The notes beneath the pieces were generated by a model. The model was not told the DNA's origin. It saw only the letters and a list, made by a program, of their open reading frames with translations, and ran no database searches. A stretch of DNA of 64,000 nucleotides, taken from contig MKTY01000014.1 of the NCBI GenBank assembly GCA_001898485.1, forward strand, positions 248,001 through 312,000. Direction: 5' to 3'. Position numbers and translations under genes: made by a program. The stretch is from Sphingobacteriales bacterium 46-32 (lineage in GTDB: Bacteria > Bacteroidota > Bacteroidia > Chitinophagales > Chitinophagaceae). This document shows positions 1 to 64,000 of this stretch, one piece after another. Numbering within the stretch: position 1 is the stretch's first letter; every line of letters begins with the position of its first letter.

Positions 1-1019
1 AAATAAAGGAGGTATCCCTTCGCTTTTCCCTTGCTGTCTATCATGAATGTGGGTGCCGGAAGTTTGAAGGCATTGAGGATAGAAAAAGTCGTTTTCAGAA
101 ACTTACTTTTGGTAGGAATGCGGGTGAAATCGATATCGGGCGACAGATAAAATTGACGCAGCCGGTGGATGTCGCCACGGTCGATGGCCTGATTTTGACT
201 ATCTGTCCATTTATTTTCAAAACCGCCAAACATACCGCTAGCGCCATACCCAACGGCTATATTGAGCCAGGCGGGTAGTTTGCTTTCGGGTAAAAAAGAA
301 TGCAGATTGAAGCTTAGCCAGTAGGTCTGTGCATTATAGTCCTTCAGCATCCGCTCATACCAGCTGCGGCCAAACAGGTCGTCGGCCCGCTCTTCGAGCT
401 GCTGACTGCTGTAGCGGTTACTGTGAAAGGAAAATTTGAGTTGTATACGCTGCTCATTCCACAATAAGGCCTGTGCGGCATAAATGCCCACACCCGTTGC
501 ATTGGCGGCCATGTCGCTCCAGCTCCAGCCCCATTTTGCCGAGTGCGCATCGAGATATTCAATGCCGGTCATATAAAGCAGGGAAGTAGCGCTGCCCAGC
601 CATACCGACTTACGGTGTGATAACCCTGTCCATTCCCATAGTGCCGTGCTGGCACGGGCTGCATTAAAAGTGGTCCAGGCATGGCCCCATTTATCCATCT
701 GCAGCCACTCCCGGCTATCGTCAAAAGTGTGAAAAGAAGTGCGGGCTTCATTTTTATACCACGCATTATTGAGCAGGGCCAGGGTGCTGCCATAACCCAC
801 CACATTTATTCCCGTTACCAGCCAGACACGGCTCCTGACAGCTCCGGTACCGGTGTCTGCAAGAACGGTAGGTGCACTACTGTCGCTGACAGGAGACTGC
901 GCCGGGATATGGCTCCCGGTCAGCAGCAAAAGACAGGTAAGTAAATGGAGCCGCAGCCGCCTGCCCCATGGGCTGGTAAAGAAAAATACAGCAGGCGGTA
1001 GCGGAGTAAAACGAAACAT
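1..1019 (-). CDS. DUF2279 family protein, 3' end cut by window edge
   Basis: This frame is open from an ATG at 1019 to base 1, at least 339 codons, with the C-terminus outside the window. The N-terminus (M-F-R-F-T-P) leads into a hydrophobic stretch and an A-Q-S signal-like cleavage region, so the product is probably exported. Next comes a Trp-rich core containing WLQMDKWGHAW, then a run with GIEYLDAHSAKWGWSWSDM, typical of the predicted periplasmic or membrane DUF2279 family. Function is unknown. It diverges from the phosphohexomutase gene. Other minus-strand ORFs of 70-80 codons overlapping here are shadows in another frame. Confidence 0.8.
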   Translation of the reverse strand, partial: MFRFTPLPPAVFFFTSPWGRRLRLHLLTCLLLLTGSHIPAQSPVSDSSAPTVLADTGTGAVRSRVWLVTGINVVGYGSTLALLNNAWYKNEARTSFHTFDDSREWLQMDKWGHAWTTFNAARASTALWEWTGLSHRKSVWLGSATSLLYMTGIEYLDAHSAKWGWSWSDMAANATGVGIYAAQALLWNEQRIQLKFSFHSNRYSSQQLEERADDLFGRSWYERMLKDYNAQTYWLSFNLHSFLPESKLPAWLNIAVGYGASGMFGGFENKWTDSQNQAIDRGDIHRLRQFYLSPDIDFTRIPTKSKFLKTTFSILNAFKLPAPTFMIDSKGKAKGYLLY

Positions 1020-1123
1020 AGAGACAAAAATACGTTTCAACAGGTTAACTGGATTTGATAGCTAAAAATTGATAACTTCAGGCCCCGATCATTAACTCAT
1101 TTAAACCTAAAACAGATCTGTAC

Positions 1124-2848
1124 ATGATAGACGCTGCAATACTTGCCAAAGTGAATGCCTGGCTTAGTGATAGCTTCGATGCCACAACCCGGGAGGAGGT
1201 ACAAAAACTGCAATCCGAAAATGAGAAGGAACTCGCAGACGCATTTTATCGCAATCTCGAATTTGGAACCGGCGGCCTTCGCGGTATAATGGGCGTAGGT
1301 ACCAACCGGATGAATAAGTATACGGTAGGTATGGCCACCCAGGGATATGCCAATTACCTCAAACAATGCTTCGGCAATAATGTGAAAGTGGCTATTGCAC
1401 ATGACAGCCGCAACAACAGCCGCTTCTTTGCAGAAACCACTGCCAATGTGTTTGCCGCCAATGGAATCAGGGTGTTTTTGTTTGAGAGTCTGCGGCCCAC
1501 ACCTGAACTTTCTTTTGCCATACGCCACCTGGGTTGCCAGGGTGGAGTAGTTTGTACGGCTTCGCATAACCCCAAAGAATACAATGGTTATAAGGCTTAC
1601 TGGAACGATGGTGCACAACTGGTGCCGCCGCATGATAAAAACGTAATAAAAGAAGTAGAAAAAATTGCCTCTGTTGATGAGGTGAAATGGAGCGGTGGTG
1701 AAGAGAATATCACGCTTATCGGAAAAGACATTGACGAGGCCTACATCGCCATGGTGAAAGAATTAAGTGTGTACCCCGATATCATTGCACGCCAGAGCGA
1801 TCTTAAGATCGTGTATACACCCATTCATGGTACCGGCATTAAACTGGTGCCCCAGGTACTTGAGCGGTTTGGATTTAAAAATGTACATATCGTAGAAGAA
1901 CAAAGTATACCCGATGGCAATTTTCCCACAGTAGTATATCCCAATCCCGAAGAGAAAGAGACAATGGGTATTGGCTTACAGAAAGCTAAAGACCTTGATG
2001 CAGATATTCTGCTGGGTACCGATCCTGATGCCGACCGTGTGGGTATTGGTGTAAAAGACAATCATGGCGAGTGGGTGCTTATGAACGGCAACCAGACGGC
2101 AATACTGGCATTTAACTATCTGCTTGAAGCACGCCGTACCAGGGGTATTGCGCAGCCAAATGATATGGTGATTACCACCATCGTTACCACAGGAATGGTG
2201 GATGGACTTGCCAAAGGTAACAACGTGAATTGTTATCGGGTACTCACCGGTTTTAAATGGATCGCTGAAATGATTCGTGAAAAAGAAGGAAAGGAAAATT
2301 ATGTGGTGGGTGGTGAAGAAAGTTTTGGTTTGATGATTGGCGATAAGATTCGCGACAAGGATGCCGTAAGTGCGGTAGCCCTGCTTTGTGAAATGGCTGC
2401 ATACGAAAAAGATAAAGGGCGCACTCTTTTTGAAAAACTGATAGATCTGTATGTGCAATACGGATTTTATAAAGAAGACCTTATTTCTATCACCAAAAAA
2501 GGAATGGATGGCCAGCAGCAGATAGCTGCGATGATGGAAGGTTACCGGGCTAATCCACCCCAATCCATTAACGGCTCACCGGTAGTGCAGTTGCTGGACT
2601 ATGAGTTGAGTAAAGGCCGCAATCCGCAGACAGGCGAAGAGTGGAGTATTACATTGCCCAAGTCAAATGTGCTGCAGTTTATCCTGGCCGATGGCAGTAT
2701 TATTTCCGCCCGTCCCAGTGGCACAGAACCCAAGATCAAATTTTATTTCAGTGTAAAAGAGGCGTTGAAATCAGCGGCTGATTTTGACCAGGTTAATAAA
2801 GAACTGGATAATAAGATCAAAGCGATTATTACGGATATGAAGTTGTGA
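1124..2848 (+). CDS. Phosphoglucomutase/phosphomannomutase (phosphohexomutase)
   Basis: This 574-residue cytosolic enzyme of the alpha-D-phosphohexomutase superfamily interconverts hexose 1- and 6-phosphates. The phosphoserine loop TASHNP has its catalytic serine at about residue 147. The Mg-binding loop DPDADR is at about 300-305, the sugar-binding GGEES loop at about 396-400, and the phosphate-binding RPSGTEPK loop near the C-terminus. Length fits the long PGM2-like bacterial group. The ATG follows a divergent intergenic region shared with the DUF2279 gene, and a strong intrinsic terminator follows the stop. Substrate preference (glucose, mannose or a pentose) cannot be read from sequence alone. 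Confidence 0.95.
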   Translation: MIDAAILAKVNAWLSDSFDATTREEVQKLQSENEKELADAFYRNLEFGTGGLRGIMGVGTNRMNKYTVGMATQGYANYLKQCFGNNVKVAIAHDSRNNSRFFAETTANVFAANGIRVFLFESLRPTPELSFAIRHLGCQGGVVCTASHNPKEYNGYKAYWNDGAQLVPPHDKNVIKEVEKIASVDEVKWSGGEENITLIGKDIDEAYIAMVKELSVYPDIIARQSDLKIVYTPIHGTGIKLVPQVLERFGFKNVHIVEEQSIPDGNFPTVVYPNPEEKETMGIGLQKAKDLDADILLGTDPDADRVGIGVKDNHGEWVLMNGNQTAILAFNYLLEARRTRGIAQPNDMVITTIVTTGMVDGLAKGNNVNCYRVLTGFKWIAEMIREKEGKENYVVGGEESFGLMIGDKIRDKDAVSAVALLCEMAAYEKDKGRTLFEKLIDLYVQYGFYKEDLISITKKGMDGQQQIAAMMEGYRANPPQSINGSPVVQLLDYELSKGRNPQTGEEWSITLPKSNVLQFILADGSIISARPSGTEPKIKFYFSVKEALKSAADFDQVNKELDNKIKAIITDMKL

Positions 2849-2870
2849 TTTTTCTTAAGTAAAAAGCTGA

Positions 2871-2900
2871 AAGCCGCTGTAAACAACAGCGGCTTTTTAT
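2871..2900 (+). terminator. Intrinsic terminator of the phosphohexomutase gene
   Basis: A 10-bp perfect stem AAGCCGCTGT / ACAGCGGCTT with a 5-nt loop is followed by TTTTTATTT, 22 bp after the stop codon. Confidence 0.85.
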
Positions 2901-2972
2901 TTGAGAAATAATTATCTGTAATAAAGACATATAAACCTGCCGGTTCCTTAGTAAAAATGCTGCGGACTTTGC

Positions 2973-2980
2973 TATCTTGC
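2973..2980 (+). promoter_or_regulatory. Bacteroidetes -7 promoter box of pcm
   Basis: TATCTTGC is a near match to TAnnTTTG and ends 9 nt before the ATG at 2990. It supports that start over the upstream ATG at 2957, which would lie before the box. Confidence 0.5.
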
Positions 2981-2989
2981 AGCCAGCTT

Positions 2990-3646
2990 ATGAGACCCAC
3001 AGAAGATACATACCGGCACAAGGGATTAAGAAAAAAACTGGTAGATACGGTTCGTGCCAAGGGTATAACCAATGAAAAAGTACTCGAGGCCATTGGTTCC
3101 ATTCCCCGTCATTTTTTCCTTGAATCTGCATTTGACGAAGTGGCCTACGAAGACCGGGCATTTCCAATTGGTGAAGATCAAACTATTTCGCAACCCTATA
3201 CCGTTGCGTATCAGACACAGCTGCTCGAGCTGAAGCCATTTATGAAAGTGCTGGAAGTAGGCACTGGCAGTGCTTACCAGGCAACTGTACTGGCAGAAAT
3301 GGGTGCGCAGGTGTATACTATTGAGCGGCAGAAAAAGCTGTATGATATCAATAAGAATTTCGATTTTCTTAAAAAATATCCTACTATCAAATTCTTTTAT
3401 GGAGACGGTTATGAGGGTCTTCCTACCTATGCCCCTTTTGACCGCGTACTGATCACGGCAGCCGCTCCGCAAATTCCCCCACGCCTTATTGAGCAGCTTC
3501 GCGTTGGCGGTATAATGGTAATTCCCGTTGGGGGTGATAAGGTGCAGCGAATGATGCGTATCACCAAACTCGAAAACGGCGCGCTGAAAGAAGAGGTGTT
3601 TGATAATTTCCTCTTTGTGCCGATGTTGGGGGGGAAGGAAGTATAA
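2990..3646 (+). CDS. pcm: Protein-L-isoaspartate O-methyltransferase
   Basis: This 218-residue SAM-dependent methyltransferase repairs isoaspartyl residues in damaged proteins. The family motif FPIGEDQTISQPYTVAYQTQ is visible near residue 60. The SAM-binding loop LEVGTGSAYQATVLAEMG follows, then the DRVLITAAAPQIPP strand and the PVG motif. The start at 2990 was preferred because a -7 promoter box lies just upstream; an in-frame ATG at 2957 would add 11 residues. The last codons (E-V-stop) run straight into a period-9 intergenic repeat that supplies the TAA. Confidence 0.93.
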   Translation: MRPTEDTYRHKGLRKKLVDTVRAKGITNEKVLEAIGSIPRHFFLESAFDEVAYEDRAFPIGEDQTISQPYTVAYQTQLLELKPFMKVLEVGTGSAYQATVLAEMGAQVYTIERQKKLYDINKNFDFLKKYPTIKFFYGDGYEGLPTYAPFDRVLITAAAPQIPPRLIEQLRVGGIMVIPVGGDKVQRMMRITKLENGALKEEVFDNFLFVPMLGGKEV

Positions 3647-3697
3647 AAAGTATAAAGAGTATAAAGGGTATAAAGGGTTTAAAGAGTTTAAAAGGTT
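3641..3697 (+). repeat. Period-9 intergenic repeat, purine-rich left arm
   Basis: Degenerate 9-mers GTATAAAGR and GTTTAAAGR occur about six times in tandem, overlapping the pcm stop codon. The matching inverted arm lies at 4213-4256, beyond the S23-type gene. Confidence 0.85.
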
Positions 3698-3707
3698 AGT
3701 CTTGTTT

Positions 3708-4097
3708 TTATTTATGGCGGCTGCCAGGAATAGAAGATTGCTGGAGCTTGGTCATTAAACGGAAAATCAGATTGCTGGTGCGTTGACAAAGGTTTAGGAT
3801 CGCCTGGAATTCCTCTTCAGAAATAAGTTGTTTATCCCGCATTCTGTATGTCTGCGATCGGAGTTCGCCGCATGAACCTTTAGCATATCCGAGAAACTGA
3901 ATAAATTCCTTTCTGTTACCTCGCTCAAACCCTTCAGCTATATTGTCCATTATTGAGCCTGATGATGAATCGATCTGGCGTATAAAGGCATAGTCCATTT
4001 TTTGCTTTTTCTCTTCTATTATATGGGCGATATTCTGATAAAGCTCACGGGCCAGCTTCCATACTACAAGGTCTTCAAATCTCTGCACAGTTGCCAT
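3708..4097 (-). CDS. Four helix bundle protein (S23 / 23S rRNA intervening-sequence family)
   Basis: This 129-residue protein of the IVP/S23 four-helix-bundle family contains FEDLVVWKLAREL at the start, then SSGSIMDNIAEGFERG and FIQFLGYAKGSCGELRSQ, the conserved family blocks. Such proteins were first named from ORFs inside 23S rRNA intervening sequences but also occur as free-standing genes near diversity-prone loci. Biochemical function is unknown, with a suggested nucleic-acid-binding or scaffolding role. No rRNA is nearby. The gene is enclosed by inverted period-9 repeat arms (3641-3697 and 4213-4256), as if placed inside one intergenic repeat island. Confidence 0.9.
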   Translation of the reverse strand: MATVQRFEDLVVWKLARELYQNIAHIIEEKKQKMDYAFIRQIDSSSGSIMDNIAEGFERGNRKEFIQFLGYAKGSCGELRSQTYRMRDKQLISEEEFQAILNLCQRTSNLIFRLMTKLQQSSIPGSRHK

Positions 4098-4181
4098 AAT
4101 CTCATGATTTTACTATAAAGTAAGAACCTTCTATCAGGAAGACCATGGGAGAAAAAACATTTATTGACGTTTTTTTCGGAC

Positions 4182-4212
4182 AAAAAAAGTCCTCTCAGAA
4201 ATGAGAGGACTT
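4182..4212 (-). terminator. Intrinsic terminator of lpdA
   Basis: An 11-bp perfect stem AAGTCCTCTCA / TGAGAGGACTT with a GAAA loop is followed on the minus strand by a T7 run. It sits about 40 bp after the lpdA stop. Confidence 0.85.
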
Positions 4213-4256
4213 ACGCTTTAAACTCTTTATACTTTTAAACCCTTTAAACTTTTAGA
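4213..4256 (-). repeat. Period-9 intergenic repeat, inverted right arm
   Basis: The reverse complement of the GTATAAAGR/GTTTAAAGR 9-mers, read as CTTTATACT and CCTTTAAAC on the + strand. It overlaps the lpdA stop codon. Confidence 0.8.
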
Positions 4257-5655
4257 GGTGTATCGCTTCACCATACGCTACTTCAATCGCATCTTTCACG
4301 CTCTCACTGATAGTGGGGTGGGGGTGAATGCTGTTGAGTACTTCGTGGTGAGTGGTTTCGAGTTTACGGGCGGTAACGGTTTCTGCGATGATTTCGGTTA
4401 CGTTGTAGCCGATAGCATGCGTACCCAGCCATTCGCCGTATTTGGCATCGAAGATAACTTTGATAAAACCTTCGGGATGACCTGCAGCTGAGGCTTTGCC
4501 GCTGGCGCTGAGCGGAAACTTGCCTACTTTGATTTCATAGCCGGCTTCTTTAGCCTGTTTTTCGGTGAAACCAACCGAAGCAATTTCGGGGTAGCAGTAG
4601 GTGCAACCCGGTACGTTGCCGTAGTCGAGTGGCTCGGGCTGGTGATTGTATTTCTTTTCGCTGTGAGCGATTGCTTCCACGCAGATGATGCCTTCTTTGC
4701 TGGCTACGTGTGCCAGTGCCTGACCGGGAACGCAGTCGCCGATAGCGTATATGCCGGCAACATTTGTTTTGTAATATTTGTCGACAGAGATCTTGCCTTT
4801 GTCTGTTTTTACGCCCAGTGTTTCGAGTCCAATGCCTTCGATGTTGGCGGCAACACCAACTGCGCTCAATACGATGTCGGCTTCGAGGGTAACCTCGCCG
4901 CTGGCCGTTTTTACTGTTGCTTTTACGCCATCGCCGCTGGTATCCACGCTGGTTACTTCGCTGCTGGTCATGATCTCGATGCCCTGTTTTTTGAAGTTTT
5001 TCTCCAGTTCTTTTGATACTTCTTCATCTTCAACAGGCACTACGCGGGGCAGAAACTCTACGATGGTTACTTTGGTGCCTATGCTATTGTAGAAATAGCC
5101 GAATTCAACACCTATAGCGCCGCTGCCAACGATGATGATGCTTTTGGGCTGGGTGGGAAGTGACATGCCTTCGCGGTAGCCGATGATTTTTTTACCATCC
5201 TGTTTAAGGCTGGGCAGCTCACGGCTGCGGCCACCCGTAGCCACGATGATATGACGGCCTTCCACGATCTGTTTTTTGCCTTCGGCATCGCTTACTTCCA
5301 GCTTACCGGGAGCGGTAAGTTTGCCAAAGCCCATGATCACGTCAATTTTGTTTTTACGCATCAGGAAGTTGACTCCCTTGCTCATTTTATCTGCAACGCC
5401 ACGGCTGCGTTTGATGATGGCATCAAAACGGGGTGTGCCGGTAGCTTCAATACCATAAGATTCGGCGTGGCGGATATCATTTGCCACCTGCGCGCTTTTT
5501 AGAAGAGCCTTGGTAGGGATACAGCCCCAGTTGAGGCAAATACCGCCCAGGCTTTCTTTTTCAATAATAGCTGTCTTCAAGCCTAATTGCGAGGCGCGGA
5601 TAGCGGCCACATAACCACCGGGACCACTGCCAAGCACAACTACATCGTATGCCAT
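4252..5655 (-). CDS. lpdA: Dihydrolipoyl dehydrogenase (E3)
   Basis: This 467-residue flavoprotein reoxidises dihydrolipoamide in 2-oxoacid dehydrogenase complexes and the glycine cleavage system. The FAD-binding GSGPGGYVAA loop is at the N-terminus, followed by the redox-active disulfide motif GGICLNWGCIPTK. An NAD-binding IIIVGSGAIGVEFG loop lies mid-protein, and the catalytic HPHPTISE motif is close to the C-terminus. The start MAYDVVVLG at 5655 fits the family; the longer frame would add 29 unrelated residues. A TACCTTTG box lies 35 bp upstream. No E1 or E2 gene is adjacent, so it may serve several complexes. Confidence 0.96.
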   Translation of the reverse strand: MAYDVVVLGSGPGGYVAAIRASQLGLKTAIIEKESLGGICLNWGCIPTKALLKSAQVANDIRHAESYGIEATGTPRFDAIIKRSRGVADKMSKGVNFLMRKNKIDVIMGFGKLTAPGKLEVSDAEGKKQIVEGRHIIVATGGRSRELPSLKQDGKKIIGYREGMSLPTQPKSIIIVGSGAIGVEFGYFYNSIGTKVTIVEFLPRVVPVEDEEVSKELEKNFKKQGIEIMTSSEVTSVDTSGDGVKATVKTASGEVTLEADIVLSAVGVAANIEGIGLETLGVKTDKGKISVDKYYKTNVAGIYAIGDCVPGQALAHVASKEGIICVEAIAHSEKKYNHQPEPLDYGNVPGCTYCYPEIASVGFTEKQAKEAGYEIKVGKFPLSASGKASAAGHPEGFIKVIFDAKYGEWLGTHAIGYNVTEIIAETVTARKLETTHHEVLNSIHPHPTISESVKDAIEVAYGEAIHL

Positions 5656-5690
5656 GTCTAAGATTATTAATTGATTAGATGATTGAGGGG

Positions 5691-5698
5691 CAAAGGTA
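5691..5698 (-). promoter_or_regulatory. -7 promoter box of lpdA
   Basis: Minus-strand TACCTTTG is a perfect TAnnTTTG match, 35 nt upstream of the lpdA ATG. Confidence 0.55.
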
Positions 5699-5726
5699 TT
5701 AAAATAGGCTGAATTTAAATATAACA

Positions 5727-5890
5727 GGTTTAAGAGGTGCAAGGTGTTTAAAGCGTATAAAGAGTTTAAAGGGTATCAGGATAAAAGATAGTATTTGTAA
5801 GATGATTATAGTCTTATCGGTTATTCAGCCTTTATAATACCTTTTAAACTCTTTATACGCTTTATACGCTTTATACCCTTTATACTTTTC
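5727..5890. repeat. Intergenic island with inverted period-9 arms
   Basis: The left arm at 5727-5776 carries GTTTAAAGC, GTATAAAGA and GTTTAAAGG. The right arm at 5836-5890 is the inverse, with CTTTATACG repeated. About 60 bp separate them. The right arm contains the stop codon of fabF, whose last codons G-K-V-stop are repeat-derived. Confidence 0.85.
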
Positions 5891-7118
5891 CAAATACCAC
5901 CGTAGCCGTATGCCCCCCAAACCCAAACGTATTGCTCATGGCATACTGTACCGGCTGATGGCTGGCCTTCTGCAGGGGGAAACGGAATAGCTGATTAAAT
6001 GGTGCTTCGATTTCTTCTGTATTGGCTGTGGGCGGCACCTGGCTGTGGCGGATAGCCTGGATACAGGCAATGGCCTCCACTGCACCAGCGGCTCCCAGCA
6101 GGTGTCCGGTCATGGATTTGGTGGCGCTGATGGCCAGTTTGTCATGTCCGTCAAACAGGCGGGCAATGGCCCTGAGTTCGCTGGTATCGCCCATATCGGT
6201 AGAAGTGGCGTGGGCATTGATATAGTCGATCTGCCCCGGTTGCAGGCCGGCTTCTTCCAGCGCGGCCTGCATGCCAAGCCAGGCTCCTTCTCCATCCGGA
6301 TGTGTACCTGTGAGGTGATAGGCATCTGCTGCCATGCCGCCACCCAGCACTTCGGCCAGAATGGGAGCATTGCGCTGCAATGCATGTTCCAGGCTTTCTA
6401 AAATCAAAGCTCCGGCTCCTTCGCCCATCACAAAACCATCGCGGGTTGGATCAAAGGGGCGGGAGGCGGTTGCCGGATCGTCGTTGCGGGTAGAAAGTGC
6501 GCGTGCTGCATTAAAACCACCTACCGATGACTGATTGATGGGGGCTTCGGATCCGCCGGTCACCATTACATCCGCTTTACCCCACCGGATATAGTTGAAT
6601 GCTTCGATGATGGCAGTATTGGACGTAGCACAGGCCGATACCGTGGCGAAATTGGGCCCGCGCAATCCATATCGGATAGAGATGACTCCCGCTGCAATGT
6701 CTACGATCATTCGGGGAATAAAAAAGGGATTAAACCGGGGTGTGCCATTACCCGCAGCATATTCCAGCAGCTGGTCCTGGAAGGTCTGGATACCTCCGTT
6801 GCCCGACCCCCAGATTACCCCAATACGGTTGCGATTCAGTTGCGAAAAATCGATGCCGGCCATTTGCCGGGCTTCCTCCACGGCGACCAGTGCGTACTGA
6901 GTAAAAGGATCGTAACGGCGGAGCTCATTTTTTTCCAGGTGCTGTGTGATGTCGAAGTTCTTCAGTTCGCAGGCAAAATGTGTTTTGAAGGCTGATGCAT
7001 CAAAATGTGTGATGCGTGCGGCACCGCTGCGGCCCTCTGTCAGTGATTGCCAGAATGCAGGTACATTGTTGCCAATCGGCGTAAGGGCACCCATACCTGT
7101 TATAACTACTCGTTTCAT
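5880..7118 (-). CDS. fabF: Beta-ketoacyl-ACP synthase II (KAS II)
   Basis: This 412-residue thiolase-fold condensing enzyme elongates acyl-ACP with malonyl-ACP. The KAS triad is intact: Cys163 in SACATS, His303 in NAHATSTD and His339 in SMTGH. MGEGAGALILES and the FGFGGHTATVVF C-terminal motif are also present. It is the last gene of a tetR-SDR-thioesterase-fabF run and overlaps the thioesterase gene by 4 bp (ATGA), so they are probably cotranslated. acpP is not adjacent, which suggests an accessory rather than the housekeeping fabF. A broader ketoacyl synthase substrate range is possible. Confidence 0.93.
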   Translation of the reverse strand: MKRVVITGMGALTPIGNNVPAFWQSLTEGRSGAARITHFDASAFKTHFACELKNFDITQHLEKNELRRYDPFTQYALVAVEEARQMAGIDFSQLNRNRIGVIWGSGNGGIQTFQDQLLEYAAGNGTPRFNPFFIPRMIVDIAAGVISIRYGLRGPNFATVSACATSNTAIIEAFNYIRWGKADVMVTGGSEAPINQSSVGGFNAARALSTRNDDPATASRPFDPTRDGFVMGEGAGALILESLEHALQRNAPILAEVLGGGMAADAYHLTGTHPDGEGAWLGMQAALEEAGLQPGQIDYINAHATSTDMGDTSELRAIARLFDGHDKLAISATKSMTGHLLGAAGAVEAIACIQAIRHSQVPPTANTEEIEAPFNQLFRFPLQKASHQPVQYAMSNTFGFGGHTATVVFGKV

Positions 7119-7561
7119 GTATTTATTTCCTTTTTTCTGTCCGTACGCATCAGGTTGCTGATACCGCGGGCCAGTAATTTGTTTTCATTCCGTTCACGTA
7201 TTTCACACTGGGCATGCACGATCTGTCTTCCCCGTTTTATGAGGCTGGTGATAGCCAGTACTTCCTGTCCCGGCCAGGCCGGAGCAAAATAGTCGATGAC
7301 ATTATTAAGTGTTGTATAAAAATGTGGTTCACCGAGTGAAAACATCGTGGCACCAATAGCATCATCGATGATAGCTGCGGTAACACCACCATGCAGGGTG
7401 CCGATTGGATTGGTCATTTCGGGACGTATGGTATAGGCAAATGTTAATTGCCCTTCTGTTGCTTTCACCAATACCGGATCGAGCCATTGCATGAAAGGCG
7501 AGGGCGTACCAAGCATTTTTTGGCCTATACGTTCTTCAAAAAAGCGCAGGGCTGGGTTCAT
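7115..7561 (-). CDS. PaaI-family hotdog-fold thioesterase
   Basis: This 148-residue hotdog protein contains the PaaI/DUF4442-like motif GTLHGGVTAAIIDDAIGATM, with the HGG and acidic residue that form the acyl-CoA thioesterase active site. It likely hydrolyses acyl-CoA or acyl-ACP thioesters. The stop overlaps the fabF start by 4 bp, and its own start overlaps the SDR stop by 4 bp, giving three genes in a tightly coupled operon. Substrate is unknown. Its placement between a ketoreductase-like SDR and a KAS suggests acyl-chain processing under control of the upstream TetR. Confidence 0.88.
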   Translation of the reverse strand: MNPALRFFEERIGQKMLGTPSPFMQWLDPVLVKATEGQLTFAYTIRPEMTNPIGTLHGGVTAAIIDDAIGATMFSLGEPHFYTTLNNVIDYFAPAWPGQEVLAITSLIKRGRQIVHAQCEIRERNENKLLARGISNLMRTDRKKEINT

Positions 7562-8310
7562 ATTACTTCTTTTATGCCGTTGAGTGCCCGTGCGGCTGCG
7601 GCAGGTGATTGCAGGAAGAGTTCATACAGTTTTGCCGTACCGGCTACGTGTACCTCAGTCTGATTGTTTTCCAGCGCAGTCCATAATTCATCCGCTACCT
7701 GCCGGGGTTTGATCTTATCACCCTGAAGGGCTGCCGCAAAAGCTGTGTCGACCAGTGGGGGCATAACCTCTATTATCCGTATCTGTGGAGCTGTACCGGC
7801 CAGGGTGAGACGCAGGGCCTGTGTATAGGAATGCAGTGCAGCCTTGCTGGCGCTGTAGGTAGGAATGGATAGTGCGGGTACAAATCCCACGATTGAACTG
7901 ATATTAATGATAGCAGCTTCCTGCTGTTGTTTAAGATGGGGAAGCAGCAGGTCGGTCAGGTGTACCGCAGCCAGGTAATTGGTCTCCATTTCTTCGCGTG
8001 CCAGTGCCTGCGTATCTACCGCCTGGTCGAGCAGATGTTTGTAGGCTTTGCCTGCATTATTGACGAGAATATTCAGATTAGGATAAGTGGAAGTAAGTTG
8101 AATGACGAGGTTGGCTACCTCAGCACGGTTGGTCACATCGGCTACCAGGTATTCGGCACCGGATAGCTGAGCAACAGCTTCTTTAAGTTTGGCTTCATTA
8201 CGGCCAGTCAGAATGATGTTGTTGCCGGCAGCATGAAAGCGGCGGGCTATTTCAAAACCGATACCTGATCCTCCGCCTGTAACCAGTACGGTGTTGTTTG
8301 TTGTTGTCAT
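7558..8310 (-). CDS. SDR family NAD(P)-dependent oxidoreductase (DltE-like)
   Basis: This 250-residue short-chain dehydrogenase has the cofactor loop TGGGSGIGFEIARRF at the N-terminus, the NNAG strand, a catalytic serine in ISSIVG and the YSASK catalytic Tyr/Lys pair. The C-terminal part, with EVMPPLVDT, resembles the DltE-like SDR subgroup. The substrate is unknown. The start lies 15 bp downstream of a 16-bp TetR-type palindrome (8326-8341), so repressor binding would block the promoter directly. It is the first gene of an SDR-thioesterase-fabF operon. Confidence 0.9.
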   Translation of the reverse strand: MTTTNNTVLVTGGGSGIGFEIARRFHAAGNNIILTGRNEAKLKEAVAQLSGAEYLVADVTNRAEVANLVIQLTSTYPNLNILVNNAGKAYKHLLDQAVDTQALAREEMETNYLAAVHLTDLLLPHLKQQQEAAIINISSIVGFVPALSIPTYSASKAALHSYTQALRLTLAGTAPQIRIIEVMPPLVDTAFAAALQGDKIKPRQVADELWTALENNQTEVHVAGTAKLYELFLQSPAAAARALNGIKEVI

Positions 8311-8325
8311 GATTGGGTGTTTTAT

Positions 8326-8341
8326 TATACCGATTGGTATA
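8326..8341. promoter_or_regulatory. TetR-type operator upstream of the SDR operon
   Basis: The perfect palindrome TATACCGATTGGTATA is identical to the core of the site upstream of tetR at 8977-8996. It lies 15 bp before the SDR start codon. Confidence 0.8.
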
Positions 8342-8357
8342 TTTTTGAGTAAAAAAA

Positions 8358-8954
8358 TTATTTTGCGAGTTCTGTCCGGATGATTTTTTCTGCCCGGTCA
8401 AGTGTCACTTGTAGCGGGCCGGCATCATCAGCGAGCTTGGCCAGCATCAGTCCTCCTTCTATGAGGGCGATCAGCAGGGTAGCCATGGCGCCGGAATCTG
8501 TCTGTGAACGGATGGATCCCTCTTTTTTACCCGTATCAATTGTACGGGCAATAGTACGTGTCCAGTTTTTGACGGCGCCTTTTACTTTTACTTTCAGCGC
8601 CGGAAAATTATCATCTGCTTCTACGGCGGCATTCATTACGGGGCAACCGCCCTGTACGGATACCTGCTGGTAAACCCCACGGTAATACCTGATCATGGCC
8701 AGCAGCTGGTCTACTGCATTTTCCTGTTGCTGCATGGCCAGCAGCATACCTCCGGCCAGGCGATCGAGATTATAAGAGAAAACGGCCAGGGCCAGCTCGT
8801 CCTTATTTTCAAAATTGCCATATATGGCTCCTTTGGTGAGGCCCGTAGCGGCAGTAATGTCTGACAACGAAGTATCCGCATATCCTTTCTTATTAAAAAA
8901 AGGCGCTGCTTTTTCGATGATATGCTGCCTGGTTCTTTCTGCTTTTCCTGCCAT
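8358..8954 (-). CDS. TetR/AcrR family transcriptional regulator
   Basis: This 198-residue repressor has an N-terminal helix-turn-helix (TRQHIIEKAAPFFNKKGY, then TGLTKGAIYGNFENKDEL), the classical TetR DNA-binding signature. The C-terminal helical part, with GCPVMNAAVEADD, is like AcrR-type regulators that respond to hydrophobic or electrophilic ligands. It is likely autoregulated: a 20-bp palindrome lies 22 bp upstream of its start, and a second copy of the core precedes the SDR operon downstream. Inducer is unknown. Confidence 0.93.
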   Translation of the reverse strand: MAGKAERTRQHIIEKAAPFFNKKGYADTSLSDITAATGLTKGAIYGNFENKDELALAVFSYNLDRLAGGMLLAMQQQENAVDQLLAMIRYYRGVYQQVSVQGGCPVMNAAVEADDNFPALKVKVKGAVKNWTRTIARTIDTGKKEGSIRSQTDSGAMATLLIALIEGGLMLAKLADDAGPLQVTLDRAEKIIRTELAK

Positions 8955-8976
8955 GAGCGGGGTTTGATGATGTAAA

Positions 8977-8996
8977 ATTATACCGATTGGTATAAT
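8977..8996. promoter_or_regulatory. TetR-type operator upstream of tetR
   Basis: The perfect 20-bp palindrome ATTATACCGATTGGTATAAT is centred about 32 bp upstream of the tetR start. It shares a 16-bp core with 8326-8341. Confidence 0.8.
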
Positions 8997-9022
8997 ATTT
9001 CCAAATTTTTATGGTTAAAGCG

Positions 9023-9083
9023 GTGTGAAAGGTAGAGGGTAAAAGGAAAACCATTGACCTTTTACCTTCTACCTTACACCTTA
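9023..9083. repeat. Short inverted intergenic island, period-7 GGTAGAGGGTAAAAGG type
   Basis: The left arm reads GTGAAAGGTAGAGGGTAAAA. The right arm at 9056-9083 is its approximate reverse complement (CCTTTTACCTTCTACC) and ends at the stop codon of the outer-membrane protein gene. It could form a stem-loop on either strand. Confidence 0.7.
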
Positions 9084-11516
9084 TTAGTTGACGGTGCCTA
9101 CCCGTTCTATCTCACTGGATGCGCCGCCGGTATTACGACGGGCTGTTTGCTTCATAGCTTTTCCAAAGCGCCAGCTGAAAGAAAGAGTGGCTACTCTTGT
9201 GTCGCGTTGTAATTTGAAATATTCTTTGGTTTGCAGGAAGTCTGTAAGGCCTGCCATAGCCTGTGTATAGAAAAGATCGCGTACGGTAAGGCGCAAGGTG
9301 CCTTTATTACGTAATACCTGTTTCGAAAAACCAACAGCCAGTTGTCCGGTCGGTTTCAGCACTTCCTGGATATCGTTTTGTGCGCGCGTAATATAGAAAC
9401 CACTTAATTCAGCACCCCAGCCTTTGCCCAGTTTAAACTGGCTGTTGAGGCTGAAACTGGCCTGCGTTATACGTGCCCGGTATTTACGCCATAGCTGTGC
9501 TTCAATGATTTTGTGATTGGCTGTGCCCTGCAGATTGAATGACCACCAGGGGGTAGGGGATAATTGTGTGCTCATGGTCAGGCTGTAGTTCTGCATTTTA
9601 CCAATATTTCCCTCGGTATATACAATCAGGCCGGTGCTGGTATCTGCATAGAAAACCTGCGAAATATAATCGCGGATCAGGTTATAGCTGAATGTAGTGG
9701 AAAGCACTTCTTTGTATAAATGCGATAACTCAAAGTTCCAGGTAAACTGGGGTTTGAAATAGGGATTACCCTGCTGATAGGTGTATTTGTTAATGATAAA
9801 AACAAAAGGGTTCAGTTTCTGAAAAGGGGGGCGGTCAATTCGGCGTCCGGCGCGAACGGTAAAGCTGTTGACCGAATCTGCCTGCCAGGTCACAAATACA
9901 GAGGGGAAAAGATTTCCATACTGGCGACTGAACGAAGAATCTTTAACCCGTGCATTACCAAGTTGCCGGGCATCATAACCGGTATATTCATAACGTAATC
10001 CGCCCTGCAGGCTCCATTTGCCGAGGGTTGCCTGTGCATTGGTATAGAGGGCATGTATATTTTCTGTATAGAGGAAGTGGTTGCTTTTGTTGAGATCATC
10101 TACCCATCCATTGTTTTCCCAGGTATAATACTGAGCCAGGTTATCGGTACTTACACGCGATGATTTCCATCCGGTTTCCCATGTCCATTTATCGAAGCGC
10201 TGGGTATAGTCCATTTTACCGGTAAGAATACGCAGTGTAGAGGGGATATCGCCTTCAGAAGCATCATCGGGCAAACCGCTGAGTGTGCCTAACCGGTTTT
10301 CGAAATGCTGTGCAGTGCGGATACGGTAATGGATCAGGTCAAAATCGGCGGAGAGTTCGCGCTTGCTGTCAAAGTTGTGGCGCATATTGAAATTGATACC
10401 TCCCTGTCGCATACGACTGGTATTGAGGCTGGAGGTGTAAATAGTAGAATCTGTCTGGTGTTGCTCATTCATCCAGATGGCAGTGGCCTCGCCGGTATTA
10501 TGCCGCTGCAGGCTCATACCAGAAAGAGCAAGCCCGAGTGTAGTGCGATTGCTGAGATAATAATCGGCGCCGGTACGCACTACATGCGTATTGCCGCGAT
10601 TGCGGGTATAGTAAGGTTGCTCAAGCAGGGAGGTTACCTTATTGTCAACATCGTAATAAGTACGCAAGGCATACATATCCATAAACTGACGGTTCAGGTT
10701 TGCACTATAGGTCAGGAAGTAATTGAATTTTCCATTACGGTAATTTAACTGCAGGTTGTCATTGTTTTTGGGAAGACGTCCCTGACCTATTGCGACTGTG
10801 GCACTGCCATTGAATCCCCGTTGCTTATTTTTTTTGGTGCGGATGTTGATGATACCGGCGTTTCCTGCTGCATCATATTTGGCAGAGGGGTTATCGATCA
10901 GTTCAATGGTTTCTATCTGCGAGGAATTCATGCCAGATAGCAGGTTTTGCAGGTCGGCACCTGCCAGCATGGTTGGTTTGCCATCGATCATGATCTGTAC
11001 TCCGGGTTTGCCCTTGAGGCTGATATTGCCGTCTTTATCTATTGTGACGCCGGGCGATTTTTCGAGTACTTCCATAACCGATGTACCGGCATTGGTGATG
11101 GAAGCATCTACATTGACCACGGTACGATCGGTAAGAAACTGCACGAGTGGTTTTTTGGCAGTTACGGTTACATTGCCCAGCGTGGCTTCGGCGGGCTGCA
11201 ACACAATAGTGCGCAGAACACGGTCTGTTTCATTGCCCAGGCTAAGGTACTGTGTCTGGAAACCAATTCGCGAAATACGACCTGTCAGCGACAGGTTGGT
11301 TGCAACAGAAAACTGTACTACTCCCAGGCTGTCGGTGATGGCCTGCTTAAAGACGCTTGAGTCGTTGCGCAGCAGGCTTACGGTGGCACCAGCAAGTGGC
11401 TCCTGAGCAGGGCCAACAACGACAAAACGCCAGTTGTTTTCCGAAGCTGGCTGTGCCAGGGAAGACAGGGACATCAGGATTCCTATACCGATCAGTACAA
11501 TTTTCTGCATATACAA
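9084..11516 (-). CDS. Outer membrane beta-barrel protein (TonB-receptor-like, OMP_b-brl_3)
   Basis: This 810-residue outer-membrane protein has a signal peptide ending in LSSLAQ. A carboxypeptidase-regulatory-like beta-sandwich (residues about 25-110, PAQEPLAGATVSLL) follows, then a plug-like domain (SVMEVLEKSPGVTIDKDGN, MIDGKP, IETIELIDNPSAKYDA, IINIRTKK). A long C-terminal barrel ends with a typical aromatic strand region (ATLSFSWRFG) and a short Ser/Arg-rich tail. The family resembles TonB-dependent receptors but often lacks a clear TonB box, and I do not see one. ATG codons at 11516 and 11510 both fit. The ligand is unknown; no SusD partner is adjacent. Confidence 0.92.
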   Translation of the reverse strand: MYMQKIVLIGIGILMSLSSLAQPASENNWRFVVVGPAQEPLAGATVSLLRNDSSVFKQAITDSLGVVQFSVATNLSLTGRISRIGFQTQYLSLGNETDRVLRTIVLQPAEATLGNVTVTAKKPLVQFLTDRTVVNVDASITNAGTSVMEVLEKSPGVTIDKDGNISLKGKPGVQIMIDGKPTMLAGADLQNLLSGMNSSQIETIELIDNPSAKYDAAGNAGIINIRTKKNKQRGFNGSATVAIGQGRLPKNNDNLQLNYRNGKFNYFLTYSANLNRQFMDMYALRTYYDVDNKVTSLLEQPYYTRNRGNTHVVRTGADYYLSNRTTLGLALSGMSLQRHNTGEATAIWMNEQHQTDSTIYTSSLNTSRMRQGGINFNMRHNFDSKRELSADFDLIHYRIRTAQHFENRLGTLSGLPDDASEGDIPSTLRILTGKMDYTQRFDKWTWETGWKSSRVSTDNLAQYYTWENNGWVDDLNKSNHFLYTENIHALYTNAQATLGKWSLQGGLRYEYTGYDARQLGNARVKDSSFSRQYGNLFPSVFVTWQADSVNSFTVRAGRRIDRPPFQKLNPFVFIINKYTYQQGNPYFKPQFTWNFELSHLYKEVLSTTFSYNLIRDYISQVFYADTSTGLIVYTEGNIGKMQNYSLTMSTQLSPTPWWSFNLQGTANHKIIEAQLWRKYRARITQASFSLNSQFKLGKGWGAELSGFYITRAQNDIQEVLKPTGQLAVGFSKQVLRNKGTLRLTVRDLFYTQAMAGLTDFLQTKEYFKLQRDTRVATLSFSWRFGKAMKQTARRNTGGASSEIERVGTVN

Positions 11517-11603
11517 TTATCCATCAAAATCGCTGCCTGTACAAGTTCTGTGGCTGTTTTTATGCTGGCGGTAGTGCGGGTGTCGGAAATGTACATAGGA
11601 AAA

Positions 11604-11804
11604 GTTTAAAGGGTATAAGGAGTATAAAGAGTTTAAAGGGTATAAGGAGTATAAAGAGTTTAAAGGGTAGATGGTAGCGGGATAAGAAATAATCAGTCTG
11701 CGGACAGGTTTTTTTGAATAGGTTAATATGTAATAAGTCCTTCTTATATCTTTAACCTTTTAAACTCTTTATACTCCTTATACTCCTTATACCCTTTAAA
11801 CCCT
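11604..11804. repeat. Intergenic island with inverted period-9 arms and a 27-bp superunit
   Basis: The left arm at 11604-11670 contains the three 9-mers GTTTAAAGG, GTATAAGGA and GTATAAAGA in that order, exactly duplicated, plus a further GTTTAAAGG. The right arm at 11750-11804 is the inverted series. The island lies between divergent gene starts, so neither arm is at a gene 3' end. Confidence 0.9.
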
Positions 11805-11809
11805 GACTA

Positions 11810-12178
11810 ATGAACCTTTTTGGCAATCTTCTCTGGCTCATCTTTGGCGGCTTTATGGCGGCCGTGGGTTATTTTGTTGTCGGACTGGTGCTTTGCATCA
11901 CTATTATCGGGATACCCTGGGGGCTGCAATGTTTTAAACTGGCCGGGTTGGTACTATGGCCTTTTGGGCGCCGGGTGGTGAGCGATGGCAGCGGCAGTGG
12001 TTGCCTGCCATTATTATTTAATCTGATCTGGTTACTTTGCGGCGGACTTTATACAGCCCTGGTACATTTGGTAATGGGCGCGCTGCTTTGCATTACGATT
12101 ATCGGCATACCCTGGGGTATGCAGCATTTTAAGCTGATCGAAATTTCGATGATGCCGTTTGGCAAGCGGATTGAGTAG
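11810..12178 (+). CDS. YccF domain-containing inner membrane protein
   Basis: This 122-residue membrane protein consists of two tandem YccF (DUF307) modules. Each contains a hydrophobic helix followed by LCITIIGIPWGxQxFKL, seen near residues 35-50 and 95-110, with a PFGRR/PFGKR tail. Four membrane segments are likely. Function is unknown; the family is widespread in bacteria. It starts directly after a repeat island and is followed by another one. Confidence 0.9.
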   Translation: MNLFGNLLWLIFGGFMAAVGYFVVGLVLCITIIGIPWGLQCFKLAGLVLWPFGRRVVSDGSGSGCLPLLFNLIWLLCGGLYTALVHLVMGALLCITIIGIPWGMQHFKLIEISMMPFGKRIE

Positions 12179-12179
12179 G

Positions 12180-12346
12180 TTTTGAGTTTTAAGTTTTAAG
12201 TTCTAAGTGATAAGTTTTAAGTTAATCGTGATAACTGGAAATAAAGAAAAGAAAGATTTTATCCATACGCCTTTCCAGCTTCAACCTTCTACCCAATCAA
12301 TCACTTAAAACTTATCACTTAAAACTTACTACTTAGAACTTAAAAC
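12180..12346. repeat. Intergenic island with inverted period-7 TTTTAAG arms
   Basis: The left arm at 12180-12223 consists of 7-mers such as TTTTAAG, TTCTAAG and TGATAAG. The right arm at 12300-12346 is the inverse, with AAAACTT, ATCACTT and TTAGAAC. It sits between convergent genes, and the right arm supplies the stop codon of the aspartic protease gene. Confidence 0.88.
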
Positions 12347-13605
12347 TCCAGCCGCAGCACGTTGTTGCCAAAATCAAGAATTACCTTATTGTACTGTTTC
12401 AGCAGGTCCTGGCCAATATTGCCATAGAGTTCCTGCGATGATATATGATAAGCGCTGGGATCCACGCCTGCCAGCGGGATGCTGACTGTTTGCGTGCCTA
12501 ATTCCAGTTTCAGATTGGGAATCTCCAGTATACGCCGTGTATGAGCACCGCCGGCACTTGCGCTTTGCTTATCCACATATTTGCCGGATGCTTTCAGTAC
12601 ATTACTGTCCAGTTCATAAAAGGGTCGCAAAAAGTCGGAGCTGCCGGCTCCGGTGTCAAAATTGAATGGAAGTAGCTTGCCTTTATAGCCTAACAATACT
12701 ATCGGACGGAGTTGCTCTACAAAAAAGTTTTTAGCAAAGCTGTTGTCTTCCCTGTGCGCGTCTATCAGTAAACTTTTGCGTGTAATGGTGATACGCCCCA
12801 GCTCTTTGGCAACAGGGAAACCAATGATCCCATTTATTTTATAAGCGCCGTTGGCAAAGCTCAGAGCCTCGTCGCGAAAAACAAGGAATGGTTCGTTATA
12901 TATTACGATGGATCCAAAACGTAACTCGGGAGCCACAGCAATACGTACAGGGTTGTAAATGCCGGTAAAGCCCGCAACATAGATACCGGTATCAGGGAGT
13001 ATGCGAAAACCCAATTGCCGGGCATATGATTCCGAAACAGAGGACAGGCCTGCACCAGTATCAAAAATAAACTGGCCTGGCTGACCGCTGCTTGTAACCT
13101 GTATATTGATGAGTCCGGCAATATCTCGTTTAAAAGGAATGCTGTCGGATACCGGCTGCTTTATCTGTTGTGCAGGTTCGCCGGTCAGCGCTTTCCAGAT
13201 AAGGGTGGCATATTTCTGTCCCTGGAGGTCACTGCCCTTATAACGGTCACTGTAGTGTTTCAGCAGGTACTGACCACTGCGCGCTGCTTCGCGGTATTGA
13301 AAGGAGCGAACGTAATTGTCGTGCAGCAGGCTATAGTAATCGAATGCGATAAAGTCCGCTGGCTGCTTTTTCTTTTTTATATATTTTTTCAGCAGCTGAT
13401 TGGATATTGCCGGCTGATTACAGGCATTCGCATATGCCGCGCTGTAAAAATAGTACAGGGGATGAGAAGGGTTGTTGTTTAGCTCATGCAAATGCGAAAA
13501 CTGTTTGGTCTTGTAAAGCGTAAAAAGTGTGTCCTGTTGCCGGGCCTGCAACCAGGCAGGCGAGAGCAGTAACAGAAAATATAAAAATAATCGGCGCGTA
13601 TTCAT
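12340..13605 (-). CDS. Retropepsin-like aspartic protease, exported
   Basis: This 421-residue protein starts with a signal peptide (MNTRRLFLYFLLLLSP, cleavage near LQA) and a helical region. Two pepsin/retropepsin-like halves follow, each with an FDTGA catalytic motif (FIFDTGAGLSS and FNFDTGAGSSD). A single chain with two DTGA motifs fits the clan AA aspartic protease domain found in exported Bacteroidetes proteins. The start was set at 13605 because it begins a clean signal peptide; an upstream ATG at 13629 adds 8 residues. The last residues (L-E-F-stop) overlap the repeat arm. Substrate is unknown. Confidence 0.85.
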   Translation of the reverse strand: MNTRRLFLYFLLLLSPAWLQARQQDTLFTLYKTKQFSHLHELNNNPSHPLYYFYSAAYANACNQPAISNQLLKKYIKKKKQPADFIAFDYYSLLHDNYVRSFQYREAARSGQYLLKHYSDRYKGSDLQGQKYATLIWKALTGEPAQQIKQPVSDSIPFKRDIAGLINIQVTSSGQPGQFIFDTGAGLSSVSESYARQLGFRILPDTGIYVAGFTGIYNPVRIAVAPELRFGSIVIYNEPFLVFRDEALSFANGAYKINGIIGFPVAKELGRITITRKSLLIDAHREDNSFAKNFFVEQLRPIVLLGYKGKLLPFNFDTGAGSSDFLRPFYELDSNVLKASGKYVDKQSASAGGAHTRRILEIPNLKLELGTQTVSIPLAGVDPSAYHISSQELYGNIGQDLLKQYNKVILDFGNNVLRLEF

Positions 13606-13676
13606 ATTAGTTAAACAGCAAAGTAACAAATCTGAGTGTATTAGGTTGTGCCGGTGGTTTCTTTTAACAGAATACT

Positions 13677-13720
13677 AAAAGGGGCAATTATACCGGCAAA
13701 TCCATGCCGTATAATTGCCC
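13677..13720 (-). terminator. Probable intrinsic terminator downstream of the thermonuclease gene
   Basis: Arms 13682-13697 (GGGCAATTATACCGGC) and 13706-13720 (GCCGTATAATTGCCC) pair with one bulged base around an 8-nt loop. On the minus strand the stem is followed by TTTT. It is about 250 bp from the stop it would serve. Confidence 0.55.
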
Positions 13721-13750
13721 ATCCTTCATTCCTCGCGATTTACCAGGTCG

Positions 13751-13852
13751 CTATCCTGCAGAGGCCATCATCATCAGTTGCCTCGCGCCCGGTCTGCAGG
13801 ATAGAGGAAAGCTCTTATGCCGGTAAGTGGACCCGGTAATCATTTTACCGGC
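13751..13852. repeat. Two further inverted repeats in the 337-bp gene-free stretch 13630-13966
   Basis: CTATCCTGCAGA at 13751-13762 pairs perfectly with TCTGCAGGATAG at 13793-13804. GCCGGTAA at 13819-13826 pairs with TTACCGGC at 13845-13852. With the terminator-like hairpin at 13682-13720, three hairpins lie in a row. I see no gene here, and function is unknown. Confidence 0.6.
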
Positions 13853-13966
13853 GGTATGTAATAATACAAACCTACAGGCACGGATATTAAATTGCGTATT
13901 GAGCCGGTATGAGCTGTGTTTTATGCCGGTGAAGTGTAGGAGAAATGAGTTGATATGCAATAGTCT

Positions 13967-14467
13967 TTATCTGTTCCTTTTGCGCCAGTTCCAGGGAGGA
14001 GTGGGTTTACTTTCGGCCCATAATCCTTTGCGCTGCAGGCGTGCCTGTTTTTCGAGCAGTGAATAACTGCTGTCGGAGGAATATTGCCTGTAATGCCAGG
14101 CGAGACCTGCTTCTATCAGGGCTTTATTGATATTGGTACCGGCGGCAGTGGAGACTACTCCGATCAGTCGTTTATTACGATCAAACCGGGTACCCGTTAC
14201 TGTTATGTTTTTACCAAAGCAACTGTCGGAAATAAATTGCCGTGCGCGGGCACCATAAGGCTGGCCTTTTTCCGGGCAGTCGATATGCGCCAGTCTGATG
14301 GTAAGTGTTTGCCGGTTATAAAGCAGGCTGATCGTGTCTCCGTCTTTTATTGCTATGACCTTCCCTTTACGAATAAGAATGGCCGATGCAGCCGGCTCAT
14401 GAGGATTTGCCTTTACACAAAACAATACGATGAAGAAAAAACTCAGAAATCCCCGGGTTACTGACAT
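13967..14467 (-). CDS. Thermonuclease family protein (SNase-like), exported
   Basis: This 166-residue staphylococcal-nuclease-fold protein has an N-terminal signal peptide (SFFFIVLFCVKA). The core VIAIKDGDTISLL supplies the calcium-binding Asp. IRLAHIDCPEKGQPYG carries the catalytic Arg and Asp-Cys-Pro-Glu stretch, followed by RFDRNKRLIG and ALIEAGLAWHY. All key SNase positions appear to be present. It probably degrades extracellular or periplasmic nucleic acid. It is 12 bp downstream of the gene at 14480-14923 on the same strand, so the two may be cotranscribed. Confidence 0.92.
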   Translation of the reverse strand: MSVTRGFLSFFFIVLFCVKANPHEPAASAILIRKGKVIAIKDGDTISLLYNRQTLTIRLAHIDCPEKGQPYGARARQFISDSCFGKNITVTGTRFDRNKRLIGVVSTAAGTNINKALIEAGLAWHYRQYSSDSSYSLLEKQARLQRKGLWAESKPTPPWNWRKRNR

Positions 14468-14479
14468 GAAGCAGAATAA

Positions 14480-14923
14480 TTACCGATACGGATTATTGCG
14501 TACGTATCCGGCTACAAAGTTAGCCGTTGCTTCCACATCCGCATGCAATTGGGGAGCTGCAATATGCAGACTGCGTGAAAGTGCTGCGGCTTCCTGCATA
14601 TCGGAAGTAGTGGATTTATTTTTTTGCCAGAGGTCGATGAATAATTGTAACTGATAAGCCGGCAGATGTATAGCCAGTGAATGACTTCTGCCTGATTCAA
14701 GCAACTCGGCATCCACTCCTTTTTTCTTAAGGGAAATGCACAGGGAAATAGCTTCCCAGATACTGTTTTCCATTTTCATTTTGAAGTTGGCCTGGCAGGA
14801 GCGGCAAAGTGCCTGTCCCCATTCCTGCATAGATGCCTGTAACAATGCTTCGGTGGCGGGGTTGTGACAGTTTTCGCAACAGGCAGGATAGTGGTCTTGC
14901 ATAGGAGATACCGGATAGTTCAC
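14480..14923 (-). CDS. Unknown protein with N-terminal Cys pairs
   Basis: I do not recognise this 147-residue protein. Near the N-terminus it has CCENC and, about 22 residues later, CRSC, which together could bind one zinc ion as a small ribbon. The rest is predicted helical with a C-terminal amphipathic segment, and no signal peptide is visible. A start at M8 (MQDHYPACCENC) is equally possible. It lies just upstream of the thermonuclease gene on the same strand with a 12-bp gap. Reading frame and codon use look genuine. Confidence 0.65.
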   Translation of the reverse strand: MNYPVSPMQDHYPACCENCHNPATEALLQASMQEWGQALCRSCQANFKMKMENSIWEAISLCISLKKKGVDAELLESGRSHSLAIHLPAYQLQLFIDLWQKNKSTTSDMQEAAALSRSLHIAAPQLHADVEATANFVAGYVRNNPYR

Positions 14924-14945
14924 TGCTATAACGGAAGGGGGCAGG

Positions 14946-15048
14946 GTTTAGTATTTACCAGGAAAAGGAGGAGGGCGGAAGGTAGAAGGTTAGCGTAAAT
15001 TATCACTTAAAACTTAACACCTATCACTTATAACTCTCCTTCTATCGT
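14946..15048. repeat. Intergenic island: purine-rich left arm, period-7 right arm
   Basis: The left arm contains GGAGGAGGGCGGAAGGTAGA. The right arm contains TTATCACTTAAAACTTAACA-type 7-mers and ends in CCTTCTATCGTCCTCC, partly complementary to the left arm. It overlaps the 3' end of the second SDR gene. Confidence 0.7.
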
Positions 15049-15788
15049 CCTCCTGCCACTTCCAGAAAGCTGCCGGTTGTATAGGATGCATCGGCAGAAA
15101 GCAGCCAGAGTATGGCGGCAGCTACCTCATCGGGGTATCCGCCCCGTTTCATGGGCAGGCTGGCTGCCAGGCGGTCTACCCGGCCGGGTTCGCCACCACT
15201 GGCATGTATGTCTGAATAGATAAAACCCGGCCTCACTGCATTTACCCGTATACCCCAGGGCGCCAGTTCTTTTGCCAGTCCAAGGGTAATGCTGTCTACC
15301 GCACCTTTTGATGCAGCATAATCTACGTATTCGCCGGGCGCTCCCAATCGGGCGGCAACGGAAGACACGTTTACGATGGCACCACCATGGCCCCCCCGCT
15401 CGGTCGACATTCGTTTTACCGCCTCTCTACTACAAAGTATGACGCTATCGATATTGGCTGCCCAGATACGCTGCAATCTGGAGCTATCCAGTCCCAGTAT
15501 ACCCGTTTGCTGTTCCAGGATGCCCGCATTGTTGACAAGGGCCGTGAGGGTGCCTGTTTCTTTATCTATTTTTTCAAAGAGGGAAAGCACTTCGTTTTCT
15601 TTGCTTACATCTGCCTGTATGGTAAGACAGGCTGCGCCTGATGCACGCACTTGTTCTGCCACCTGCATGGCAGCTGCTTTATTTTCACGATAGTTGATAC
15701 ATACTTTATAGCCTTCTTTTGCGGCACGTATGGCAGTGGCTGCACCAATGCCGCGGCTGCTGCCTGTTATCAGGATGATTTTTTCCAT
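15042..15788 (-). CDS. SDR family oxidoreductase (FabG-like)
   Basis: This 248-residue classical SDR has the TGSSRGIGAATAIRAA cofactor loop, NNAG, a catalytic serine in NVSSVAARLG, the catalytic YVDYAASKGAV Tyr/Lys pair and the RPGFIYSDI loop. It is closest in layout to 3-oxoacyl-ACP reductase or glucose 1-dehydrogenase-type SDRs. Substrate is unknown. It is transcribed alone, with a repeat island on each side, and differs from the TetR-controlled SDR at 7558-8310. Confidence 0.9.
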   Translation of the reverse strand: MEKIILITGSSRGIGAATAIRAAKEGYKVCINYRENKAAAMQVAEQVRASGAACLTIQADVSKENEVLSLFEKIDKETGTLTALVNNAGILEQQTGILGLDSSRLQRIWAANIDSVILCSREAVKRMSTERGGHGGAIVNVSSVAARLGAPGEYVDYAASKGAVDSITLGLAKELAPWGIRVNAVRPGFIYSDIHASGGEPGRVDRLAASLPMKRGGYPDEVAAAILWLLSADASYTTGSFLEVAGGR

Positions 15789-15849
15789 ATACTAAAATAG
15801 GGAACCTGCTGACTGCAAAGCCAAAGCAGTTTTGTATAAAAGAAAAGTA

Positions 15850-16062
15850 GCAGTTGGGTTTTAAGTTTTGGGTAGGGGGCTGAGGGTGTAAGGTAAAAGT
15901 AAGAGAGTTACATCTTCAGCTGTACTACAGTTACACTTAAAGGAGTTACAACTCATCAGTTCAACTACTGAGTTTTGCACCGTTAAAACCTACAACTTAT
16001 TACTTAAAACCTACAACTTAGAACTTACTACTTATAACCCTTCGCCTTTCTCCTTCTGTCTT
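15850..16062. repeat. Intergenic island upstream of the MATE gene
   Basis: The left arm (about 15850-15912) has GTTTTAAGTTTTGGGTAGGG and AAGGTAAAAGTAAGAG. The right arm (15985-16062) has 7-mers AACCTAC, AACTTAT, TACTTAA, AACTTAG and AACTTAC, then CTTTCTCCTTC. The middle contains no visible gene. Confidence 0.75.
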
Positions 16063-16069
16063 ATTACCC

Positions 16070-16077
16070 TATCTTTG
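16070..16077 (+). promoter_or_regulatory. -7 promoter box of the MATE gene
   Basis: TATCTTTG is a perfect TAnnTTTG box, with 11 nt between it and the ATG at 16089. Confidence 0.65.
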
Positions 16078-16088
16078 CAGGCTTTTTT

Positions 16089-17435
16089 ATGGAAACGTTG
16101 AAATACGAGGCAGGTAAAACGATCAGGCTGGCTATACCCATTGTAGTGGGGGAGCTGGCGCAGATGGCCTTGCATATAATTGATACAGCCATGGTGGGAG
16201 CCATCAGCTATAAACAGCTGGCGGCTGCGGCGCTGGTTATTAATACCATGAATATTCCTTTCGTTCTGGGTATTGGCATGACTATTTCGGTATCACAAAT
16301 GGTTTCCCTGGCGCATGGCCGTCAGAATGATAAACAGGTATCTCATTATTTTTATAATGGCTTTTTGCTTTGCGCGCTAACAGCCGTCACAATCTCCCTC
16401 GGTCTTGTATTTGGAAAAAATATCCTGCTGCACATGGGCCAGGATCCGGAGGTGGTAGCTTATGCCATGCCCTTTATGCAACTGATGGGGTTATCCATAA
16501 TTCCCATGCTGCTGTTTATGACGCTTAAGCAGTTTACGGATGGATTGCAGTTTACACGTACGGCCATGGTTTTATCACTTTGTGGTATGCCGCTTAATAT
16601 CCTGCTCAACTACCTGCTTATTTATGGCAACTGGGGTTTTCCGCGACTCGAGTTGCAGGGAGCGGGCTGGTCAACACTCATCACCCGTACGCTGATGTTT
16701 GTGGTGCTGGGATGGGTAGTGTTACGCCATCGCACCTTTGCACCTTATATCCAGGACCGGGCTGTGCAGTGGCGTCTTAAAAAGCGTACACTGGGCGAGC
16801 TGCTGCATATTGGTGTACCCAGCAGCCTGCAGATTGGTATGGAGGCGGGGGCTTTTGCTGTATCGGGTATTCTGATAGGTACCATTAGTGCGGTTGCACA
16901 GGCAGCTCACCAGATCGCCCTTAGCTGTGCGGCATTTACTTTTATGGTTTCGATGGGACTTGCCCAGGCAGGATCCATTCGGGTGAGCAACGCATTTGGC
17001 AGCAGCAACTGGCCCAAAATATCGCGTATTGGTCGCAGCACCCTGGTTACAGCACTGTGTTATGGTATTTTCTGTGCCGTCCTCTTTTCGCTGCTGCGTA
17101 ACCAGCTGCCCCATTTCTTTAATAAAAATGAAGCGGTAATAAGCCTGGCGGCCACGCTGCTGCTGTTTGCTGCGCTGTTTCAGATATCAGACAGTACACA
17201 GGCTATCGGAGCAGGTTTGCTGCGCGGAATTAAGGATGTAAAGACGCCGACCATACTGATTGCGATTGCTTACTGGGCAATAGGCCTGCCTCTTGGTTAT
17301 ATACTGGCGTTTAAATTTGATATGGGTGCACCGGGCATGTGGATTGGGTTGATTGCCGGACTGAGTTTTGCCTCCGTATTTCTGATACTAAGGTTTTTGC
17401 GCAAAGCGAAGGGAGTTATAAGTAAAAAGTTTTAA
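16089..17435 (+). CDS. MATE family efflux transporter
   Basis: This 448-residue inner-membrane protein has about 12 membrane segments in two MatE halves. The N-half contains PIVVGELAQMALHIIDTAMVG, the typical opening of NorM-like multidrug antiporters. The C-half contains GVPSSLQIGMEAGAFAVSGIL and AAHQIALSCAAFTFM. It should export cationic compounds with sodium or proton exchange; the substrate is not predictable. It starts 11 nt after a TATCTTTG box, so the mRNA would be nearly leaderless. The C-terminal K-K-F-stop overlaps a period-7 repeat arm. Confidence 0.94.
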   Translation: METLKYEAGKTIRLAIPIVVGELAQMALHIIDTAMVGAISYKQLAAAALVINTMNIPFVLGIGMTISVSQMVSLAHGRQNDKQVSHYFYNGFLLCALTAVTISLGLVFGKNILLHMGQDPEVVAYAMPFMQLMGLSIIPMLLFMTLKQFTDGLQFTRTAMVLSLCGMPLNILLNYLLIYGNWGFPRLELQGAGWSTLITRTLMFVVLGWVVLRHRTFAPYIQDRAVQWRLKKRTLGELLHIGVPSSLQIGMEAGAFAVSGILIGTISAVAQAAHQIALSCAAFTFMVSMGLAQAGSIRVSNAFGSSNWPKISRIGRSTLVTALCYGIFCAVLFSLLRNQLPHFFNKNEAVISLAATLLLFAALFQISDSTQAIGAGLLRGIKDVKTPTILIAIAYWAIGLPLGYILAFKFDMGAPGMWIGLIAGLSFASVFLILRFLRKAKGVISKKF

Positions 17436-17553
17436 GTGATAAGTTTTAAGTAATAGGTCAATGGTGAAGGGGAGGAGGTAAGGGAGGTTGTTTTTAATTA
17501 TTTGGTAATCATTATATTAATTAACTTAAGACATATAACTTATTACTTAAAAC
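17418..17553. repeat. Intergenic island with inverted period-7 arms
   Basis: The left arm at 17418-17459 has AGTTTTAAGTGATAAGTTTT. The right arm at 17520-17553 has CTTAAGACATATAACTTATT and ACTTAAAAC. It lies between two + strand genes. Confidence 0.82.
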
Positions 17554-17616
17554 GGGTCTCCCGAGATTTTTTGAAAAAATCATTCTTAACAAATAGGCTA
17601 ATTGCCAATGTATCCT

Positions 17617-17624
17617 TACCTTTG
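17617..17624 (+). promoter_or_regulatory. -7 promoter box of the rpmB operon
   Basis: TACCTTTG is a perfect match, 23 nt upstream of the rpmB ATG. Confidence 0.6.
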
Positions 17625-17647
17625 CGATCCAAAATTTTGTATCAATC

Positions 17648-17884
17648 ATGGCCAGAGTATGTCAGGTAACAGGCAAAACACCGATTGGAGGTCACAAGGT
17701 ATCTCACTCCAATATTAAAACCAAGCGTCGGTTTCTGCCTAATCTGCAGGTGAAGAAATTTTACCTGGCAGAAGAAGATAAGTGGATCACGCTCAAACTG
17801 TCTACTGATGCAATCCGCACCATCAACAAGCGCGGTTTGTACAGTGTAGTAAAAGAACTGAGAGCTAAAGGCGAAAAGATCTAA
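17648..17884 (+). CDS. rpmB: 50S ribosomal protein L28
   Basis: This 78-residue protein of the large ribosomal subunit has the conserved start [12 protein letters not shown], then [20 protein letters not shown] and a basic C-terminus. Length is normal for Bacteroidetes L28. It is the first gene of the rpmB-rpmG-DUF4295-ftsY order typical of this phylum, with its own -7 box and a shared terminator after the DUF4295 gene. Confidence 0.98.
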
Positions 17885-17943
17885 CAAACGGGAATAAGTA
17901 GCTGCAGGCTGCTGTTTCTACAGAATATATTTAAACAAGCATT

Positions 17944-18126
17944 ATGGCAAAGAAAGGTAACCGTGTACAAGTGATCCTGGAATGCACTGAGCACAAGACC
18001 AGTGGTCAGCCCGGCACCAGCCGTTATATCACGGTAAAGAACAAAAAGAACAATCCCGAAAGGCTGGAGTTGAAAAAATACAACGCTATCCTGAAGAAGG
18101 TGACTGTTCACAAAGAAATTAAATAA
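17944..18126 (+). CDS. rpmG: 50S ribosomal protein L33
   Basis: This 60-residue basic protein starts [18 protein letters not shown] and ends in a Lys-rich tail. The sequence is the Cys-poor form of L33: the two CxxC zinc knuckles of the C+ form are absent, so it should work without zinc. It lies 59 bp downstream of rpmB and is presumably cotranscribed. Confidence 0.97.
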
Positions 18127-18192
18127 GGATAAAGCGGGTTGTCTGTCAACCGGTATTATTCCTTTCAATCAGAATTGATAAATTAAGATATC

Positions 18193-18366
18193 ATGGCAAA
18201 AGCAGCTTCAAAAAACGCGAAAGTAAAGGATTTGAAGGCCTCTGCAGAAGCAAAGAACTGGACTAAAGTAATTAAGGCTGTACGCAGCCCCAAGACCGGT
18301 GCTTATACCTTCAAGGAAGCTATCATCCACAAAGACAAAGTGAAAGATTACCTGGCTCAGAAATAA
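18193..18366 (+). CDS. DUF4295 family small protein
   Basis: This 57-residue Lys-rich protein (starts MAKAASKNAKVKDLKAS, ends KDYLAQK) is of the DUF4295 family, found almost only in Bacteroidetes right after rpmG. The conserved position in a ribosomal-protein operon and its basic charge suggest a ribosome-associated role, but this is inference. The frame runs without interruption from the ATG at 18193 to TAA at 18364-18366, and an intrinsic terminator follows 22 bp later. Confidence 0.92.
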   Translation: MAKAASKNAKVKDLKASAEAKNWTKVIKAVRSPKTGAYTFKEAIIHKDKVKDYLAQK

Positions 18367-18388
18367 GCTGAGAGGGTATTATATAGTT

Positions 18389-18430
18389 AAAAGCTATTCG
18401 TGACAACACGAATGGCTTTTGTTGTTTTAT
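18389..18430 (+). terminator. Intrinsic terminator of the rpmB-rpmG-DUF4295 operon
   Basis: A 14-bp stem AAAAGCTATTCGTG / CACGAATGGCTTTT with one T-G wobble and an ACAA loop is followed by a T-rich stretch. Confidence 0.85.
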
Positions 18431-18435
18431 CCGTA

Positions 18436-18518
18436 GTAAGCTAAAAGGCCAAAGGATAAAGGTAAACGGTAAAATGTTCTTCCTTTTTCCTTCCATCTTT
18501 TACCCTTTACCTTCATTC
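18436..18518. repeat. Short inverted intergenic island before ftsY
   Basis: Left arm AAAGGATAAAGGTAAACGGT at about 18450-18470; right arm CTTTTACCCTTTACCTTC at about 18497-18514. Purine arm first, pyrimidine arm second, as in the other islands. Confidence 0.7.
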
Positions 18519-18545
18519 GACAAATTGCTATCTAAAAAGAATTGT

Positions 18546-19511
18546 ATGGGTTTTTTCAATAAACTATTCGGTAAGAAAGAAAAAGAAAGCCTCGATCAGG
18601 GGCTGCAGAAAACCAAGGAAGGATTTCTGGCGCGTATCACAAAAGCTATTGCCGGCAAAAGTACAGTAGATGAAGAAGTGCTGGATAGCCTGGAGGAAGC
18701 CCTGGTAGGAGCCGATGTAGGTATCGAAACCACTGTGCGTATTATTGAACGGATTGAAAAGAGAGTGGCCCGCGACAAATACATGAGCAGTACCGAGCTT
18801 AATAAAATACTTCAGGAAGAAATCGAACAAATATTGGTAGATGCGCCTGAGTCAAATAGTTATGCCTTTAACTCGGAGTTGCCTTCGAAGCCATACGTTA
18901 TCCTTGTAGTGGGGGTAAACGGGGTGGGTAAGACAACTACGATCGGTAAACTGGCTCACAATTTCAACAAAGCCGGGAAGTCGGTTTTACTCGGTGCTGC
19001 AGATACGTTCAGGGCTGCCGCCGTAGACCAGCTCACCATCTGGAGCGAACGTACCGGCGTACCGATTATTAAACAGGGCATGGGCGCCGACCCGGCTGCT
19101 GTGGCTTTTGATACCGTACAAAGTGCGGTCTCGCGCAACAGCGAGGTCGTATTGATTGATACCGCCGGTCGCCTTCACAATAAAGCTCACCTCATGGAAG
19201 AGCTGAGTAAGATCAAACGCGTTATCCAGAAAGTGATTCCGGATGCACCACATGAGGTGCTGCTGGTACTCGATGGCTCTACCGGTCAAAATGCCCTGGA
19301 GCAGGCCCGTCAGTTTACAGCCGCAACCGATGTGTCGGCACTGGCCATTACCAAACTGGATGGTACCGCCAAAGGTGGCGTAGTGCTGGCCATTGCCAAC
19401 CAGTTTAAGATACCGGTTAAATTTATAGGAGTGGGCGAAAAGATGGAAGACCTGCTGGTATTTGACAAACACGAGTTTGTCGACAGCCTGTTTAGCCTCG
19501 AAAAGAAGTAG
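18546..19511 (+). CDS. ftsY: Signal recognition particle receptor FtsY
   Basis: This 321-residue GTPase docks SRP-ribosome complexes at the membrane for cotranslational insertion. A short N-terminal stretch starting MGFFNKLFGKK, with an amphipathic lipid-binding character, replaces the long acidic A domain of Proteobacteria. The NG domain then has G1 GVNGVGKTTTIGKLA, DTFRAAAVDQL, G3 DTAGRLHNK, G4 TKLDGTAKGG and the closing GVGEKMEDL. The start at 18546 matches family N-termini; the longer frame would begin inside the repeat island. Confidence 0.97.
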   Translation: MGFFNKLFGKKEKESLDQGLQKTKEGFLARITKAIAGKSTVDEEVLDSLEEALVGADVGIETTVRIIERIEKRVARDKYMSSTELNKILQEEIEQILVDAPESNSYAFNSELPSKPYVILVVGVNGVGKTTTIGKLAHNFNKAGKSVLLGAADTFRAAAVDQLTIWSERTGVPIIKQGMGADPAAVAFDTVQSAVSRNSEVVLIDTAGRLHNKAHLMEELSKIKRVIQKVIPDAPHEVLLVLDGSTGQNALEQARQFTAATDVSALAITKLDGTAKGGVVLAIANQFKIPVKFIGVGEKMEDLLVFDKHEFVDSLFSLEKK

Positions 19512-19575
19512 GCTGCATTTCCTGCCGCCACTCACCCGGCTTTGTAACAACGTATTTCAAATCTTATATTAGCCC

Positions 19576-20919
19576 ATGGATGTTTTTGCCGGCATAGATC
19601 TGGGGACCACACATCTTAAAGTGGTGCTGACCGATGGGCAGGAACAGGTATTATGGCAAAAGAAATGGCCGGTACAAAGTCTGCAGCCTCATCAGGGCTG
19701 GCAGGAACAGGATCCGCTGGCTATCCGTGCTATTATTTTGCTGGCACTGCGGGAACTGGCTGCTGTTATTCCGCCCCGAGCCAGCCGTTGCATAGCAGGT
19801 TTCAGTACAGCCATGCATGCCCTGCTGCTGCTCGATAAAAACGATCAACCGCTCACCTCCATCATCACCTGGGCCGATACACGCAGCCAGCCTCAGGCAG
19901 CCTCATTACGCCATACCAGTCAGGGACGTCATATCTACCTGCTCACAGGCACCCCCATTCATCCGATGTCGCCGCTTTGCAAAATTGCCTGGATGCAGGA
20001 AAATCGTCCGGAGGTAATGGAGCAAAAGCCGCGCGTGGTATCACTCAAAGACTGGATATGGAAGAGTCTGACTGGGTATTATGAAATCGATCACTCAGTA
20101 GCTTCCGCTACCGGTCTTTTTGATATTCACCGCAGGCAATGGTGTACAGAAGCATTGACGCTGGTGGGCATTACGGAGTCTCAGTTGAGCCGACCGGTAT
20201 CCGTATTTCATCATCTTCCTGCAGGCAATCACTATGCGGATTTGAAACACTGGAAGGTTCCCCTGGTATGGGTGATAGGAGGGAGCGACGGATACCTGGC
20301 CACACTGGGTAGCGGAGCTACAAAACCAGGAGATATGGCACTTACCATCGGCACCAGTGGCGCAGTTCGGGTATTGCGTTCGCAACCAGTGCCCGATGAG
20401 CAGGGTGTCTTATTTCATTATGCTGCGGCAGAAGGTCAGTACCTTTCCGGCGGTGCTATCAATAACGGCGGCAACCTGCTTGCCTGGTTTGCGGATATCT
20501 TCCTGCAGGGACAGCAAACCACGGCTGCCACCTTAAGCTACTGGCTTGACCAGGCAGCATTAGTAGCACCCGGTGCAGACGGACTTCGCTGCATTCCTTA
20601 TGTGTATGGTGAGCGGGCTCCTATCTGGGATGCATCAGCCAAAGCTTCTTTTACCGGTATTCATGCCGGCCATACAAAAGCTCATTTTCTCCGGGCTATC
20701 CTGGAAGCTGTGGCCTCATCACTTTACCAGATTACACAAGCCATTGAAGCTGGAGGCGAAAAGATTGAGCGGGTATATGCCAGTGGTGGTTTTACTGAAT
20801 CGGCACTTTGGCTCGATATTGTTTCCCGGCAGCTAAATAAAAAACTCATCGTGTCGGATGAGGCAGATGCGTCTGCTCTTGGAGCGGTGAAAATAGCGGT
20901 GAGGAGTTTAAAAGTATAA
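19576..20919 (+). CDS. FGGY-family carbohydrate kinase (gluconokinase-like)
   Basis: This 447-residue sugar kinase has two actin-like domains. The phosphate-1 motif GIDLGTTHLKVVL is at residues 6-18. WADTRSQPQ supplies sugar-contact residues, GGSDGYLATLGSGA carries the catalytic Asp, and ASGGFTESALWLDIVSRQL is the C-terminal FGGY signature region. The layout and the Leu-rich N-half are most like gluconokinase, but xylulokinase or a related activity cannot be excluded. No sugar dehydrogenase or transporter is adjacent. The final L-K-V-stop lies in a period-9 repeat arm. Confidence 0.9.
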   Translation: MDVFAGIDLGTTHLKVVLTDGQEQVLWQKKWPVQSLQPHQGWQEQDPLAIRAIILLALRELAAVIPPRASRCIAGFSTAMHALLLLDKNDQPLTSIITWADTRSQPQAASLRHTSQGRHIYLLTGTPIHPMSPLCKIAWMQENRPEVMEQKPRVVSLKDWIWKSLTGYYEIDHSVASATGLFDIHRRQWCTEALTLVGITESQLSRPVSVFHHLPAGNHYADLKHWKVPLVWVIGGSDGYLATLGSGATKPGDMALTIGTSGAVRVLRSQPVPDEQGVLFHYAAAEGQYLSGGAINNGGNLLAWFADIFLQGQQTTAATLSYWLDQAALVAPGADGLRCIPYVYGERAPIWDASAKASFTGIHAGHTKAHFLRAILEAVASSLYQITQAIEAGGEKIERVYASGGFTESALWLDIVSRQLNKKLIVSDEADASALGAVKIAVRSLKV

Positions 20920-21043
20920 AGGGTATAAAGAGTTTAAATGAGTTTAAAGGGCCTGTTCATTTTTACACTGCCCACTGTCCACTGTCAACTGTTAACTGTC
21001 AACTGTCCACTGTTAACTGTCAACTGTTCTCTGTCCACTATGT
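20910..21043. repeat. Intergenic island: period-9 left arm, period-7 CTGTCAA right arm
   Basis: The left arm at 20910-20950 carries GTATAAAGG and GTTTAAATG-type 9-mers. The right arm at 20969-21040 has 7-mers CTGTCCA, CTGTCAA, CTGTTAA and CTGTTCT, about ten in a row. The two arms belong to different repeat families. Confidence 0.88.
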
Positions 21044-21045
21044 AC

Positions 21046-21053
21046 TATCTTTG
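21046..21053 (+). promoter_or_regulatory. -7 promoter box of rimO
   Basis: TATCTTTG, directly after the repeat arm, ends 9 nt before the ATG at 21063. Confidence 0.65.
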
Positions 21054-21062
21054 CCGTCTGCA

Positions 21063-22382
21063 ATGAAAACAAAAACACTCCGTAAAGACAAGGTTAATAT
21101 CATCACGCTGGGCTGCAGCAAAAACATGGTTGACAGTGAGGTGCTCAGTGGTCAGTTGCGTGCCAACGATATTAATGTGGTGCATGAAAATGCCAGATTG
21201 GATCATAATATAGTGGTTGTCAATACCTGTGGGTTCATCGATAAGGCGAAGGAGGAAAGTATTAATACCATACTGGACCAGGTGGAATTGAAGCGCCGCG
21301 GCAAACTGGACAAGGTATATGTGACCGGTTGCCTGAGTGAACGTTATAAAAACAACCTGGAAACAGAGATTCCCGAGGTAGATGCTTTTTTTGGCACCAT
21401 GGAGTTGCCGCTTATCCTCAAACAGTTTGATGCTGATTATAAAACGGAGTTGCTGGGCGAACGCCTGCTGGCAACACCGCAGCATTATGCCTATATGAAA
21501 ATATCAGAAGGCTGTAATCGTACCTGTGCTTTCTGCGCCATTCCGCTCATGCGTGGCAAACACGTGAGCAAATCTATCGATGACCTTGTACGCGAGGCAG
21601 AAGGGCTGGTGAAAAAAGGAGTGAAAGAAGTGATGCTGATTGCGCAGGAACTTACTTATTACGGTCTGGACATCTATAAAAAACGCGCCCTGCCTGATCT
21701 GCTCCATCGGCTGGCCGATGTAAAGGGCCTGGAATGGATACGCCTGCACTATGCTTACCCCTCTAAATTTCCGCTCGAAATACTGGATGTGATGCGTGAG
21801 CGTCCGAATATCTGCAACTATCTCGATATGCCCTTACAGCATGCTGCCAACAACATGCTGAAAGCAATGAAACGCCAGATTACCCGCGAGGAAATGGAAG
21901 ACCTGGTATCGGCTATACGTGAAAAAGTGCCGGGTATTTGTCTGCGTACAACACTGATTGCCGGATTCCCGGGCGAAACCGAAGATGATGTGGATGAGTT
22001 AAAAATGTTTTTGCAGAAACAACGGTTTGACCGGGTGGGTATCTTCTCCTATTCGCATGAAGAAGGCACCAGCGCCTATGACCTCGCCGATACCATTCCT
22101 GCCGAAGAGAAAGAGCGCCGGGCGCAGGAGATTATGGAAGTGCAGCAGGAAATTTCGTTTGAACTGAACCAGGAAAAAGTAGGCCGCGTTTTCAAAACAC
22201 TCATCGATAAAAAAGAAGCCGGCCGCTACCTTGGCCGCACCGAATTTGACAGCGTGGAAGTAGACAATGAAGTGATTATTCACTCCAAAGATAAACTACC
22301 CGTTGGCGAATTTGTGAACGTACGCATTACAAAAGCGTATGACTATGACCTTGAGGGGGAAGTGGTGGGGAGAGAAGTTTAA
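21063..22382 (+). CDS. rimO: Ribosomal protein S12 (Asp) methylthiotransferase RimO
   Basis: This 439-residue radical-SAM enzyme adds a methylthio group to an Asp of ribosomal protein S12. The N-terminal UPF0004 domain has conserved cysteines in ITLGCSKNMVDSE, VVNTCGFID and VTGCLSER. The radical-SAM CxxxCxxC motif is CNRTCAFC. A TRAM domain closes the protein. The start at 21063 (MKTKTLRKDKV) was chosen because the -7 box ends 9 nt earlier; an in-frame TTG at 21051 would overlap the box. E-V-stop at the C-terminus reads into a repeat. Confidence 0.96.
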   Translation: MKTKTLRKDKVNIITLGCSKNMVDSEVLSGQLRANDINVVHENARLDHNIVVVNTCGFIDKAKEESINTILDQVELKRRGKLDKVYVTGCLSERYKNNLETEIPEVDAFFGTMELPLILKQFDADYKTELLGERLLATPQHYAYMKISEGCNRTCAFCAIPLMRGKHVSKSIDDLVREAEGLVKKGVKEVMLIAQELTYYGLDIYKKRALPDLLHRLADVKGLEWIRLHYAYPSKFPLEILDVMRERPNICNYLDMPLQHAANNMLKAMKRQITREEMEDLVSAIREKVPGICLRTTLIAGFPGETEDDVDELKMFLQKQRFDRVGIFSYSHEEGTSAYDLADTIPAEEKERRAQEIMEVQQEISFELNQEKVGRVFKTLIDKKEAGRYLGRTEFDSVEVDNEVIIHSKDKLPVGEFVNVRITKAYDYDLEGEVVGREV

Positions 22383-22452
22383 AGGTTTAAAAGTTTAAAT
22401 AGCTAAAGTGGTTCTTGCTGTCCACTGTTAACTATTAACTGTTAACTGTCAC
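22375..22452. repeat. Intergenic island: period-9 left arm, period-7 CTGTTAA right arm
   Basis: The left arm GTTTAAAGGTTTAAAAGTTT overlaps the rimO stop. The right arm at 22419-22450 carries CTGTCCACTGTTAACTATTA and CTGTTAACTGTC. Confidence 0.78.
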
Positions 22453-22466
22453 CCTGTACACTACTG

Positions 22467-22564
22467 AAACCGTACAATCAATGTATCAAAACCGTACATC
22501 TCAAACGGTTGTCTATCTCTAATTTATTGTAAATCAATAGATGCTTTCTCTGGCACGTTTTTGC
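22467..22564 (+). promoter_or_regulatory. Possible sigma-54-like promoter with upstream direct repeats
   Basis: AAACCGTACA occurs at 22467-22476 and again at 22489-22498, a spacing of 22 bp (about two helical turns). AAACGGTT at 22503-22510 is related in inverse orientation. Further down, TGGCACG at 22551-22557 and TTGC at 22561-22564 resemble a -24/-12 element, but the GG to GC spacing is 9 rather than the usual 10. This is suggestive only. Confidence 0.3.
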
Positions 22565-22666
22565 TTTTCATAGTTGCCGTGAACCAGTTTTTTTGATATT
22601 CCGGTCCAGGGTTCCGGCATCACTCAGCCGGTGCCGGCACTCGGATTCGGAGTTAATAACTGCTAC

Positions 22667-22993
22667 ATGACACATCGCACTATTGAATCCATTTTGCTCG
22701 ACAACAGTTTTTATGAATGGTATCTTCAGACAGATCCCATTGAGGTAGCCCGTTGGAATGCCTGGCGCATAGCTGCTGATCATAACAGCCGGCTGATTGA
22801 TGATGCGGTATATGCCCTTCATGTATTGACCAGTCTGCGCGACGAGGAAGGACATCCCCGACCGGTGCATGCGGTGCAAATCCGTCTGCAGCAGGCCCGC
22901 GAAAAAGCCCTTCGGCAGACCGATGTGGAGCTGCATCCTTCCAACAAGGCTGAAATTCCCGATCAGCACATCGAAGCCTGCCTTATCGGTTAA
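22667..22993 (+). CDS. Small protein resembling the N-terminal domain of FecR-type anti-sigma factors
   Basis: This 108-residue protein begins MTHRTIESILLDNSFYEWYL. The pattern of Phe-x-x-Trp, then Pro and a Trp-x-x-Trp stretch (NAWRIAADHN), matches the conserved N-terminal cytosolic segment of Bacteroidetes FecR anti-sigma factors. No membrane helix or FecR periplasmic domain follows; instead the chain ends in a charged helix. It may be a free-standing sigma-binding domain or an unrelated helical protein. The ATG at 22667 is preferred to a GTG at 22631. The DUF4097 gene follows 38 bp downstream. Confidence 0.6.
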   Translation: MTHRTIESILLDNSFYEWYLQTDPIEVARWNAWRIAADHNSRLIDDAVYALHVLTSLRDEEGHPRPVHAVQIRLQQAREKALRQTDVELHPSNKAEIPDQHIEACLIG

Positions 22994-23031
22994 TTTATTC
23001 ATTAAACAGTTTATTCTTAAATACAGCTACA

Positions 23032-24063
23032 ATGAAAAGCATTCTATCCTTTCTTACGTTGCTTCTTTTTACAGGTTCGTTGGTTGCTCAGAATGATCAA
23101 ACGCCCTATCAGACCGTTTCGCTGAAAGATAAAAAAATCACCGAGGCCTATGTACGCACCAGCGGTGGTTATATTCATGCCAGCGGAGCTGCTGCTGAAC
23201 CGCGTGTTGAAGTATATATCCGCGGAAATGGAAATAAGGAATGGCCGCAGGAAGAAATCCAGTCTTTGCTGAACGAAAATTATGAGCTGACTGTAAGTAC
23301 TGAAAACGGCAAACTGACGGCAACTGCCCGCAATAAAAAGAATAATCAGAATTGGAAAAAGTCGCTCAGCATATCGTTTAAACTGTATTTACCAGCATCG
23401 GCCTCCACCGACTTTGTCACCAGTGGCGGCAGCATTCAGCTTAGTGATTTCAAAGGAGGTACTCATGAATTTACTACCAGCGGTGGCAGTCTGAGGGTAG
23501 AGCGTGTAGATGCCAAAATTAATGGCGTTACCAGTGGCGGCAGTATTTATGCAGACCAACTGGCAAAAGATATAAGCCTTACTACCAGTGGAGGTAGCAT
23601 TGAGGCTAAAAACAGTAATGGCCATATTCGACTTACCACTTCGGGAGGTTCGCTGACCCTGCAGCAATTGAAAGGTGATATCGGCGCCAGCACCAGCGGT
23701 GGCAGCATAAAAGGAAATAATATTGATGGCACCCTGTCGGCACATACATCTGGTGGCAGTATCACGATGGATAATATTTCAGGCAATCTTAAAACAGGTA
23801 CCAGCGGCGGTCATGTAACGGTAAGAATGGTACGCCTGGATAAATATGTAGATGTACATACTTCTGCAGGTGGTATTACGCTGGACCTGCCGAAGGGTCA
23901 GGCGATGGATCTGGACCTTAGTGGCAATAAAATTGAAACCGACCGTCTGGAAGACTTCAGTGGCCGAATTGACCGCGACCGTGTAGAAGGCAAACTGAAA
24001 GGAGGGGGTACCCGGATAGAAGCGCGCGCCAATAGCGGACGACTCAATCTCAAATTTCATTAA
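23032..24063 (+). CDS. Exported DUF4097-type beta-repeat protein
   Basis: This 343-residue protein has a signal peptide (SFLTLLLFTGSLVAQ). From about residue 125 it has tandem repeats of 17-20 residues, each with T-S-G-G-S followed by a hydrophobic strand and an acidic/Gly turn, seven or more copies in a row. This is the pattern of DUF4097/putative adhesin beta-helix proteins. Function is unknown; a cell-surface or periplasmic structural role is likely. It is followed by a strong terminator, so the permease gene at 24131 has its own promoter or depends on read-through. Confidence 0.88.
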   Translation: MKSILSFLTLLLFTGSLVAQNDQTPYQTVSLKDKKITEAYVRTSGGYIHASGAAAEPRVEVYIRGNGNKEWPQEEIQSLLNENYELTVSTENGKLTATARNKKNNQNWKKSLSISFKLYLPASASTDFVTSGGSIQLSDFKGGTHEFTTSGGSLRVERVDAKINGVTSGGSIYADQLAKDISLTTSGGSIEAKNSNGHIRLTTSGGSLTLQQLKGDIGASTSGGSIKGNNIDGTLSAHTSGGSITMDNISGNLKTGTSGGHVTVRMVRLDKYVDVHTSAGGITLDLPKGQAMDLDLSGNKIETDRLEDFSGRIDRDRVEGKLKGGGTRIEARANSGRLNLKFH

Positions 24064-24070
24064 TGAATGA

Positions 24071-24098
24071 AACAGGGAAGATGACTTCCCTGTTTTTT
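24071..24098 (+). terminator. Intrinsic terminator of the DUF4097 gene
   Basis: A 10-bp perfect stem AACAGGGAAG / CTTCCCTGTT with an ATGA loop runs into a T6 tract. Confidence 0.85.
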
Positions 24099-24130
24099 AC
24101 TTACCGACATATCTAATACCACATTATCAC

Positions 24131-26491
24131 ATGATCAAAAACTATCTTCTGGTTGCCTGGCGTAACCTGTGGCGTAAGAAAAGTTTTTCCATTCTTAATA
24201 TTACGGGACTGTCTATCGGAATGGCAGCCGCCGTGCTTATCCTGTTATGGATCCAAAGTGAAATGCGGTATGATCAGGGGTATGCCAATAAAGAACGGAT
24301 TTATGATGTCTGGAACCGGTTTAAGAAAAACGGCGAAATCAATTGCTGGCGCACCACGCCCAAAGTGATGGCCAGCGCCATCCAGGCTGATTATCCGGAG
24401 GTAGAGCAAACCACGAGGGTTAATTATCCTACATCTGTATTATTCAGCCTCGGTGATAAACGGATTACAGCCCGAACCTGCGCTGTAGACTCTACGTTTC
24501 TGAATATTTTCGAGTTGCCCCTGCTGGAAGGTAACCGTTCTAAGGCTCTTGATGGTCTGTATTCACTGGTAGTTACACAGGATCTGGCCAAACGGTTATT
24601 TGGCGATGAAAATCCGATGGGCAAGGTCGTGAAGCTGAATAACGAGCACAATTTTACGGTGACGGGTGTATTGAAAGAAAAACCCCGCAACAGCCGGTTT
24701 AATTTTGAGTGCCTGGTTTCCTGGGCCTATCTGCGGTTTATGGGCGAGGATGATAGTTTCTGGGGCAATAACTCAACCAGTACCTATGTAAAGCTGAAAA
24801 AGAATGCTTCGTTTGATGCGATGCAGGCCAAGATACTTACACTGCGTAAAAAATACGATAAGGAAGATCCAGATATGGAAACCTTTCTTTATCCGGTTAC
24901 ACGTACTTATCTGCACGGCCGTTTTGAGAATGGCAAAGAAGCCGGGGGACGTATTGAGATCGTTCGCCTTTTTGGCATAATTGCCGGGTTTATTCTGCTG
25001 GTAGCCTGTATCAATTTTATGAACCTGAGCACTGCTCGTAGTGAGAAACGCGCCAAGGAGGTAGGTATACGCAAGGTAGTAGGTGCCCGCCGCCGTTCAC
25101 TCATAGCTCAGTTTCTTGGCGAGTCTGTTCTGATGTCGTTGCTGGCTGCTGTTGTAGCAGTGCTGATTGTACAACTGGCATTACCTGCATTCAATAAACT
25201 CGTGGATCGTCAGCTGGCGCTGGAGTGGAACAACGGTACATTCTGGCTGGGCGCCCTGGTATTTGTAATCGCCACCGGTCTGCTGGCAGGTAGTTACCCA
25301 GCGCTGTTCCTTTCTTCGTTTAAGCCGGTAAGTGTGATGAAGGGCACATTTAAGGCGGCCAATGCGTTGATTACTCCGCGTAAGGTACTGGTGATAGGCC
25401 AGTTTACATTTGCTATTGTACTCATTATTGCCACAATCATTGTGCGTCAGCAAATGTATAATGCCCAGCAGCGGCAGACGGGTTACGATAAAGGCAATCT
25501 CATCTATACATTTATGGAAGGGGATATGTATAAGAATTATGAGGTGATCAAACAGGAGGTGCTTTCTTCCGGTGCAGTCACTTCCATCACCAAAACGAGC
25601 GCACCTATCACAGAAAGCTGGAGCAATACCTGGGGTATGTACTGGAACGGGAAGGATCCCGATGACAAACGGGTTGTAAACCGGCTGTGTGCTGATAATG
25701 CAATAGTAAAAACAATCGGTCTTCAACTGGTACAGGGACGTGATTTTGATCTTACTACTTACCCAACCGATTCAAATGCCACTATCCTCAACGAAAGCGC
25801 CGTAAAACTGATGGGGTTAAAAGAGCCCCTGGGTCAGATTATAAAGGATATGGGAGAGGAGTTTAAAGTAATTGGTGTTGTAAAAGACTTTATTGTAGAA
25901 TCGCCTTATCAGCCAGTAAACCCCATGGCCATACATGGAGCAAAGGGGTATTTTAATGTTATTAATCTGAAACTGAATCCTGCGCATACCAATACAGCCA
26001 ATATCAGTAAGATTGAAGCCATCTTCAAGAAACATAATCCTGAATACCCTTATAACTATCGCTTTACCGATGAAGAGTATTCGCACAAATTTGATAACGA
26101 AAAACGTACCGGCACACTGGCCACTTTGTTTGCATTGCTGACAATTGTGATCTCCTGCCTGGGACTGTTTGGGCTGGCCAGCTATATGGCCGAAAACAGA
26201 ATTAAGGAAATAGGTGTGCGTAAAGTGCTTGGAGCCTCCGTAGGTTCTATCACCCGCCTGCTTTCCGTTGACTTTCTGAAGCTGATCCTGGTTTCATTTG
26301 TAATTGCCGCACCGCTTGGTTACTGGGCTATGCACAACTGGCTCAAAGATTTCCCGTATCGTGTACCTATACAATGGTGGGTATTTGCTGCGGCAGGACT
26401 TCTTTCGGTGGGCATTGCCTTGCTGACAGTTAGTTTCCAGGCTTTGCGTGCTGCCCGGAGCAACCCGATGAATAGTCTGCGGACAGAATAA
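24131..26491 (+). CDS. ABC transporter permease, FtsX/MacB type with two FtsX domains
   Basis: This 786-residue membrane protein has an N-terminal helix (residues about 20-42, ILNITGLSIGMAAAVLILLWI) and a large periplasmic MacB-type domain. Three membrane segments form a first FtsX domain (about 280-430). A further helix and second periplasmic domain are followed by a second FtsX domain (about 670-780) containing RIKEIGVRKVLGAS. This duplicated architecture is very common in Bacteroidetes and usually works by mechanotransmission rather than solute transport. No ATPase gene is adjacent. The substrate or target is unknown. Confidence 0.93.
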   Translation: MIKNYLLVAWRNLWRKKSFSILNITGLSIGMAAAVLILLWIQSEMRYDQGYANKERIYDVWNRFKKNGEINCWRTTPKVMASAIQADYPEVEQTTRVNYPTSVLFSLGDKRITARTCAVDSTFLNIFELPLLEGNRSKALDGLYSLVVTQDLAKRLFGDENPMGKVVKLNNEHNFTVTGVLKEKPRNSRFNFECLVSWAYLRFMGEDDSFWGNNSTSTYVKLKKNASFDAMQAKILTLRKKYDKEDPDMETFLYPVTRTYLHGRFENGKEAGGRIEIVRLFGIIAGFILLVACINFMNLSTARSEKRAKEVGIRKVVGARRRSLIAQFLGESVLMSLLAAVVAVLIVQLALPAFNKLVDRQLALEWNNGTFWLGALVFVIATGLLAGSYPALFLSSFKPVSVMKGTFKAANALITPRKVLVIGQFTFAIVLIIATIIVRQQMYNAQQRQTGYDKGNLIYTFMEGDMYKNYEVIKQEVLSSGAVTSITKTSAPITESWSNTWGMYWNGKDPDDKRVVNRLCADNAIVKTIGLQLVQGRDFDLTTYPTDSNATILNESAVKLMGLKEPLGQIIKDMGEEFKVIGVVKDFIVESPYQPVNPMAIHGAKGYFNVINLKLNPAHTNTANISKIEAIFKKHNPEYPYNYRFTDEEYSHKFDNEKRTGTLATLFALLTIVISCLGLFGLASYMAENRIKEIGVRKVLGASVGSITRLLSVDFLKLILVSFVIAAPLGYWAMHNWLKDFPYRVPIQWWVFAAAGLLSVGIALLTVSFQALRAARSNPMNSLRTE

Positions 26492-26498
26492 TAATCAT

Positions 26499-26700
26499 CT
26501 CATTGGTTGGTCTCAGACTTTTTTGGTTGGTCTGAGACCTTTTTTGGTTGCTCTGAGACCAACCAATGAGAATCGTGAAAAATAATCAGGGGGCTGGTCT
26601 GTGACCGCCCCCTTTTTGGTTGGCCTGAGACTTTTTTGGTAGGTCTGAGACCTTTTTTGGTTGGCCTGAGACTTTTTTGGTTGGTCTCAGACCAGCCAAT
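26499..26700. repeat. Tandem and inverted GGTTGGTCTGAGACC-T6 element
   Basis: Seven to eight units of about 20 bp contain GGTTGGTCTGAGACC or variants, each followed by T5-T6. A perfect 19-bp inverted repeat, CTCATTGGTTGGTCTCAGA at 26499-26517 with its complement at 26552-26570, encloses the first units. The family is unrelated to the period 7-9 islands. It starts 8 bp after the FtsX permease stop. Confidence 0.85.
26589..26617 (+). terminator. Possible terminator inside the tandem element
   Basis: GGGGGC at 26589-26594 pairs with GCCCCC at 26607-26612 around a 12-nt loop, followed by T5. It could end transcription of the FtsX permease gene. Confidence 0.55.
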
Positions 26701-26704
26701 TACA

Positions 26705-26722
26705 TGTAGTATGCATACTACA
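26705..26722. promoter_or_regulatory. Perfect 18-bp palindrome, possible operator
   Basis: TGTAGTATGCATACTACA is a perfect palindrome in gene-free sequence, about 135 bp upstream of a 29-codon ORF with its own terminator. It is the right size for a dimeric repressor site. No regulator gene is nearby. Confidence 0.4.
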
Positions 26723-26856
26723 AATCGTCGGGGGGCGGTATTACAGGCAAATGAGCGCTTCAACTATTTTTTTGGGGGCAGCGATGTTCTTTCTTTGTAT
26801 CAGCAAATGAGGCACCCTTTTACAAGCTTATAGCCCGTTTTTTATCCTTTATCCTG

Positions 26857-26946
26857 ATGAAAACAAAGATCCAACAGTCCAGTAACCGCCCGTGCGGTAG
26901 CCATGAAAAACAAATGGTCCATCCGGAACCTCAAAAGCTGTCCTAA
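26857..26946 (+). CDS. Possible 29-residue peptide ORF followed by a terminator
   Basis: The ATG at 26857 opens a 29-codon frame starting MKTKIQQSSNRPCG, with one Cys, two His and two Pro-flanked positions. It ends at 26946, only 6 bp before a strong intrinsic terminator. The terminator implies that a transcript ends here and no longer ORF explains it. It could equally be an untranslated small RNA. I recognise no family. Confidence 0.3.
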   Translation: MKTKIQQSSNRPCGSHEKQMVHPEPQKLS

Positions 26947-26952
26947 AATTTC

Positions 26953-26985
26953 GTGCCACCCCTCCACCGGGGGTGGCACTTTTAT
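26953..26985 (+). terminator. Intrinsic terminator, no known gene upstream
   Basis: A 10-bp GC-rich stem GTGCCACCCC / GGGGTGGCAC with a 7-nt loop runs into TTTTATTT. It lies in the 946-bp interval 26492-27437, which otherwise holds the tandem element, a palindrome, small ORFs and an FNR-type box. Confidence 0.8.
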
Positions 26986-27209
26986 TTCTGAAAAATGCTG
27001 ATACTAACGATATATACAATCTGGCGCAACCGGTCGCTGCTACGGCAGAAGCTTCAACGACTCGTTGCGAAGCATGTAATAGGTGCCGCGATTGTGCCCT
27101 GATGGGATACTTACGTGCAGGTGTTATGAAAGAGGACGGGGCTCAATCAGCCATGGTCATCATTCATAACAGAAAGTAACGCTATGTCGGTTTCTGATTA
27201 AAGCCGGGA

Positions 27210-27225
27210 TTTGATAAATATCAAA
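27210..27225. promoter_or_regulatory. FNR/CRP-type binding site
   Basis: TTTGATAAATATCAAA is a perfect 16-bp palindrome containing TTGAT-N4-ATCAA, the exact FNR consensus. It lies 213 bp upstream of the HATPase-like gene at 27438. Confidence 0.5.
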
Positions 27226-27437
27226 GTGATTTTACGGCCAGGCATACGTGTAGTGAAATGGAAACCCTAATATGAAACATGTAGTAAAAGCGCTACACCT
27301 GCAGCCGTACATTTTTTACAAATCATTCAGTGCTTGTTCTATTTTATTTGCTGCTGACCTGTATTTACTTTGATGCTGAAATGGAAACTAACTGCTTTCT
27401 TATTAATCATCCCAATAACCTATAAAACCAATCATGT

Positions 27438-27827
27438 ATGGAAACACTTCAACACATTGCAGGCCGTATTGCCGGTAGTTTCCTTCCGGCAGCTGTACGT
27501 CACAACAATTTTTTTATAAATGATATTCCGGCCGATCTGCCGATCGACCATAACCAGGAATGGGTAGCTTCTGTAATTGGAGGCATGCTGGCTACGGTCA
27601 TAGATCATGCACGCGATACCTGTATCCGTCTTTCTGCCCGCAAATATGGGTATGTGATGGTACTGGAAGTACGTGAGTCGGGTAGTATTAATGGCTATGC
27701 CATGGCCTGTGGCCTGCAGGAAGTACAGGGCCTGGCCGAAAAAATCGGCGGCTGCCTTAACATCAGCATCACCCGCCCCGAAACAACCATCTCATTCAGT
27801 TTCCCGAATCTGCCAATAGCAGCATAG
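27438..27827 (+). CDS. Orphan protein resembling a degenerate histidine-kinase ATPase domain
   Basis: This 129-residue protein has the order of a HATPase_c domain. QEWVASVIGGMLATVIDHA stands where the N-box helix lies, EVRESGSI where the D-x-G-x-G box lies, AEKIGGCLNI for the G2 region and TTISFSFP for the final strand. The catalytic Asn and the acidic G1 motif are not conserved, so ATP binding is doubtful. There is no phosphoacceptor or sensor domain. It could be a regulatory pseudo-kinase fragment acting on a partner. A perfect FNR-type palindrome lies upstream, and the stop codon is in a repeat arm. Confidence 0.7.
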   Translation: METLQHIAGRIAGSFLPAAVRHNNFFINDIPADLPIDHNQEWVASVIGGMLATVIDHARDTCIRLSARKYGYVMVLEVRESGSINGYAMACGLQEVQGLAEKIGGCLNISITRPETTISFSFPNLPIAA

Positions 27828-27828
27828 T

Positions 27829-28022
27829 GGAGGACAGTGGGCAGTTGACAGTTGACAGTGAACAGTTGACAGTGGGCAGTTGACAGTGGGCAGTTGACAG
27901 TGGACAGTGAACAGTTGACAGTGGGCAGTTGACAAGTTAATAGCCGATAGTTGTTACTTAGAACTTACAACTTAGAACTTACAACTTAGTACTTACAACT
28001 TAGAACTTACAACTTATAAGCC
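27829..28022. repeat. Intergenic island: period-7 CAGTTGA left arm, period-7 AACTTAC right arm
   Basis: The left arm at 27836-27931 has about thirteen 7-mers CAGTTGA, CAGTGGG, CAGTGAA and CAGTGGA. The right arm at 27955-28019 has about eight 7-mers AACTTAC, AACTTAG, TACTTAC and AACTTAT. Both arms have period 7 but unrelated unit sequences. Confidence 0.9.
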
Positions 28023-28051
28023 TTTCAGCTTCCCCCTTTCACCATTAACCT

Positions 28052-28867
28052 TTATAAATACCTTTCGCTTAAGGCCTGTGTAAAAATCTTATAGTAGCTG
28101 ATCGCATCTGCCGGTTTGTTGTGCTGAACCAGTTCAACAGCCGGCAGGATCATTTTCTGATACATATATTCCAGAATTTCTTCTTTATTGTCGGCAGAAC
28201 GGATGGCGTTTACCAGCGCTGGTCCCAGTCTGTCATATACCTGTAGCATTTCTTCTCCTTCCCTGTTGGTACGCATATGTTGCTCGCGCAGTCTGCGCAG
28301 GGTATTAAGCTCCGTACAATTGTCGGCAAGCCCCCGGTGTGTAACACAGGCTGTAGTCAGGAAACAGTTGCCTCCTTCAGAAATACTGCTGGGGTCATGA
28401 TAGTTGAAGTTCAGGATCGGGTTATTTTTTTTATCCAGCAGTGAAGCGCTGAGATAAGGAGTGATGACGAATTTTGGATTTTTGGGTATTTGCTTTATGA
28501 ATTTGTGATCACCATCTTTCTTATCCAGTTTGGTGCTGACCTCCCATTTGACCGGGCTGTCTTCCAGCTTTTTCACGCCGGTAATACGAAAGCCATATTC
28601 AGTGACTTTGCTGGCTTCTGTCTGCGAGCTGTTTTCAAAGAAATAAGCTTTAAGCGTCAGTTTTTTTGCCTCGTCGGAGGCGGTAGAGAAATTACTCAGC
28701 GTGTTGTTATATACGGCGATATCATACAGCCACTGCGCCTGTAACGAATTGTTTTTGGGTGTGACATAGTAGGTGGGCGAATCCTGCAGCCTGCGAATTG
28801 CTTTTGGTAAACCGGCGGCTGCAAAAATGGCAAAACTGCTTTGCTGAAGGAAGGTCCTGCGTTTCAT
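28052..28867 (-). CDS. CFI-box C-terminal domain protein, exported
   Basis: This 271-residue protein begins MKRRTFLQQSSFAIFAAAG, a signal with a twin-Arg/Lys start. A beta-rich middle domain follows. The C-terminus has the CFI-box CFLTTACVTHRGLADNC and then a conserved helical tail with LNTLRRLRE, a domain found at the ends of diverse bacterial proteins. The role of the box is unknown. The start at 28867 was chosen for the signal peptide; a longer frame adds 13 residues. The stop overlaps a repeat-like TTTATAAAGG. It diverges from the DinB gene. Confidence 0.75.
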   Translation of the reverse strand: MKRRTFLQQSSFAIFAAAGLPKAIRRLQDSPTYYVTPKNNSLQAQWLYDIAVYNNTLSNFSTASDEAKKLTLKAYFFENSSQTEASKVTEYGFRITGVKKLEDSPVKWEVSTKLDKKDGDHKFIKQIPKNPKFVITPYLSASLLDKKNNPILNFNYHDPSSISEGGNCFLTTACVTHRGLADNCTELNTLRRLREQHMRTNREGEEMLQVYDRLGPALVNAIRSADNKEEILEYMYQKMILPAVELVQHNKPADAISYYKIFTQALSERYL

Positions 28868-28969
28868 TTTTTGCTGAAAAATAACTGAGCTGCTTTTGCC
28901 AGTCAATACCCATTAATGGGTACAGCAATAACGGGAAATTACGCATGGTGAAACGACTGTCTGTTTCGC

Positions 28970-28977
28970 TAATTTGC
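28970..28977 (+). promoter_or_regulatory. -7-like promoter box of the DinB gene
   Basis: TAATTTGC is one base shorter in spacing than TAnnTTTG and ends 5 nt before the ATG at 28983. Confidence 0.35.
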
Positions 28978-28982
28978 AGTTT

Positions 28983-29495
28983 ATGAGTAATCAAGAACCC
29001 GAATACTGGCTGAGTGGCCCGGTGGCAGGTATCCCGCCACTTTTGCAACCAGTGGCCCATGCCCTGCTACAGGCCCGGCGCGAAGTACTGGCAATAGCCG
29101 CTGAGTTCCCGGAACATCTCCTCTGGGAAAAGCCTGCCGGACTGGCGTCTGTTGGTTTTCATCTTCAACACCTGCGTGGAGTACTCGACCGGTTATTCAC
29201 CTATGCCCGTGGTCAGTCACTCACCCCGGATCAACTTAATCAACTGAAAGGAGAAGGTCAGCCAGACTCCGGTACAACGTCTGTGATGGAACTGTTAGCT
29301 GCCTTTGATCAGCAGGTAGAAAAATCGTTGCAGCAACTACAGCAAACAGCAGAGATAACATTGACAGAAACCCGTCTGGTTGGTCGCGCTGCCATACCTT
29401 CTACCACTATCGGATTGCTGGTACACGCCGCAGAACATACAATGCGCCATACCGGACAACTGCTGGTTACCGTACGCATATTGCAGACCGGATAA
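28983..29495 (+). CDS. DinB family protein
   Basis: This 170-residue four-helix DinB/YfiT-fold protein has the three metal-binding histidine regions: FHLQHLRGVLDR (about residue 58), VHAAEHTMRH and HTGQLL near the C-terminus. The family includes metal-dependent hydrolases and thiol-S-transferases using bacillithiol or mycothiol. Because bshC and a YfiT-like transferase occur in the same window, a bacillithiol-linked detoxification role is plausible but not shown. Start at the ATG that follows the promoter box. Confidence 0.88.
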   Translation: MSNQEPEYWLSGPVAGIPPLLQPVAHALLQARREVLAIAAEFPEHLLWEKPAGLASVGFHLQHLRGVLDRLFTYARGQSLTPDQLNQLKGEGQPDSGTTSVMELLAAFDQQVEKSLQQLQQTAEITLTETRLVGRAAIPSTTIGLLVHAAEHTMRHTGQLLVTVRILQTG

Positions 29496-29529
29496 AACAA
29501 AGCGGGTATTCCTTTAATAACAAGCAGTA

Positions 29530-29730
29530 TTATTTGCTCTTCGGTACGTTCATTCCCTTTTCTTTCATCTGAGCCAATAATTTGGCTGGTATGGGCCGGC
29601 AGGAGCAGTTTTGCAGATGAGCAAGATGCCATTGCACGCGTTGTTCAAAGCTGGCATTGGCAGGCATAGGATGCTTGTGATGCCAGTCTGCATTCATTCG
29701 TGGTGCTGAAGAAGATTTTGAAGTAGCCAT
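29530..29730 (-). CDS. Conserved small protein of unknown function (WH/HxxNCSCRP)
   Basis: This 66-residue soluble protein has a striking pattern: DWHHKHPMP, then QRVQWHLAHLQNCSCRPIP. The clustered His and Cys residues could bind a metal. I have the impression that short proteins with the motif WHLxHxxNCxCRxIP are conserved in Bacteroidetes, but I cannot name a family. It lies 10 bp downstream of the membrane protein gene at 29741-30253 on the same strand, so the two are probably cotranscribed. Confidence 0.7.
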   Translation of the reverse strand: MATSKSSSAPRMNADWHHKHPMPANASFEQRVQWHLAHLQNCSCRPIPAKLLAQMKEKGMNVPKSK

Positions 29731-29740
29731 TCAATAAGTT

Positions 29741-30253
29741 TTATGATGAGGAAGACTGGTTGATCAGCGACCGGGCGGAGCCTGGCCATTTACCGGCAAG
29801 CGGACTGATGCCGGAGGTACGGATACAAAGCAGGTAAAGGCCAACAGCCATTACGATGGTAGACGGAAAGGCAGCGCCGATACCGAGTGGCGTTATGGCC
29901 AGCAAAAAAAGAATACCTCCGATACAGCCGGTGCGGCAAAACCATCCGCTGTTTAATAGCGCAAAACCGGCAATCAGCTGGCAAAGTGCAATCATACTTA
30001 CAATAAAAACACTGTTCGCGGCAAAATAGCCATTGATAAAATGCCGGTACGACGACAGAAAAGTTGTATCTGCATACAGCTGATACAACGACGGGTGGGT
30101 ATGTATGGTAATATTGTTGACAATACCTGCGCCGATAAACAGGAGAGCGAATAAAATACGCCCTGTTCTCGGCCGCTTGATGGCTGCCAGCAATAAAAGC
30201 AGGGCAACGAGGTTAGAAACCAGCCATGCCGGCCAGTATTCAGCAAATGACAT
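29741..30253 (-). CDS. Small integral membrane protein of unknown function
   Basis: This 170-residue protein has about five hydrophobic segments (around residues 10-25, 33-50, 82-102, 107-125 and 127-145) and a polar Ser-rich tail. No conserved motif that I can name. Upstream is an arginase-family gene on the same strand, separated by 66 bp; downstream is the small WH-motif gene after 10 bp. Confidence 0.65.
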   Translation of the reverse strand: MSFAEYWPAWLVSNLVALLLLLAAIKRPRTGRILFALLFIGAGIVNNITIHTHPSLYQLYADTTFLSSYRHFINGYFAANSVFIVSMIALCQLIAGFALLNSGWFCRTGCIGGILFLLAITPLGIGAAFPSTIVMAVGLYLLCIRTSGISPLAGKWPGSARSLINQSSSS

Positions 30254-30319
30254 AGGCCCGAATTTTTAACAAGGATAGAAAAAGGCAAAAAGGATGGATA
30301 TGACCGGCCTCAGCGGCAG

Positions 30320-31234
30320 CTATGATTGTTGGCAGCCTGAGGGTGCCTGCAACAATGGCAACATTTCTTTAATAAAACGCCGGGTTACATCGCCGCTGAT
30401 ATCGAGGCAGGGATCAAGAATCGTAATGTCTAATCCGGTAAGCATTGGACTGGCCAGCAGTGGGCTCAGCCATTTACCCAGTTCATCGTATGAAAGCCCT
30501 CCTGGATCCGGGCTATCTACAGCTGGCATCCATCGGGGATCAAGCACATCCACATCCAGGTGAAGCCAGAATCCATCCAACTGCTGCTGCTGTATCCGTT
30601 GCAGCCAGTCACAACATACCCGCGCTGCATCGAGCCGGCGCATTTCAAAGAGATCGATATACCTTATTCGTGATTGCCTGATAAAGTCCACATAGCGGGT
30701 GTCCATTTCACGATTGCCGGCACAGCACACATTCTCTTCTGAGAAATAGGGCCCCAGATTGTTTATGTTGGCCAGTATATCATCTGCATGACCGGTTACG
30801 ATCGACAGATCCATACCAGCGGCGCCACCTGTTCCTGAAAAAGAAGCCGGCATAAAATCCGTATGTCCATCGATTGTAAACAAGCCATAATTACCGTGCT
30901 GTTTTAATGCCAGTCCAATGCCTGTAAGTATGCTGCAATCGCCACCGATAGCCAGAATTTTGCCTGGTTTTTCCAGCAACGGTTGAAGCGCTTCTGCCTG
31001 CTTCTGTGCATAGCTGGCAATAGCTGGCGCATTACGTATGCCGCTGAATGTATGCATCAGCATCGAATAGGGAGGGGCTTGAACATTAACCGGGTCTGCT
31101 ACCTGCAAGGCCTCCTGAAATCCCCATTGCCGTAGCCAGTCAGGTAAATTACGGACGCCCGGTTCTACACCGGGTGCAGGTTCTTTAAGACCCAGGTTAC
31201 TGGGAAACTCGATAATGTGATAACGGGTGCTCAT
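30320..31234 (-). CDS. Arginase/agmatinase/formimidoylglutamase family hydrolase
   Basis: This 304-residue ureohydrolase-fold protein has the metal-binding blocks GGDCSILTG (about residue 100), TIDGHTDFMP and LDVDVLDPRWMPAVDSPDPGG. The last two carry the usual Asp and His ligands. The first block has Cys where most arginases have His (GGDHS), a variant seen in a subgroup of the family. It should hydrolyse a guanidino or formimidoyl compound with a binuclear Mn site; the actual substrate cannot be called. Isolated from other arginine or histidine catabolic genes. Confidence 0.88.
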   Translation of the reverse strand: MSTRYHIIEFPSNLGLKEPAPGVEPGVRNLPDWLRQWGFQEALQVADPVNVQAPPYSMLMHTFSGIRNAPAIASYAQKQAEALQPLLEKPGKILAIGGDCSILTGIGLALKQHGNYGLFTIDGHTDFMPASFSGTGGAAGMDLSIVTGHADDILANINNLGPYFSEENVCCAGNREMDTRYVDFIRQSRIRYIDLFEMRRLDAARVCCDWLQRIQQQQLDGFWLHLDVDVLDPRWMPAVDSPDPGGLSYDELGKWLSPLLASPMLTGLDITILDPCLDISGDVTRRFIKEMLPLLQAPSGCQQS

Positions 31235-31399
31235 TGCTGACAGTTAGTAAATATAATCGTTACTCAAACCAAAATGCCTCTGCGATCAGCATAGGTCCTT
31301 TTATCTGAATAATAAAAAAGGTAATTGACTATAGCCGTCAATTACCTGTCCAGGTACAGAAATATATGATTAAACCAAACTTGCAAAAGCGGGCCAGAT

Positions 31400-31813
31400 T
31401 TACCGGCGTTCATAAAACCGCATGGAACTTCCGAGTCCGCCACCATAGTCCCGGCTGAAAGACAACTTGGCATCTTCCAGGTAATAAAACGTAGTGTTGT
31501 CTGTACCACTGGATGATGCGCGAAAAGTGATCTGTCTTACAGTCAGGTTATTATTTCTTTGTGGAGCCGATACGCTATAAGTACCCTCCTGTGCGGTTAC
31601 TCCATTGCGGATAATCTCGAAATGGTTTTTGCTATCAAATATCAGGAACTCCACTATACCAGTCGATTGGGGTGTAATGATGGCCGATGAAGCCATATTG
31701 GGCACTTCGCTTGTCCACTCCCAGGTACCGGGTAGATTACTGTCAAATTCATTCTTGGATTTGGTACAACCTGCACTCAGGGCTGCCAGCAGCAAAATGG
31801 CGATAATACGCAT
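31400..31813 (-). CDS. Small lipoprotein, lipocalin-like
   Basis: This 137-residue protein has a lipoprotein signal peptide with lipobox LSAGC (Cys at about residue 16). After it comes LPGTWEWTSE, a beta-rich domain and a final SMRFYERR, as in the lipocalin-like proteins common in Bacteroidetes. It is probably anchored to the outer membrane. Function is unknown. It is the downstream neighbour of the exported gene at 31867 on the same strand, with a 53-bp gap. Confidence 0.75.
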   Translation of the reverse strand: MRIIAILLLAALSAGCTKSKNEFDSNLPGTWEWTSEVPNMASSAIITPQSTGIVEFLIFDSKNHFEIIRNGVTAQEGTYSVSAPQRNNNLTVRQITFRASSSGTDNTTFYYLEDAKLSFSRDYGGGLGSSMRFYERR

Positions 31814-31866
31814 ATGCTTTTTTGTTTGCTGACAGTCCCATCAGCGAAAACGTTGCGTGGATTTGT

Positions 31867-32289
31867 TTAGAATCGATCGGGCGGGGGTGGCGGCAGGCTG
31901 TTGTTGTGCGAACTTTGCAGCTCTTCCCGTATTTCACCTCTTCTTTTCAGGTAATTGGTGAATTGTTTTTCGGAAAGCGCCCCCTTTAGCTCTTCTTCCT
32001 GCTGCTTTTCCAGGGCCTGCATGCGGGCAGGGTCGGGTTTATTCGTTTTTAATAAAGTCATTCGCTCTTTGGCAAAACGGAGATTGATATCTTTTACGCG
32101 ATTCAGTTCCGGCTTTTTCAGTTTTAATTTTTTCTTCATCCATTGCGTTTCTGCGTCGGCCATATCTTCGGCCGTTACTTGCTGAAAACGCGGACCGCCG
32201 TCGCCGGGTGGCTGTGCCTGTAAAGAATGCTGACCTGCGGTCAGGAATAGAATAAGAAGCAGCATCAATCTGCCAACGGTACGATTCAT
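31867..32289 (-). CDS. Exported helical protein, Spy/CpxP-like
   Basis: This protein of about 140 residues has a signal peptide (LMLLLILFLTAGQHSLQAQ). The mature part is Lys/Glu/Gln-rich and helical, with RVKDINLRFAKERMTLL and EEELKGALSEKQFTNYLKRR, followed by a Pro-rich tail with a P6 run. The layout resembles Spy/CpxP-like periplasmic chaperones or metal-stress proteins, in which a loose LTxxQ-like motif (here LSEKQF) is conserved. The start at M13 of the longest frame was chosen to give a clean signal peptide; 32325 is possible. Confidence 0.7.
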   Translation of the reverse strand: MNRTVGRLMLLLILFLTAGQHSLQAQPPGDGGPRFQQVTAEDMADAETQWMKKKLKLKKPELNRVKDINLRFAKERMTLLKTNKPDPARMQALEKQQEEELKGALSEKQFTNYLKRRGEIREELQSSHNNSLPPPPPDRF

Positions 32290-32373
32290 AATACTACTGT
32301 GCATGTTTTTTATTGCAATATGCATCGTGGCAATAAGCAGGCATTTATAAACTCGACCATAAGGTAGAATATA

Positions 32374-32600
32374 TCGATAAACGGACGCAAAGGACGCAAA
32401 GGGCGCAAAGCGAACGAAGAAAGCAAAGGGCGCAAAGCGAACGAAGAACGCGAAGAGCGCAAAGCATAGCGAATACCTTCTAATAACCCATCTTCAAATC
32501 TTCAAATTTTCAAATCACCCAATCTCATTAGCACATCAGCACACCAGCACATCAGCATATCAGCACACCAGCACATCAGCACACCAGCACATCAGCATAT
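32374..32600. repeat. Intergenic island: period-9 GCGCAAAGG left arm, period-8 CACATCAG right arm
   Basis: The left arm at 32374-32466 has 9-mers GGACGCAAA, GGGCGCAAA, GCGAACGAA and GAGCGCAAA. The right part (32490-32600) starts with 8-mers ATCTTCAA and continues with CACATCAG, CACACCAG and CATATCAG. This fills most of the 352-bp gap between genes; nothing else is visible there except the promoter. Confidence 0.9.
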
Positions 32601-32610
32601 TATTATTCCT

Positions 32611-32618
32611 TATCTTTA
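32611..32618 (+). promoter_or_regulatory. -7-like promoter box of the hydroxyproline island
   Basis: TATCTTTA differs from TAnnTTTG at one base, 23 nt before the ATG at 32642 and right after the repeat arm. Confidence 0.45.
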
Positions 32619-32641
32619 GCCGAATCAAATAACTCAACATC

Positions 32642-33535
32642 ATGGCATTTGAATGGAAAGGGGTTTTCCCGGCTTTGACCACAAAGTTTACGGCTGATGA
32701 TCAACTGGATCTGGATTTATTTGCAGTTAACCTGCGGGCGCAACTGGATGCCGGTGTATCCGGTATTATTTTAGGCGGTACGCTGGGAGAAGCCAGTGTG
32801 CTGACAGTAGCAGAAAAAGAGCAACTCGTTCGTTTTGCCATCGAACATAGCCAGGGCCGGCCAGTGGTGCTCAATATTGCAGAGGGAAGTACCAAAGTAG
32901 CATTGGAACAGGCAAAGCTGGCTCGTGAATGGGGCGCACAGGGATTGATGTTGCTGCCTCCCATGCGTTATAAATCTGATCATCGCGAAACGGTGACGTA
33001 TTTTCGTACGATAGCCGATTCTACGGATCTGCCGATTATGATCTATAATAATCCGGTTGATTATAAAATTGAAGTAACCATTGCTATGTTTGAGGAAATG
33101 GCCGCCAGCGCGAATATTACGGCTGTAAAAGAATCGACACGTGACGTAACCAATGTAACACGGATGCGCAATGCTTTTGGTGATCGCTATAAACTGTTGT
33201 GTGGCGTGGATACACTTGCCATGGAAGAACTGGTGCTCGGAGCAGATGGCTGGGTAGCCGGACTGGTTTGTGCATTTCCCCGCGAAACAGTGAAAATATA
33301 TGAATGGGTGAAAGCCGGAAAGATTGAAGAGGCTACAAAATTATATCGCTGGTTTATGCCTTTACTGGAATTGGATATTCATCCCAAACTGGTGCAGTAT
33401 ATCAAGCTGGCCGAAGCCGAAGTAGGCCTGGGTAGTGAACATGTGCGTCCCCCCCGACTTACCCTGGTAGGTGAGGAGCGTGCGCGTGTACTGCAGATTA
33501 TTAAAGCCGGAGTAGCAGCGCGCCCTGGGATATAA
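32642..33535 (+). CDS. DHDPS-family enzyme, probable 1-pyrroline-4-hydroxy-2-carboxylate deaminase
   Basis: This 297-residue TIM-barrel aldolase of the dihydrodipicolinate synthase/NAL superfamily has the Schiff-base Lys163 in AVKEST, Tyr135 in IMIYNNP and the GGTLGEASVL loop. True DapA is improbable in this context: the neighbours are an alpha-ketoglutarate-semialdehyde dehydrogenase-like enzyme, a hydroxyproline epimerase and a D-amino-acid dehydrogenase. In known hydroxyproline pathways a DHDPS-like deaminase converts 1-pyrroline-4-hydroxy-2-carboxylate to 2-oxoglutarate semialdehyde. It starts 42 bp downstream of a repeat island. Confidence 0.87.
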   Translation: MAFEWKGVFPALTTKFTADDQLDLDLFAVNLRAQLDAGVSGIILGGTLGEASVLTVAEKEQLVRFAIEHSQGRPVVLNIAEGSTKVALEQAKLAREWGAQGLMLLPPMRYKSDHRETVTYFRTIADSTDLPIMIYNNPVDYKIEVTIAMFEEMAASANITAVKESTRDVTNVTRMRNAFGDRYKLLCGVDTLAMEELVLGADGWVAGLVCAFPRETVKIYEWVKAGKIEEATKLYRWFMPLLELDIHPKLVQYIKLAEAEVGLGSEHVRPPRLTLVGEERARVLQIIKAGVAARPGI

Positions 33536-33561
33536 GATACTGATTGCTGAACGACCGGCTG

Positions 33562-35079
33562 ATGCCGGAAAATAATCCGAACATGATGGAATACACAGAT
33601 GCCTCGCCTGTACAGATAGAAGCAGCGATGCAGCAGGCCTGGACAGCCTTTCAAACCTATAAGAACAGTAGTCTGCAGCAGCGGGCCGATTTTATGCGTG
33701 CTATAGCCGATGAGCTGGCGCAGTCGGCAACAGAACTGGTGCATATAGCTATGGAAGAAACGCAGCTCACTGAGGCGCGGCTGCGGTCGGAGCTGGCACG
33801 TACACAGTTTCAGCTTACCAGTTATGGTGCGGCCTGCGAACGTGGTGCATGGCTCGATGTGCGTATTGACACTGCATTGCCAGACAGGCAACCTCCGCGC
33901 CCCGATATCCGCAAGATGCTGGTACCTCTAGGGCCGGTTGTTGTGTTTGGTGCGGCCAATTTCCCCTTTGCTTATTCTACAGCCGGCGGAGACACGGCCT
34001 GTGCTTTTGCAGCAGGTTGTCCCGTGATTGTAAAAGCGCATCCGGCACATGCGCGCACCAGCGAACTGGCTGCCGCCTGCATTGAGCGGGCCGCTATGAA
34101 ATGCGGCATGCCTGCGGGCATATTTGCACATTTGCATGGCGTATCAAATGAAGTTGGTAAAGCCCTGGTAGAGCATACTTATACCAGAGCTGTTGGTTTT
34201 ACCGGTTCATTTGCCGGAGGCAAACAACTTTTCGATTGGGCTAATCAGCGTAAACAACCGATTCCTGTATTTGCAGAAATGAGCAGTATTAATCCTGTTT
34301 TTCTTTTACCTGAAAAACTGGAAACAGATGGTGTAAGTGTTGCAGAGCAATATGCTGCTTCCATTACGCTGGGAGTGGGCCAGTTTTGTACTAACCCCGG
34401 TTTGCTGATAGCTGTGGCCTCTCCCGCACTGGATAATTTTATTGGTGAATTATCTGCGGCAATTCAGCGTACAGTACCTGGCACCATGTTGCATACAGGT
34501 ATATTTAAAAATTATGTGGAAAGACGTGCAATAGCCCTGTCGCAGGCCGATGTAGAAATGCTGGCCGTGTCGGCACAGGAGCCACAATACAACCAGGCTG
34601 CTGCTACGCTGGCCACCGTTCCGGCCTCCGTTTTTCTTACCAACCCCTTATTACATCAGGAAGTGTTTGGACCTTATAGTCTGCTGGTACAATGCAGCTC
34701 ACTCGATGAAATGCTGCAGGTGGCACAGGCGCTGGAAGGTCAGCTAACCACATCGGTCATTGCTACGGTTGCCGAAGCGGCTCGCCATACTGCATTGATC
34801 AATGCTATCCAGGACATCTGTGGCCGGCTGATTTTAAATGGAGTGCCAACTGGTGTGGAGGTATGCCTGAGTATGCAGCATGGTGGTCCGTTTCCTGCAA
34901 CTACTGATAGCCGTTTTTCGGCTGTAGGGGCAGATGGGATACGCCGTTTTGCCCGTCCGCTGGCTTATCAGCAATGGGACAACACGCTGTTGCCTGCTGC
35001 ATTACAGGACGAAAATCCATGGGGCATCTGGCGCACCATCAATGATGAACTGACCAAAGAGCCGGTGAAGAGAAATTAA
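33562..35079 (+). CDS. Aldehyde dehydrogenase, probable alpha-ketoglutarate-semialdehyde dehydrogenase
   Basis: This 505-residue NAD(P)-dependent aldehyde dehydrogenase has FGAANFPFAYSTAGGDTA for cofactor binding, GFTGSFAGG, the general-base region AEMSSINPVF and catalytic Cys276 in GVGQFCTNPG. The sequence matches the 2,5-dioxopentanoate dehydrogenase subgroup in layout. It would perform the last step of hydroxyproline breakdown, forming 2-oxoglutarate. ATG at 33562 is 27 bp after the deaminase stop; ATGs at 33583 and 33586 are alternatives. Its TAA abuts the stop codon of the convergent desaturase gene with no spacer. Confidence 0.9.
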   Translation: MPENNPNMMEYTDASPVQIEAAMQQAWTAFQTYKNSSLQQRADFMRAIADELAQSATELVHIAMEETQLTEARLRSELARTQFQLTSYGAACERGAWLDVRIDTALPDRQPPRPDIRKMLVPLGPVVVFGAANFPFAYSTAGGDTACAFAAGCPVIVKAHPAHARTSELAAACIERAAMKCGMPAGIFAHLHGVSNEVGKALVEHTYTRAVGFTGSFAGGKQLFDWANQRKQPIPVFAEMSSINPVFLLPEKLETDGVSVAEQYAASITLGVGQFCTNPGLLIAVASPALDNFIGELSAAIQRTVPGTMLHTGIFKNYVERRAIALSQADVEMLAVSAQEPQYNQAAATLATVPASVFLTNPLLHQEVFGPYSLLVQCSSLDEMLQVAQALEGQLTTSVIATVAEAARHTALINAIQDICGRLILNGVPTGVEVCLSMQHGGPFPATTDSRFSAVGADGIRRFARPLAYQQWDNTLLPAALQDENPWGIWRTINDELTKEPVKRN

Positions 35080-36372
35080 TTATATCGGTTGTGCGCCGGA
35101 TATTTTTACCGGCTGATCTTCCTGGTAATGTTTCCACACAAACCAGGCGGTGATAATAAACGATAGCAGCAAATATGCTCCGATAAAATACCAGGCAGGC
35201 TGCCAGAAATTGTTGATGCCAAACCAGTCATGTTGATTAATCAGGAAGGCCCCGCCCAGCAGGAGACGAATGCCTTCGGCAATGACGGCAGTACTGTTGC
35301 GATCCATCAGGTCTGTAAGCGAATAAACCGACACGAAAAGGAAACCGCCATACCAGAAGATATAAGCCGGGTTAAGGCTTTTAATAGGTGCTATTTGTCC
35401 AAACAGATAACTGGTAAACAGCAGTATGACGAATAGCTGAATCCATGCCCAGGTGCGTAATGCAGGCGAAGATGCGGGTTCGTATTTCTCAAAATTATAT
35501 ACGTCTTCGATTTTTGAAACGGGGTAGCGCGTTATCACATCTGCCGGCCGGTAGCCGGTTGGTTTGAACCATAAAAGTAATTTGTCTTTCCAGCTGCGCG
35601 TATGCCAGGCATCCTGTATCAGCAGCCATACATGCTGAAAGTTGATCCGGATCGGATTCCAGGTGCGTACCGGCCGTGTAATACCATATACAGGCGGTAC
35701 CTGGGGCAGTTCTTCCTGATAGCTGCCAAACAGTTTATCCCAAAAAATAAATATTTGCCCGTAATTCTTATCAATGTATTCGGGATTGATGGCATGGTGC
35801 ACCCGGTGATGAGAAGGTGTTACGATAATTTTTTCCAGAAAGCCCATCTTATTGATGTGTTGGGTATGATACCAGAATTGGGCAAACAGATGCAGCGGGG
35901 CTACTATTGCGATTACTTTTTCAGGGATACCCAATAGGGCTGCGGGTAAAAGGAATATGGCAAATATGCGCACTACGGTAGAAACGCTTTGCCTGAGCGC
36001 GCAGGCCAGGTTGAAATCTTCGCTGCTGTGATGAATAATATGGCCATTCCAGAAAAAATTATATACATGCTGTACACGATGTACCCAATAGCCGGCCAGG
36101 TCGAGTGCAATGAAGGCGATTATATAAACCAGCACAGATGATTCGATGTGCACCAGGGCCAGGTGGCGCACCAGCCAGGGATAGGCGAGGATAGCCAGAC
36201 TCAGACCCAGTACATCTTTTGTCACGTTTGTGATACCCGAACTGAGGCTGGATATCATATCCATGGTTCGTACGGTATCGCGCTTTTTTTTCCAGCCATA
36301 CCATTTTTCAAATAATACGAGCGCCAGGAATAGCGGCATCGCAATCAGTAGTATCTTTCCGTACATTTCCAT
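35080..36372 (-). CDS. Sterol desaturase / fatty acid hydroxylase family membrane protein
   Basis: This 430-residue integral membrane di-iron oxygenase family protein has the histidine clusters HRVQH (about residue 98), HIIHHSS (about 111) and HHRVHH (about 190) with KNYGQIFIFWDKLFGSY. The C-terminal 130 residues contain about four more membrane segments, making the protein longer than typical sterol desaturases and similar in layout to alkylglycerol monooxygenase (TMEM195). It lies inside the hydroxyproline island on the opposite strand. Its start is 37 bp from the divergent epimerase start, and its stop touches the aldehyde dehydrogenase stop. Confidence 0.9.
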   Translation of the reverse strand: MEMYGKILLIAMPLFLALVLFEKWYGWKKKRDTVRTMDMISSLSSGITNVTKDVLGLSLAILAYPWLVRHLALVHIESSVLVYIIAFIALDLAGYWVHRVQHVYNFFWNGHIIHHSSEDFNLACALRQSVSTVVRIFAIFLLPAALLGIPEKVIAIVAPLHLFAQFWYHTQHINKMGFLEKIIVTPSHHRVHHAINPEYIDKNYGQIFIFWDKLFGSYQEELPQVPPVYGITRPVRTWNPIRINFQHVWLLIQDAWHTRSWKDKLLLWFKPTGYRPADVITRYPVSKIEDVYNFEKYEPASSPALRTWAWIQLFVILLFTSYLFGQIAPIKSLNPAYIFWYGGFLFVSVYSLTDLMDRNSTAVIAEGIRLLLGGAFLINQHDWFGINNFWQPAWYFIGAYLLLSFIITAWFVWKHYQEDQPVKISGAQPI

Positions 36373-36409
36373 AGCAAAACAATCTGTAACCGAATTTACA
36401 AAATATCTG

Positions 36410-37426
36410 ATGAAGCATCTATTTCATTGCATTGATGCACATACCTGCGGTAATCCTGTACGCCTGGTAAAAGAAGGCGGTCCCGCACTGGAGGGCCTGA
36501 ACATGAGTGAAAAACGCCAGCATTTTCTCCGGCAGTATGACTGGATCCGCACTGGTCTTATGTTTGAGCCGAGAGGGCATGATATGATGAGCGGCAGCAT
36601 TTTATATGCGCCTCATGATCCCGCCAATGACGTGGCTGTATTATTTATCGAAACCAGTGGCTGCCTGCCTATGTGTGGCCACGGCACCATCGGTACTATT
36701 ACTATTGCTATCGAGGAGGGCCTGATAAAACCCAAAGTTCCGGGACGTGTGCGGATGGAAGCACCAGCCGGCCTGGTAGAAATTTCCTACGAACAGACCG
36801 CTACAGCAGATGGACGTGTGAAAGTAAAAAGTGTGCAACTGACCAACGTGGCATCCTTTCTGTATGCCACAGAATTGACTGCGGAATGTCCAGATCTGGG
36901 CGAACTGGTAGTGGATGTAAGCTATGGCGGAAATTTTTATGCTATTGTAGATGTACAGAAAAATTTTCCCGGACTGGAACATTACAGTGCTGATAAACTC
37001 ATTGTCTGGGCTCGTGCATTGCGTAAGGCGATCAATGATAAATTTGAATTTGTTCATCCCGATAATGAAACCATTCGCGGGTGTTCGCATATTTTATGGA
37101 CAGGTGCCGTTCTGGATGCCGCCAGCACAGCGCGCAATGCGGTATTTTATGGCGATAAGGCAATCGACCGTTCCCCCTGTGGCACAGGTACCAGTGCCCG
37201 GATGGCCCAATGGTATGCCAAAGGTCTGCTGAAACCCGGAGACGCATTTGTGCATGAAAGCATTATTGGCAGTAAATTCACTGGCCGTATTGCCGAAGAA
37301 ACTTCCGTAGCCGGCCGCCCTGCTATTCGTCCTTCTATTGAAGGCTGGGCACGTGTATATGGGTACAATAGCATCTGGATAGATCCGGATGATGATCCGT
37401 ATGCATATGGCTTTCAGGTGATCTGA
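36410..37426 (+). CDS. 4-hydroxyproline 2-epimerase (proline racemase family)
   Basis: This 338-residue enzyme has both catalytic cysteines: Cys89 in MCGHGTIG and Cys257 in DRSPCGTGTSARMA. Two cysteines indicate an epimerase/racemase rather than a trans-3-hydroxyproline dehydratase, which has a Thr or Ser at one site. It should convert trans-4-hydroxy-L-proline to cis-4-hydroxy-D-proline, the first step of the pathway encoded around it. The start at 36410 (MKHLFHCIDAHTCGNPVR) matches the family; the longer frame runs back into the desaturase gene. The GH127 gene follows after 33 bp. Confidence 0.93.
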   Translation: MKHLFHCIDAHTCGNPVRLVKEGGPALEGLNMSEKRQHFLRQYDWIRTGLMFEPRGHDMMSGSILYAPHDPANDVAVLFIETSGCLPMCGHGTIGTITIAIEEGLIKPKVPGRVRMEAPAGLVEISYEQTATADGRVKVKSVQLTNVASFLYATELTAECPDLGELVVDVSYGGNFYAIVDVQKNFPGLEHYSADKLIVWARALRKAINDKFEFVHPDNETIRGCSHILWTGAVLDAASTARNAVFYGDKAIDRSPCGTGTSARMAQWYAKGLLKPGDAFVHESIIGSKFTGRIAEETSVAGRPAIRPSIEGWARVYGYNSIWIDPDDDPYAYGFQVI

Positions 37427-37459
37427 GCATTGTTTTGTGTAATAAAATATACCTCGTTG

Positions 37460-39451
37460 ATGCTAAAGATATCTCTAACGCTCCTGGCTGTACTACTAAT
37501 AGCGCCTGCAGTAAAACTGGCTGCACAGGCCCGTCAGCAGTTTGAACCGGTCAGTTTCGAACAGGTTAATATCACCGATTCATTCTGGAGGCCCAAAATC
37601 GACAAAGTAGCTACCGTAACCATGGCTGCCTGTATCTATCAGACCGAAGAGCGTACACCGCGAATCCGCAACTTTGAGAAAGTGGCACGTGCCCGTGGCG
37701 AAAAACATGAAGGCATCTATTACGATGACAGTGATGTGTACAAAGCGCTTGAAGCAATGGCCTATGCACTCAAAACGCATCCTGATGCCAAACTGGAAGC
37801 CAAGGCAGATGAATGGATCAATAAGATTGCTGCGGCACAAATGCCCGACGGATATCTGAATACCTACTATTCACTCCGTGGTATCGATAAACGCTGGACT
37901 GATGTGGAAAAGCATGAAGATTATAATGCCGGTCATTTGTTTGAAGCGGCTGTGGCTTATTACCAGGTCACCGGTAAACGCAAATTGCTGGATGTAGCTA
38001 TCCGGCTGGCCGATCATATTGACACTACTTTCAGAATACCCAACCGGCGCTGGATCAGCGGTCATGAAGAAATTGAACTGGCCCTGGTAAAATTGTATCG
38101 CGTTACGGGCACGGACCGCTATCTGAAACTGGCGCAATGGTACCTTGAGCAGCGGGGTCATCAGTTTCCATATCAGAGCACCTGGCTCACACCGGCTTAC
38201 TGGCAGGACCTGAAGCCGGTTGAAGAGCAGACAGAGATAACGGGACATGCCGTAAGAGCCATGTACCTGTATAGCGGAGCGGCCGATGTGGCGGCACTTA
38301 CCGGAAACAACAGGTATATGGGCGCTATGCAAAAAGTATGGCAGGATGTGGTAGAACGTAATATGTATATCACAGGTGGTATCGGATCTGCGGGTAGCAA
38401 TGAAGGCTTTTCGGTGGATTATGATCTGCCTAATGAACAGGCATACTGCGAAACCTGCGCCAGTGTGGGCATGGTATTCTGGAACCAGCGAATGGCACAA
38501 CTCACCGGTGATGCAAAATTTCTGGACGTACTGGAACGCAGTCTGTATAATGGTGCACTGGATGGCATCAGTCTTGCCGGCGATCGTTTTTTTTATGATA
38601 ATCCACTTGCCAGTAATGGACAGCATAGCCGTAAAGCCTGGTTTGGTACAGCCTGCTGTCCGGCCAATATAGCACGACTGGTGACCTCGCTGGGCGGATA
38701 TATTTATGGTAAAAGCGAAGAGGCCGCCTGGATTAATATGTATGTATCCAGCGATACAAAAATAAAGATGGGTAAGACAGATGTGGCGCTGAATATGCAA
38801 ACCGAATACCCCTGGAACGGAAAAATCAATCTGCGGGTTGACCCGGTGCGAAAAGTAAAGTTCAGCATCAACCTGCGTATACCGGGCTGGTGCCGTCAGG
38901 AGATTGTACCGGGCGGACTCTATTATACAACCAGTAAACCGGCTGAACAGGCGTTCAATTGTATGGTCAATGGTAAATCCGTGGCTGCACAGATCGTGAA
39001 TGGTTATATCCAGATAAACCGGGAGTGGAAAGCGGGTGATGTGCTGAGTCTTGAACTGCCGATGGAAGCGCAATGGGTACGGGCTGATGCTGCTGTAAAA
39101 GAGAATGAAGACAGGCTGGCGATACAACGCGGGCCCTTGTTATATTGTGTGGAACAAAAAGATAATCCGGAAGGAGTATGGAATATACTCGCCAGTGAAA
39201 GCTGCCGGTTTAAGCCAGTGCAGCATCAGGTGCTCGACGAAAAGGTGATCGCACTGGAGTCTGAAATGCCCACAGCTGTTCCTGATACAAACGGACAGGC
39301 GATTGTGTTAAAGAACCGGATTATTAAGGCAGTTCCTTATTATGTATGGGCCAACCGCGGCGCTAATTATATGCAGGTATGGTTGCCTACGCGTATCAAA
39401 ACAATCATGATCAATAACAATACAAACAAAGATGATGGCGGCAATTTCTAA
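37460..39451 (+). CDS. GH127 family beta-L-arabinofuranosidase, exported
   Basis: This 663-residue glycosidase has a signal peptide (LTLLAVLLIAPAVKLAAQ). The (alpha/alpha)6 barrel carries the GH127 zinc/nucleophile set: E331 and C333 in YCETCAS, and C399-C400 in ACCPAN. In HypBA1 of Bifidobacterium the equivalent E338, C340, C417 and C418 bind zinc, with C417 as nucleophile. That enzyme cleaves beta-L-Araf linkages on hydroxyproline. Here the gene sits directly behind the hydroxyproline epimerase gene and overlaps the GH5-like gene by 20 bp, so one transcript is likely. Confidence 0.92.
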   Translation: MLKISLTLLAVLLIAPAVKLAAQARQQFEPVSFEQVNITDSFWRPKIDKVATVTMAACIYQTEERTPRIRNFEKVARARGEKHEGIYYDDSDVYKALEAMAYALKTHPDAKLEAKADEWINKIAAAQMPDGYLNTYYSLRGIDKRWTDVEKHEDYNAGHLFEAAVAYYQVTGKRKLLDVAIRLADHIDTTFRIPNRRWISGHEEIELALVKLYRVTGTDRYLKLAQWYLEQRGHQFPYQSTWLTPAYWQDLKPVEEQTEITGHAVRAMYLYSGAADVAALTGNNRYMGAMQKVWQDVVERNMYITGGIGSAGSNEGFSVDYDLPNEQAYCETCASVGMVFWNQRMAQLTGDAKFLDVLERSLYNGALDGISLAGDRFFYDNPLASNGQHSRKAWFGTACCPANIARLVTSLGGYIYGKSEEAAWINMYVSSDTKIKMGKTDVALNMQTEYPWNGKINLRVDPVRKVKFSINLRIPGWCRQEIVPGGLYYTTSKPAEQAFNCMVNGKSVAAQIVNGYIQINREWKAGDVLSLELPMEAQWVRADAAVKENEDRLAIQRGPLLYCVEQKDNPEGVWNILASESCRFKPVQHQVLDEKVIALESEMPTAVPDTNGQAIVLKNRIIKAVPYYVWANRGANYMQVWLPTRIKTIMINNNTNKDDGGNF

Positions 39452-40499
39452 AAAACTGTTCGGGATCTGTTTCCTGTTGTTGCTGACTGTTGTGCTGCGG
39501 GCGCAATCAGGCTCTCAACAATGGACAGCCGAAAAAGCAAACCGTTGGTATGCGGCACAACCCTGGCTGGTAGGTGCTAATTTTCTTCCCAGTACAGCTA
39601 TTAATCAGCTGGAGATGTGGCAGGAAGCTTCCTTCGATACAGCTACCATTGCCCGCGAGCTGGGTTGGGCGGCCGGTCTCGGCATGAATGTAATGCGGGT
39701 ATACCTGCATGACCTTGCCTGGAAAGCCGATCCGGCGGGATTTAAAAACCGGATGGATCGTTTCCTGCAGATCGCTTCGTCAAAAAAGATCCGGCCATTG
39801 TTTGTCTTTTTTGATGATTGCTGGAATCCTGATGCAACAATTGGCACTCAGCCCGCACCCAGGCCCGGTATTCATAATAGTGGATGGGTGAGGAGCCCGG
39901 CCATGGGCGTGCATAATGATTCCACACAGTGGGGCTATCTGAAGGAATATGTTACTGATGTGCTTACCCGGTTTGCCAATGACTCCCGCATTCTTATGTG
40001 GGATTTGTACAATGAGCCAGGCAACAGCGGTTATAATCTGAGCTCGTTGCCGTTGCTGGAAAAAATATTTTCGTGGGCCTGGGCCGTTCGCCCTTCGCAA
40101 CCACTCACCTGCGGCACCTGGTATGACAATAAAGCTTTTAATGATTTTCAACTGGGGCATAGCGATGTCATTACCTTTCACAACTACAACGATGCTGCCA
40201 GCCTCGAAAAAGAAATAGCGGACAAAAAGAAACTGGGACGTCCATTGATCTGCACGGAATACATGGCCCGCACACGCGGAAGCCGTTTCCAAACACATCT
40301 GCCCATATTTAAAAAATATAAAGTAGGTGCCATCAACTGGGGGCTTGTTGCCGGGAAAAGCAACACTATCTATCAGTGGGATACACCAATTCCTGACGGA
40401 AGCGAACCAGCTGTCTGGTTTCACGATATTTTCCGTAAGGATGGAACACCTTATGATAAAGCGGAGACGGAGTTTATCAGAACAGTGACCGGTAGATAG
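39432..40499 (+). CDS. GH5-like (cellulase-family) glycoside hydrolase, exported
   Basis: This 355-residue protein has a signal peptide (FGICFLLLLTVVLRAQ) and a TIM barrel. Visible GH-A clan features are WDLYNEP, with the general acid/base Glu, and LICTEYMAR, with the nucleophile Glu. Length is typical for a single-domain GH5. It is related to proteins often labelled cellulase or 1,4-beta-xylanase, but the substrate is not predictable. Its start lies within the end of the GH127 gene, suggesting translational coupling and a shared glycan target. The TAG stop lies at the border of a GTGGATAG repeat. Confidence 0.85.
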   Translation: MMAAISKKLFGICFLLLLTVVLRAQSGSQQWTAEKANRWYAAQPWLVGANFLPSTAINQLEMWQEASFDTATIARELGWAAGLGMNVMRVYLHDLAWKADPAGFKNRMDRFLQIASSKKIRPLFVFFDDCWNPDATIGTQPAPRPGIHNSGWVRSPAMGVHNDSTQWGYLKEYVTDVLTRFANDSRILMWDLYNEPGNSGYNLSSLPLLEKIFSWAWAVRPSQPLTCGTWYDNKAFNDFQLGHSDVITFHNYNDAASLEKEIADKKKLGRPLICTEYMARTRGSRFQTHLPIFKKYKVGAINWGLVAGKSNTIYQWDTPIPDGSEPAVWFHDIFRKDGTPYDKAETEFIRTVTGR

Positions 40500-40592
40500 T
40501 GGACAGTGGATAGTGGATAGTTTTCTGCATCCCCACTTTCCTTTTACCCTTCGCCGCCCACCTTTATACTTTTATACCTTTAAACTTTTATA
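40498..40592. repeat. Intergenic island between the GH5-like and D-hydroxyproline dehydrogenase genes
   Basis: The left arm is GTGGACAGTGGATAGTGGAT (period 7). The right arm at 40559-40592 is CTTTATACTTTTATACC with CTTTAAAC (period 8-9). Confidence 0.78.
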
Positions 40593-40612
40593 CAGCATTA
40601 AATCTCGGTTGA

Positions 40613-41857
40613 ATGAACATAACTATTATCGGCGGGGGCATTATTGGTTTATGCACGGCTTATTATTTACGCAGAGAGGGATATGAAGTGACGGTGGTGG
40701 ATCGTCATGAATTGAAGGATGGCTGTTCATTCGGTAATATGGGATATATCTCTCCCTCACATTTTGTTCCATTGGCTACACCGGGTATCATACGCCAGGG
40801 TTTGAAATGGATGATGGATTCATCCAGCCCGTTTTATATTAAACCCCGGCTTAATATGGATCTGATCCGCTGGGGGCTGCTGTTCTCAAAAAATGCTACA
40901 GCAGCCAACGTAAAGAAAGCTGTGCCTGCCCTAAATGGGTTATTGCAGCTAAGCCGCGAACTGATGGTTGATCTGGAGCGGCAGATGCCCGAAGCATTTT
41001 CGCTGCATCAGCAGGGTTGCTGGATGTTGTACAAGCAGGAAAAAACAGGACATCATGAAAAAGAGCTCAGTGAACAGGCCAATGCATTAGGATTACGTAC
41101 CCGCATATGCACTGCAGCCGAAGTACAGGCACTGGAGCCGGAAGTGGAAGTAGATGTACTGGGTGGTGTGCTGTATGAAGATGATTGTCATGTACAGCCC
41201 GGGCAACTGATGCAGGGTTTGTATAAACAACTTTTACAACAGGGCGTCAAATTCTGGCTCAATACAGATGTGCTCAGTGTGGAAACACGGCAGGGGACTA
41301 TTACCAGGCTGATGACCAGCAAAGGAGAACTGCCCTGTGAGCAACTGGTTGTTGCCAATGGCTCCTGGATGGGATTATTTGCGAAAAAGCTGGGGTTGAA
41401 ACTTGCCATGCAGCCGGGCAAAGGATATAGTATGGAGTTTACTGATCTGAGTAAGAATCTTAAACGCCCGTCCATACTGGTCGATGACCGGGTAGCTACC
41501 ACACCTGTAGGTTCCTGGTTGCGCATTGGTGGTACGATGGAACTGAGCGGGCATAGCGAAAAAGTATTACCCCGGCGCGTAGAGGCTATTGCCCGTGCGT
41601 TTGCCCGTTATTATCCCGGTATGAACCTGCCGGCAGCAGACCCATCCCGCGCCTGGTATGGGTATCGCCCGGTGACGCCCGATGGCTTGCCCTATATAGG
41701 TGCTCATAGCCGCTATTCGAATCTTTATTTTGCAGGAGGGCATGCCATGCTGGGGGTAAGTGCCGCAACTGGCACAGGGTTACTGATTACTCAATTGCTG
41801 GGAGGAAAAAAGAGCAGTCTGCCTGTGGAGGCTTTTTCTCCTGAACGATTTAGTTAA
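40613..41857 (+). CDS. FAD-dependent D-amino-acid dehydrogenase, probable D-hydroxyproline dehydrogenase
   Basis: This 414-residue DAO-family flavoprotein starts with IIGGGIIGLCTAYYL (FAD-binding GxGxxG) followed by an acidic VVDRHE strand. DGCSFGNMGYISPSHFVPLATPG is typical of DadA-like dehydrogenases, and a second FAD contact, YFAGGHAMLGVSAATGTG, lies near the C-terminus. With the epimerase and DHDPS-like deaminase in the same island, the likely reaction is oxidation of cis-4-hydroxy-D-proline to 1-pyrroline-4-hydroxy-2-carboxylate. D-proline or another D-amino acid is the alternative substrate. Confidence 0.9.
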   Translation: MNITIIGGGIIGLCTAYYLRREGYEVTVVDRHELKDGCSFGNMGYISPSHFVPLATPGIIRQGLKWMMDSSSPFYIKPRLNMDLIRWGLLFSKNATAANVKKAVPALNGLLQLSRELMVDLERQMPEAFSLHQQGCWMLYKQEKTGHHEKELSEQANALGLRTRICTAAEVQALEPEVEVDVLGGVLYEDDCHVQPGQLMQGLYKQLLQQGVKFWLNTDVLSVETRQGTITRLMTSKGELPCEQLVVANGSWMGLFAKKLGLKLAMQPGKGYSMEFTDLSKNLKRPSILVDDRVATTPVGSWLRIGGTMELSGHSEKVLPRRVEAIARAFARYYPGMNLPAADPSRAWYGYRPVTPDGLPYIGAHSRYSNLYFAGGHAMLGVSAATGTGLLITQLLGGKKSSLPVEAFSPERFS

Positions 41858-41896
41858 AAATTTGTTGATAGGCCGGTGGCATCCCGAGAGAGTTGC

Positions 41897-41904
41897 TACT
41901 TTTA
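41897..41904 (+). promoter_or_regulatory. -7-like promoter box of bshC
   Basis: TACTTTTA is a partial TAnnTTTG match and ends 7 nt before the chosen bshC ATG. Confidence 0.35.
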
Positions 41905-41911
41905 TATTTCT

Positions 41912-43513
41912 ATGGATTGTACATCTACCCGCATTCCTTACAGGGCAACAGGCTTTTTTTCGAAGATCACGCTCGATTATGTGGATCAGGCGGCCCCTTT
42001 GCGCCCCTTTTTTGAGCATAGCAACGACTGGGCCGGCATAAAAGCCGCAATAGAAGCACGCAGCCGTTTTAAAACAAATAGAAAGGTACTGGCAGATCAA
42101 CTCGAAAAACAATACGAAGGGGTAGATACGAGCGACCGCACGCGGGAAAATATCCGCCATTTGCTGAAGGATACCACGTTTACCATCACTACAGCCCATC
42201 AGCCCAACCTGTTTACCGGTCCGCTTTATTTTATCTATAAAATCCTGCATACGGTAAGCCTGGCGGAAGCCTGCTCACAGCATTTTCCGGCTTATCATTT
42301 TGTACCAGTTTATTACATGGGTAGTGAAGATGCTGACCTCGACGAGCTGGGACATTTCTATCTAACCGGCGATAAGCATGTATGGAATACCCGTCAAACC
42401 GGTGCCGTGGGGCGGATGAAGGTTGATAAAGAATTGCTGTCGCTCATTACAGCCATAGAGGGACAATTGTCAGTACAGCCTTACGGGGAGCAACTGGTAA
42501 CATTGCTTAAGACTCATTTTATCCCCGGGGCAACTATTCAGCAGGCTACATTTGGCCTGGTAAATGCGCTCACAAAGCAATGGGGTGTGGTGGTACTGAT
42601 ACCTGACAACGCTGCGCTCAAAGAACTGATGCAGGAAGTATTTGCAGATGAATTACAGCAACAACCCTCCATAGCCCTCGTTGAAAATACAGCAGAGGCC
42701 CTGGCAACTGCCGGATACAAAGTGCAGGCCCATCCGCGCGATATCAACCTGTTTTACCTCGAAGAGGGAATCCGTAACCGGATCGAACAAACCGGTGAAA
42801 TATATGCTGTTGCCGGAACCGACATCCGCTTTACCAAAGAGGCCATGCTGTTGGAATTGAAACAGCATCCGGAACGGTTTAGCCCCAATGTAATACTGCG
42901 CGGTCTTTTCCAGGAGACTATCCTGCCTAATATTGCCTTTATAGGAGGCGGAGGAGAAACTGCCTATTGGCTGCAGTTACGTTCTTTATTTACACATTAT
43001 AAAACGCCCTATCCTGTTTTGATCCTTCGCAATTCTTTTATGTTGCTCGAAGAGAAGTGGAAGGAGAAGATTATCCGGCTTGGATTTTCGCCTGTTGATC
43101 TTTTTAAACCGGCAGATGTGTTGCTCAACATGCTCGTAAACAGGGAAACGGAGCATCAGCTGAAACTGAATGGCAGTCTCGAAGAGGCCCGTCGCTTATA
43201 TGAACAATTAAAAAAACAGGCCGGAGCAATTGATGCCACACTTGTAGCCCATGTGGAGGCGCTGGAAACAAAAGCAGTGTATCGCCTGCAGGAGCTGGAA
43301 AAGAAAATGCTGCGTGCGGAGAAAAGAAAGTTTGCCAGTCAGCAACATCAATTGCAAACCATTCGCCAGGAACTTTTCCCCGGAGGCGGATTGCAGGAAC
43401 GCACAGAAAGTTTCATGCAGTATTATGCCAAATGGGGACAGTCATTTATAGAGGCTCTGTATCAGCATTCGCTCAGCGTGGAGCAGGAGTTTGTAATAGT
43501 AGAGATGAAGTAG
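41912..43513 (+). CDS. bshC: Bacillithiol biosynthesis cysteine-adding enzyme BshC
   Basis: This 533-residue protein is the last enzyme of bacillithiol synthesis, adding cysteine to GlcN-malate. Recognisable blocks are TAHQPNLFTGPLYFIYKI (residues about 88-105, with the HxxN nucleotidyl-transferase-like signature), YYMGSEDADLDELGHF and the IGGGGETAYWLQL loop. A C-terminal coiled coil (residues about 420-490) is characteristic of BshC. The start at 41912 was taken because a -7-like box precedes it; a longer frame adds 12 residues. The stop is followed at once by a repeat island. bshA and bshB are not in the window. Confidence 0.95.
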   Translation: MDCTSTRIPYRATGFFSKITLDYVDQAAPLRPFFEHSNDWAGIKAAIEARSRFKTNRKVLADQLEKQYEGVDTSDRTRENIRHLLKDTTFTITTAHQPNLFTGPLYFIYKILHTVSLAEACSQHFPAYHFVPVYYMGSEDADLDELGHFYLTGDKHVWNTRQTGAVGRMKVDKELLSLITAIEGQLSVQPYGEQLVTLLKTHFIPGATIQQATFGLVNALTKQWGVVVLIPDNAALKELMQEVFADELQQQPSIALVENTAEALATAGYKVQAHPRDINLFYLEEGIRNRIEQTGEIYAVAGTDIRFTKEAMLLELKQHPERFSPNVILRGLFQETILPNIAFIGGGGETAYWLQLRSLFTHYKTPYPVLILRNSFMLLEEKWKEKIIRLGFSPVDLFKPADVLLNMLVNRETEHQLKLNGSLEEARRLYEQLKKQAGAIDATLVAHVEALETKAVYRLQELEKKMLRAEKRKFASQQHQLQTIRQELFPGGGLQERTESFMQYYAKWGQSFIEALYQHSLSVEQEFVIVEMK

Positions 43514-43650
43514 TATAAAAGTTTAAAGGTATAAAAGTATAAAGGACAGGGCGAAAAGCTGACAGATTATAAGTGTTAAGTATTAAGTAATAAGTTATAG
43601 GTATCAATCATCTGTAATTGCTGTCAACTGTCATCTGTCATCTGTTAACT
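43512..43650. repeat. Intergenic island between bshC and purE
   Basis: Left arms: GTATAAAAGTTTAAAGGT (period 8-9), then AAGTGTTAAGTATTAAGTAA (period 7). Right arm: CTGTCAACTGTCATCTGTCA with CTGTTAAC (period 7). Three repeat families lie in one island. Confidence 0.85.
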
Positions 43651-43651
43651 A

Positions 43652-44176
43652 TTATATATCGTAACCGTTGCTCCAGCCTTCTTTTTGCAGTTTGCTTACT
43701 TTTTCCAGTACTTCATTTTCCAGTTGCGCTTTATAGGAAGCTACTTTTTGCTGAATATCCTTATTGTCGGCGCCGATAATTTGTGCAGCGAGGATACCGG
43801 CATTTTTAGCTGCATTGAGCGCCACGGTGGCTACGGGTACGCCATTGGGCATTTGAAGAATCGAGAGTACGGAGTCCCAGCCGTCAATGGAGTTGGAAGA
43901 TTTGATGGGTACGCCAATTACAGGTAATGGCGTGATGGAAGCCACCATGCCCGGCAAATGCGCGGCTCCGCCAGCCCCGGCAATAATTACTTTTAATCCC
44001 CGGCCGGCAGCTTCCTGTGCATAGGACACCATGCGAAGGGGAGTACGATGAGCTGAAACCACGGTCAGTTCGAACGGAATGGAAAATTGATTGAGCATAT
44101 CGGCCGCTGCCTGCATTACCGGAAGATCACTATCGCTGCCCATTATTATGCCCACAAGGGCCTTACTGTTTGCCAT
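43652..44176 (-). CDS. purE: N5-carboxyaminoimidazole ribonucleotide mutase
   Basis: This 174-residue class I PurE converts N5-CAIR to CAIR in purine synthesis. The N-terminal [13 protein letters not shown] loop, VVSAHRTP, the [14 protein letters not shown] loop and VPIKSS are all intact. The start at 44176 (MANSKALVG) fits the family better than the longer frame at 44203. It works with PurK, which is encoded 5.8 kb upstream on the same strand, separated by a tripartite efflux operon. Confidence 0.95.
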
Positions 44177-44267
44177 ACTGTTTCGCTTTTTGCTGACGGT
44201 CAAAGTTCTTCAAATAATCGGAGCCGGCTAAAATAATTTTCCAGATGCCTGAATAATTATCCGGCGC

Positions 44268-45584
44268 TTATCGTACAAGGTCTCCTTTAATACGCAGGAG
44301 TTCGGTCTCTGCCAGTTTGGTAGCATAACGGGCGGCTATAAGACGGTTATTGGCAGCTTCCAGGCTGTTTTGCGCCTCGCGCAGCTGCACCAGGGTCGCC
44401 GCACCCAGTTTATAGGTCTGGAAAACGATCTCTACATTTTCACGGGCCAGCAATATATTTTCTTCCTCGAGCTGTAATGCTTTTTTCTGTTGTTCGTAGT
44501 TCTTGAAGGCATTGATGACAGACAGGTTGATCAGTGAACGCTGATTGTCGAAAATAAGCTGCTGGTAGGCTATATCGAGTTTGGCCTGTCTTATCAGTCT
44601 TTTCTGGTTAAACCGGTTAAATATGGGAATAGATGCCGACAGCCCATAGTTGAGGCCGTATGATTTATTAAAAAGAGGAGAGAAGGGGTTAATGACAGTC
44701 TTGTTGTCTGTTCTGCTGTAATTATAAGCCGAATTGAAGGAAACTGTGGGTAAGAGCTCAGCTTTACGTTCCTTTAGTGTGAGTTCTGCAATGTCAATAC
44801 CTTTTTGTGCCAGCAAGAGGGTGGGATTTGTCTTTTCGAGGTCAATCTGGATATCGCCCAGCACAATGCCCATATTGAGAGGAATGGAGTCGCTGACTTC
44901 AAAAAAAGTTCCATAAGTAATGTTCATCGCCTGGTTGAGCTGCTCTTTCAATTGATCAATCAGGGTAAGTTGTTCCAGCTTCAATGCCTTTTGGGCATTA
45001 AGATCAACCTTACTCTGAAGCAGGTCTGGTTTAGCGCCTGTGCCGATATCCAGTTTGTATTGTGAAAGTTTTACCCTTTCCTCATTCAGGGATATTTGCT
45101 CTTCTACCGCCTTCAGTTGTTGCTTCTGTCGTACGATATTGTAATAGGTATTGACAACAGCAGCTACAGTATTAACCACCTGGTTTTTTACAGCCAGTGA
45201 TCCGAGTTCTACCAGTTGTCCGGCTTTATCGCGGGTGGCAAACATTTTCAATCCGTCGAAGAGTGTCCAGTTCAATGCCAGCGAGGCAGCGGTATTGTGT
45301 GAGCGGATATTGTTTTGTTCCCTTTTGGAGCCATCGGCCAGCGTTTGCCGCTGATCGTTATTGTTCCAGGTAGTGCCCAGGGTGCCATTGAGCGTGGGCA
45401 GAAATGCTGCATTGCGGTAAGAATAGTCAAGTGCCGCTACCATCGAGTCGTTGCGTGAAAGCCGAATGTCGAAATTGTTCTGCAATGCCGTGGCAATGGC
45501 TTCTTCCAGCGTAAGCATGCGCTGTGCGACCAGTTGACTGCCGGTAAAAATGAAAAAAGATAGGATAACAAGTATACGTTTCAT
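44268..45584 (-). CDS. TolC family outer membrane efflux protein
   Basis: This 438-residue outer-membrane channel subunit has a signal peptide (LVILSFFIFTGSQLVAQ) and the two repeated TolC halves of long coiled-coil helices, with LTLEEAIATALQNNFDIRLS at the start and LVQLREAQNSLEAANNRLIAARY at the end. It forms the exit duct of the RND pump encoded immediately upstream. The gap to the permease gene is only 14 bp, so the three genes form one operon. Substrate is not predictable. Confidence 0.93.
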   Translation of the reverse strand: MKRILVILSFFIFTGSQLVAQRMLTLEEAIATALQNNFDIRLSRNDSMVAALDYSYRNAAFLPTLNGTLGTTWNNNDQRQTLADGSKREQNNIRSHNTAASLALNWTLFDGLKMFATRDKAGQLVELGSLAVKNQVVNTVAAVVNTYYNIVRQKQQLKAVEEQISLNEERVKLSQYKLDIGTGAKPDLLQSKVDLNAQKALKLEQLTLIDQLKEQLNQAMNITYGTFFEVSDSIPLNMGIVLGDIQIDLEKTNPTLLLAQKGIDIAELTLKERKAELLPTVSFNSAYNYSRTDNKTVINPFSPLFNKSYGLNYGLSASIPIFNRFNQKRLIRQAKLDIAYQQLIFDNQRSLINLSVINAFKNYEQQKKALQLEEENILLARENVEIVFQTYKLGAATLVQLREAQNSLEAANNRLIAARYATKLAETELLRIKGDLVR

Positions 45585-45598
45585 GTATGCCGGTTTAG

Positions 45599-48500
45599 TT
45601 AAGCCTCTGCAGATGCTGGTGGCACAGAAGAGGGTGAGGATTCATTAGTATGTTCCGGGTAAAGCCGTTCCATTTCGCTGATCTTCTTTTTGCCGGAAAA
45701 CAGGTAGTACACAACAGGTAATACAAATAAGGTAAGTACCAGCGAGAACATGATACCTCCTACGATTACTATGCCCAGCGGTATACGGCTGGTGGCGGCT
45801 GCACCCAGTGAAAGTGCCAGCGGTAATGCACCCAGGGCCATTGCCAGGCTGGTCATCAGGATGGGGCGTAACCGCTGTGTGGCAGAGTAGATGGCTGCTT
45901 CCAGTTTGGGCATTCCCTTCATCCGGTTCTGATTGGCAAACTCCACAATTAGGATACCATTTTTGGTCACCAGCCCTATAAGCATGATCATACCAATCTG
46001 CGAAAAGATATTAAGCGTATGACCAAATAACCACAGACTGAGTACGGCACCAGCCATCGCCAGTGGTACTGTGACCATGATGATAAGCGGATCAATAAAG
46101 CTTTCGAACTGAGCGGCAAGGATCAGGAAGATCAGCCCCAGCGCCAGTAAAAAGGCAAAGCTGGTATTGCTGGTGCTTTCGGCAAAGTCGCGTGATGATC
46201 CGGAGAGTGAAGTGGCAAATGTATCGTCCAGCAGTTCTTTGGCGATCCGGTCCATTTCCTTAATACCGTCACCAATAGTATAGCCAGGCTGCAGGCCGGC
46301 AGAAATGGTGGCGGATTTGTAACGGTTGAAGTGATAAATAGTAGGAGGGGTATTGGCCTCTTCCACATTTACCAGGTTGTCCATGCTGATCATTTCGCCG
46401 CGGCTGTTGCGTACAAAAAGTGTTTTCAGATCATTAGGATCATCGCGGTCACGGCGGGCTACCTGGCCCATCACCTGGTATTGTTTGCCATCTTTGGTAA
46501 AATATCCCAGGCGGCGATTGCTGTAGGCCAGCTGAAGTGTTTCTGAAATGTCGTTGACGCTAACACCCAGTTCGCTGGCTTTTAAGCGATCAATAGATAC
46601 CCGCAGCTCAGGCTTGTTGAATTTGAGATCGGCATCTACCTGTAAAAGAATTTTGCTTTTGCCTGCTTCCTCCAGGAATTTGGGTAGTATTTCTGTGAGC
46701 TTTTGGAAGTTGTTGTTTTGGATAACAAAGGCTACCGGTTGGCCACCCCGCCGGTTTACTGAAATGGTTTGTTCCTGAATGGCGAAGGCGCGGCCTTCAT
46801 TGAATTTCGGGATATTCCGGTTCACCATGTTTACGATTTCTTCCTGCGAGCGTTTCCGGTCTTTGGGATCAACCAGGGTTACCCGCACAAAACCGGTATT
46901 GGCATTACCACTTCCTGAAAAACCGGGAGAGGTTACACTAAGCACTATTTCTTTTTCCGGTACACTGTCTACAATCAGCTGACTTACGCGGTCAACGAAT
47001 TTATCCATCGCATCAAACGAAGTGCCTTCGGGTGCTGTGAGTTGCAGACGAAACTGACTCCGGTCTTCCATGGGGGCCAGCTCTGACTGAAGATTACGGC
47101 CAATACCAAAGATGATACCTACACAGGCGAGAATAAGCAGATATGCGATCCATTTTACGCGCATAAAGGCTGTGAGCGCACGTTGGTAACCGTTTTCCAT
47201 GCCACGGAAAAAAGGTTCGGTCTTCAGGTAAAACCAGGAGTGCTTGTGCGCATTTTTTTTGCTCAGCTTTACGTTGAGTACGGGTGTAAGCGTAAGCGAT
47301 ACAAAAGCCGAGATCAGTACAGCACCTGCTACCACTATGCCAAATTCGCGAAACAGACTGCCTACAAAACCCTGCAGGAATATGATCGGGAGAAACACAA
47401 CGGCCAGGGTGATGGATGTGGCAATAACGGCAAAGTAGATTTCTTTCGAACCTTCCTTAGCAGCCTGCCATTTACCCATGCCTTTCTCCATTTTTTTATA
47501 GATATTTTCCGTGACCACAATGCCATCGTCTACCACCAGGCCGGTAGCCAGCACGATGGCAAGGAGTGAAAGTACATTGATGGTATATCCCATCAGGTAC
47601 ATGATAAAGAATGCTCCTATCAGTGACACCGGAATATCGATCAGCGGACGTATGGCAATAAGCCAGTCGCGGAAGAACAGATAAATAATAATTACCACCA
47701 GTACTATCGCGATAATCAATGTTTCTTCTACCTCGGAAATGGATCGTTTGATAAATTTGGTCTGGTCAAGTGCGATATTGATGCTGATATCGTCGGGAAC
47801 ATCCTTTTTAATTTGTTCCAGACGTTTATAAAATTCATCGGAAATAGCCACATAGTTAGAGCCGGGTTGGGGAACCAGGGCGAGGGCGATCATGGGGATG
47901 CCGCTCTCTTTCAGCATGGTCTCCTCATTTTCGGGTCCCAATATCACCTCACCGATATCACGTACGCGGATATCGGCTCCATTTACATTGCGGATGATAA
48001 TATTGCTAAACTCTTCTTCCGTATTGAGGCGGCCGAAAGTACGTACGGTGAGTTCAGTAGTGTTGCCCGAAATTTTTCCGGAAGGCAGTTCTACGTTTTC
48101 TTTTTGCAGGGCTGCCTGTACATCACCGGGAGTTAGTCCATAAGCCGAAAGCCGTGCCGGATCGATCCAGATCCGCATGGCATATCGCTTTTCGCCCCAT
48201 ATCTGGATACCACTTACACCCGGAATGGTTTGCAGCCGTTCTACCAGTACGTTGTTGGCATATTCCGTTACCTGCAGCTGGTTGCGGGTATTACTCTGTA
48301 CTGTCATGGAGAGGATGGCATCCGAAGAGGCGTCTGCTTTCGATACCACCGGTGGTGCTTCAAGATCCGGAGGCAGTGAGCGCTGTGCCTGTGATACTTT
48401 GTCGCGCACATCATTGGCAGCAGCTTCGAGGTCAATGCCCAGTTCAAACTCCACGTTGATATTGCTGGTACCGTTGCTGCTGGAAGAGGTAATGTTCTTG

Positions 48501-48730
48501 ATGCCGGCGATGCCGTTTACCGCTTTTTCGAGCGGCTCAGTGATCTGGGTCTCGATAATATCAGCATTGGCTCCGGCATACGAAGTGCGTACGCTGATGT
48601 TGGGCGGATCAATAGCCGGGTAGTCACGGATACCCAGAAATTTGAACCCGATAACACCAAATACCACAATGATAATATTCATCACTATGGCGAGTACGGG
48701 GCGGCGCAGACTGAGCTCGGAGATATTCAT
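45599..48730 (-). CDS. RND efflux transporter permease (HAE1/AcrB-like)
   Basis: This 1043-residue inner-membrane pump has 12 membrane segments and two large periplasmic loops. It shows the HAE1 signatures FGVIGFKFLGIRDYPAIDPP at the N-terminus, VLATGLVVDDGIVVTENIYK with the proton-relay Asp pair in TM4, and GLVTKNGILIVEFANQ in TM10-11. Length and layout match AcrB/MexB-type drug or lipid exporters. It is the central gene of an adaptor-permease-TolC operon. The proton-relay aspartates are present, so an active pump is expected. Confidence 0.96.
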   Translation of the reverse strand: MNISELSLRRPVLAIVMNIIIVVFGVIGFKFLGIRDYPAIDPPNISVRTSYAGANADIIETQITEPLEKAVNGIAGIKNITSSSSNGTSNINVEFELGIDLEAAANDVRDKVSQAQRSLPPDLEAPPVVSKADASSDAILSMTVQSNTRNQLQVTEYANNVLVERLQTIPGVSGIQIWGEKRYAMRIWIDPARLSAYGLTPGDVQAALQKENVELPSGKISGNTTELTVRTFGRLNTEEEFSNIIIRNVNGADIRVRDIGEVILGPENEETMLKESGIPMIALALVPQPGSNYVAISDEFYKRLEQIKKDVPDDISINIALDQTKFIKRSISEVEETLIIAIVLVVIIIYLFFRDWLIAIRPLIDIPVSLIGAFFIMYLMGYTINVLSLLAIVLATGLVVDDGIVVTENIYKKMEKGMGKWQAAKEGSKEIYFAVIATSITLAVVFLPIIFLQGFVGSLFREFGIVVAGAVLISAFVSLTLTPVLNVKLSKKNAHKHSWFYLKTEPFFRGMENGYQRALTAFMRVKWIAYLLILACVGIIFGIGRNLQSELAPMEDRSQFRLQLTAPEGTSFDAMDKFVDRVSQLIVDSVPEKEIVLSVTSPGFSGSGNANTGFVRVTLVDPKDRKRSQEEIVNMVNRNIPKFNEGRAFAIQEQTISVNRRGGQPVAFVIQNNNFQKLTEILPKFLEEAGKSKILLQVDADLKFNKPELRVSIDRLKASELGVSVNDISETLQLAYSNRRLGYFTKDGKQYQVMGQVARRDRDDPNDLKTLFVRNSRGEMISMDNLVNVEEANTPPTIYHFNRYKSATISAGLQPGYTIGDGIKEMDRIAKELLDDTFATSLSGSSRDFAESTSNTSFAFLLALGLIFLILAAQFESFIDPLIIMVTVPLAMAGAVLSLWLFGHTLNIFSQIGMIMLIGLVTKNGILIVEFANQNRMKGMPKLEAAIYSATQRLRPILMTSLAMALGALPLALSLGAAATSRIPLGIVIVGGIMFSLVLTLFVLPVVYYLFSGKKKISEMERLYPEHTNESSPSSVPPASAEA

Positions 48731-48777
48731 GCAATGAGTTTAATGTTGCACAATACGTTTCTGTAAATAAGGCGCAG

Positions 48778-49851
48778 TTATTTCGGCTGGCTGTTTATCA
48801 CATTGTTGATGGCGATCTTACTGCTGGGTTTTGTACTCAGCAAACCGGTGACAACAATGGTGTCTCCGGCTTTCAATCCTTCCAGTATCTGAACTCTTGC
48901 AGAGTCGCGCACACCAGTGGTTACATCAATAAAATTGGCTACACCTCCTTCGTAACGGATAATCTTTTTGCCGCGGGCCTGGGGCAGTACAGCCTGAGTA
49001 GGTACCAGCAGTGCATTGGGGTTGGGGTCGAAGTGTAATTGCACTTTGGCAAATGCGCCGGGCAATAAATGACCTCCTTCGCGCGATTGAATCAATGCAC
49101 GCACTTTTAAGCTGCGGGTGGTTTCAGTTACGGCCGATTCGGTGGCGATCACGCGGGCCTTGTATTTTTCCGGAGCCCCTTCGAAATTAAAATCCACTAT
49201 TTGCCCGATTTTGAGCTGTGCAGAATATTTTTCCGGTATGGTGAAGTCGAGCTTGAGCTGGCTGGTCTGATTAATAACAGCAATAATGGTGGTTGGCGTA
49301 ACATATGCGCCGGGGCTGATGTTTTTTAAACCAAGTTTGCCATCAAAAGGAGCACGGATTTCCGTTTTGGTAATGCTGGTACGGATCAGGTCCATATCTG
49401 CCTTAATGTTATTCACGTTGAGCAGGCTGGCATCATAATCTGCCTTGCTGATGCCCTGTATGCGAAGCAACTGGGCAGAACGCTCTTCATTGGTTTGTGC
49501 GATCTGCAGTTGTACCTCCAGCTTTTTGAGTTGCGCCTGCAGATCTGCATCATACAGTTTGGCCAGCAGGGTGCCGCGGCTTACAAATTTGCCTTCTGCA
49601 ACATTGAGGCGGATTATTCGACCTGATACTTCGGGGTGAATTTCTGTAGCTTCATTGGCGATGACTGTACCGGGTACTTCGAGGTTTTCTGCAAATGGCT
49701 CGGCTTTTACCACAAAAACATCCACACGGGCAGGGCCGGACGGGCGATTGGCACCTGCAGCAGGTGTTTGTTTTTTATCTTTTTGACCGCAACCGGCCAT
49801 CACCAGCAGCGAAGCTGCCAGTATGCAATAGTAGAGTTTTGATTTCGTCAT
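48778..49851 (-). CDS. RND efflux periplasmic adaptor subunit (MFP)
   Basis: This 357-residue lipoprotein adaptor has the lipobox VMAGC near residue 20. The barrel-sandwich/lipoyl halves are VPGTVIANEATEIHPEVSGRI and IRAPFDGKLGLKNISPGAYV, the hairpin helices lie between, and a beta-barrel and membrane-proximal domain follow. It links the RND permease to TolC. It is first in the operon and is followed 47 bp later by the permease gene. No local regulator gene is present. The start MTKSKLYYC at 49851 is preferred, with 49860 possible. Confidence 0.94.
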   Translation of the reverse strand: MTKSKLYYCILAASLLVMAGCGQKDKKQTPAAGANRPSGPARVDVFVVKAEPFAENLEVPGTVIANEATEIHPEVSGRIIRLNVAEGKFVSRGTLLAKLYDADLQAQLKKLEVQLQIAQTNEERSAQLLRIQGISKADYDASLLNVNNIKADMDLIRTSITKTEIRAPFDGKLGLKNISPGAYVTPTTIIAVINQTSQLKLDFTIPEKYSAQLKIGQIVDFNFEGAPEKYKARVIATESAVTETTRSLKVRALIQSREGGHLLPGAFAKVQLHFDPNPNALLVPTQAVLPQARGKKIIRYEGGVANFIDVTTGVRDSARVQILEGLKAGDTIVVTGLLSTKPSSKIAINNVINSQPK

Positions 49852-50008
49852 GTGTATCAAATTGGCTTCCGTGGATTTGACTTCCGGTGAGAAAATGCAA
49901 TCATTTTAAATGGCCTGCGCCGGGTTGCTATTGGACGTCAGGCAATTGCCAATCATGCGCCCGGATAGAAGGCCGGTATGAGCGGCCTAAACGCAGGATG
50001 GACGGCTG

Positions 50009-51133
50009 TTAGCTTTTGGGCAGTAACAGTCTTTTGATTTTATTTGACTGAAACAACAGCTCCTGTTTTTCTTTACTCATGACAGTCACATGCCCCATTT
50101 TGCGGCCTGGTTTGGTTTGTAATTTTCCATACAGGTGTACAAAGGCATTTTCGATCTTCAGTACTTCTTCCAGTCCTTCATATTTTACATCACCACTGTA
50201 TCCTTCGGCTCCGATAATGTTGACCATAATGGAGGGCAGAATGGCATCTGTATTCCCCAATGGGTATTGCAGCATAATACGCCAAAGCATATCAAACTGT
50301 GAACTATAATGGGCTTCGATCGTATGGTGTCCGCTATTATGAACACGTGGAGCGGTTTCATTTACGTATACTTCTCCTGCATTGTCCAGAAATAACTCGA
50401 CAGCAAAAAGGCCGGGCGATTTGAAATTTTTGACTACAGAAAGTGCGATGGCCTCTACTTTCCAGAGTGTTTTTTCGTCAATCTCGGCGGGACAAAGCTG
50501 ATAGTCCAGCAGGTTGAGATCCGGATCAAACAGCATTTCAACAGGGGGATAAAGGGCTGTTTCGCCGTTTTCACTGATGGCGACCATCTGTGCAATTTCT
50601 TTACGGATGTCTATTGCTTTTTCGAGCACAGCCGGTGCATCAAAGCCCTTGTCAATATCCTTATCGTGTTGCAATAGTTGTACCCCCTTTCCATCATATC
50701 CGCCTTCGCCTATTTTATGTACAGCAGGCAGGTAATCTGCAGCTGCCTTTTTTAATTCGGAAAGATCAGCAGTGATCGTGAAATCTGCTGTCGGAATTTC
50801 GTGTAGCTGATAATATTGTTTCTGAAGAATCTTGTTTTTGATGGTTTTCAAAACGGCCGGGCGGGGATATATCCGTTTACCTTCGGCTTCCAGCTTTTCG
50901 AGAGCGTCTACATTTACATTTTCTATCTCAATGGTAAGGGCGTCCAGGTTTTTTCCAAATGAATAGACTGTATCGAAATCGCGGATATCTCCTTTTGTAA
51001 AATGATGACAAAGATGGGCTGCCGGGCAATCCGCATCGTTTTCCAGCACATGAGTAATTACCGGATAGTTGGCCGCAGCCTGGAGGAGCATACGGCCCAA
51101 CTGGCCGCCTCCCAATATTCCAATGTTTTGCAT
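50009..51133 (-). CDS. purK: N5-carboxyaminoimidazole ribonucleotide synthase
   Basis: This 374-residue ATP-grasp enzyme makes N5-CAIR from AIR, bicarbonate and ATP. The N-terminal GILGGGQLGRMLLQAA loop, EGGYDGKGVQ in the ATP-grasp region, the metal-binding ELFLDNAGEVYVNETAPRVHNSGH block and the C-terminal HLYGK segment are all present. The start at 51133 lies 5 nt after a perfect TATCTTTG box, making a leaderless mRNA likely; a longer frame to 51253 is excluded by this. PurE lies 5.8 kb downstream on the same strand. Confidence 0.96.
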   Translation of the reverse strand: MQNIGILGGGQLGRMLLQAAANYPVITHVLENDADCPAAHLCHHFTKGDIRDFDTVYSFGKNLDALTIEIENVNVDALEKLEAEGKRIYPRPAVLKTIKNKILQKQYYQLHEIPTADFTITADLSELKKAAADYLPAVHKIGEGGYDGKGVQLLQHDKDIDKGFDAPAVLEKAIDIRKEIAQMVAISENGETALYPPVEMLFDPDLNLLDYQLCPAEIDEKTLWKVEAIALSVVKNFKSPGLFAVELFLDNAGEVYVNETAPRVHNSGHHTIEAHYSSQFDMLWRIMLQYPLGNTDAILPSIMVNIIGAEGYSGDVKYEGLEEVLKIENAFVHLYGKLQTKPGRKMGHVTVMSKEKQELLFQSNKIKRLLLPKS

Positions 51134-51138
51134 GGTCG

Positions 51139-51146
51139 CAAAGATA
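51139..51146 (-). promoter_or_regulatory. -7 promoter box of purK
   Basis: Minus-strand TATCTTTG is perfect, with 5 nt to the purK ATG at 51133. Confidence 0.65.
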
Positions 51147-51185
51147 AAGGTATAAAGGGTTTGGGGTAGAAGGAGAAAGGTTAAG
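51147..51185 (+). repeat. Purine-rich repeat arm without a clear partner
   Basis: AAGGTATAAAGGGTTTGGGG is followed by GTAGAAGGAGAAAGGTTAAG. It resembles the left arms of the other islands, but no obvious pyrimidine right arm follows. Confidence 0.5.
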
Positions 51186-51261
51186 GAACCGGAATCTCCT
51201 GTTTCGGCAATGTAGCGGGCCACAGTGGTGGAAATTAATGGATTAATCCACAAACTTTAGT

Positions 51262-51269
51262 TAGTTTTG
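51262..51269 (+). promoter_or_regulatory. -7 promoter box upstream of hppD
   Basis: TAGTTTTG matches TAnnTTTG, 158 nt before the hppD ATG and 4 nt before a 30-codon ORF at 51274-51366 that could be a leader peptide or part of an untranslated leader. Confidence 0.4.
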
Positions 51270-51427
51270 TGGCATGCGTCCGGATTATCCGCAAAAAAGA
51301 TTTGCTGACCACCGGGGTCAATTCAGCCTGTTAATGGAAACACTGGCTATGGACAGTTGCTCCTGATCCTGCAGTTACTACTGTATTCTTCCTCATTTTT
51401 CTTTCTTTTTACAAAATTGTTTTAATC

Positions 51428-52561
51428 ATGAATACGAAAACGGCTTCTGCCATACCGGCTGCGCCGCCGGTCGATTTCCTTCCATTGGAGGGTACTGATT
51501 ATGTAGAATTTTATGTGGGTAATGCCAGGCAGGCAGCCCATTATTATATGAGCGCTTTTGGTTTTCAGGCGCTGGCCTATGCCGGCCCCGAAACAGGTGT
51601 AAAAGACAGGGCCAGTTATGTGGTGCGTCAGCATAAACTCACTTTTATGCTTACTACACCTATTCGCTCCAACAATCCCATTGCTGATCATATTTATAAA
51701 CATGGTGATGGTGTTAAAGCACTATCCCTACGGGTACAGGATGCCACACGTTCGTGGCAGGAAACCACTTCGCGTGGTGCGCGTTCGTATATGGAGCCAA
51801 CCCGTCTTACTGATGAGCATGGCGAGGTGGTCATGAGCGGTATTCATACCTATGGCGACACCGTGCATCTTTTTATTGAGCGTCGTAATTATAAGGGGAC
51901 CTTTATGCCCGGTTATCGTGCATGGAGTAACCCGCATTTTCAACCCGCCGATACCGGACTGCTGTATGTAGATCATTGTGTAGGAAATGTGGGCTGGAAC
52001 CAGATGAATCCCTGGGTTAAATTCTACGAAGATGTAATGGGGTTCAGAAATATTCTGAGCTTTGATGATGATGACATTTCAACAGAGTATTCTGCATTGA
52101 TGAGTAAGGTTATGAGCAGTGGTAATGGGTATGTGAAATTTCCGATCAATGAACCTGCAGAAGGCAAGAAAAAATCGCAGGTAGAAGAGTACCTGGAATT
52201 CTACAATGGAGAAGGGGTGCAGCACGTAGCACTCACTACCAACGATATCGTTTCTACAGTACGCAACCTCATGAGCAGGGGCGTTGAATTTCTAAAAGTA
52301 CCTACTACGTATTACGACACCTTGCTCGAAAGGGTGGGACATATTGATGAAGACCTGGAACCGCTTAAAGAACTGGGTATACTTGTTGACCGCGACAATG
52401 AAGGATATCTGTTACAACTGTTTTCGAAACCAGTTCAAGACAGACCTACATTATTCTTTGAAATCATCCAGCGCAAAGGAGCTCAAAGCTTTGGTAAGGG
52501 TAATTTCAAGGCTTTATTTGAAGCCATCGAACGGGAACAGGAAGCCCGCGGAAATCTCTGA
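51428..52561 (+). CDS. hppD: 4-hydroxyphenylpyruvate dioxygenase
   Basis: This 377-residue non-haem Fe(II) enzyme converts 4-hydroxyphenylpyruvate to homogentisate in tyrosine breakdown. The two VOC-fold halves are clear. Metal ligands are seen in VDHCVGNV (first His), VQHVALTTNDI (second His) and FFEIIQRKG near the C-terminus (Glu), with GRVGHI-like DTLLERVGHIDED before it. Length is normal. Homogentisate dioxygenase is not adjacent. A palindromic terminator follows the stop, and a 160-nt leader with a possible 30-codon ORF precedes it. Confidence 0.96.
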   Translation: MNTKTASAIPAAPPVDFLPLEGTDYVEFYVGNARQAAHYYMSAFGFQALAYAGPETGVKDRASYVVRQHKLTFMLTTPIRSNNPIADHIYKHGDGVKALSLRVQDATRSWQETTSRGARSYMEPTRLTDEHGEVVMSGIHTYGDTVHLFIERRNYKGTFMPGYRAWSNPHFQPADTGLLYVDHCVGNVGWNQMNPWVKFYEDVMGFRNILSFDDDDISTEYSALMSKVMSSGNGYVKFPINEPAEGKKKSQVEEYLEFYNGEGVQHVALTTNDIVSTVRNLMSRGVEFLKVPTTYYDTLLERVGHIDEDLEPLKELGILVDRDNEGYLLQLFSKPVQDRPTLFFEIIQRKGAQSFGKGNFKALFEAIEREQEARGNL

Positions 52562-52582
52562 TCTGAAAGTTGTCTGTAAGTT

Positions 52583-52613
52583 AAAAGCGGCCACAATTGT
52601 GGCCGCTTTTTTT
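52583..52613 (+). terminator. Intrinsic terminator of hppD
   Basis: Perfect 28-bp palindrome: arm AAAAGCGGCCACAA at 52583-52596 and its complement up to 52610, continuing into T7. The stem is GC-rich. Confidence 0.88.
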
Positions 52614-52935
52614 ATCATTTTTCTTTGGTGAAAACACCAGCGATTGATGATGATTTACACGCAACAAATCAGGTAAAAAGCAGTTGCCGGATAATCTACT
52701 CTGACTATATTACTTATCACAAAAGCACGCTGATTCTAACTTAATCCGGTTGATTGATACGAATAAAGTGATACATGAAAACAACAGACGGGTATAGAGA
52801 GGGCATAAAAAGCGAAACGCCTCCTTTTGGGAGACGTCGGACTGACTAAAAAGCCAGCGGGGAATGACACAAAGCTAAGACATTTATCAGGTAGCTTCCA
52901 AATTTTTTTTAAAAAATTTTAAATGAAATGAACGT
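52614..52935. other. Gene-free stretch between hppD and the NYN gene
   Basis: About 320 bp without a convincing gene. It contains a 24-codon ORF at 52775-52849 that I do not believe, a minus-strand TAGCTTTG box at 52870-52877 with no gene behind it, and an AT-rich self-complementary run (TTTTTTTTAAAAAATTTTAA) just before the NYN start. Confidence 0.6.
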
Positions 52936-53571
52936 ATGGAAAATGTGATTGCTTACATAGATGGGTTTAACCTCTACTACGGCATGATGGATGCCGGGTT
53001 TGGACGATACAGATGGTTGAATATTCAGGGATTGGTTCAGTCTCTGCTGAAACCAGCTCAAAAACTTTTGCAGGTAAATTATTTCACTACAATGGTTATT
53101 AATGATCTGGAAGGGCGGCTGCGGCAAAGAGCTTTCCTGGAAGCCTTAAAGACACAGGAGTTGGTGAAGGTGTTTTTCGGAAAATTTCAGAAACAAAAAT
53201 ACAATTGCCTGCATTGCGGAAATGAATTTCAGCGTAAGTGTGAGAAAATGACGGATACGGCTATTGTTACTGAGCTTGTAAAAGATTATTATGAAAATAA
53301 ATTTGATGCGGCGATGATCATATCAGGCGATACTGATCTGTTACCTCCTATGCGTCTGATCAATGAGGCGCCCGATAACAAGCGGGTATTGGTGGCATTT
53401 CCTCCGGCCAGAGTGAATGAAGAGATGCGCCTGTTTGCCAAAGGGTCAATGGTTATAGGGCGAAAAAAACTGGCTGATAACCAGTTTCCGGCAATTTTTA
53501 CCGGCGTGGATAGGCAGGAAATCTCTAAGCCGGAGGGCTGGGGACAGGTGCAGCCCAATACCTCAGATTAG
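52936..53571 (+). CDS. NYN domain protein (PIN-like nuclease, LabA type) with a Cys insertion
   Basis: This 211-residue protein has the NYN/PIN fold: Asp9 and Asn12 in IDGFNLYYG, Asp107 in KMTDTAI and Asp132/Asp134 in ISGDTDLLP, the expected acidic set for a metal-dependent RNase. Between strands there is CLHCGNEFQRKC (Cys91, 94 and 102), which looks like a small zinc knuckle. LabA-like NYN proteins are thought to cleave RNA. The gene stands alone with a gene-free region on each side and an AT-rich leader. The RNA target is unknown. Confidence 0.9.
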   Translation: MENVIAYIDGFNLYYGMMDAGFGRYRWLNIQGLVQSLLKPAQKLLQVNYFTTMVINDLEGRLRQRAFLEALKTQELVKVFFGKFQKQKYNCLHCGNEFQRKCEKMTDTAIVTELVKDYYENKFDAAMIISGDTDLLPPMRLINEAPDNKRVLVAFPPARVNEEMRLFAKGSMVIGRKKLADNQFPAIFTGVDRQEISKPEGWGQVQPNTSD

Positions 53572-53757
53572 TATTTTTTATCGCATTTTACTGTCAATAT
53601 ATCAAGCAGAAATAGTGCACAGCGGTGGAAAACTACGTACCGGCGTGGATGGTTTTATGAAAAGCTCTTCCCCAATACTGTTTTATCTTTACAAAAGGTT
53701 GGCAGAGCAGCCATAATAAACTATTTTAAGCATCGTTAATCCGGGAGCGAAACAGGC

Positions 53758-54936
53758 ATGAATAACCGTTTTATTCTTCTGATATTGATTGTAGCAGGCC
53801 TTGCAGGCGAGGCCATAGGTCAGCCTTACAAAGGCGGGTCTTCTTTTGTCGATTTCCAAAGGACTTTTCCCCGCCCTGAAGAATCATTTAAGCGTAAAGA
53901 AGATACGCTGCAGAAACAGTTTGCCGAGAAAAAGCTGGCCTGGCCGGCCCGTTACATTTATATCCGTTCGTTCAAGTATGACAGCAAGCTGGAGGTATGG
54001 GTTAAAAATGAAATGAAAGACCCCTTTAAGTTGTTTAAAACTTATAAGGTTTGTGCACTGGCAGGTTCACTGGGACCTAAGCGCCTGGAAGGAGACTACC
54101 AGGTACCGGAAGGGTTTTATTACATCAATGAATTTAACCCCCGGAGCACTTATTATTTGTCGCTGGGACTTAACTATCCAAATATTTCTGACCGCATATT
54201 AAGTGACTCACTGCGTCCGGGGGGCGAAATTTATATTCATGGCAGTTGCGTAACGGTTGGTTGTATTCCGCTTACCGATCAGCAGATCGATGAAGTATAT
54301 ATTCTGGCGGCTTATGCCAAGAGCCAGGGACAGGATTATATTCCTGTACATATTTTTCCGATCCGTTATGATGTGCCCCGCAGTGTAAGTTATCTGGGCA
54401 ATCTTACTAAAGATGATCCCTCACTAAAACAGTTTACTTCACGCCTCGAAGATGCGTTTGATTATTTTGAAAAATACAAACAACTGCCTGTGGTGATGGT
54501 AGATGATAAAGGGGAGTATTATATCAACGGAGCTGCCGGTAAGAAAAAAGAACCTGCAGTAGTGGCTACGGTACCGAAAAGAACACCCGTTGCACATCGT
54601 ACCCGAACGATCACCGGCCTTACAGAGGCTGTGCATCAGTGGCCCGTATTTCCGGGCGGTGGAGATGCGTTTATGAAATACCTCGATAAGTTAGGGAATG
54701 AGATGGTTGAATTTTTGCCGCAGGGGACCAAAAAAGCATTTGTGCAGGTAGAATTTATTATTGATAAAGATGGTACGCCTACCAACTTCAATGTACTTCG
54801 GGGAATGAAAGATGAAGAGTTTAATGATGAGCTGATAACCCGTCTCGAAAAAATGCCTGACTGGAAACCTGCTATCCTGCACGATAAACCGGTTCCCAAA
54901 AAAATGGTACAAACCATATCTGTTGAGGCCAATTAA
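53758..54936 (+). CDS. L,D-transpeptidase (YkuD) fused to a TonB C-terminal domain
   Basis: This 392-residue exported protein has a signal peptide (FILLILIVAGLAGEAIGQ). A YkuD-type domain has the catalytic block HGSCVTVGC (His161, Cys169), as in murein L,D-transpeptidases of the ErfK-like kind. After a linker with a Lys/Pro/Thr-rich stretch (about 263-285), the last 100 residues form a TonB-C-like domain: FPGGGDAFMKYL, VQVEFIIDKDGTPTNFNVLRG and PDWKPAILHDKPVPKKM. The combination suggests cell-wall anchoring of a periplasm-spanning, receptor-contacting domain, but this is inference. Confidence 0.88.
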   Translation: MNNRFILLILIVAGLAGEAIGQPYKGGSSFVDFQRTFPRPEESFKRKEDTLQKQFAEKKLAWPARYIYIRSFKYDSKLEVWVKNEMKDPFKLFKTYKVCALAGSLGPKRLEGDYQVPEGFYYINEFNPRSTYYLSLGLNYPNISDRILSDSLRPGGEIYIHGSCVTVGCIPLTDQQIDEVYILAAYAKSQGQDYIPVHIFPIRYDVPRSVSYLGNLTKDDPSLKQFTSRLEDAFDYFEKYKQLPVVMVDDKGEYYINGAAGKKKEPAVVATVPKRTPVAHRTRTITGLTEAVHQWPVFPGGGDAFMKYLDKLGNEMVEFLPQGTKKAFVQVEFIIDKDGTPTNFNVLRGMKDEEFNDELITRLEKMPDWKPAILHDKPVPKKMVQTISVEAN

Positions 54937-54957
54937 TCCAGGCTGTTTGTTAGATTT

Positions 54958-56220
54958 TTAAGCCATTAACACCTGCACAGTATCGGGTGTCTGCTGGCGC
55001 AGTAGGCTTGTTTTGCCGGCAGTAAGCGTCTCCAGTAATTCCAGTTGATAATGGCGGATAGTAAGTAAGGAAAGATTACGGGTTACCTGTACTTCTGCAA
55101 AGGCTGACACCGCGAGTGCCAGTTTCTCTATCCGGTCTGGCCGGTCATCCAGCACACATACAAAACTAATGGCTCCGTTTTGAGTAAGGTTGGGACGAAT
55201 CTTCATTTCCTCGAGTAACTGATAAATAGTACCCACATGACTGTCGCCGATAAAGGAAAAGTCGCGGGAACTCATTTCCAGCATCACCTGTTTTTCTTTT
55301 AAGACAATAATCGGTGGCAGGTTTTTGACCGTATGGTTGTGAATGACGGTGCCCGGCAAACCGGGATCGAGGAAACATTTTACAAAGAGGGGAATCGATT
55401 TGTTTTGAAGCGGCTTAATGGTTTTGGGATGTATAACCTGTGCTCCGTAATAGGCCATTTCAATTACCTCGCGATAATTGAGTTCGTGTATGGGGCGGGC
55501 ATCAGGAAATTGTTTGGGGTCGGCATTCATCACACTTTCCACATCTTTCCAGATAGTCTGGTTTTCGGCATTGAGCAGATTGGCAAAAACCGCGGCCGTA
55601 TAGTCACTGCCTTCCCGTCCCAGCGTTGTGCTTTCATTTTCATCAGTAGATCCTATATATCCCTGGGTAATCACGAACTGGTGCTGTTCGAGTGCAGGTA
55701 TTACATAGCGAACTACCTGTGCTGTTGTATATTCCCAGTCGATATTGGCATCACGAAAATTATTATCGGTACGAATGATGTCCCGCACATCCATCCATTG
55801 ATTGCTACTGCCGGTTTCGTTGAGGTAATGGCTAACGATAGCAGTACTCAGCAATTCACCCACACATACAATCTGGTCATAATAATAATCAAAAGCGCGT
55901 ACCGGTTTGTCGTGCAGCAGCCATTCCACTTCGGTAAAGAAATCACGCAACTGGTTTTCGCAGGCAAGTGCATGGGTTACGAGCAGGTACTTTGCTGTGG
56001 TAAGATGTTGCTGTTTTACCTGCTCAAATAGGGAAAGCGCTTCATCCTTTTTACCGGAATAAAAAGCTTCTGCCACCTTTTCCAGCGCATTGGTTGTTTT
56101 GCCCATTGCCGATATAACAATCAGCAGCCGCTCGCCCTGGTATTGCTTCATAATGGACGCCAGGTTTACAATACGCTCAACACTGTTTACGGACGCGCCG
56201 CCAAATTTGAATACCTGCAT
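54958..56220 (-). CDS. Aspartate kinase
   Basis: This 420-residue aspartokinase makes aspartyl phosphate for lysine, threonine and methionine synthesis. The N-terminal VFKFGGASV phosphate-binding motif, the ITQGYIGSTDENESTTLGREGSDYTAA loop and two C-terminal ACT domains (from about residue 290) are present. It is a monofunctional enzyme, without a homoserine dehydrogenase fusion. The start at 56220 (MQVFKFGG) follows a TATTTTTG box by 17 nt; the longer frame adds 73 unrelated residues. It diverges from fbp across a repeat island. Confidence 0.94.
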   Translation of the reverse strand: MQVFKFGGASVNSVERIVNLASIMKQYQGERLLIVISAMGKTTNALEKVAEAFYSGKKDEALSLFEQVKQQHLTTAKYLLVTHALACENQLRDFFTEVEWLLHDKPVRAFDYYYDQIVCVGELLSTAIVSHYLNETGSSNQWMDVRDIIRTDNNFRDANIDWEYTTAQVVRYVIPALEQHQFVITQGYIGSTDENESTTLGREGSDYTAAVFANLLNAENQTIWKDVESVMNADPKQFPDARPIHELNYREVIEMAYYGAQVIHPKTIKPLQNKSIPLFVKCFLDPGLPGTVIHNHTVKNLPPIIVLKEKQVMLEMSSRDFSFIGDSHVGTIYQLLEEMKIRPNLTQNGAISFVCVLDDRPDRIEKLALAVSAFAEVQVTRNLSLLTIRHYQLELLETLTAGKTSLLRQQTPDTVQVLMA

Positions 56221-56237
56221 ATAAAGGAAATGTGCCG

Positions 56238-56245
56238 CAAAAATA
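56238..56245 (-). promoter_or_regulatory. -7 promoter box of the aspartate kinase gene
   Basis: Minus-strand TATTTTTG is a perfect TAnnTTTG match, 17 nt before the ATG. Confidence 0.55.
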
Positions 56246-56255
56246 AGGCAGAGAA

Positions 56256-56358
56256 GGCGGAAGGAAGAGGGTGGATGGAAAAAGGTTAGTGGAGCAGTGA
56301 TAAGCGTGTCAAGAAAGAAGCACAACTTTTTCCTTCTTCCTTTTACCTCCGACCTTAC
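56256..56358. repeat. Intergenic island between divergent genes, purine/pyrimidine arms
   Basis: The left arm (about 56256-56290) is AGAAGGCGGAAGGAAGAGGG followed by TGGATGGAAAAAGGTTAG. The right arm (56326-56358) is CTTTTTCCTTCTTCCTTTTA followed by CCTCCGACCTTA. The arms are approximately complementary. Confidence 0.7.
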
Positions 56359-56366
56359 ATAATACT

Positions 56367-56374
56367 TACATTTG
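56367..56374 (+). promoter_or_regulatory. -7 promoter box of fbp
   Basis: TACATTTG is a perfect match, 21 nt before the fbp ATG at 56396. Confidence 0.6.
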
Positions 56375-56395
56375 TTAGTACAACCATTAACTGCT

Positions 56396-57415
56396 ATGCT
56401 ATTTAACCGAAAAATTCTGACACTCGATGAGTTTACCATTCAGCAGCTGCGCGATTTTCCGCATGCCACGGGTGAGCTCAGTAATCTTCTCCGCGATCTG
56501 GGCCTGGCTGCCAAACGGGTCAATGTGGAAGTAAATAAAGCCGGTCTTGTTGATATCCTGGGCGATGCCGGCAGTGTGAACGTGCAGGGCGAAGATGTAA
56601 AAAAACTGGATGTTTATGCCAATGATCAGTTTATGGGCGTATTGCAGCATGGCATCAGCTGTGCCGGTATCGCCAGTGAGGAACTGGACGAATTCGTAGC
56701 CTTTGACGATGCAGTAAGCCGCAACTCCAAATACGTCTGTCTTTTTGATCCGCTTGATGGTAGCGGTAATATTGACGTGAATGTATCTATCGGAACCATT
56801 TTTGGAATCTATCGCCGGGTTACCCAAAAAGGTGATAAGGCTTCAAGAGAGGATTTTTTACAGCAGGGAATTAAGCAGGTAGCTGCCGGCTATATCGTAT
56901 ACGGCTCCAGCACCATGCTGGTATATGCTACCCGCCGTGGTGTAAACGGTTTTACCCTTGACCCATCCATAGGTGAGTTTACACTCAGCCACCCGGATAT
57001 CCGCTGTCCCGAATGGGGTAATATCTATTCGGTCAATCACGGTAATTTCTTCCGGTACAACAAGGGCGTGCAGAACTATATTACACTTTGTCAGAAAAAA
57101 GATAAACAAACCGGCGGTCCCTATACCCAGCGCTATATTGGCAGTATGGTATCGGATGTACACAGAAACCTCATAAAGGGCGGCATCTTTATGTACCCCG
57201 GTACTACGGATAAACCTGGTGGTAAGTTGCGCCTGCTGTATGAGTGTAACCCATTTGCATTTATTGTGGAAGTGGCTGGCGGCCGTGCTACAAACGGCAC
57301 AGAACGCATACTGGATATTATGCCTACTCAACTGCATCAGCGCACCCCCATGTTTATTGGAAGTAAGGGTATGATGAATGAACTGGATACCTGCCTTGAG
57401 CAGGCCGCCGTGTAA
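56396..57415 (+). CDS. fbp: Fructose-1,6-bisphosphatase, class I
   Basis: This 339-residue gluconeogenic enzyme hydrolyses fructose 1,6-bisphosphate. The metal-binding [12 protein letters not shown] motif is at about residue 122. [11 protein letters not shown], the [22 protein letters not shown] block, [20 protein letters not shown] and a C-terminal [17 protein letters not shown], which binds substrate, are intact. The start at 56396 ([13 protein letters not shown]) follows a perfect -7 box; the longer frame adds 8 residues. No allosteric AMP-site call can be made. Confidence 0.96.
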
Positions 57416-57495
57416 AATATATTTTTAACACACTTCTAAGCATATCTGCCGCCAGCCATTGATGCAATGGTACAGATGTTGAGGCATAATTAGCA

Positions 57496-57963
57496 ATGAA
57501 AAAAAATATGCGTTCACATTTGTTTCGTTATATGACCCTTTTGCTGGCAGTGGGTATAGGATGGCTGAGTTTTGCCGGTTTGCCTCCTGCAGGCCTTGAT
57601 GATGATATACTGGCTGCTACCAATCAGTTTCGCAGATCGAGGGGCAAGGCAGTGCTTCAGATGCGCGAAGATCTGAATGCCATTGCCCGGAAGCACAGCG
57701 AAAATATGGCTGCCGGCAGGGTAGCTTTTGGACATAGTGGTTTCGCCAGCCGCGAAGCTGCTGCCCAGCGAAAAGTACCCGGCTCCACCGCCTTTGCCGA
57801 AAATGTGGCCTATGGCGCTACTTCAGGAAAAGAAGTGGTAAAAGACTGGAAAGAATCACCTGGCCACCGGCGCAATATGCTGGGGACATTCAGGTATATC
57901 GGTATAGGTACGGCAAAAGATAAAAATGGGGTGATTTATTACACCCAGCTTTTTGTCAACTAA
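57496..57963 (+). CDS. CAP (SCP-like) domain protein, exported
   Basis: This 155-residue protein has an N-terminal signal or membrane anchor (YMTLLLAVGIGWLSFAG). A bacterial CAP/PR-1 domain contains HSENMAAGRVAFGHSGF and AENVAYGA, and ends with SPGHRRNMLGTFRYIGIGTAKDKNGVIYYTQLFV. The CAP cavity residues (two His, two Glu-like positions) appear present. Function of bacterial CAP proteins is mostly unknown. It is 46 bp upstream of the ABC ATPase gene on the same strand. Confidence 0.9.
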   Translation: MKKNMRSHLFRYMTLLLAVGIGWLSFAGLPPAGLDDDILAATNQFRRSRGKAVLQMREDLNAIARKHSENMAAGRVAFGHSGFASREAAAQRKVPGSTAFAENVAYGATSGKEVVKDWKESPGHRRNMLGTFRYIGIGTAKDKNGVIYYTQLFVN

Positions 57964-58009
57964 TCGCCGCCGCGCTTTTCCTTATCCGGAATTGCAGTAA
58001 CTTGCCGCC

Positions 58010-58774
58010 ATGCAAGGCAATACAATCATTTCTGTTACTGATCTCGTTAAAAATTATGGCAACTTTCAGGCTGTCAAGGGTATTTCCTTTGATGTGCGGG
58101 AAGGTGAAATATTTGGTTTGCTGGGACCTAATGGTGCCGGAAAATCGACCACACTTGAGATCATCGAAACCCTGCGTGAAAAGACAAGTGGTAAAGTGAT
58201 TGTTGACGGACTGGATCTTGACCGTCAGGCAGGTGAAATAAAAAAAATCATCGGTGTGCAACTGCAGACCAGCGGCTATTATCCAGGCCTCAACCTGGTA
58301 CAACTGGTTGAGCTGTTCAGCGGACTTTACAACCGCCAGGTAGCGCCGATGGAACTGCTGGAAACGGTGAATCTGAAAGATAAGGCCCGGGCCAAATTCA
58401 AGGATCTGAGTGGAGGACAGAAACAGCGTTTTTCTGTTGCCACAACCCTCATCAACCAGCCACGCATTATTTTCCTGGATGAGCCCACCACAGGCCTCGA
58501 TCCCCAGGCACGCCGCAGTCTTTGGGAGCTGATCCGCAATATACGCGAGCAGGGAACTACGGTGATCATTACCACGCACTATATGGATGAGGCCGAATAC
58601 CTGTGCGACCGTATTGCTATTATCGATTCAGGACGTATAGTAGCGCTCGACTCTCCGGATAATATGATTGATACCCTCGTGGCATCAGGATTTGAGCGGC
58701 CCAAAGAAGTGAAGAAGGCAAACCTCGAAGATGTTTTTATTCATTTAACCGGTCACTCTCTGCGCGAAGCCTGA
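58010..58774 (+). CDS. ABC transporter ATP-binding protein
   Basis: This 254-residue ATPase subunit has Walker A GPNGAGKSTT, a Q-loop region VQLQTSGYYP, signature LSGGQKQRFSVA, Walker B RIIFLDEPTTGLDP and the H-loop TTHYMDEAEYLCDRI. It belongs to the DrrA/CcmA-like group that normally pairs with an ABC-2 permease. No permease gene follows: the stop codon runs straight into a 76-bp minisatellite array. Either the permease is elsewhere or it has been lost. Confidence 0.93.
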   Translation: MQGNTIISVTDLVKNYGNFQAVKGISFDVREGEIFGLLGPNGAGKSTTLEIIETLREKTSGKVIVDGLDLDRQAGEIKKIIGVQLQTSGYYPGLNLVQLVELFSGLYNRQVAPMELLETVNLKDKARAKFKDLSGGQKQRFSVATTLINQPRIIFLDEPTTGLDPQARRSLWELIRNIREQGTTVIITTHYMDEAEYLCDRIAIIDSGRIVALDSPDNMIDTLVASGFERPKEVKKANLEDVFIHLTGHSLREA

Positions 58775-58775
58775 T

Positions 58776-59212
58776 AATGAGTTGTGAGTTATAAGTTATA
58801 AGTTTTAAGTGGGGTGAAGGGTTTACGGTATAGGGTATAGGGAAAAGTTAGAATGAGTTGTGAGTTATAAGTTATAAGGTTTAAGTGGGGTGAAGGGTTT
58901 ACGGTATAGGGTATAGGGAAAAGTTAGAATGAGTTGTAAGTTATAAGTTATAAGTTTTAAGTGGGGTGAAGGGTTTACGGTATAGGGTATAGGGAAAAGT
59001 TAGAATGAGTTGTAAGTTATAAGTATAAGGTTTAAGTGGGGTGAAGGGTTTACGGTATAGGGTATAGGGAAAAGTTAGAATGAGTTGTGAGTTATAAGTT
59101 ATAAGTTTTAAGTGGGGTGAAGGGTTTACGGTATAGGGTATAGGGAAAAGTTAGAATGAGTTGTAAGTTATAAGTTATAAGTAGGGTGAAGGGTAGTATA
59201 GGGTATAGGGAT
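58776..59212. repeat. 76-bp minisatellite array with internal period 7
   Basis: Five full units of 75-76 bp start at 58776, 58852, 58928, 59004 and 59079, with a sixth, partial and diverged unit from 59155. Each unit can be cut into ten 7-mers plus 6 bases: GTTGTGA, GTTATAA (twice), GTTTTAA, GTGGGGT, GAAGGGT, TTACGGT, ATAGGGT, ATAGGGA, AAAGTTA. Units differ at only a few positions. It contains no gene. Confidence 0.95.
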
Positions 59213-59259
59213 AAAGCTGGAAGGCATTGAGATAAAGAAACTTTTCTGTAGTCGTAATT

Positions 59260-59360
59260 CTTAAGTCATCAGCACATCAGCACATTAGCACATCAGCACA
59301 TTAGCACATCAGCACATCAACACATTAGCATATCAGCACATTAGCATATCAGCACATCAT
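59260..59360. repeat. Period-8 CACATCAG/CACATTAG repeat
   Basis: About eleven 8-mers CACATCAG, CACATTAG, CATATCAG and CACATCAA. It forms the right arm of the island whose left arm is the 76-bp array, and ends 15 bp before the FKBP gene. Confidence 0.9.
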
Positions 59361-59374
59361 TTTAAAATCATCTC

Positions 59375-59809
59375 ATGGGTCTTCAAAATAAACTCCGCGC
59401 ATTTATGCAAGACAAAATAGAAGCACAAAAGAAAGCAGGCATTGCCTTTCTGGAAACTAATAAAACCAGAGAGGGTGTGCATGTATTGCCTGAAGGAATA
59501 CAGTATGAAATAATCAGGGAAGGTAACGGGGCGCAACCGGTTATTTCAAGTACGGTTAAAGCGCATTACAAAGGGGCATTGCTCGATGGACGTGAGTTTG
59601 ACAGCAGCTTCCGGCGCAACCAGCCCTTTACCGCACCGCTGCGCTCCTTGATTAAAGGCTGGCAGATTGCCATACCCCAGATGAAAACAGGCAGCCACTG
59701 GCGTTTGTGGATACCGTCTGATCTGGCTTATGGCGATCGGGGAGCAGGCAGTGATATTCCCGGAGGAGCCACTTTGATGTTTGAAGTAGAATTACTGGAA
59801 ATAGTATAA
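59375..59809 (+). CDS. FKBP-type peptidyl-prolyl cis-trans isomerase
   Basis: This 144-residue PPIase has an N-terminal helical stretch of about 40 residues, then an FKBP domain: VKAHYKGALLDGREFDSSF, APLRSLIKGWQIAIPQMKTGSHWRLWIPSDLAYGDRG and IPGGATLMFEVELLEI. The aromatic pocket residues of active FKBPs are present. No signal peptide is seen, so it is probably cytosolic, unlike most Mip-type family members. It is 12 bp upstream of the bacillithiol transferase gene. Confidence 0.93.
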   Translation: MGLQNKLRAFMQDKIEAQKKAGIAFLETNKTREGVHVLPEGIQYEIIREGNGAQPVISSTVKAHYKGALLDGREFDSSFRRNQPFTAPLRSLIKGWQIAIPQMKTGSHWRLWIPSDLAYGDRGAGSDIPGGATLMFEVELLEIV

Positions 59810-59821
59810 AACCAACGCTAT

Positions 59822-60358
59822 ATGCCAACCATGGTTGATCCACGTTATCCCATCGGACAGTATGAGGCCCGGCCTTTTTCTATAGAAACAAAAGTAGAAT
59901 GGCTGGCCGATATAAAATTTCTGCCCATAATCCTGGAAAATGCGGTAGCTAATCTGGATGAAGCCCAGCTGCATACGCCTTACCGGGAAGGTGGCTGGAC
60001 AGTGCATCAGCTCGTACATCATATTGCCGACAGCCATATCAATGCATTTTGCCGTTTCCGGCTCGGGCTCACAGAGGATAATCCTGTTATTAAACCCTAT
60101 GATGAAAACGGGTGGGTGCAGCTGTATGATGTACAAAAATTACCTGTCAATATTTCGATTACGCTGTTGCATGCCCTGCATGCCCGTATGTATGAGATGC
60201 TGAAGTATGTTACAGATGATGAGTGGAACAACCGCACACTCTTTCATCCCGAACATAAACGTACTATGCGGCTTTGGTATGTGCTGGGCATGTATGCCTG
60301 GCATGGCAAACATCATGTGGCACATATTACGACCCTGCGTGAGCAAAAAGGGTGGTAG
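59822..60358 (+). CDS. YfiT/BstA family bacillithiol S-transferase-like protein
   Basis: This 178-residue DinB-fold protein has the YfiT family layout: RYPIGQYE at the start, WTVHQLVHHIADSHINAFCRFRLGLTE in the first helices, and WHGKHHVAHITTLRE near the end. The three metal-ligand histidines of the fold are visible. BstA-type enzymes conjugate bacillithiol to electrophiles. The presence of bshC in the same window supports bacillithiol use by this organism. Probably cotranscribed with the FKBP gene. Confidence 0.9.
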   Translation: MPTMVDPRYPIGQYEARPFSIETKVEWLADIKFLPIILENAVANLDEAQLHTPYREGGWTVHQLVHHIADSHINAFCRFRLGLTEDNPVIKPYDENGWVQLYDVQKLPVNISITLLHALHARMYEMLKYVTDDEWNNRTLFHPEHKRTMRLWYVLGMYAWHGKHHVAHITTLREQKGW

Positions 60359-60389
60359 TGCTGAATAAAAGATTTGGAGTTCGTTATTT

Positions 60390-60941
60390 ATGAAATGGAA
60401 AATACTTTCATCCACTTACCTGTTTAAAGATCTCTGGTTTAAAGTACGCCGCGATACCTGCGAAGCCCCCAACGGCCATATCGTGGATCCTTATTACGTA
60501 TACGAATTTCCAACCTGGGTAACAGCTGTAGCAATCACCAAAGAAGGTAAAGTGATAATGGAGCGCCAGTATCGCCATGCACTGGGTGAAGTAGGTATGG
60601 AAATACCCGGGGGCTGTGTGGATGATACCGATCCCGATCTGGAAACAGCTATCCGGCGTGAATTGCTGGAAGAAACCGGTTATTCATTTCAGCAACTGCA
60701 ATACCTGGGACGCACTTCGGCCAATCCATCTACCAACAACAACCTGATGCATATGTTTCTGGCTACCGGTGGTGAAAAGAATGCGGAGCAGAAACTGGAT
60801 GATAATGAAGATATCGAAGTAGAACTCATTAGCCTCGAAGAACTGAAGCAGCTGATACGCGACAATGCCATCGTTCAATCCATGCATGTAACCTGCATCT
60901 TATATGCGCTACGCAAACTGGGCCAGCTTGATTCTCTGTAA
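60390..60941 (+). CDS. NUDIX hydrolase (ADP-ribose pyrophosphatase-like)
   Basis: This 183-residue Nudix protein has the box GGCVDDTDPDLETAIRRELLEETGY (G-x5-E-x7-R-E-x2-E-E-x-G form with a small insertion) near residue 72. Residues before it (ITKEGKVIMERQYRHALGEVGMEIPGG) and the EELKQLI tail are typical of ADP-ribose or GDP-mannose pyrophosphatases. The exact substrate is not certain. Its stop is 3 bp from the stop of the convergent folC gene. Confidence 0.9.
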   Translation: MKWKILSSTYLFKDLWFKVRRDTCEAPNGHIVDPYYVYEFPTWVTAVAITKEGKVIMERQYRHALGEVGMEIPGGCVDDTDPDLETAIRRELLEETGYSFQQLQYLGRTSANPSTNNNLMHMFLATGGEKNAEQKLDDNEDIEVELISLEELKQLIRDNAIVQSMHVTCILYALRKLGQLDSL

Positions 60942-60944
60942 AAT

Positions 60945-62234
60945 TTAGTATAATTCGCCTACCAGAAACACACTGCCGCAGATCAGTATAAGATCTTCCG
61001 GATTGGCATTCTGCTTTGCCGCATCCAGTGCTTCCTGCACGCTTGAGTAGGTATTACCCTGCAAACCCCTGGCTTTGCCGAGTGCGGCCAGTTGGGCAGC
61101 TTCCAGCGCCCGGGGCAAATGTGCCTGGGTGAAATAATACCGGGCATGCACAGGGAGTACCGCTAAAGCTTTTTCAACCTCCTTGTCTTTTACCATACCC
61201 AGCACGATATGCAGATTTTTATAGTCGGTAAGTTCCAGTTGTTCAACCAGCATAAGGAGTCCTGCTTCGTTATGTGCCACATCGGCAATGACGTGGGGGT
61301 GTTGTTGCAGCATTTCCCAGCGTCCATGCAGACCGGTTGTCTTTTTTACTTTTTGCAGGGCGGTCCTGATATGATTGTCTGTAATTGACCAGCCCTTTTC
61401 GCGAAGCTGCGCGCAGGCCTCGAGCACAGTGAGCAGGTTGCGTGTCTGATACAGACCAGGCAAATCGAGCCGGTAAACCTGGTGATCGGTTTTGTGCTGC
61501 TCTGCTACTTCGATCTGTAACTGATGATGCTCGGTCCACTTCCAGTCAAGTGCCTGCCTTTTTTCGGAAGCGATACTTAAAGGTGCTGCCAGCCCGGCTG
61601 CTTTTTGCTCAAATACAGCAATGGTTTCGGGCAATACTTCACCCACCACTACGGGGATATTCTTTTTTATAATACCGGCTTTTTCTGCGGCAATCTTTTC
61701 CAGCGTATTGCCCAGGAGGTTCATATGATCCCAGCCGATATTGGTGATTACCGATAGTTCAGGTGTGATCACATTGGTGCTGTCGAGCCGCCCGCCAAGG
61801 CCGGTTTCGATTACGGCAATATCTGTTTGCTGTGAGCTAAAATAATCGAATGCCATGGCTACGGTGATCTCAAAAAAACTGGGTTCCAGCCGGTCAATCA
61901 GTGGTTTGATCTTTTCTGTGAAATCAACTACAAAATCGCGGTTAATCATTTCGCCATTGATGCGGATCCGTTCCCGGAAATCGCGAAGATGCGGCGAGGT
62001 ATACAAACCGGTTTTATAACCGGCCTCTTGCAGAATAGCCGCCAGCATATGGCTTACGGAGCCTTTACCATTGGTGCCGGCAATATGTATGGACCGAAAC
62101 TGCTTTTCGGGATTATCCAGGCTGGCGCATAGGGCAAGCGTATTATCCAGGTTTTCTTTGTAGGCCGCCGCCCCGATACGGCTGAACAGAGGCAGCCGCG
62201 TAAAAAGATAATCAACAGTTTGCTCGTAGGTCAT
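60945..62234 (-). CDS. folC: Bifunctional folylpolyglutamate synthase/dihydrofolate synthase
   Basis: This 429-residue Mur-ligase-fold enzyme adds glutamate to folates. The ATP loop SIHIAGTNGKGSVSHMLAAIL is at about residue 50. YTSPHLRDFRERI and AVIETGLGGRLDSTNV (metal loop) follow, then ITNIGWDHMNLLG and ADVAHNEAG in the C-terminal domain. The ATG lies 4 nt after a TAATTTTG box, implying a leaderless mRNA. Confidence 0.95.
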   Translation of the reverse strand: MTYEQTVDYLFTRLPLFSRIGAAAYKENLDNTLALCASLDNPEKQFRSIHIAGTNGKGSVSHMLAAILQEAGYKTGLYTSPHLRDFRERIRINGEMINRDFVVDFTEKIKPLIDRLEPSFFEITVAMAFDYFSSQQTDIAVIETGLGGRLDSTNVITPELSVITNIGWDHMNLLGNTLEKIAAEKAGIIKKNIPVVVGEVLPETIAVFEQKAAGLAAPLSIASEKRQALDWKWTEHHQLQIEVAEQHKTDHQVYRLDLPGLYQTRNLLTVLEACAQLREKGWSITDNHIRTALQKVKKTTGLHGRWEMLQQHPHVIADVAHNEAGLLMLVEQLELTDYKNLHIVLGMVKDKEVEKALAVLPVHARYYFTQAHLPRALEAAQLAALGKARGLQGNTYSSVQEALDAAKQNANPEDLILICGSVFLVGELY

Positions 62235-62238
62235 GCAG

Positions 62239-62246
62239 CAAAATTA
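62239..62246 (-). promoter_or_regulatory. -7 promoter box of folC
   Basis: Minus-strand TAATTTTG is perfect, with 4 nt to the ATG at 62234. Confidence 0.6.
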
Positions 62247-62288
62247 GTATTCTCCCGATTTGTTTGGTGCGGCAGAAAAGAAGGTTGT

Positions 62289-62810
62289 TTATGAATTGAG
62301 CCGTGATGAATACAGGTTGTAATTATCTTCATCAAAACAAACAAAAAGCAACCGTTCCATACTTTCCAGTTGCGTGAGTACTTCCTTTACTGTGGTCAGT
62401 GCAATATCGGCCGCTTCAGGTTTGGGAAAACGGTATACTCCGGTGCTGATATTGGGAAAAGCGATGCTGTTTACAGCATGTGTGGCGGCCAGCTGCAGGC
62501 TGTTGCGGTAGCAATTGGACAATACCATCGCCTCTTTCTTTTTGCCACCATTCCATACCGGGCCTACCGTATGGATAACAAATCGTGCTGGCAATAAGCC
62601 GCCTGTGGTGATTACAGCCTCACCGGCCGGGCATTTGCCCTGGCGGGCTACTATGGCCCGGCATTCTTCCAGTATAGCAGGCCCGCCGGCACGGTGAATA
62701 GCGCCATCCACACCACTACCACCCATAAGGGAAGTATTGGCGGCATTGACAATCGCATCTACGTTCTGCTGCGTAATGTCTCCCCGGATGATTTCAATTC
62801 TTGCTGTCAT
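62289..62810 (-). CDS. Macro domain protein (O-acetyl-ADP-ribose deacetylase-like)
   Basis: This 173-residue macrodomain of the MacroD/YmdB type contains VDAIVNAANTSLMGGSGVDGAIHRAGG, with the Asn and Asp that bind the distal ribose. VIHTVGPVW and AFPNISTGVYRFPKPEAA, the second ligand loop, are also visible. It should hydrolyse O-acetyl-ADP-ribose or remove ADP-ribose from proteins. It begins 4 nt after a TAGCTTTG box. A Nudix gene with possible ADP-ribose activity lies 1.3 kb away. Confidence 0.93.
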   Translation of the reverse strand: MTARIEIIRGDITQQNVDAIVNAANTSLMGGSGVDGAIHRAGGPAILEECRAIVARQGKCPAGEAVITTGGLLPARFVIHTVGPVWNGGKKKEAMVLSNCYRNSLQLAATHAVNSIAFPNISTGVYRFPKPEAADIALTTVKEVLTQLESMERLLFVCFDEDNYNLYSSRLNS

Positions 62811-62814
62811 TATA

Positions 62815-62822
62815 CAAAGCTA
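62815..62822 (-). promoter_or_regulatory. -7 promoter box of the macrodomain gene
   Basis: Minus-strand TAGCTTTG is perfect, with 4 nt to the ATG at 62810. Confidence 0.6.
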
Positions 62823-62841
62823 AGACAGGAGGCAACAGGAA

Positions 62842-62871
62842 GAAAAAACGGCTCAACAAAATGTTGAACCG
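62842..62871 (-). terminator. Intrinsic terminator of the TonB-like gene
   Basis: CGGCTCAACA at 62849-62858 pairs with TGTTGAACCG at 62862-62871 (one mismatch). On the minus strand it is followed by T6, 24 bp after the stop. Confidence 0.8.
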
Positions 62872-62895
62872 CTGATATAGTTAAGGGCATCGTGA

Positions 62896-63774
62896 TTAAC
62901 CATTGACACGGAAGTTGAACTGTACCGTGACGGTTGACTCGTGATCTGATTTATTAAAACGGATATTACGCAGGTATTGAACAATCGCACTGCGATAACT
63001 GGAGCTGGTAGCTGTAGATCCTTTAGCAAAGCCCAGTAAGGTACCTACACCGTCCTGCGATACTTTTATTTCGGCATAAATAGTGGCTTTGTCCAGATCG
63101 CCTTCGAAAGTATAACTGGATACTATGCGGCGATCTCCCTTGGTAACACGGGGGCCATTACCCAGACCGCTTCCGGAGCCATTACCGCCGCCTTCGCCTG
63201 TACCTGATCCGCCACCAGTGCCACTGCCACGGCCAATACCACTGCCGGTACCCGTGCCACCACTGCGGTCATAGTCCTGTGCTGCGCCACCGCCATTGCC
63301 CGAACCTGTGAGCGTACGGCCCTGTAATACGTGCTTGGGCTGTTGCGGGGCAGGAGGCTGCGGATTGGGTTTGGGCTCCGTTTTTACCACCGATTTATTT
63401 TCATTGATTTTTGTAGCGGTAGGCTTCGGATTGTCGGGTTTGATCACCGGGGGATCGGCCTCGTCTTTCGTGTCTTCCACATCACGTGAATCATCATCTG
63501 TGCCGGGATTGGGAGGTGAATAGGGCGCTGCTCCGGCTGGACCAGCGGCCTGAACCGGGTTACCGCCACCGCCGCCGCCACTTTCGCGCGCCGGAGGCAC
63601 CAGTTCTTCATCCGGCAGATTTAAGTCTACCAGAATGCCTTGTTCTGCGGGCGGATGAGCAATTACAGGAATACTCCATTTCAGCAAAAACATCAGCAGC
63701 AGCATAAAAGCAGCAAATCCTGCGGTGATCATGCTGGCCTGGGTGTTTTTCCTTGATTCAAAGGCTGCGGACAT
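62896..63774 (-). CDS. TonB-like energy transducer with Gly-rich linker
   Basis: This 292-residue protein has a short cytosolic N-terminus and one membrane helix (GFAAFMLLLMFLLKWSIPVI). A long periplasmic linker includes a Gly run, a Lys/Pro-rich stretch (NPQPPAPQQPKHV) and a (GSGTGG)-like section. A final TonB-C-like domain (TIYAEIKVSQDGVGTLLGFAKGSTA) follows. It would transmit proton-motive force to outer-membrane receptors. ATGs at 63804 and 63792 are nearly on top of the promoter box, so 63774 was chosen. No ExbB/ExbD genes are seen. Confidence 0.78.
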   Translation of the reverse strand: MSAAFESRKNTQASMITAGFAAFMLLLMFLLKWSIPVIAHPPAEQGILVDLNLPDEELVPPARESGGGGGGNPVQAAGPAGAAPYSPPNPGTDDDSRDVEDTKDEADPPVIKPDNPKPTATKINENKSVVKTEPKPNPQPPAPQQPKHVLQGRTLTGSGNGGGAAQDYDRSGGTGTGSGIGRGSGTGGGSGTGEGGGNGSGSGLGNGPRVTKGDRRIVSSYTFEGDLDKATIYAEIKVSQDGVGTLLGFAKGSTATSSSYRSAIVQYLRNIRFNKSDHESTVTVQFNFRVNG

Positions 63775-63793
63775 AGTAAGGGAGTTATTCATA

Positions 63794-63801
63794 CAAATGT
63801 A
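63794..63801 (-). promoter_or_regulatory. -7 promoter box of the TonB-like gene
   Basis: Minus-strand TACATTTG is perfect. One nt separates it from the ATG at 63792 and 19 nt from the ATG at 63774. Confidence 0.5.
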
Positions 63802-63907
63802 CATTTTTGCCCTCTTTGGCCGGGCAGGCTTCTTTTACACAGATGTGTATTAACGGATCAAAGGCCATGCAACTTGCCCTTTTTTTCGCTTAATAAATGT
63901 TAAGATT

Positions 63908-64000
63908 GGAGTTTTAAGTACTAAGTATTAGGTAATAGGTGAAAGGTAAAGGGCAAAAGGCCTAATGAAATATGGCAATAAGGAGCTTAGTCATTAGCAC
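63908..64000. repeat. Intergenic island cut by the window end
   Basis: The left arm has 7-mers TTTTAAG, TACTAAG, TATTAGG, TAATAGG, TGAAAGG, TAAAGGG and CAAAAGG. The window ends in CATTAGCAC, the beginning of a period-8 right arm as at 59260. Confidence 0.7.

Follow-up and report, generated by a model that had tools for sequence, protein, structure and literature searches.

Extensins and other hydroxyproline-rich glycoproteins (HRGPs) are major wall proteins that resist proteases, and we found little in the literature on bacterial recycling of their hydroxyproline (Hyp). Extensins carry Ser-α-Gal in addition, and the GH127 enzyme HypBA1 acts on Araf-β1,2-Araf. In Bifidobacterium longum, a HypBA1/HypBA2/HypAA cluster with an ABC transporter handles the β-arabino-oligosaccharides on HRGPs, and the sugar is what is reported as the nutrient (PMC7263609, PMC10850190, PMC6085000). 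Members of GH146 cut Araf-β1-Hyp, and an α1,3-Araf caps Ara4-Hyp (PMC10850190, PMC6085000). The XeHypBA1, BA2 and AA enzymes of Xanthomonas euvesicatoria act on Ara4-Hyp of HRGPs and are encoded beside a broken prolyl oligopeptidase gene; the organism cannot use L-arabinose, and why it should then have HRGP arabinosidases is a question that the authors raise themselves (PMC6085000). The passages of that report on these genes mention no hydroxyproline catabolic genes, and 'epimerase' is absent from its main text. Clusters built around trans-4-hydroxyproline 2-epimerase, for which transporters and regulators are listed, bring HypE together with a DAAO-type oxidase, a DHDPS-type deaminase and an aldehyde dehydrogenase (PMC4113996), and 'glycoside' has no occurrence in that paper. 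For Latescibacteria, GH127 was taken in silico as a sign of extensin use, in passages that draw no tie to hydroxyproline catabolism (PMC4454575).

The locus described here lies in a window of 64,000 nucleotides from Sphingobacteriales bacterium 46-32. It shares with the B. longum cluster the removal, here predicted, of Hyp-linked β-arabinofuranosides by a GH127 whose zinc and substrate residues match, and it has the four enzyme types of the epimerase clusters. Unlike the B. longum, Xanthomonas and Latescibacteria cases as described in those passages, it holds hydroxyproline catabolic genes, and it differs from the epimerase clusters in its glycosidases; GH121 did not appear in Pfam scans of the cluster members, which were general scans rather than targeted queries. 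The clustering of glycosidases, predicted to be exported, for one plant glycan recalls the PULs of Bacteroidetes, but the Pfam scan of the eight genes between 32642 and 43513 found neither SusC nor SusD, the adjacent pair by which a PUL is recognized, and the unit ends in amino-acid catabolism. No earlier report of a coupling between HypE and GH127 was found in the open-licence literature. We suggest that the locus is probably a nutrient-utilisation operon for HRGP fragments.

Profile scans with Pfam and NCBIfam placed all six genes of the initial annotation where it had put them, but an opposite-strand gene of the fatty-acid-hydroxylase family (35080..36372, minus strand; PF04116, 96 bits) also sits inside the island. 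The plus-strand genes therefore form two blocks, DHDPS-ALDH and HypE-GH127-GH5-like-DadA-bshC. In the second block the GH127 and GH5-like genes overlap by 20 bases, and 18 bases separate the DadA-like gene from bshC (41876..43513, plus strand; TIGR03998, 401 bits against a cut-off of 266), which encodes a protein of bacillithiol biosynthesis. Neither a peptidase nor an amino-acid importer was identified by Pfam among the eight genes.

The first step of the trans-4-Hyp route would be catalysed by HypE, a 338-aa protein starting at 36410 (36410..37426, plus strand; NF010578, 573 bits against a cut-off of 376), in which both catalytic cysteines read initially, Cys89 and Cys257, are present. The t3HypD models of NCBIfam stay below their cut-offs (259 versus 540 and 201 versus 550 bits), and a longer start at 36230 is unlikely because the ORF from there overlaps the opposite-strand gene. 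A DadA-like FAD oxidase/dehydrogenase (40613..41857, plus strand; PF01266, 227.5 bits) may carry out the second step, oxidation of cis-4-hydroxy-D-proline. The DHDPS-family protein (32642..33535, plus strand; PF00701, 179 bits) falls under the NCBIfam cut-off for DapA (150.7 versus 206 bits), and the same genome has a second, stronger DHDPS gene at G000:C14:146092; we take the protein of the island as the putative 1-pyrroline-4-hydroxy-2-carboxylate deaminase of the third step. The aldehyde dehydrogenase (33544..35079, plus strand; PF00171, 150 bits), which scores below cut-off with each of the 25 NCBIfam models shown, is a candidate 2-oxoglutarate semialdehyde dehydrogenase for the fourth.

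The GH127 gene (37430..39451, plus strand) encodes the catalytic, middle and C-terminal domains of the family (PF07944, 364 bits; PF20736, 81 bits; PF20737, 80 bits), and its start is more likely the ATG at 37460, from which we count residues, than the TTG at 37430. The zinc-site pattern Glu-x-Cys...Cys-Cys with its cysteine nucleophile is found as E331, C333, C399 and C400, which are invariant among 11 sequences and align to the zinc site of HypBA1. The zinc ligands described for a GH146 enzyme are identical to those of HypBA1 (PMC10850190). The substrate-site residues R273, H194, H142 and Y145, named for HypBA1 in the same paper, correspond to R266, H202, H152 and Y155 when counted along the alignment, and are nearly invariant in alignment A1, whose eleventh row lacks that half. 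The likeness to HypBA1 claimed initially thus holds for the active site, but the protein as a whole is nearer to 6ex6 (552 bits), its closest solved relative, and to 4qjy (464 bits) than to HypBA1 itself (3wkw, 342 bits). From its residues the enzyme is predicted to be a β-L-arabinofuranosidase and is a candidate for Hyp-arabinosides. Aceric acid hydrolase, to which an NCBIfam model (NF049879) pointed, was considered and rejected, the match of 449.6 bits being less than half of the curated cut-off of 950 bits.

The gene that overlaps it (39432..40499, plus strand) matches PF02836, the GH2 TIM barrel (30.5 bits), and PF00150, Cellulase (27.0 bits against a cut-off of 23.5), weakly but above cut-off. 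Its structure model is barrel-like (pLDDT 74.5) and matches GH2 and GH5 folds alike with a query TM of about 0.5, so that it is likely a clan GH-A hydrolase, either GH5- or GH2-like; E195 and E276, its putative Glu pair, are invariant among 7 sequences. Both glycosidases are probably exported. A home-made rule, calling a strong N-terminal hydrophobic segment and an AxA-like site, fires on both, as it does among HypE-near relatives on 40 of 48 GH127, all 14 GH5-like and none of 136 HypE proteins; since 110 of 115 DadA proteins trigger it as well, although they begin with a nucleotide-binding fold, the rule is only indicative, and the signal peptides first proposed are borne out as far as a hydrophobic N-terminus with an AxA-like site.

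For this locus the analysis shows which gene families are present, which active-site residues are kept and that the neighbourhood is conserved. HypE occurs in 137 of 294 Chitinophagaceae genomes, and 136 of the loci were scored (L150, where the ORF caller missed HypE, was left out). Within 8 kb of HypE we counted a DadA-type gene in 104 of the 136 loci, a DHDPS-type gene in 103, an aldehyde dehydrogenase gene in 97 and a GH127/GH146-type gene in 50, against 1.6–3.2 expected for the last from uniform placement of an assumed 3–6 GH127-type genes per 4.7-Mb genome. In this census GH127 stands for a protein with at least 100 bits to the GH127 profile and its best match there, some paralogues included. 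All 8-kb counts are lowered because in many loci the sequence ends within 8 kb on one side, and the families counted as neighbours were chosen on the first 61 loci before being applied to the whole set, which makes the choice of names, though not the Pfam identity, partly circular. Outside the family, a GH127-type gene lies within 8 kb in 7 of 35 HypE loci against 0.22 expected, again from uniform placement. This count is from coordinates only and was made after fragments had been merged and rows below 30 bits left out unless they were pieces of a gene with a stronger match; since such pairings also occur in other families of the class, the system may have been assembled more than once. Viewed from GH127, the gene lies no more than 20 kb from HypE in 32 of 70 genomes that carry the same group of enzymes (clade A), among the matches listed, which include all those of 53–100% identity; in 31 of the 32 the genes share a strand with HypE upstream, and in 15 the gap is below 200 bases. 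In a 33rd genome, G001, HypE is present as a fragment that runs off the end of the contig. In Lacibacter luteus TTM-7, a cultured carrier (L208), the order is AraC | DHDPS-ALDH-BNR-HypE-GH127-GH146-like-DadA. The adjacency of GH127 and HypE, on which the initial annotation had staked its proposal, is accordingly conserved. A GH5-like gene lies that close, at 8 kb or less, in only 10 of the 136 loci, which does not support it as a conserved partner.

It could be argued that the glycosidases were inserted by chance into a Hyp operon serving collagen or another protein. Indeed, no GH127/146 gene lies within 8 kb in 86 of 136 HypE loci, some of them on short contigs, and the Hyp route thus often does without such a gene; and among the 105 loci with HypE and DadA on the same strand, 50 have nothing in between. 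Yet the excess over expectation inside and outside the family, and the spread of the 50 paired loci over 26 of 58 HypE-bearing genera (as read from our tables), make coincidence a highly improbable explanation, even if related genomes are not independent.

The other 55 junctions hold 114 genes, 69 of which belong to glycosidase families, and the families recruited in relatives include GH146-like (498 bits to 5opj), GH51, alpha-galactosidase-like, GH95 and GH3 members. As these agree with the reported glycan chemistry of HRGPs, we count them in favour of an HRGP operon. In loci that lack clade-A GH127 (e.g., L061 and L066), its place is filled by GH146-like enzymes. Neither this nor the 69 glycosidases at the junction is predicted by shared habitat, the essence of an alternative in which pectic arabinan or other arabinosides are the substrates of the glycosidases and the Hyp genes lie alongside because the same plant wall supplies both nutrients, without a shared molecule. 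That alternative draws on the solved relative 6ex6 being closer than HypBA1, and on many genomes with the same GH127 group and no HypE nearby: of the other 38 carriers, 17 have no HypE hit, 15 have it on another contig and 6 farther than 20 kb away, and HypE was found in 21 of 80 named GH127 loci. Clade-A GH127 without HypE occurs in SusC/SusD loci (L188, L205) and in one arabinose operon of a Cytophagales MAG (L206), in the order GH51, GH127, GH146-like, AraR-like regulator, FGGY kinase, class II aldolase and L-arabinose isomerase, which implies that these enzymes go with L-arabinose, as also suits the HRGP reading; the content of these three loci was checked by Pfam, that of the remaining loci called by gene length. 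On balance we regard the arabinan explanation as unlikely, but it has become slightly more credible, and the HRGP reading slightly less, through this operon and through the 25 of 114 junction genes that are neither glycosidase, aldose epimerase nor six-hairpin protein (GFO/IDH/MocA 8, permease 5, YCII 4, Lactamase_B_2 4 and four single ones).

On a GH127 tree, which was made quickly and has some long branches, and with some loci cut by contig ends, the HypE-adjacent label changes 17 times, at least 11 of them forced, compared with a mean of 36.1 after shuffling and none of 500 shuffles as low. On these changes we reject HypE adjacency as the mark of one Hyp-specific clade, and favour repeated association.

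Another possibility is that the DHDPS-family protein and the aldehyde dehydrogenase also serve a non-phosphorylative, Weimberg-type L-arabinose route, in which arabinose and Hyp would converge on 2-oxoglutarate semialdehyde. Genes that would suit it do occur within 8 kb of HypE (GFO/IDH/MocA in 9, aldose epimerase in 11 and SMP30-like in 19 of 136 loci), but all three are missing from the eight genes between 32642 and 43513. The own genome has a single ILVD/EDD gene, so that this family offers no additional arabonate dehydratase, and it encodes an L-arabinose isomerase, through which freed arabinose can be used conventionally; we therefore give this route very little credence.

For the HRGP operon that we favour, we infer the substrate, export, step order and co-regulation as follows. 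The exported GH127 and clan GH-A enzymes would act on HRGPs of plants or algae, e.g., extensins, and strip arabinofuranose along with other sugars from their Hyp and perhaps Ser residues, as the GH146-like, GH51, alpha-galactosidase-like, GH95 and GH3 enzymes would in relatives. Peptidases encoded elsewhere would then free trans-4-hydroxy-L-proline for import, after which HypE would epimerise it, the DadA-like enzyme oxidise the product, the DHDPS-family enzyme deaminate it and the aldehyde dehydrogenase complete the oxidation to 2-oxoglutarate. That sugar-removing and Hyp-using parts belong to one system, as first proposed, is thus supported by the conserved pairing, but not in its extensin specificity, its equation with HypBA1 or its GH5-like partner. 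Extensin in particular is not singled out, as arabinosylated Hyp is found in other HRGPs too and the data on the locus do not separate them. Within the same reading, it is conceivable, if on the doubtful side, that the enzymes are directed at some Hyp-glycan besides that of higher-plant extensin (green-algal HRGPs, arabinosylated peptides, lectins or arabinogalactan proteins), as the named HypE loci include ones from groundwater and apparently lake samples (L187, L218) and β-Araf is reported on AGPs too (PMC10850190). On the other hand, use of AGPs should bring galactanases, and none is among the families at the HypE-DadA junction. In 4 of the 136 loci HypE has, no more than 8 kb away, a melibiase-like gene; it matches alpha-galactosidases, which suits the Ser-α-Gal of extensins.

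Evenly poised, in our judgement, is the stronger claim that this is an operon of its own kind, which consumes the whole glycoamino acid: exported arabinosidases that differ between lineages would be swapped in and out between HypE and DadA, the Hyp so exposed would be oxidised to 2-oxoglutarate by the same operon, and the protein part of the HRGP, not only its sugar, would be the prize. By analogy, the amino acid could be the goal in Xanthomonas as well, which, if true, would be a possible reason for keeping HRGP arabinosidases. The cluster offers a short, testable list of enzymes, and by association the clan GH-A hydrolase and the six-hairpin (GtaA-type) protein, for which a PDB sequence search gave no match, become candidate HRGP glycosidases. 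Among the remaining neighbours, bshC lies no farther than 8 kb from HypE in 41 of the 136 loci and is not thought to be part of the Hyp pathway. The fatty-acid-hydroxylase-family gene also recurs beside HypE, in 44 of 136 loci within 8 kb.

All the genes that the initial annotation had claimed at 32642–41857 of the window, part of a 5.49-Mb genome (G000; G000:C14:248001–312000), were recovered by Pfam and NCBIfam scans. The hydroxyproline (Hyp) epimerase HypE (36410–37426) scored 573 bits against a cut-off of 376 for NCBIfam 4-hydroxyproline epimerase, carries the Cys89 and Cys257 previously named for it, and is the only proline-racemase-family match in a search of the whole genome. Downstream are GH127 (37430 or 37460 to 39451), a GH5/GH2-like gene (39432–40499) overlapping it by 20 bases, a DadA-like gene (40613–41857) and, starting 18 bases past the latter, bshC (41876–43513). 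A fatty-acid-hydroxylase-family gene (35080–36372, opposite strand) lies between HypE and the aldehyde dehydrogenase (ALDH) gene, which is 8 bases from the DHDPS-family gene. As a second DHDPS gene elsewhere in the genome scores higher, the window copy need not be DapA. The closest named record, among the 80 top-scoring loci of at least 583, is a Chitinophagaceae MAG contig (L176) with a 95% identical GH127.

The window GH127 has the complete set of three GH127 Pfam domains, and its nearest solved structures are 6ex6 (552 bits), which we take to be Bacteroides BT3674, 4qjy (464) and HypBA1 3wkw (342). Its zinc motif, Glu-x-Cys plus Cys-Cys (E331, C333, C399 and C400, numbered from the ATG at 37460), is invariant across 11 aligned sequences, the eleventh being half of a split gene. 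Substrate residues of HypBA1 (R273, H194, H142 and Y145), as given in the available part of PMC10850190, correspond to R266, H202, H152 and Y155 when counted along its alignment with the window enzyme. Together, domains, zinc motif and aligned residues make a retaining beta-L-arabinofuranosidase a well supported assignment, this support covering neither linkage nor aglycone. At one locus (L042, G002:C26:112504–114487) the HypE-adjoining GH127 is broken into two ORFs that abut, as a frameshift would produce.

For the GH5-like protein, homologues gave weak Pfam matches to the GH2 TIM barrel (7/7) and GH5 (6/7). Its AlphaFold model (seven input sequences; mean pLDDT 74.5, pTM 0.78) matches GH2 beta-glucuronidases and GH5 mannanases at a query TM of about 0.5. 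Clan GH-A enzymes carry a catalytic pair of Glu residues, one after the fourth barrel strand and one in the seventh; in the model, with strands counted by hand, the invariant Asn-Glu-Pro (E195) and Glu (E276) are placed at these positions.

Conservation of GH127–HypE adjacency, the check that had been proposed, was surveyed in 294 Chitinophagaceae genomes (HypE called at E ≤1e-100, GH127 at E ≤1e-130), of which 137 have HypE and 134 GH127. A GH127 group at 53–100% identity, set apart from paralogues at 39–46%, occurs in 70 genomes, and HypE lies within 20 kb of it in 32. HypE is upstream and on the same strand in 31 of these 32 pairs, with a gap below 200 bases in 15. Of the remaining 38 genomes, 15 have HypE on another contig, 6 have it farther away and 17 give no HypE match (including G001, whose contig stops inside HypE).

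We fetched 137 HypE loci, window included, many trimmed by contig ends, and scored 136 within 8 kb, family identities coming from Pfam scans of representatives and PDB matches. DadA is present in 104, DHDPS in 103 and ALDH in 97; glycosidases comprise GH127 (38), GH146-like (27; matching 5opj at 498 bits), GH5-like (10), GH51 (6), alpha-galactosidase-like (4) and GH95 (4). The GH127/146 type is represented by one gene or more at 50 of the 136 loci, a number that a repeat count reproduced, versus 1.6–3.2 expected by even placement of an assumed 3–6 such genes per genome. HypE and DadA share a strand at 105 loci; the junction between them is empty in 50 and holds 114 genes in the other 55, with GH127/146 in 35. 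Glycosidase families account for 69 of these genes: GH127 (29), GH146-like (21), GH5-like (10), GH51 (4), melibiase-like (3; matching alpha-galactosidases in the PDB), GH95 (1) and GH3 (1). The others are aldose epimerase (11), six-hairpin GtaA-type (9) and 25 of other kinds, namely GFO/IDH/MocA (8), amino-acid permease (5), YCII (4, three assigned through cluster membership), Lactamase_B_2 (4; L106, L107, L120 and L122) and single genes of four further kinds (beta-lactamase family, DinB, DUF5615 and peptidase M61). Thus the junction is strongly biased to glycosidases, though not exclusive to them. The six-hairpin protein (PF16335, DUF5127, DUF4964; e.g. L032, L034, L036, L074 and L076), for which a PDB sequence search returned no solved relative, is present in 9 of the 105 junctions and is by association a candidate glycosidase of hydroxyproline-rich glycoproteins (HRGPs).

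The pairing extends beyond the family. HypE occurs in 40 of 395 genomes of the class, 35 from other families, and gene coordinates place a GH127-type gene (PF07944 search) within 8 kb in 7 of the 35 versus 0.22 expected. Could the GH127 group be a Hyp-only clade? The tree and the loci that lack HypE rule this out. Of the 80 highest-scoring among at least 583 named-genome loci, 21 have HypE, and those without include Spirosoma, Dyadobacter, Larkinella and Cyclobacteriaceae. Three examined by Pfam hold a SusC/SusD pair (L188, Spirosoma; L205, Dyadobacter) or GH51-GH127-GH146-like genes ahead of those for an AraR-like regulator, an FGGY kinase, a class II aldolase and an L-arabinose isomerase (L206, a Cytophagales MAG), the last supporting arabinose as the GH127 product. 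The gene contexts of the group therefore indicate a general arabinosidase that the Hyp operon has recruited repeatedly.

The conserved synteny supports the reading that the operon serves HRGP/Hyp-arabinoside utilisation; extensin as the substrate, HypBA1-like specificity and co-induction of the genes are hypotheses beyond this claim. We found no report of a joint GH127/glycosidase and Hyp-catabolism operon among the matches listed from open-licence literature, and the available parts of PMC4454575, PMC10850190, PMC4113996 and PMC6085000 do not mention one. As far as the parts available of PMC10850190 and PMC6085000 go, the Hyp-linked chain is Araf-alpha1,3-Araf-beta1,2-Araf-beta1,2-Araf-beta-Hyp, and two GH146 members, Bll4HypBA1 and XeHypBA1 (the latter assigned to GH127 by the older of these papers), reportedly cleave the last Araf-beta-Hyp bond. 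The GH51, GH127, GH146-like and alpha-galactosidase-like enzymes beside HypE could trim such chains to bare Hyp, and families recruited there could likewise remove Ser-linked galactose. Bare Hyp would then reach 2-oxoglutarate by the HypE route, the pathway described in the accessible part of PMC4113996, and freed arabinose could enter the isomerase route. A Pfam scan of the eight genes at 32642–43513 identified no peptidase or importer for the Hyp route. The window operon has no GH146 gene, a step that may be supplied by the GH127/146-type genes at C7:125950 and C7:128521, about 4–8 kb from araA (G000:C7:120988). These form a second arabinoside locus of the same genome (G000:C7:120988–129666; fetched locus L028 spans 124333–129294).

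Other neighbours within 8 kb of HypE at the 136 loci are AraC regulator (40), SMP30-like (19), amino-acid permease (14), BNR propeller (12), aldose epimerase (11), six-hairpin GtaA-type (10), GFO/IDH/MocA (9) and DUF885 (5). The fatty-acid-hydroxylase-type gene is found at 44 and bshC at 41, the latter reflecting either a connection of Hyp catabolism with bacillithiol synthesis or simply an old gene order.
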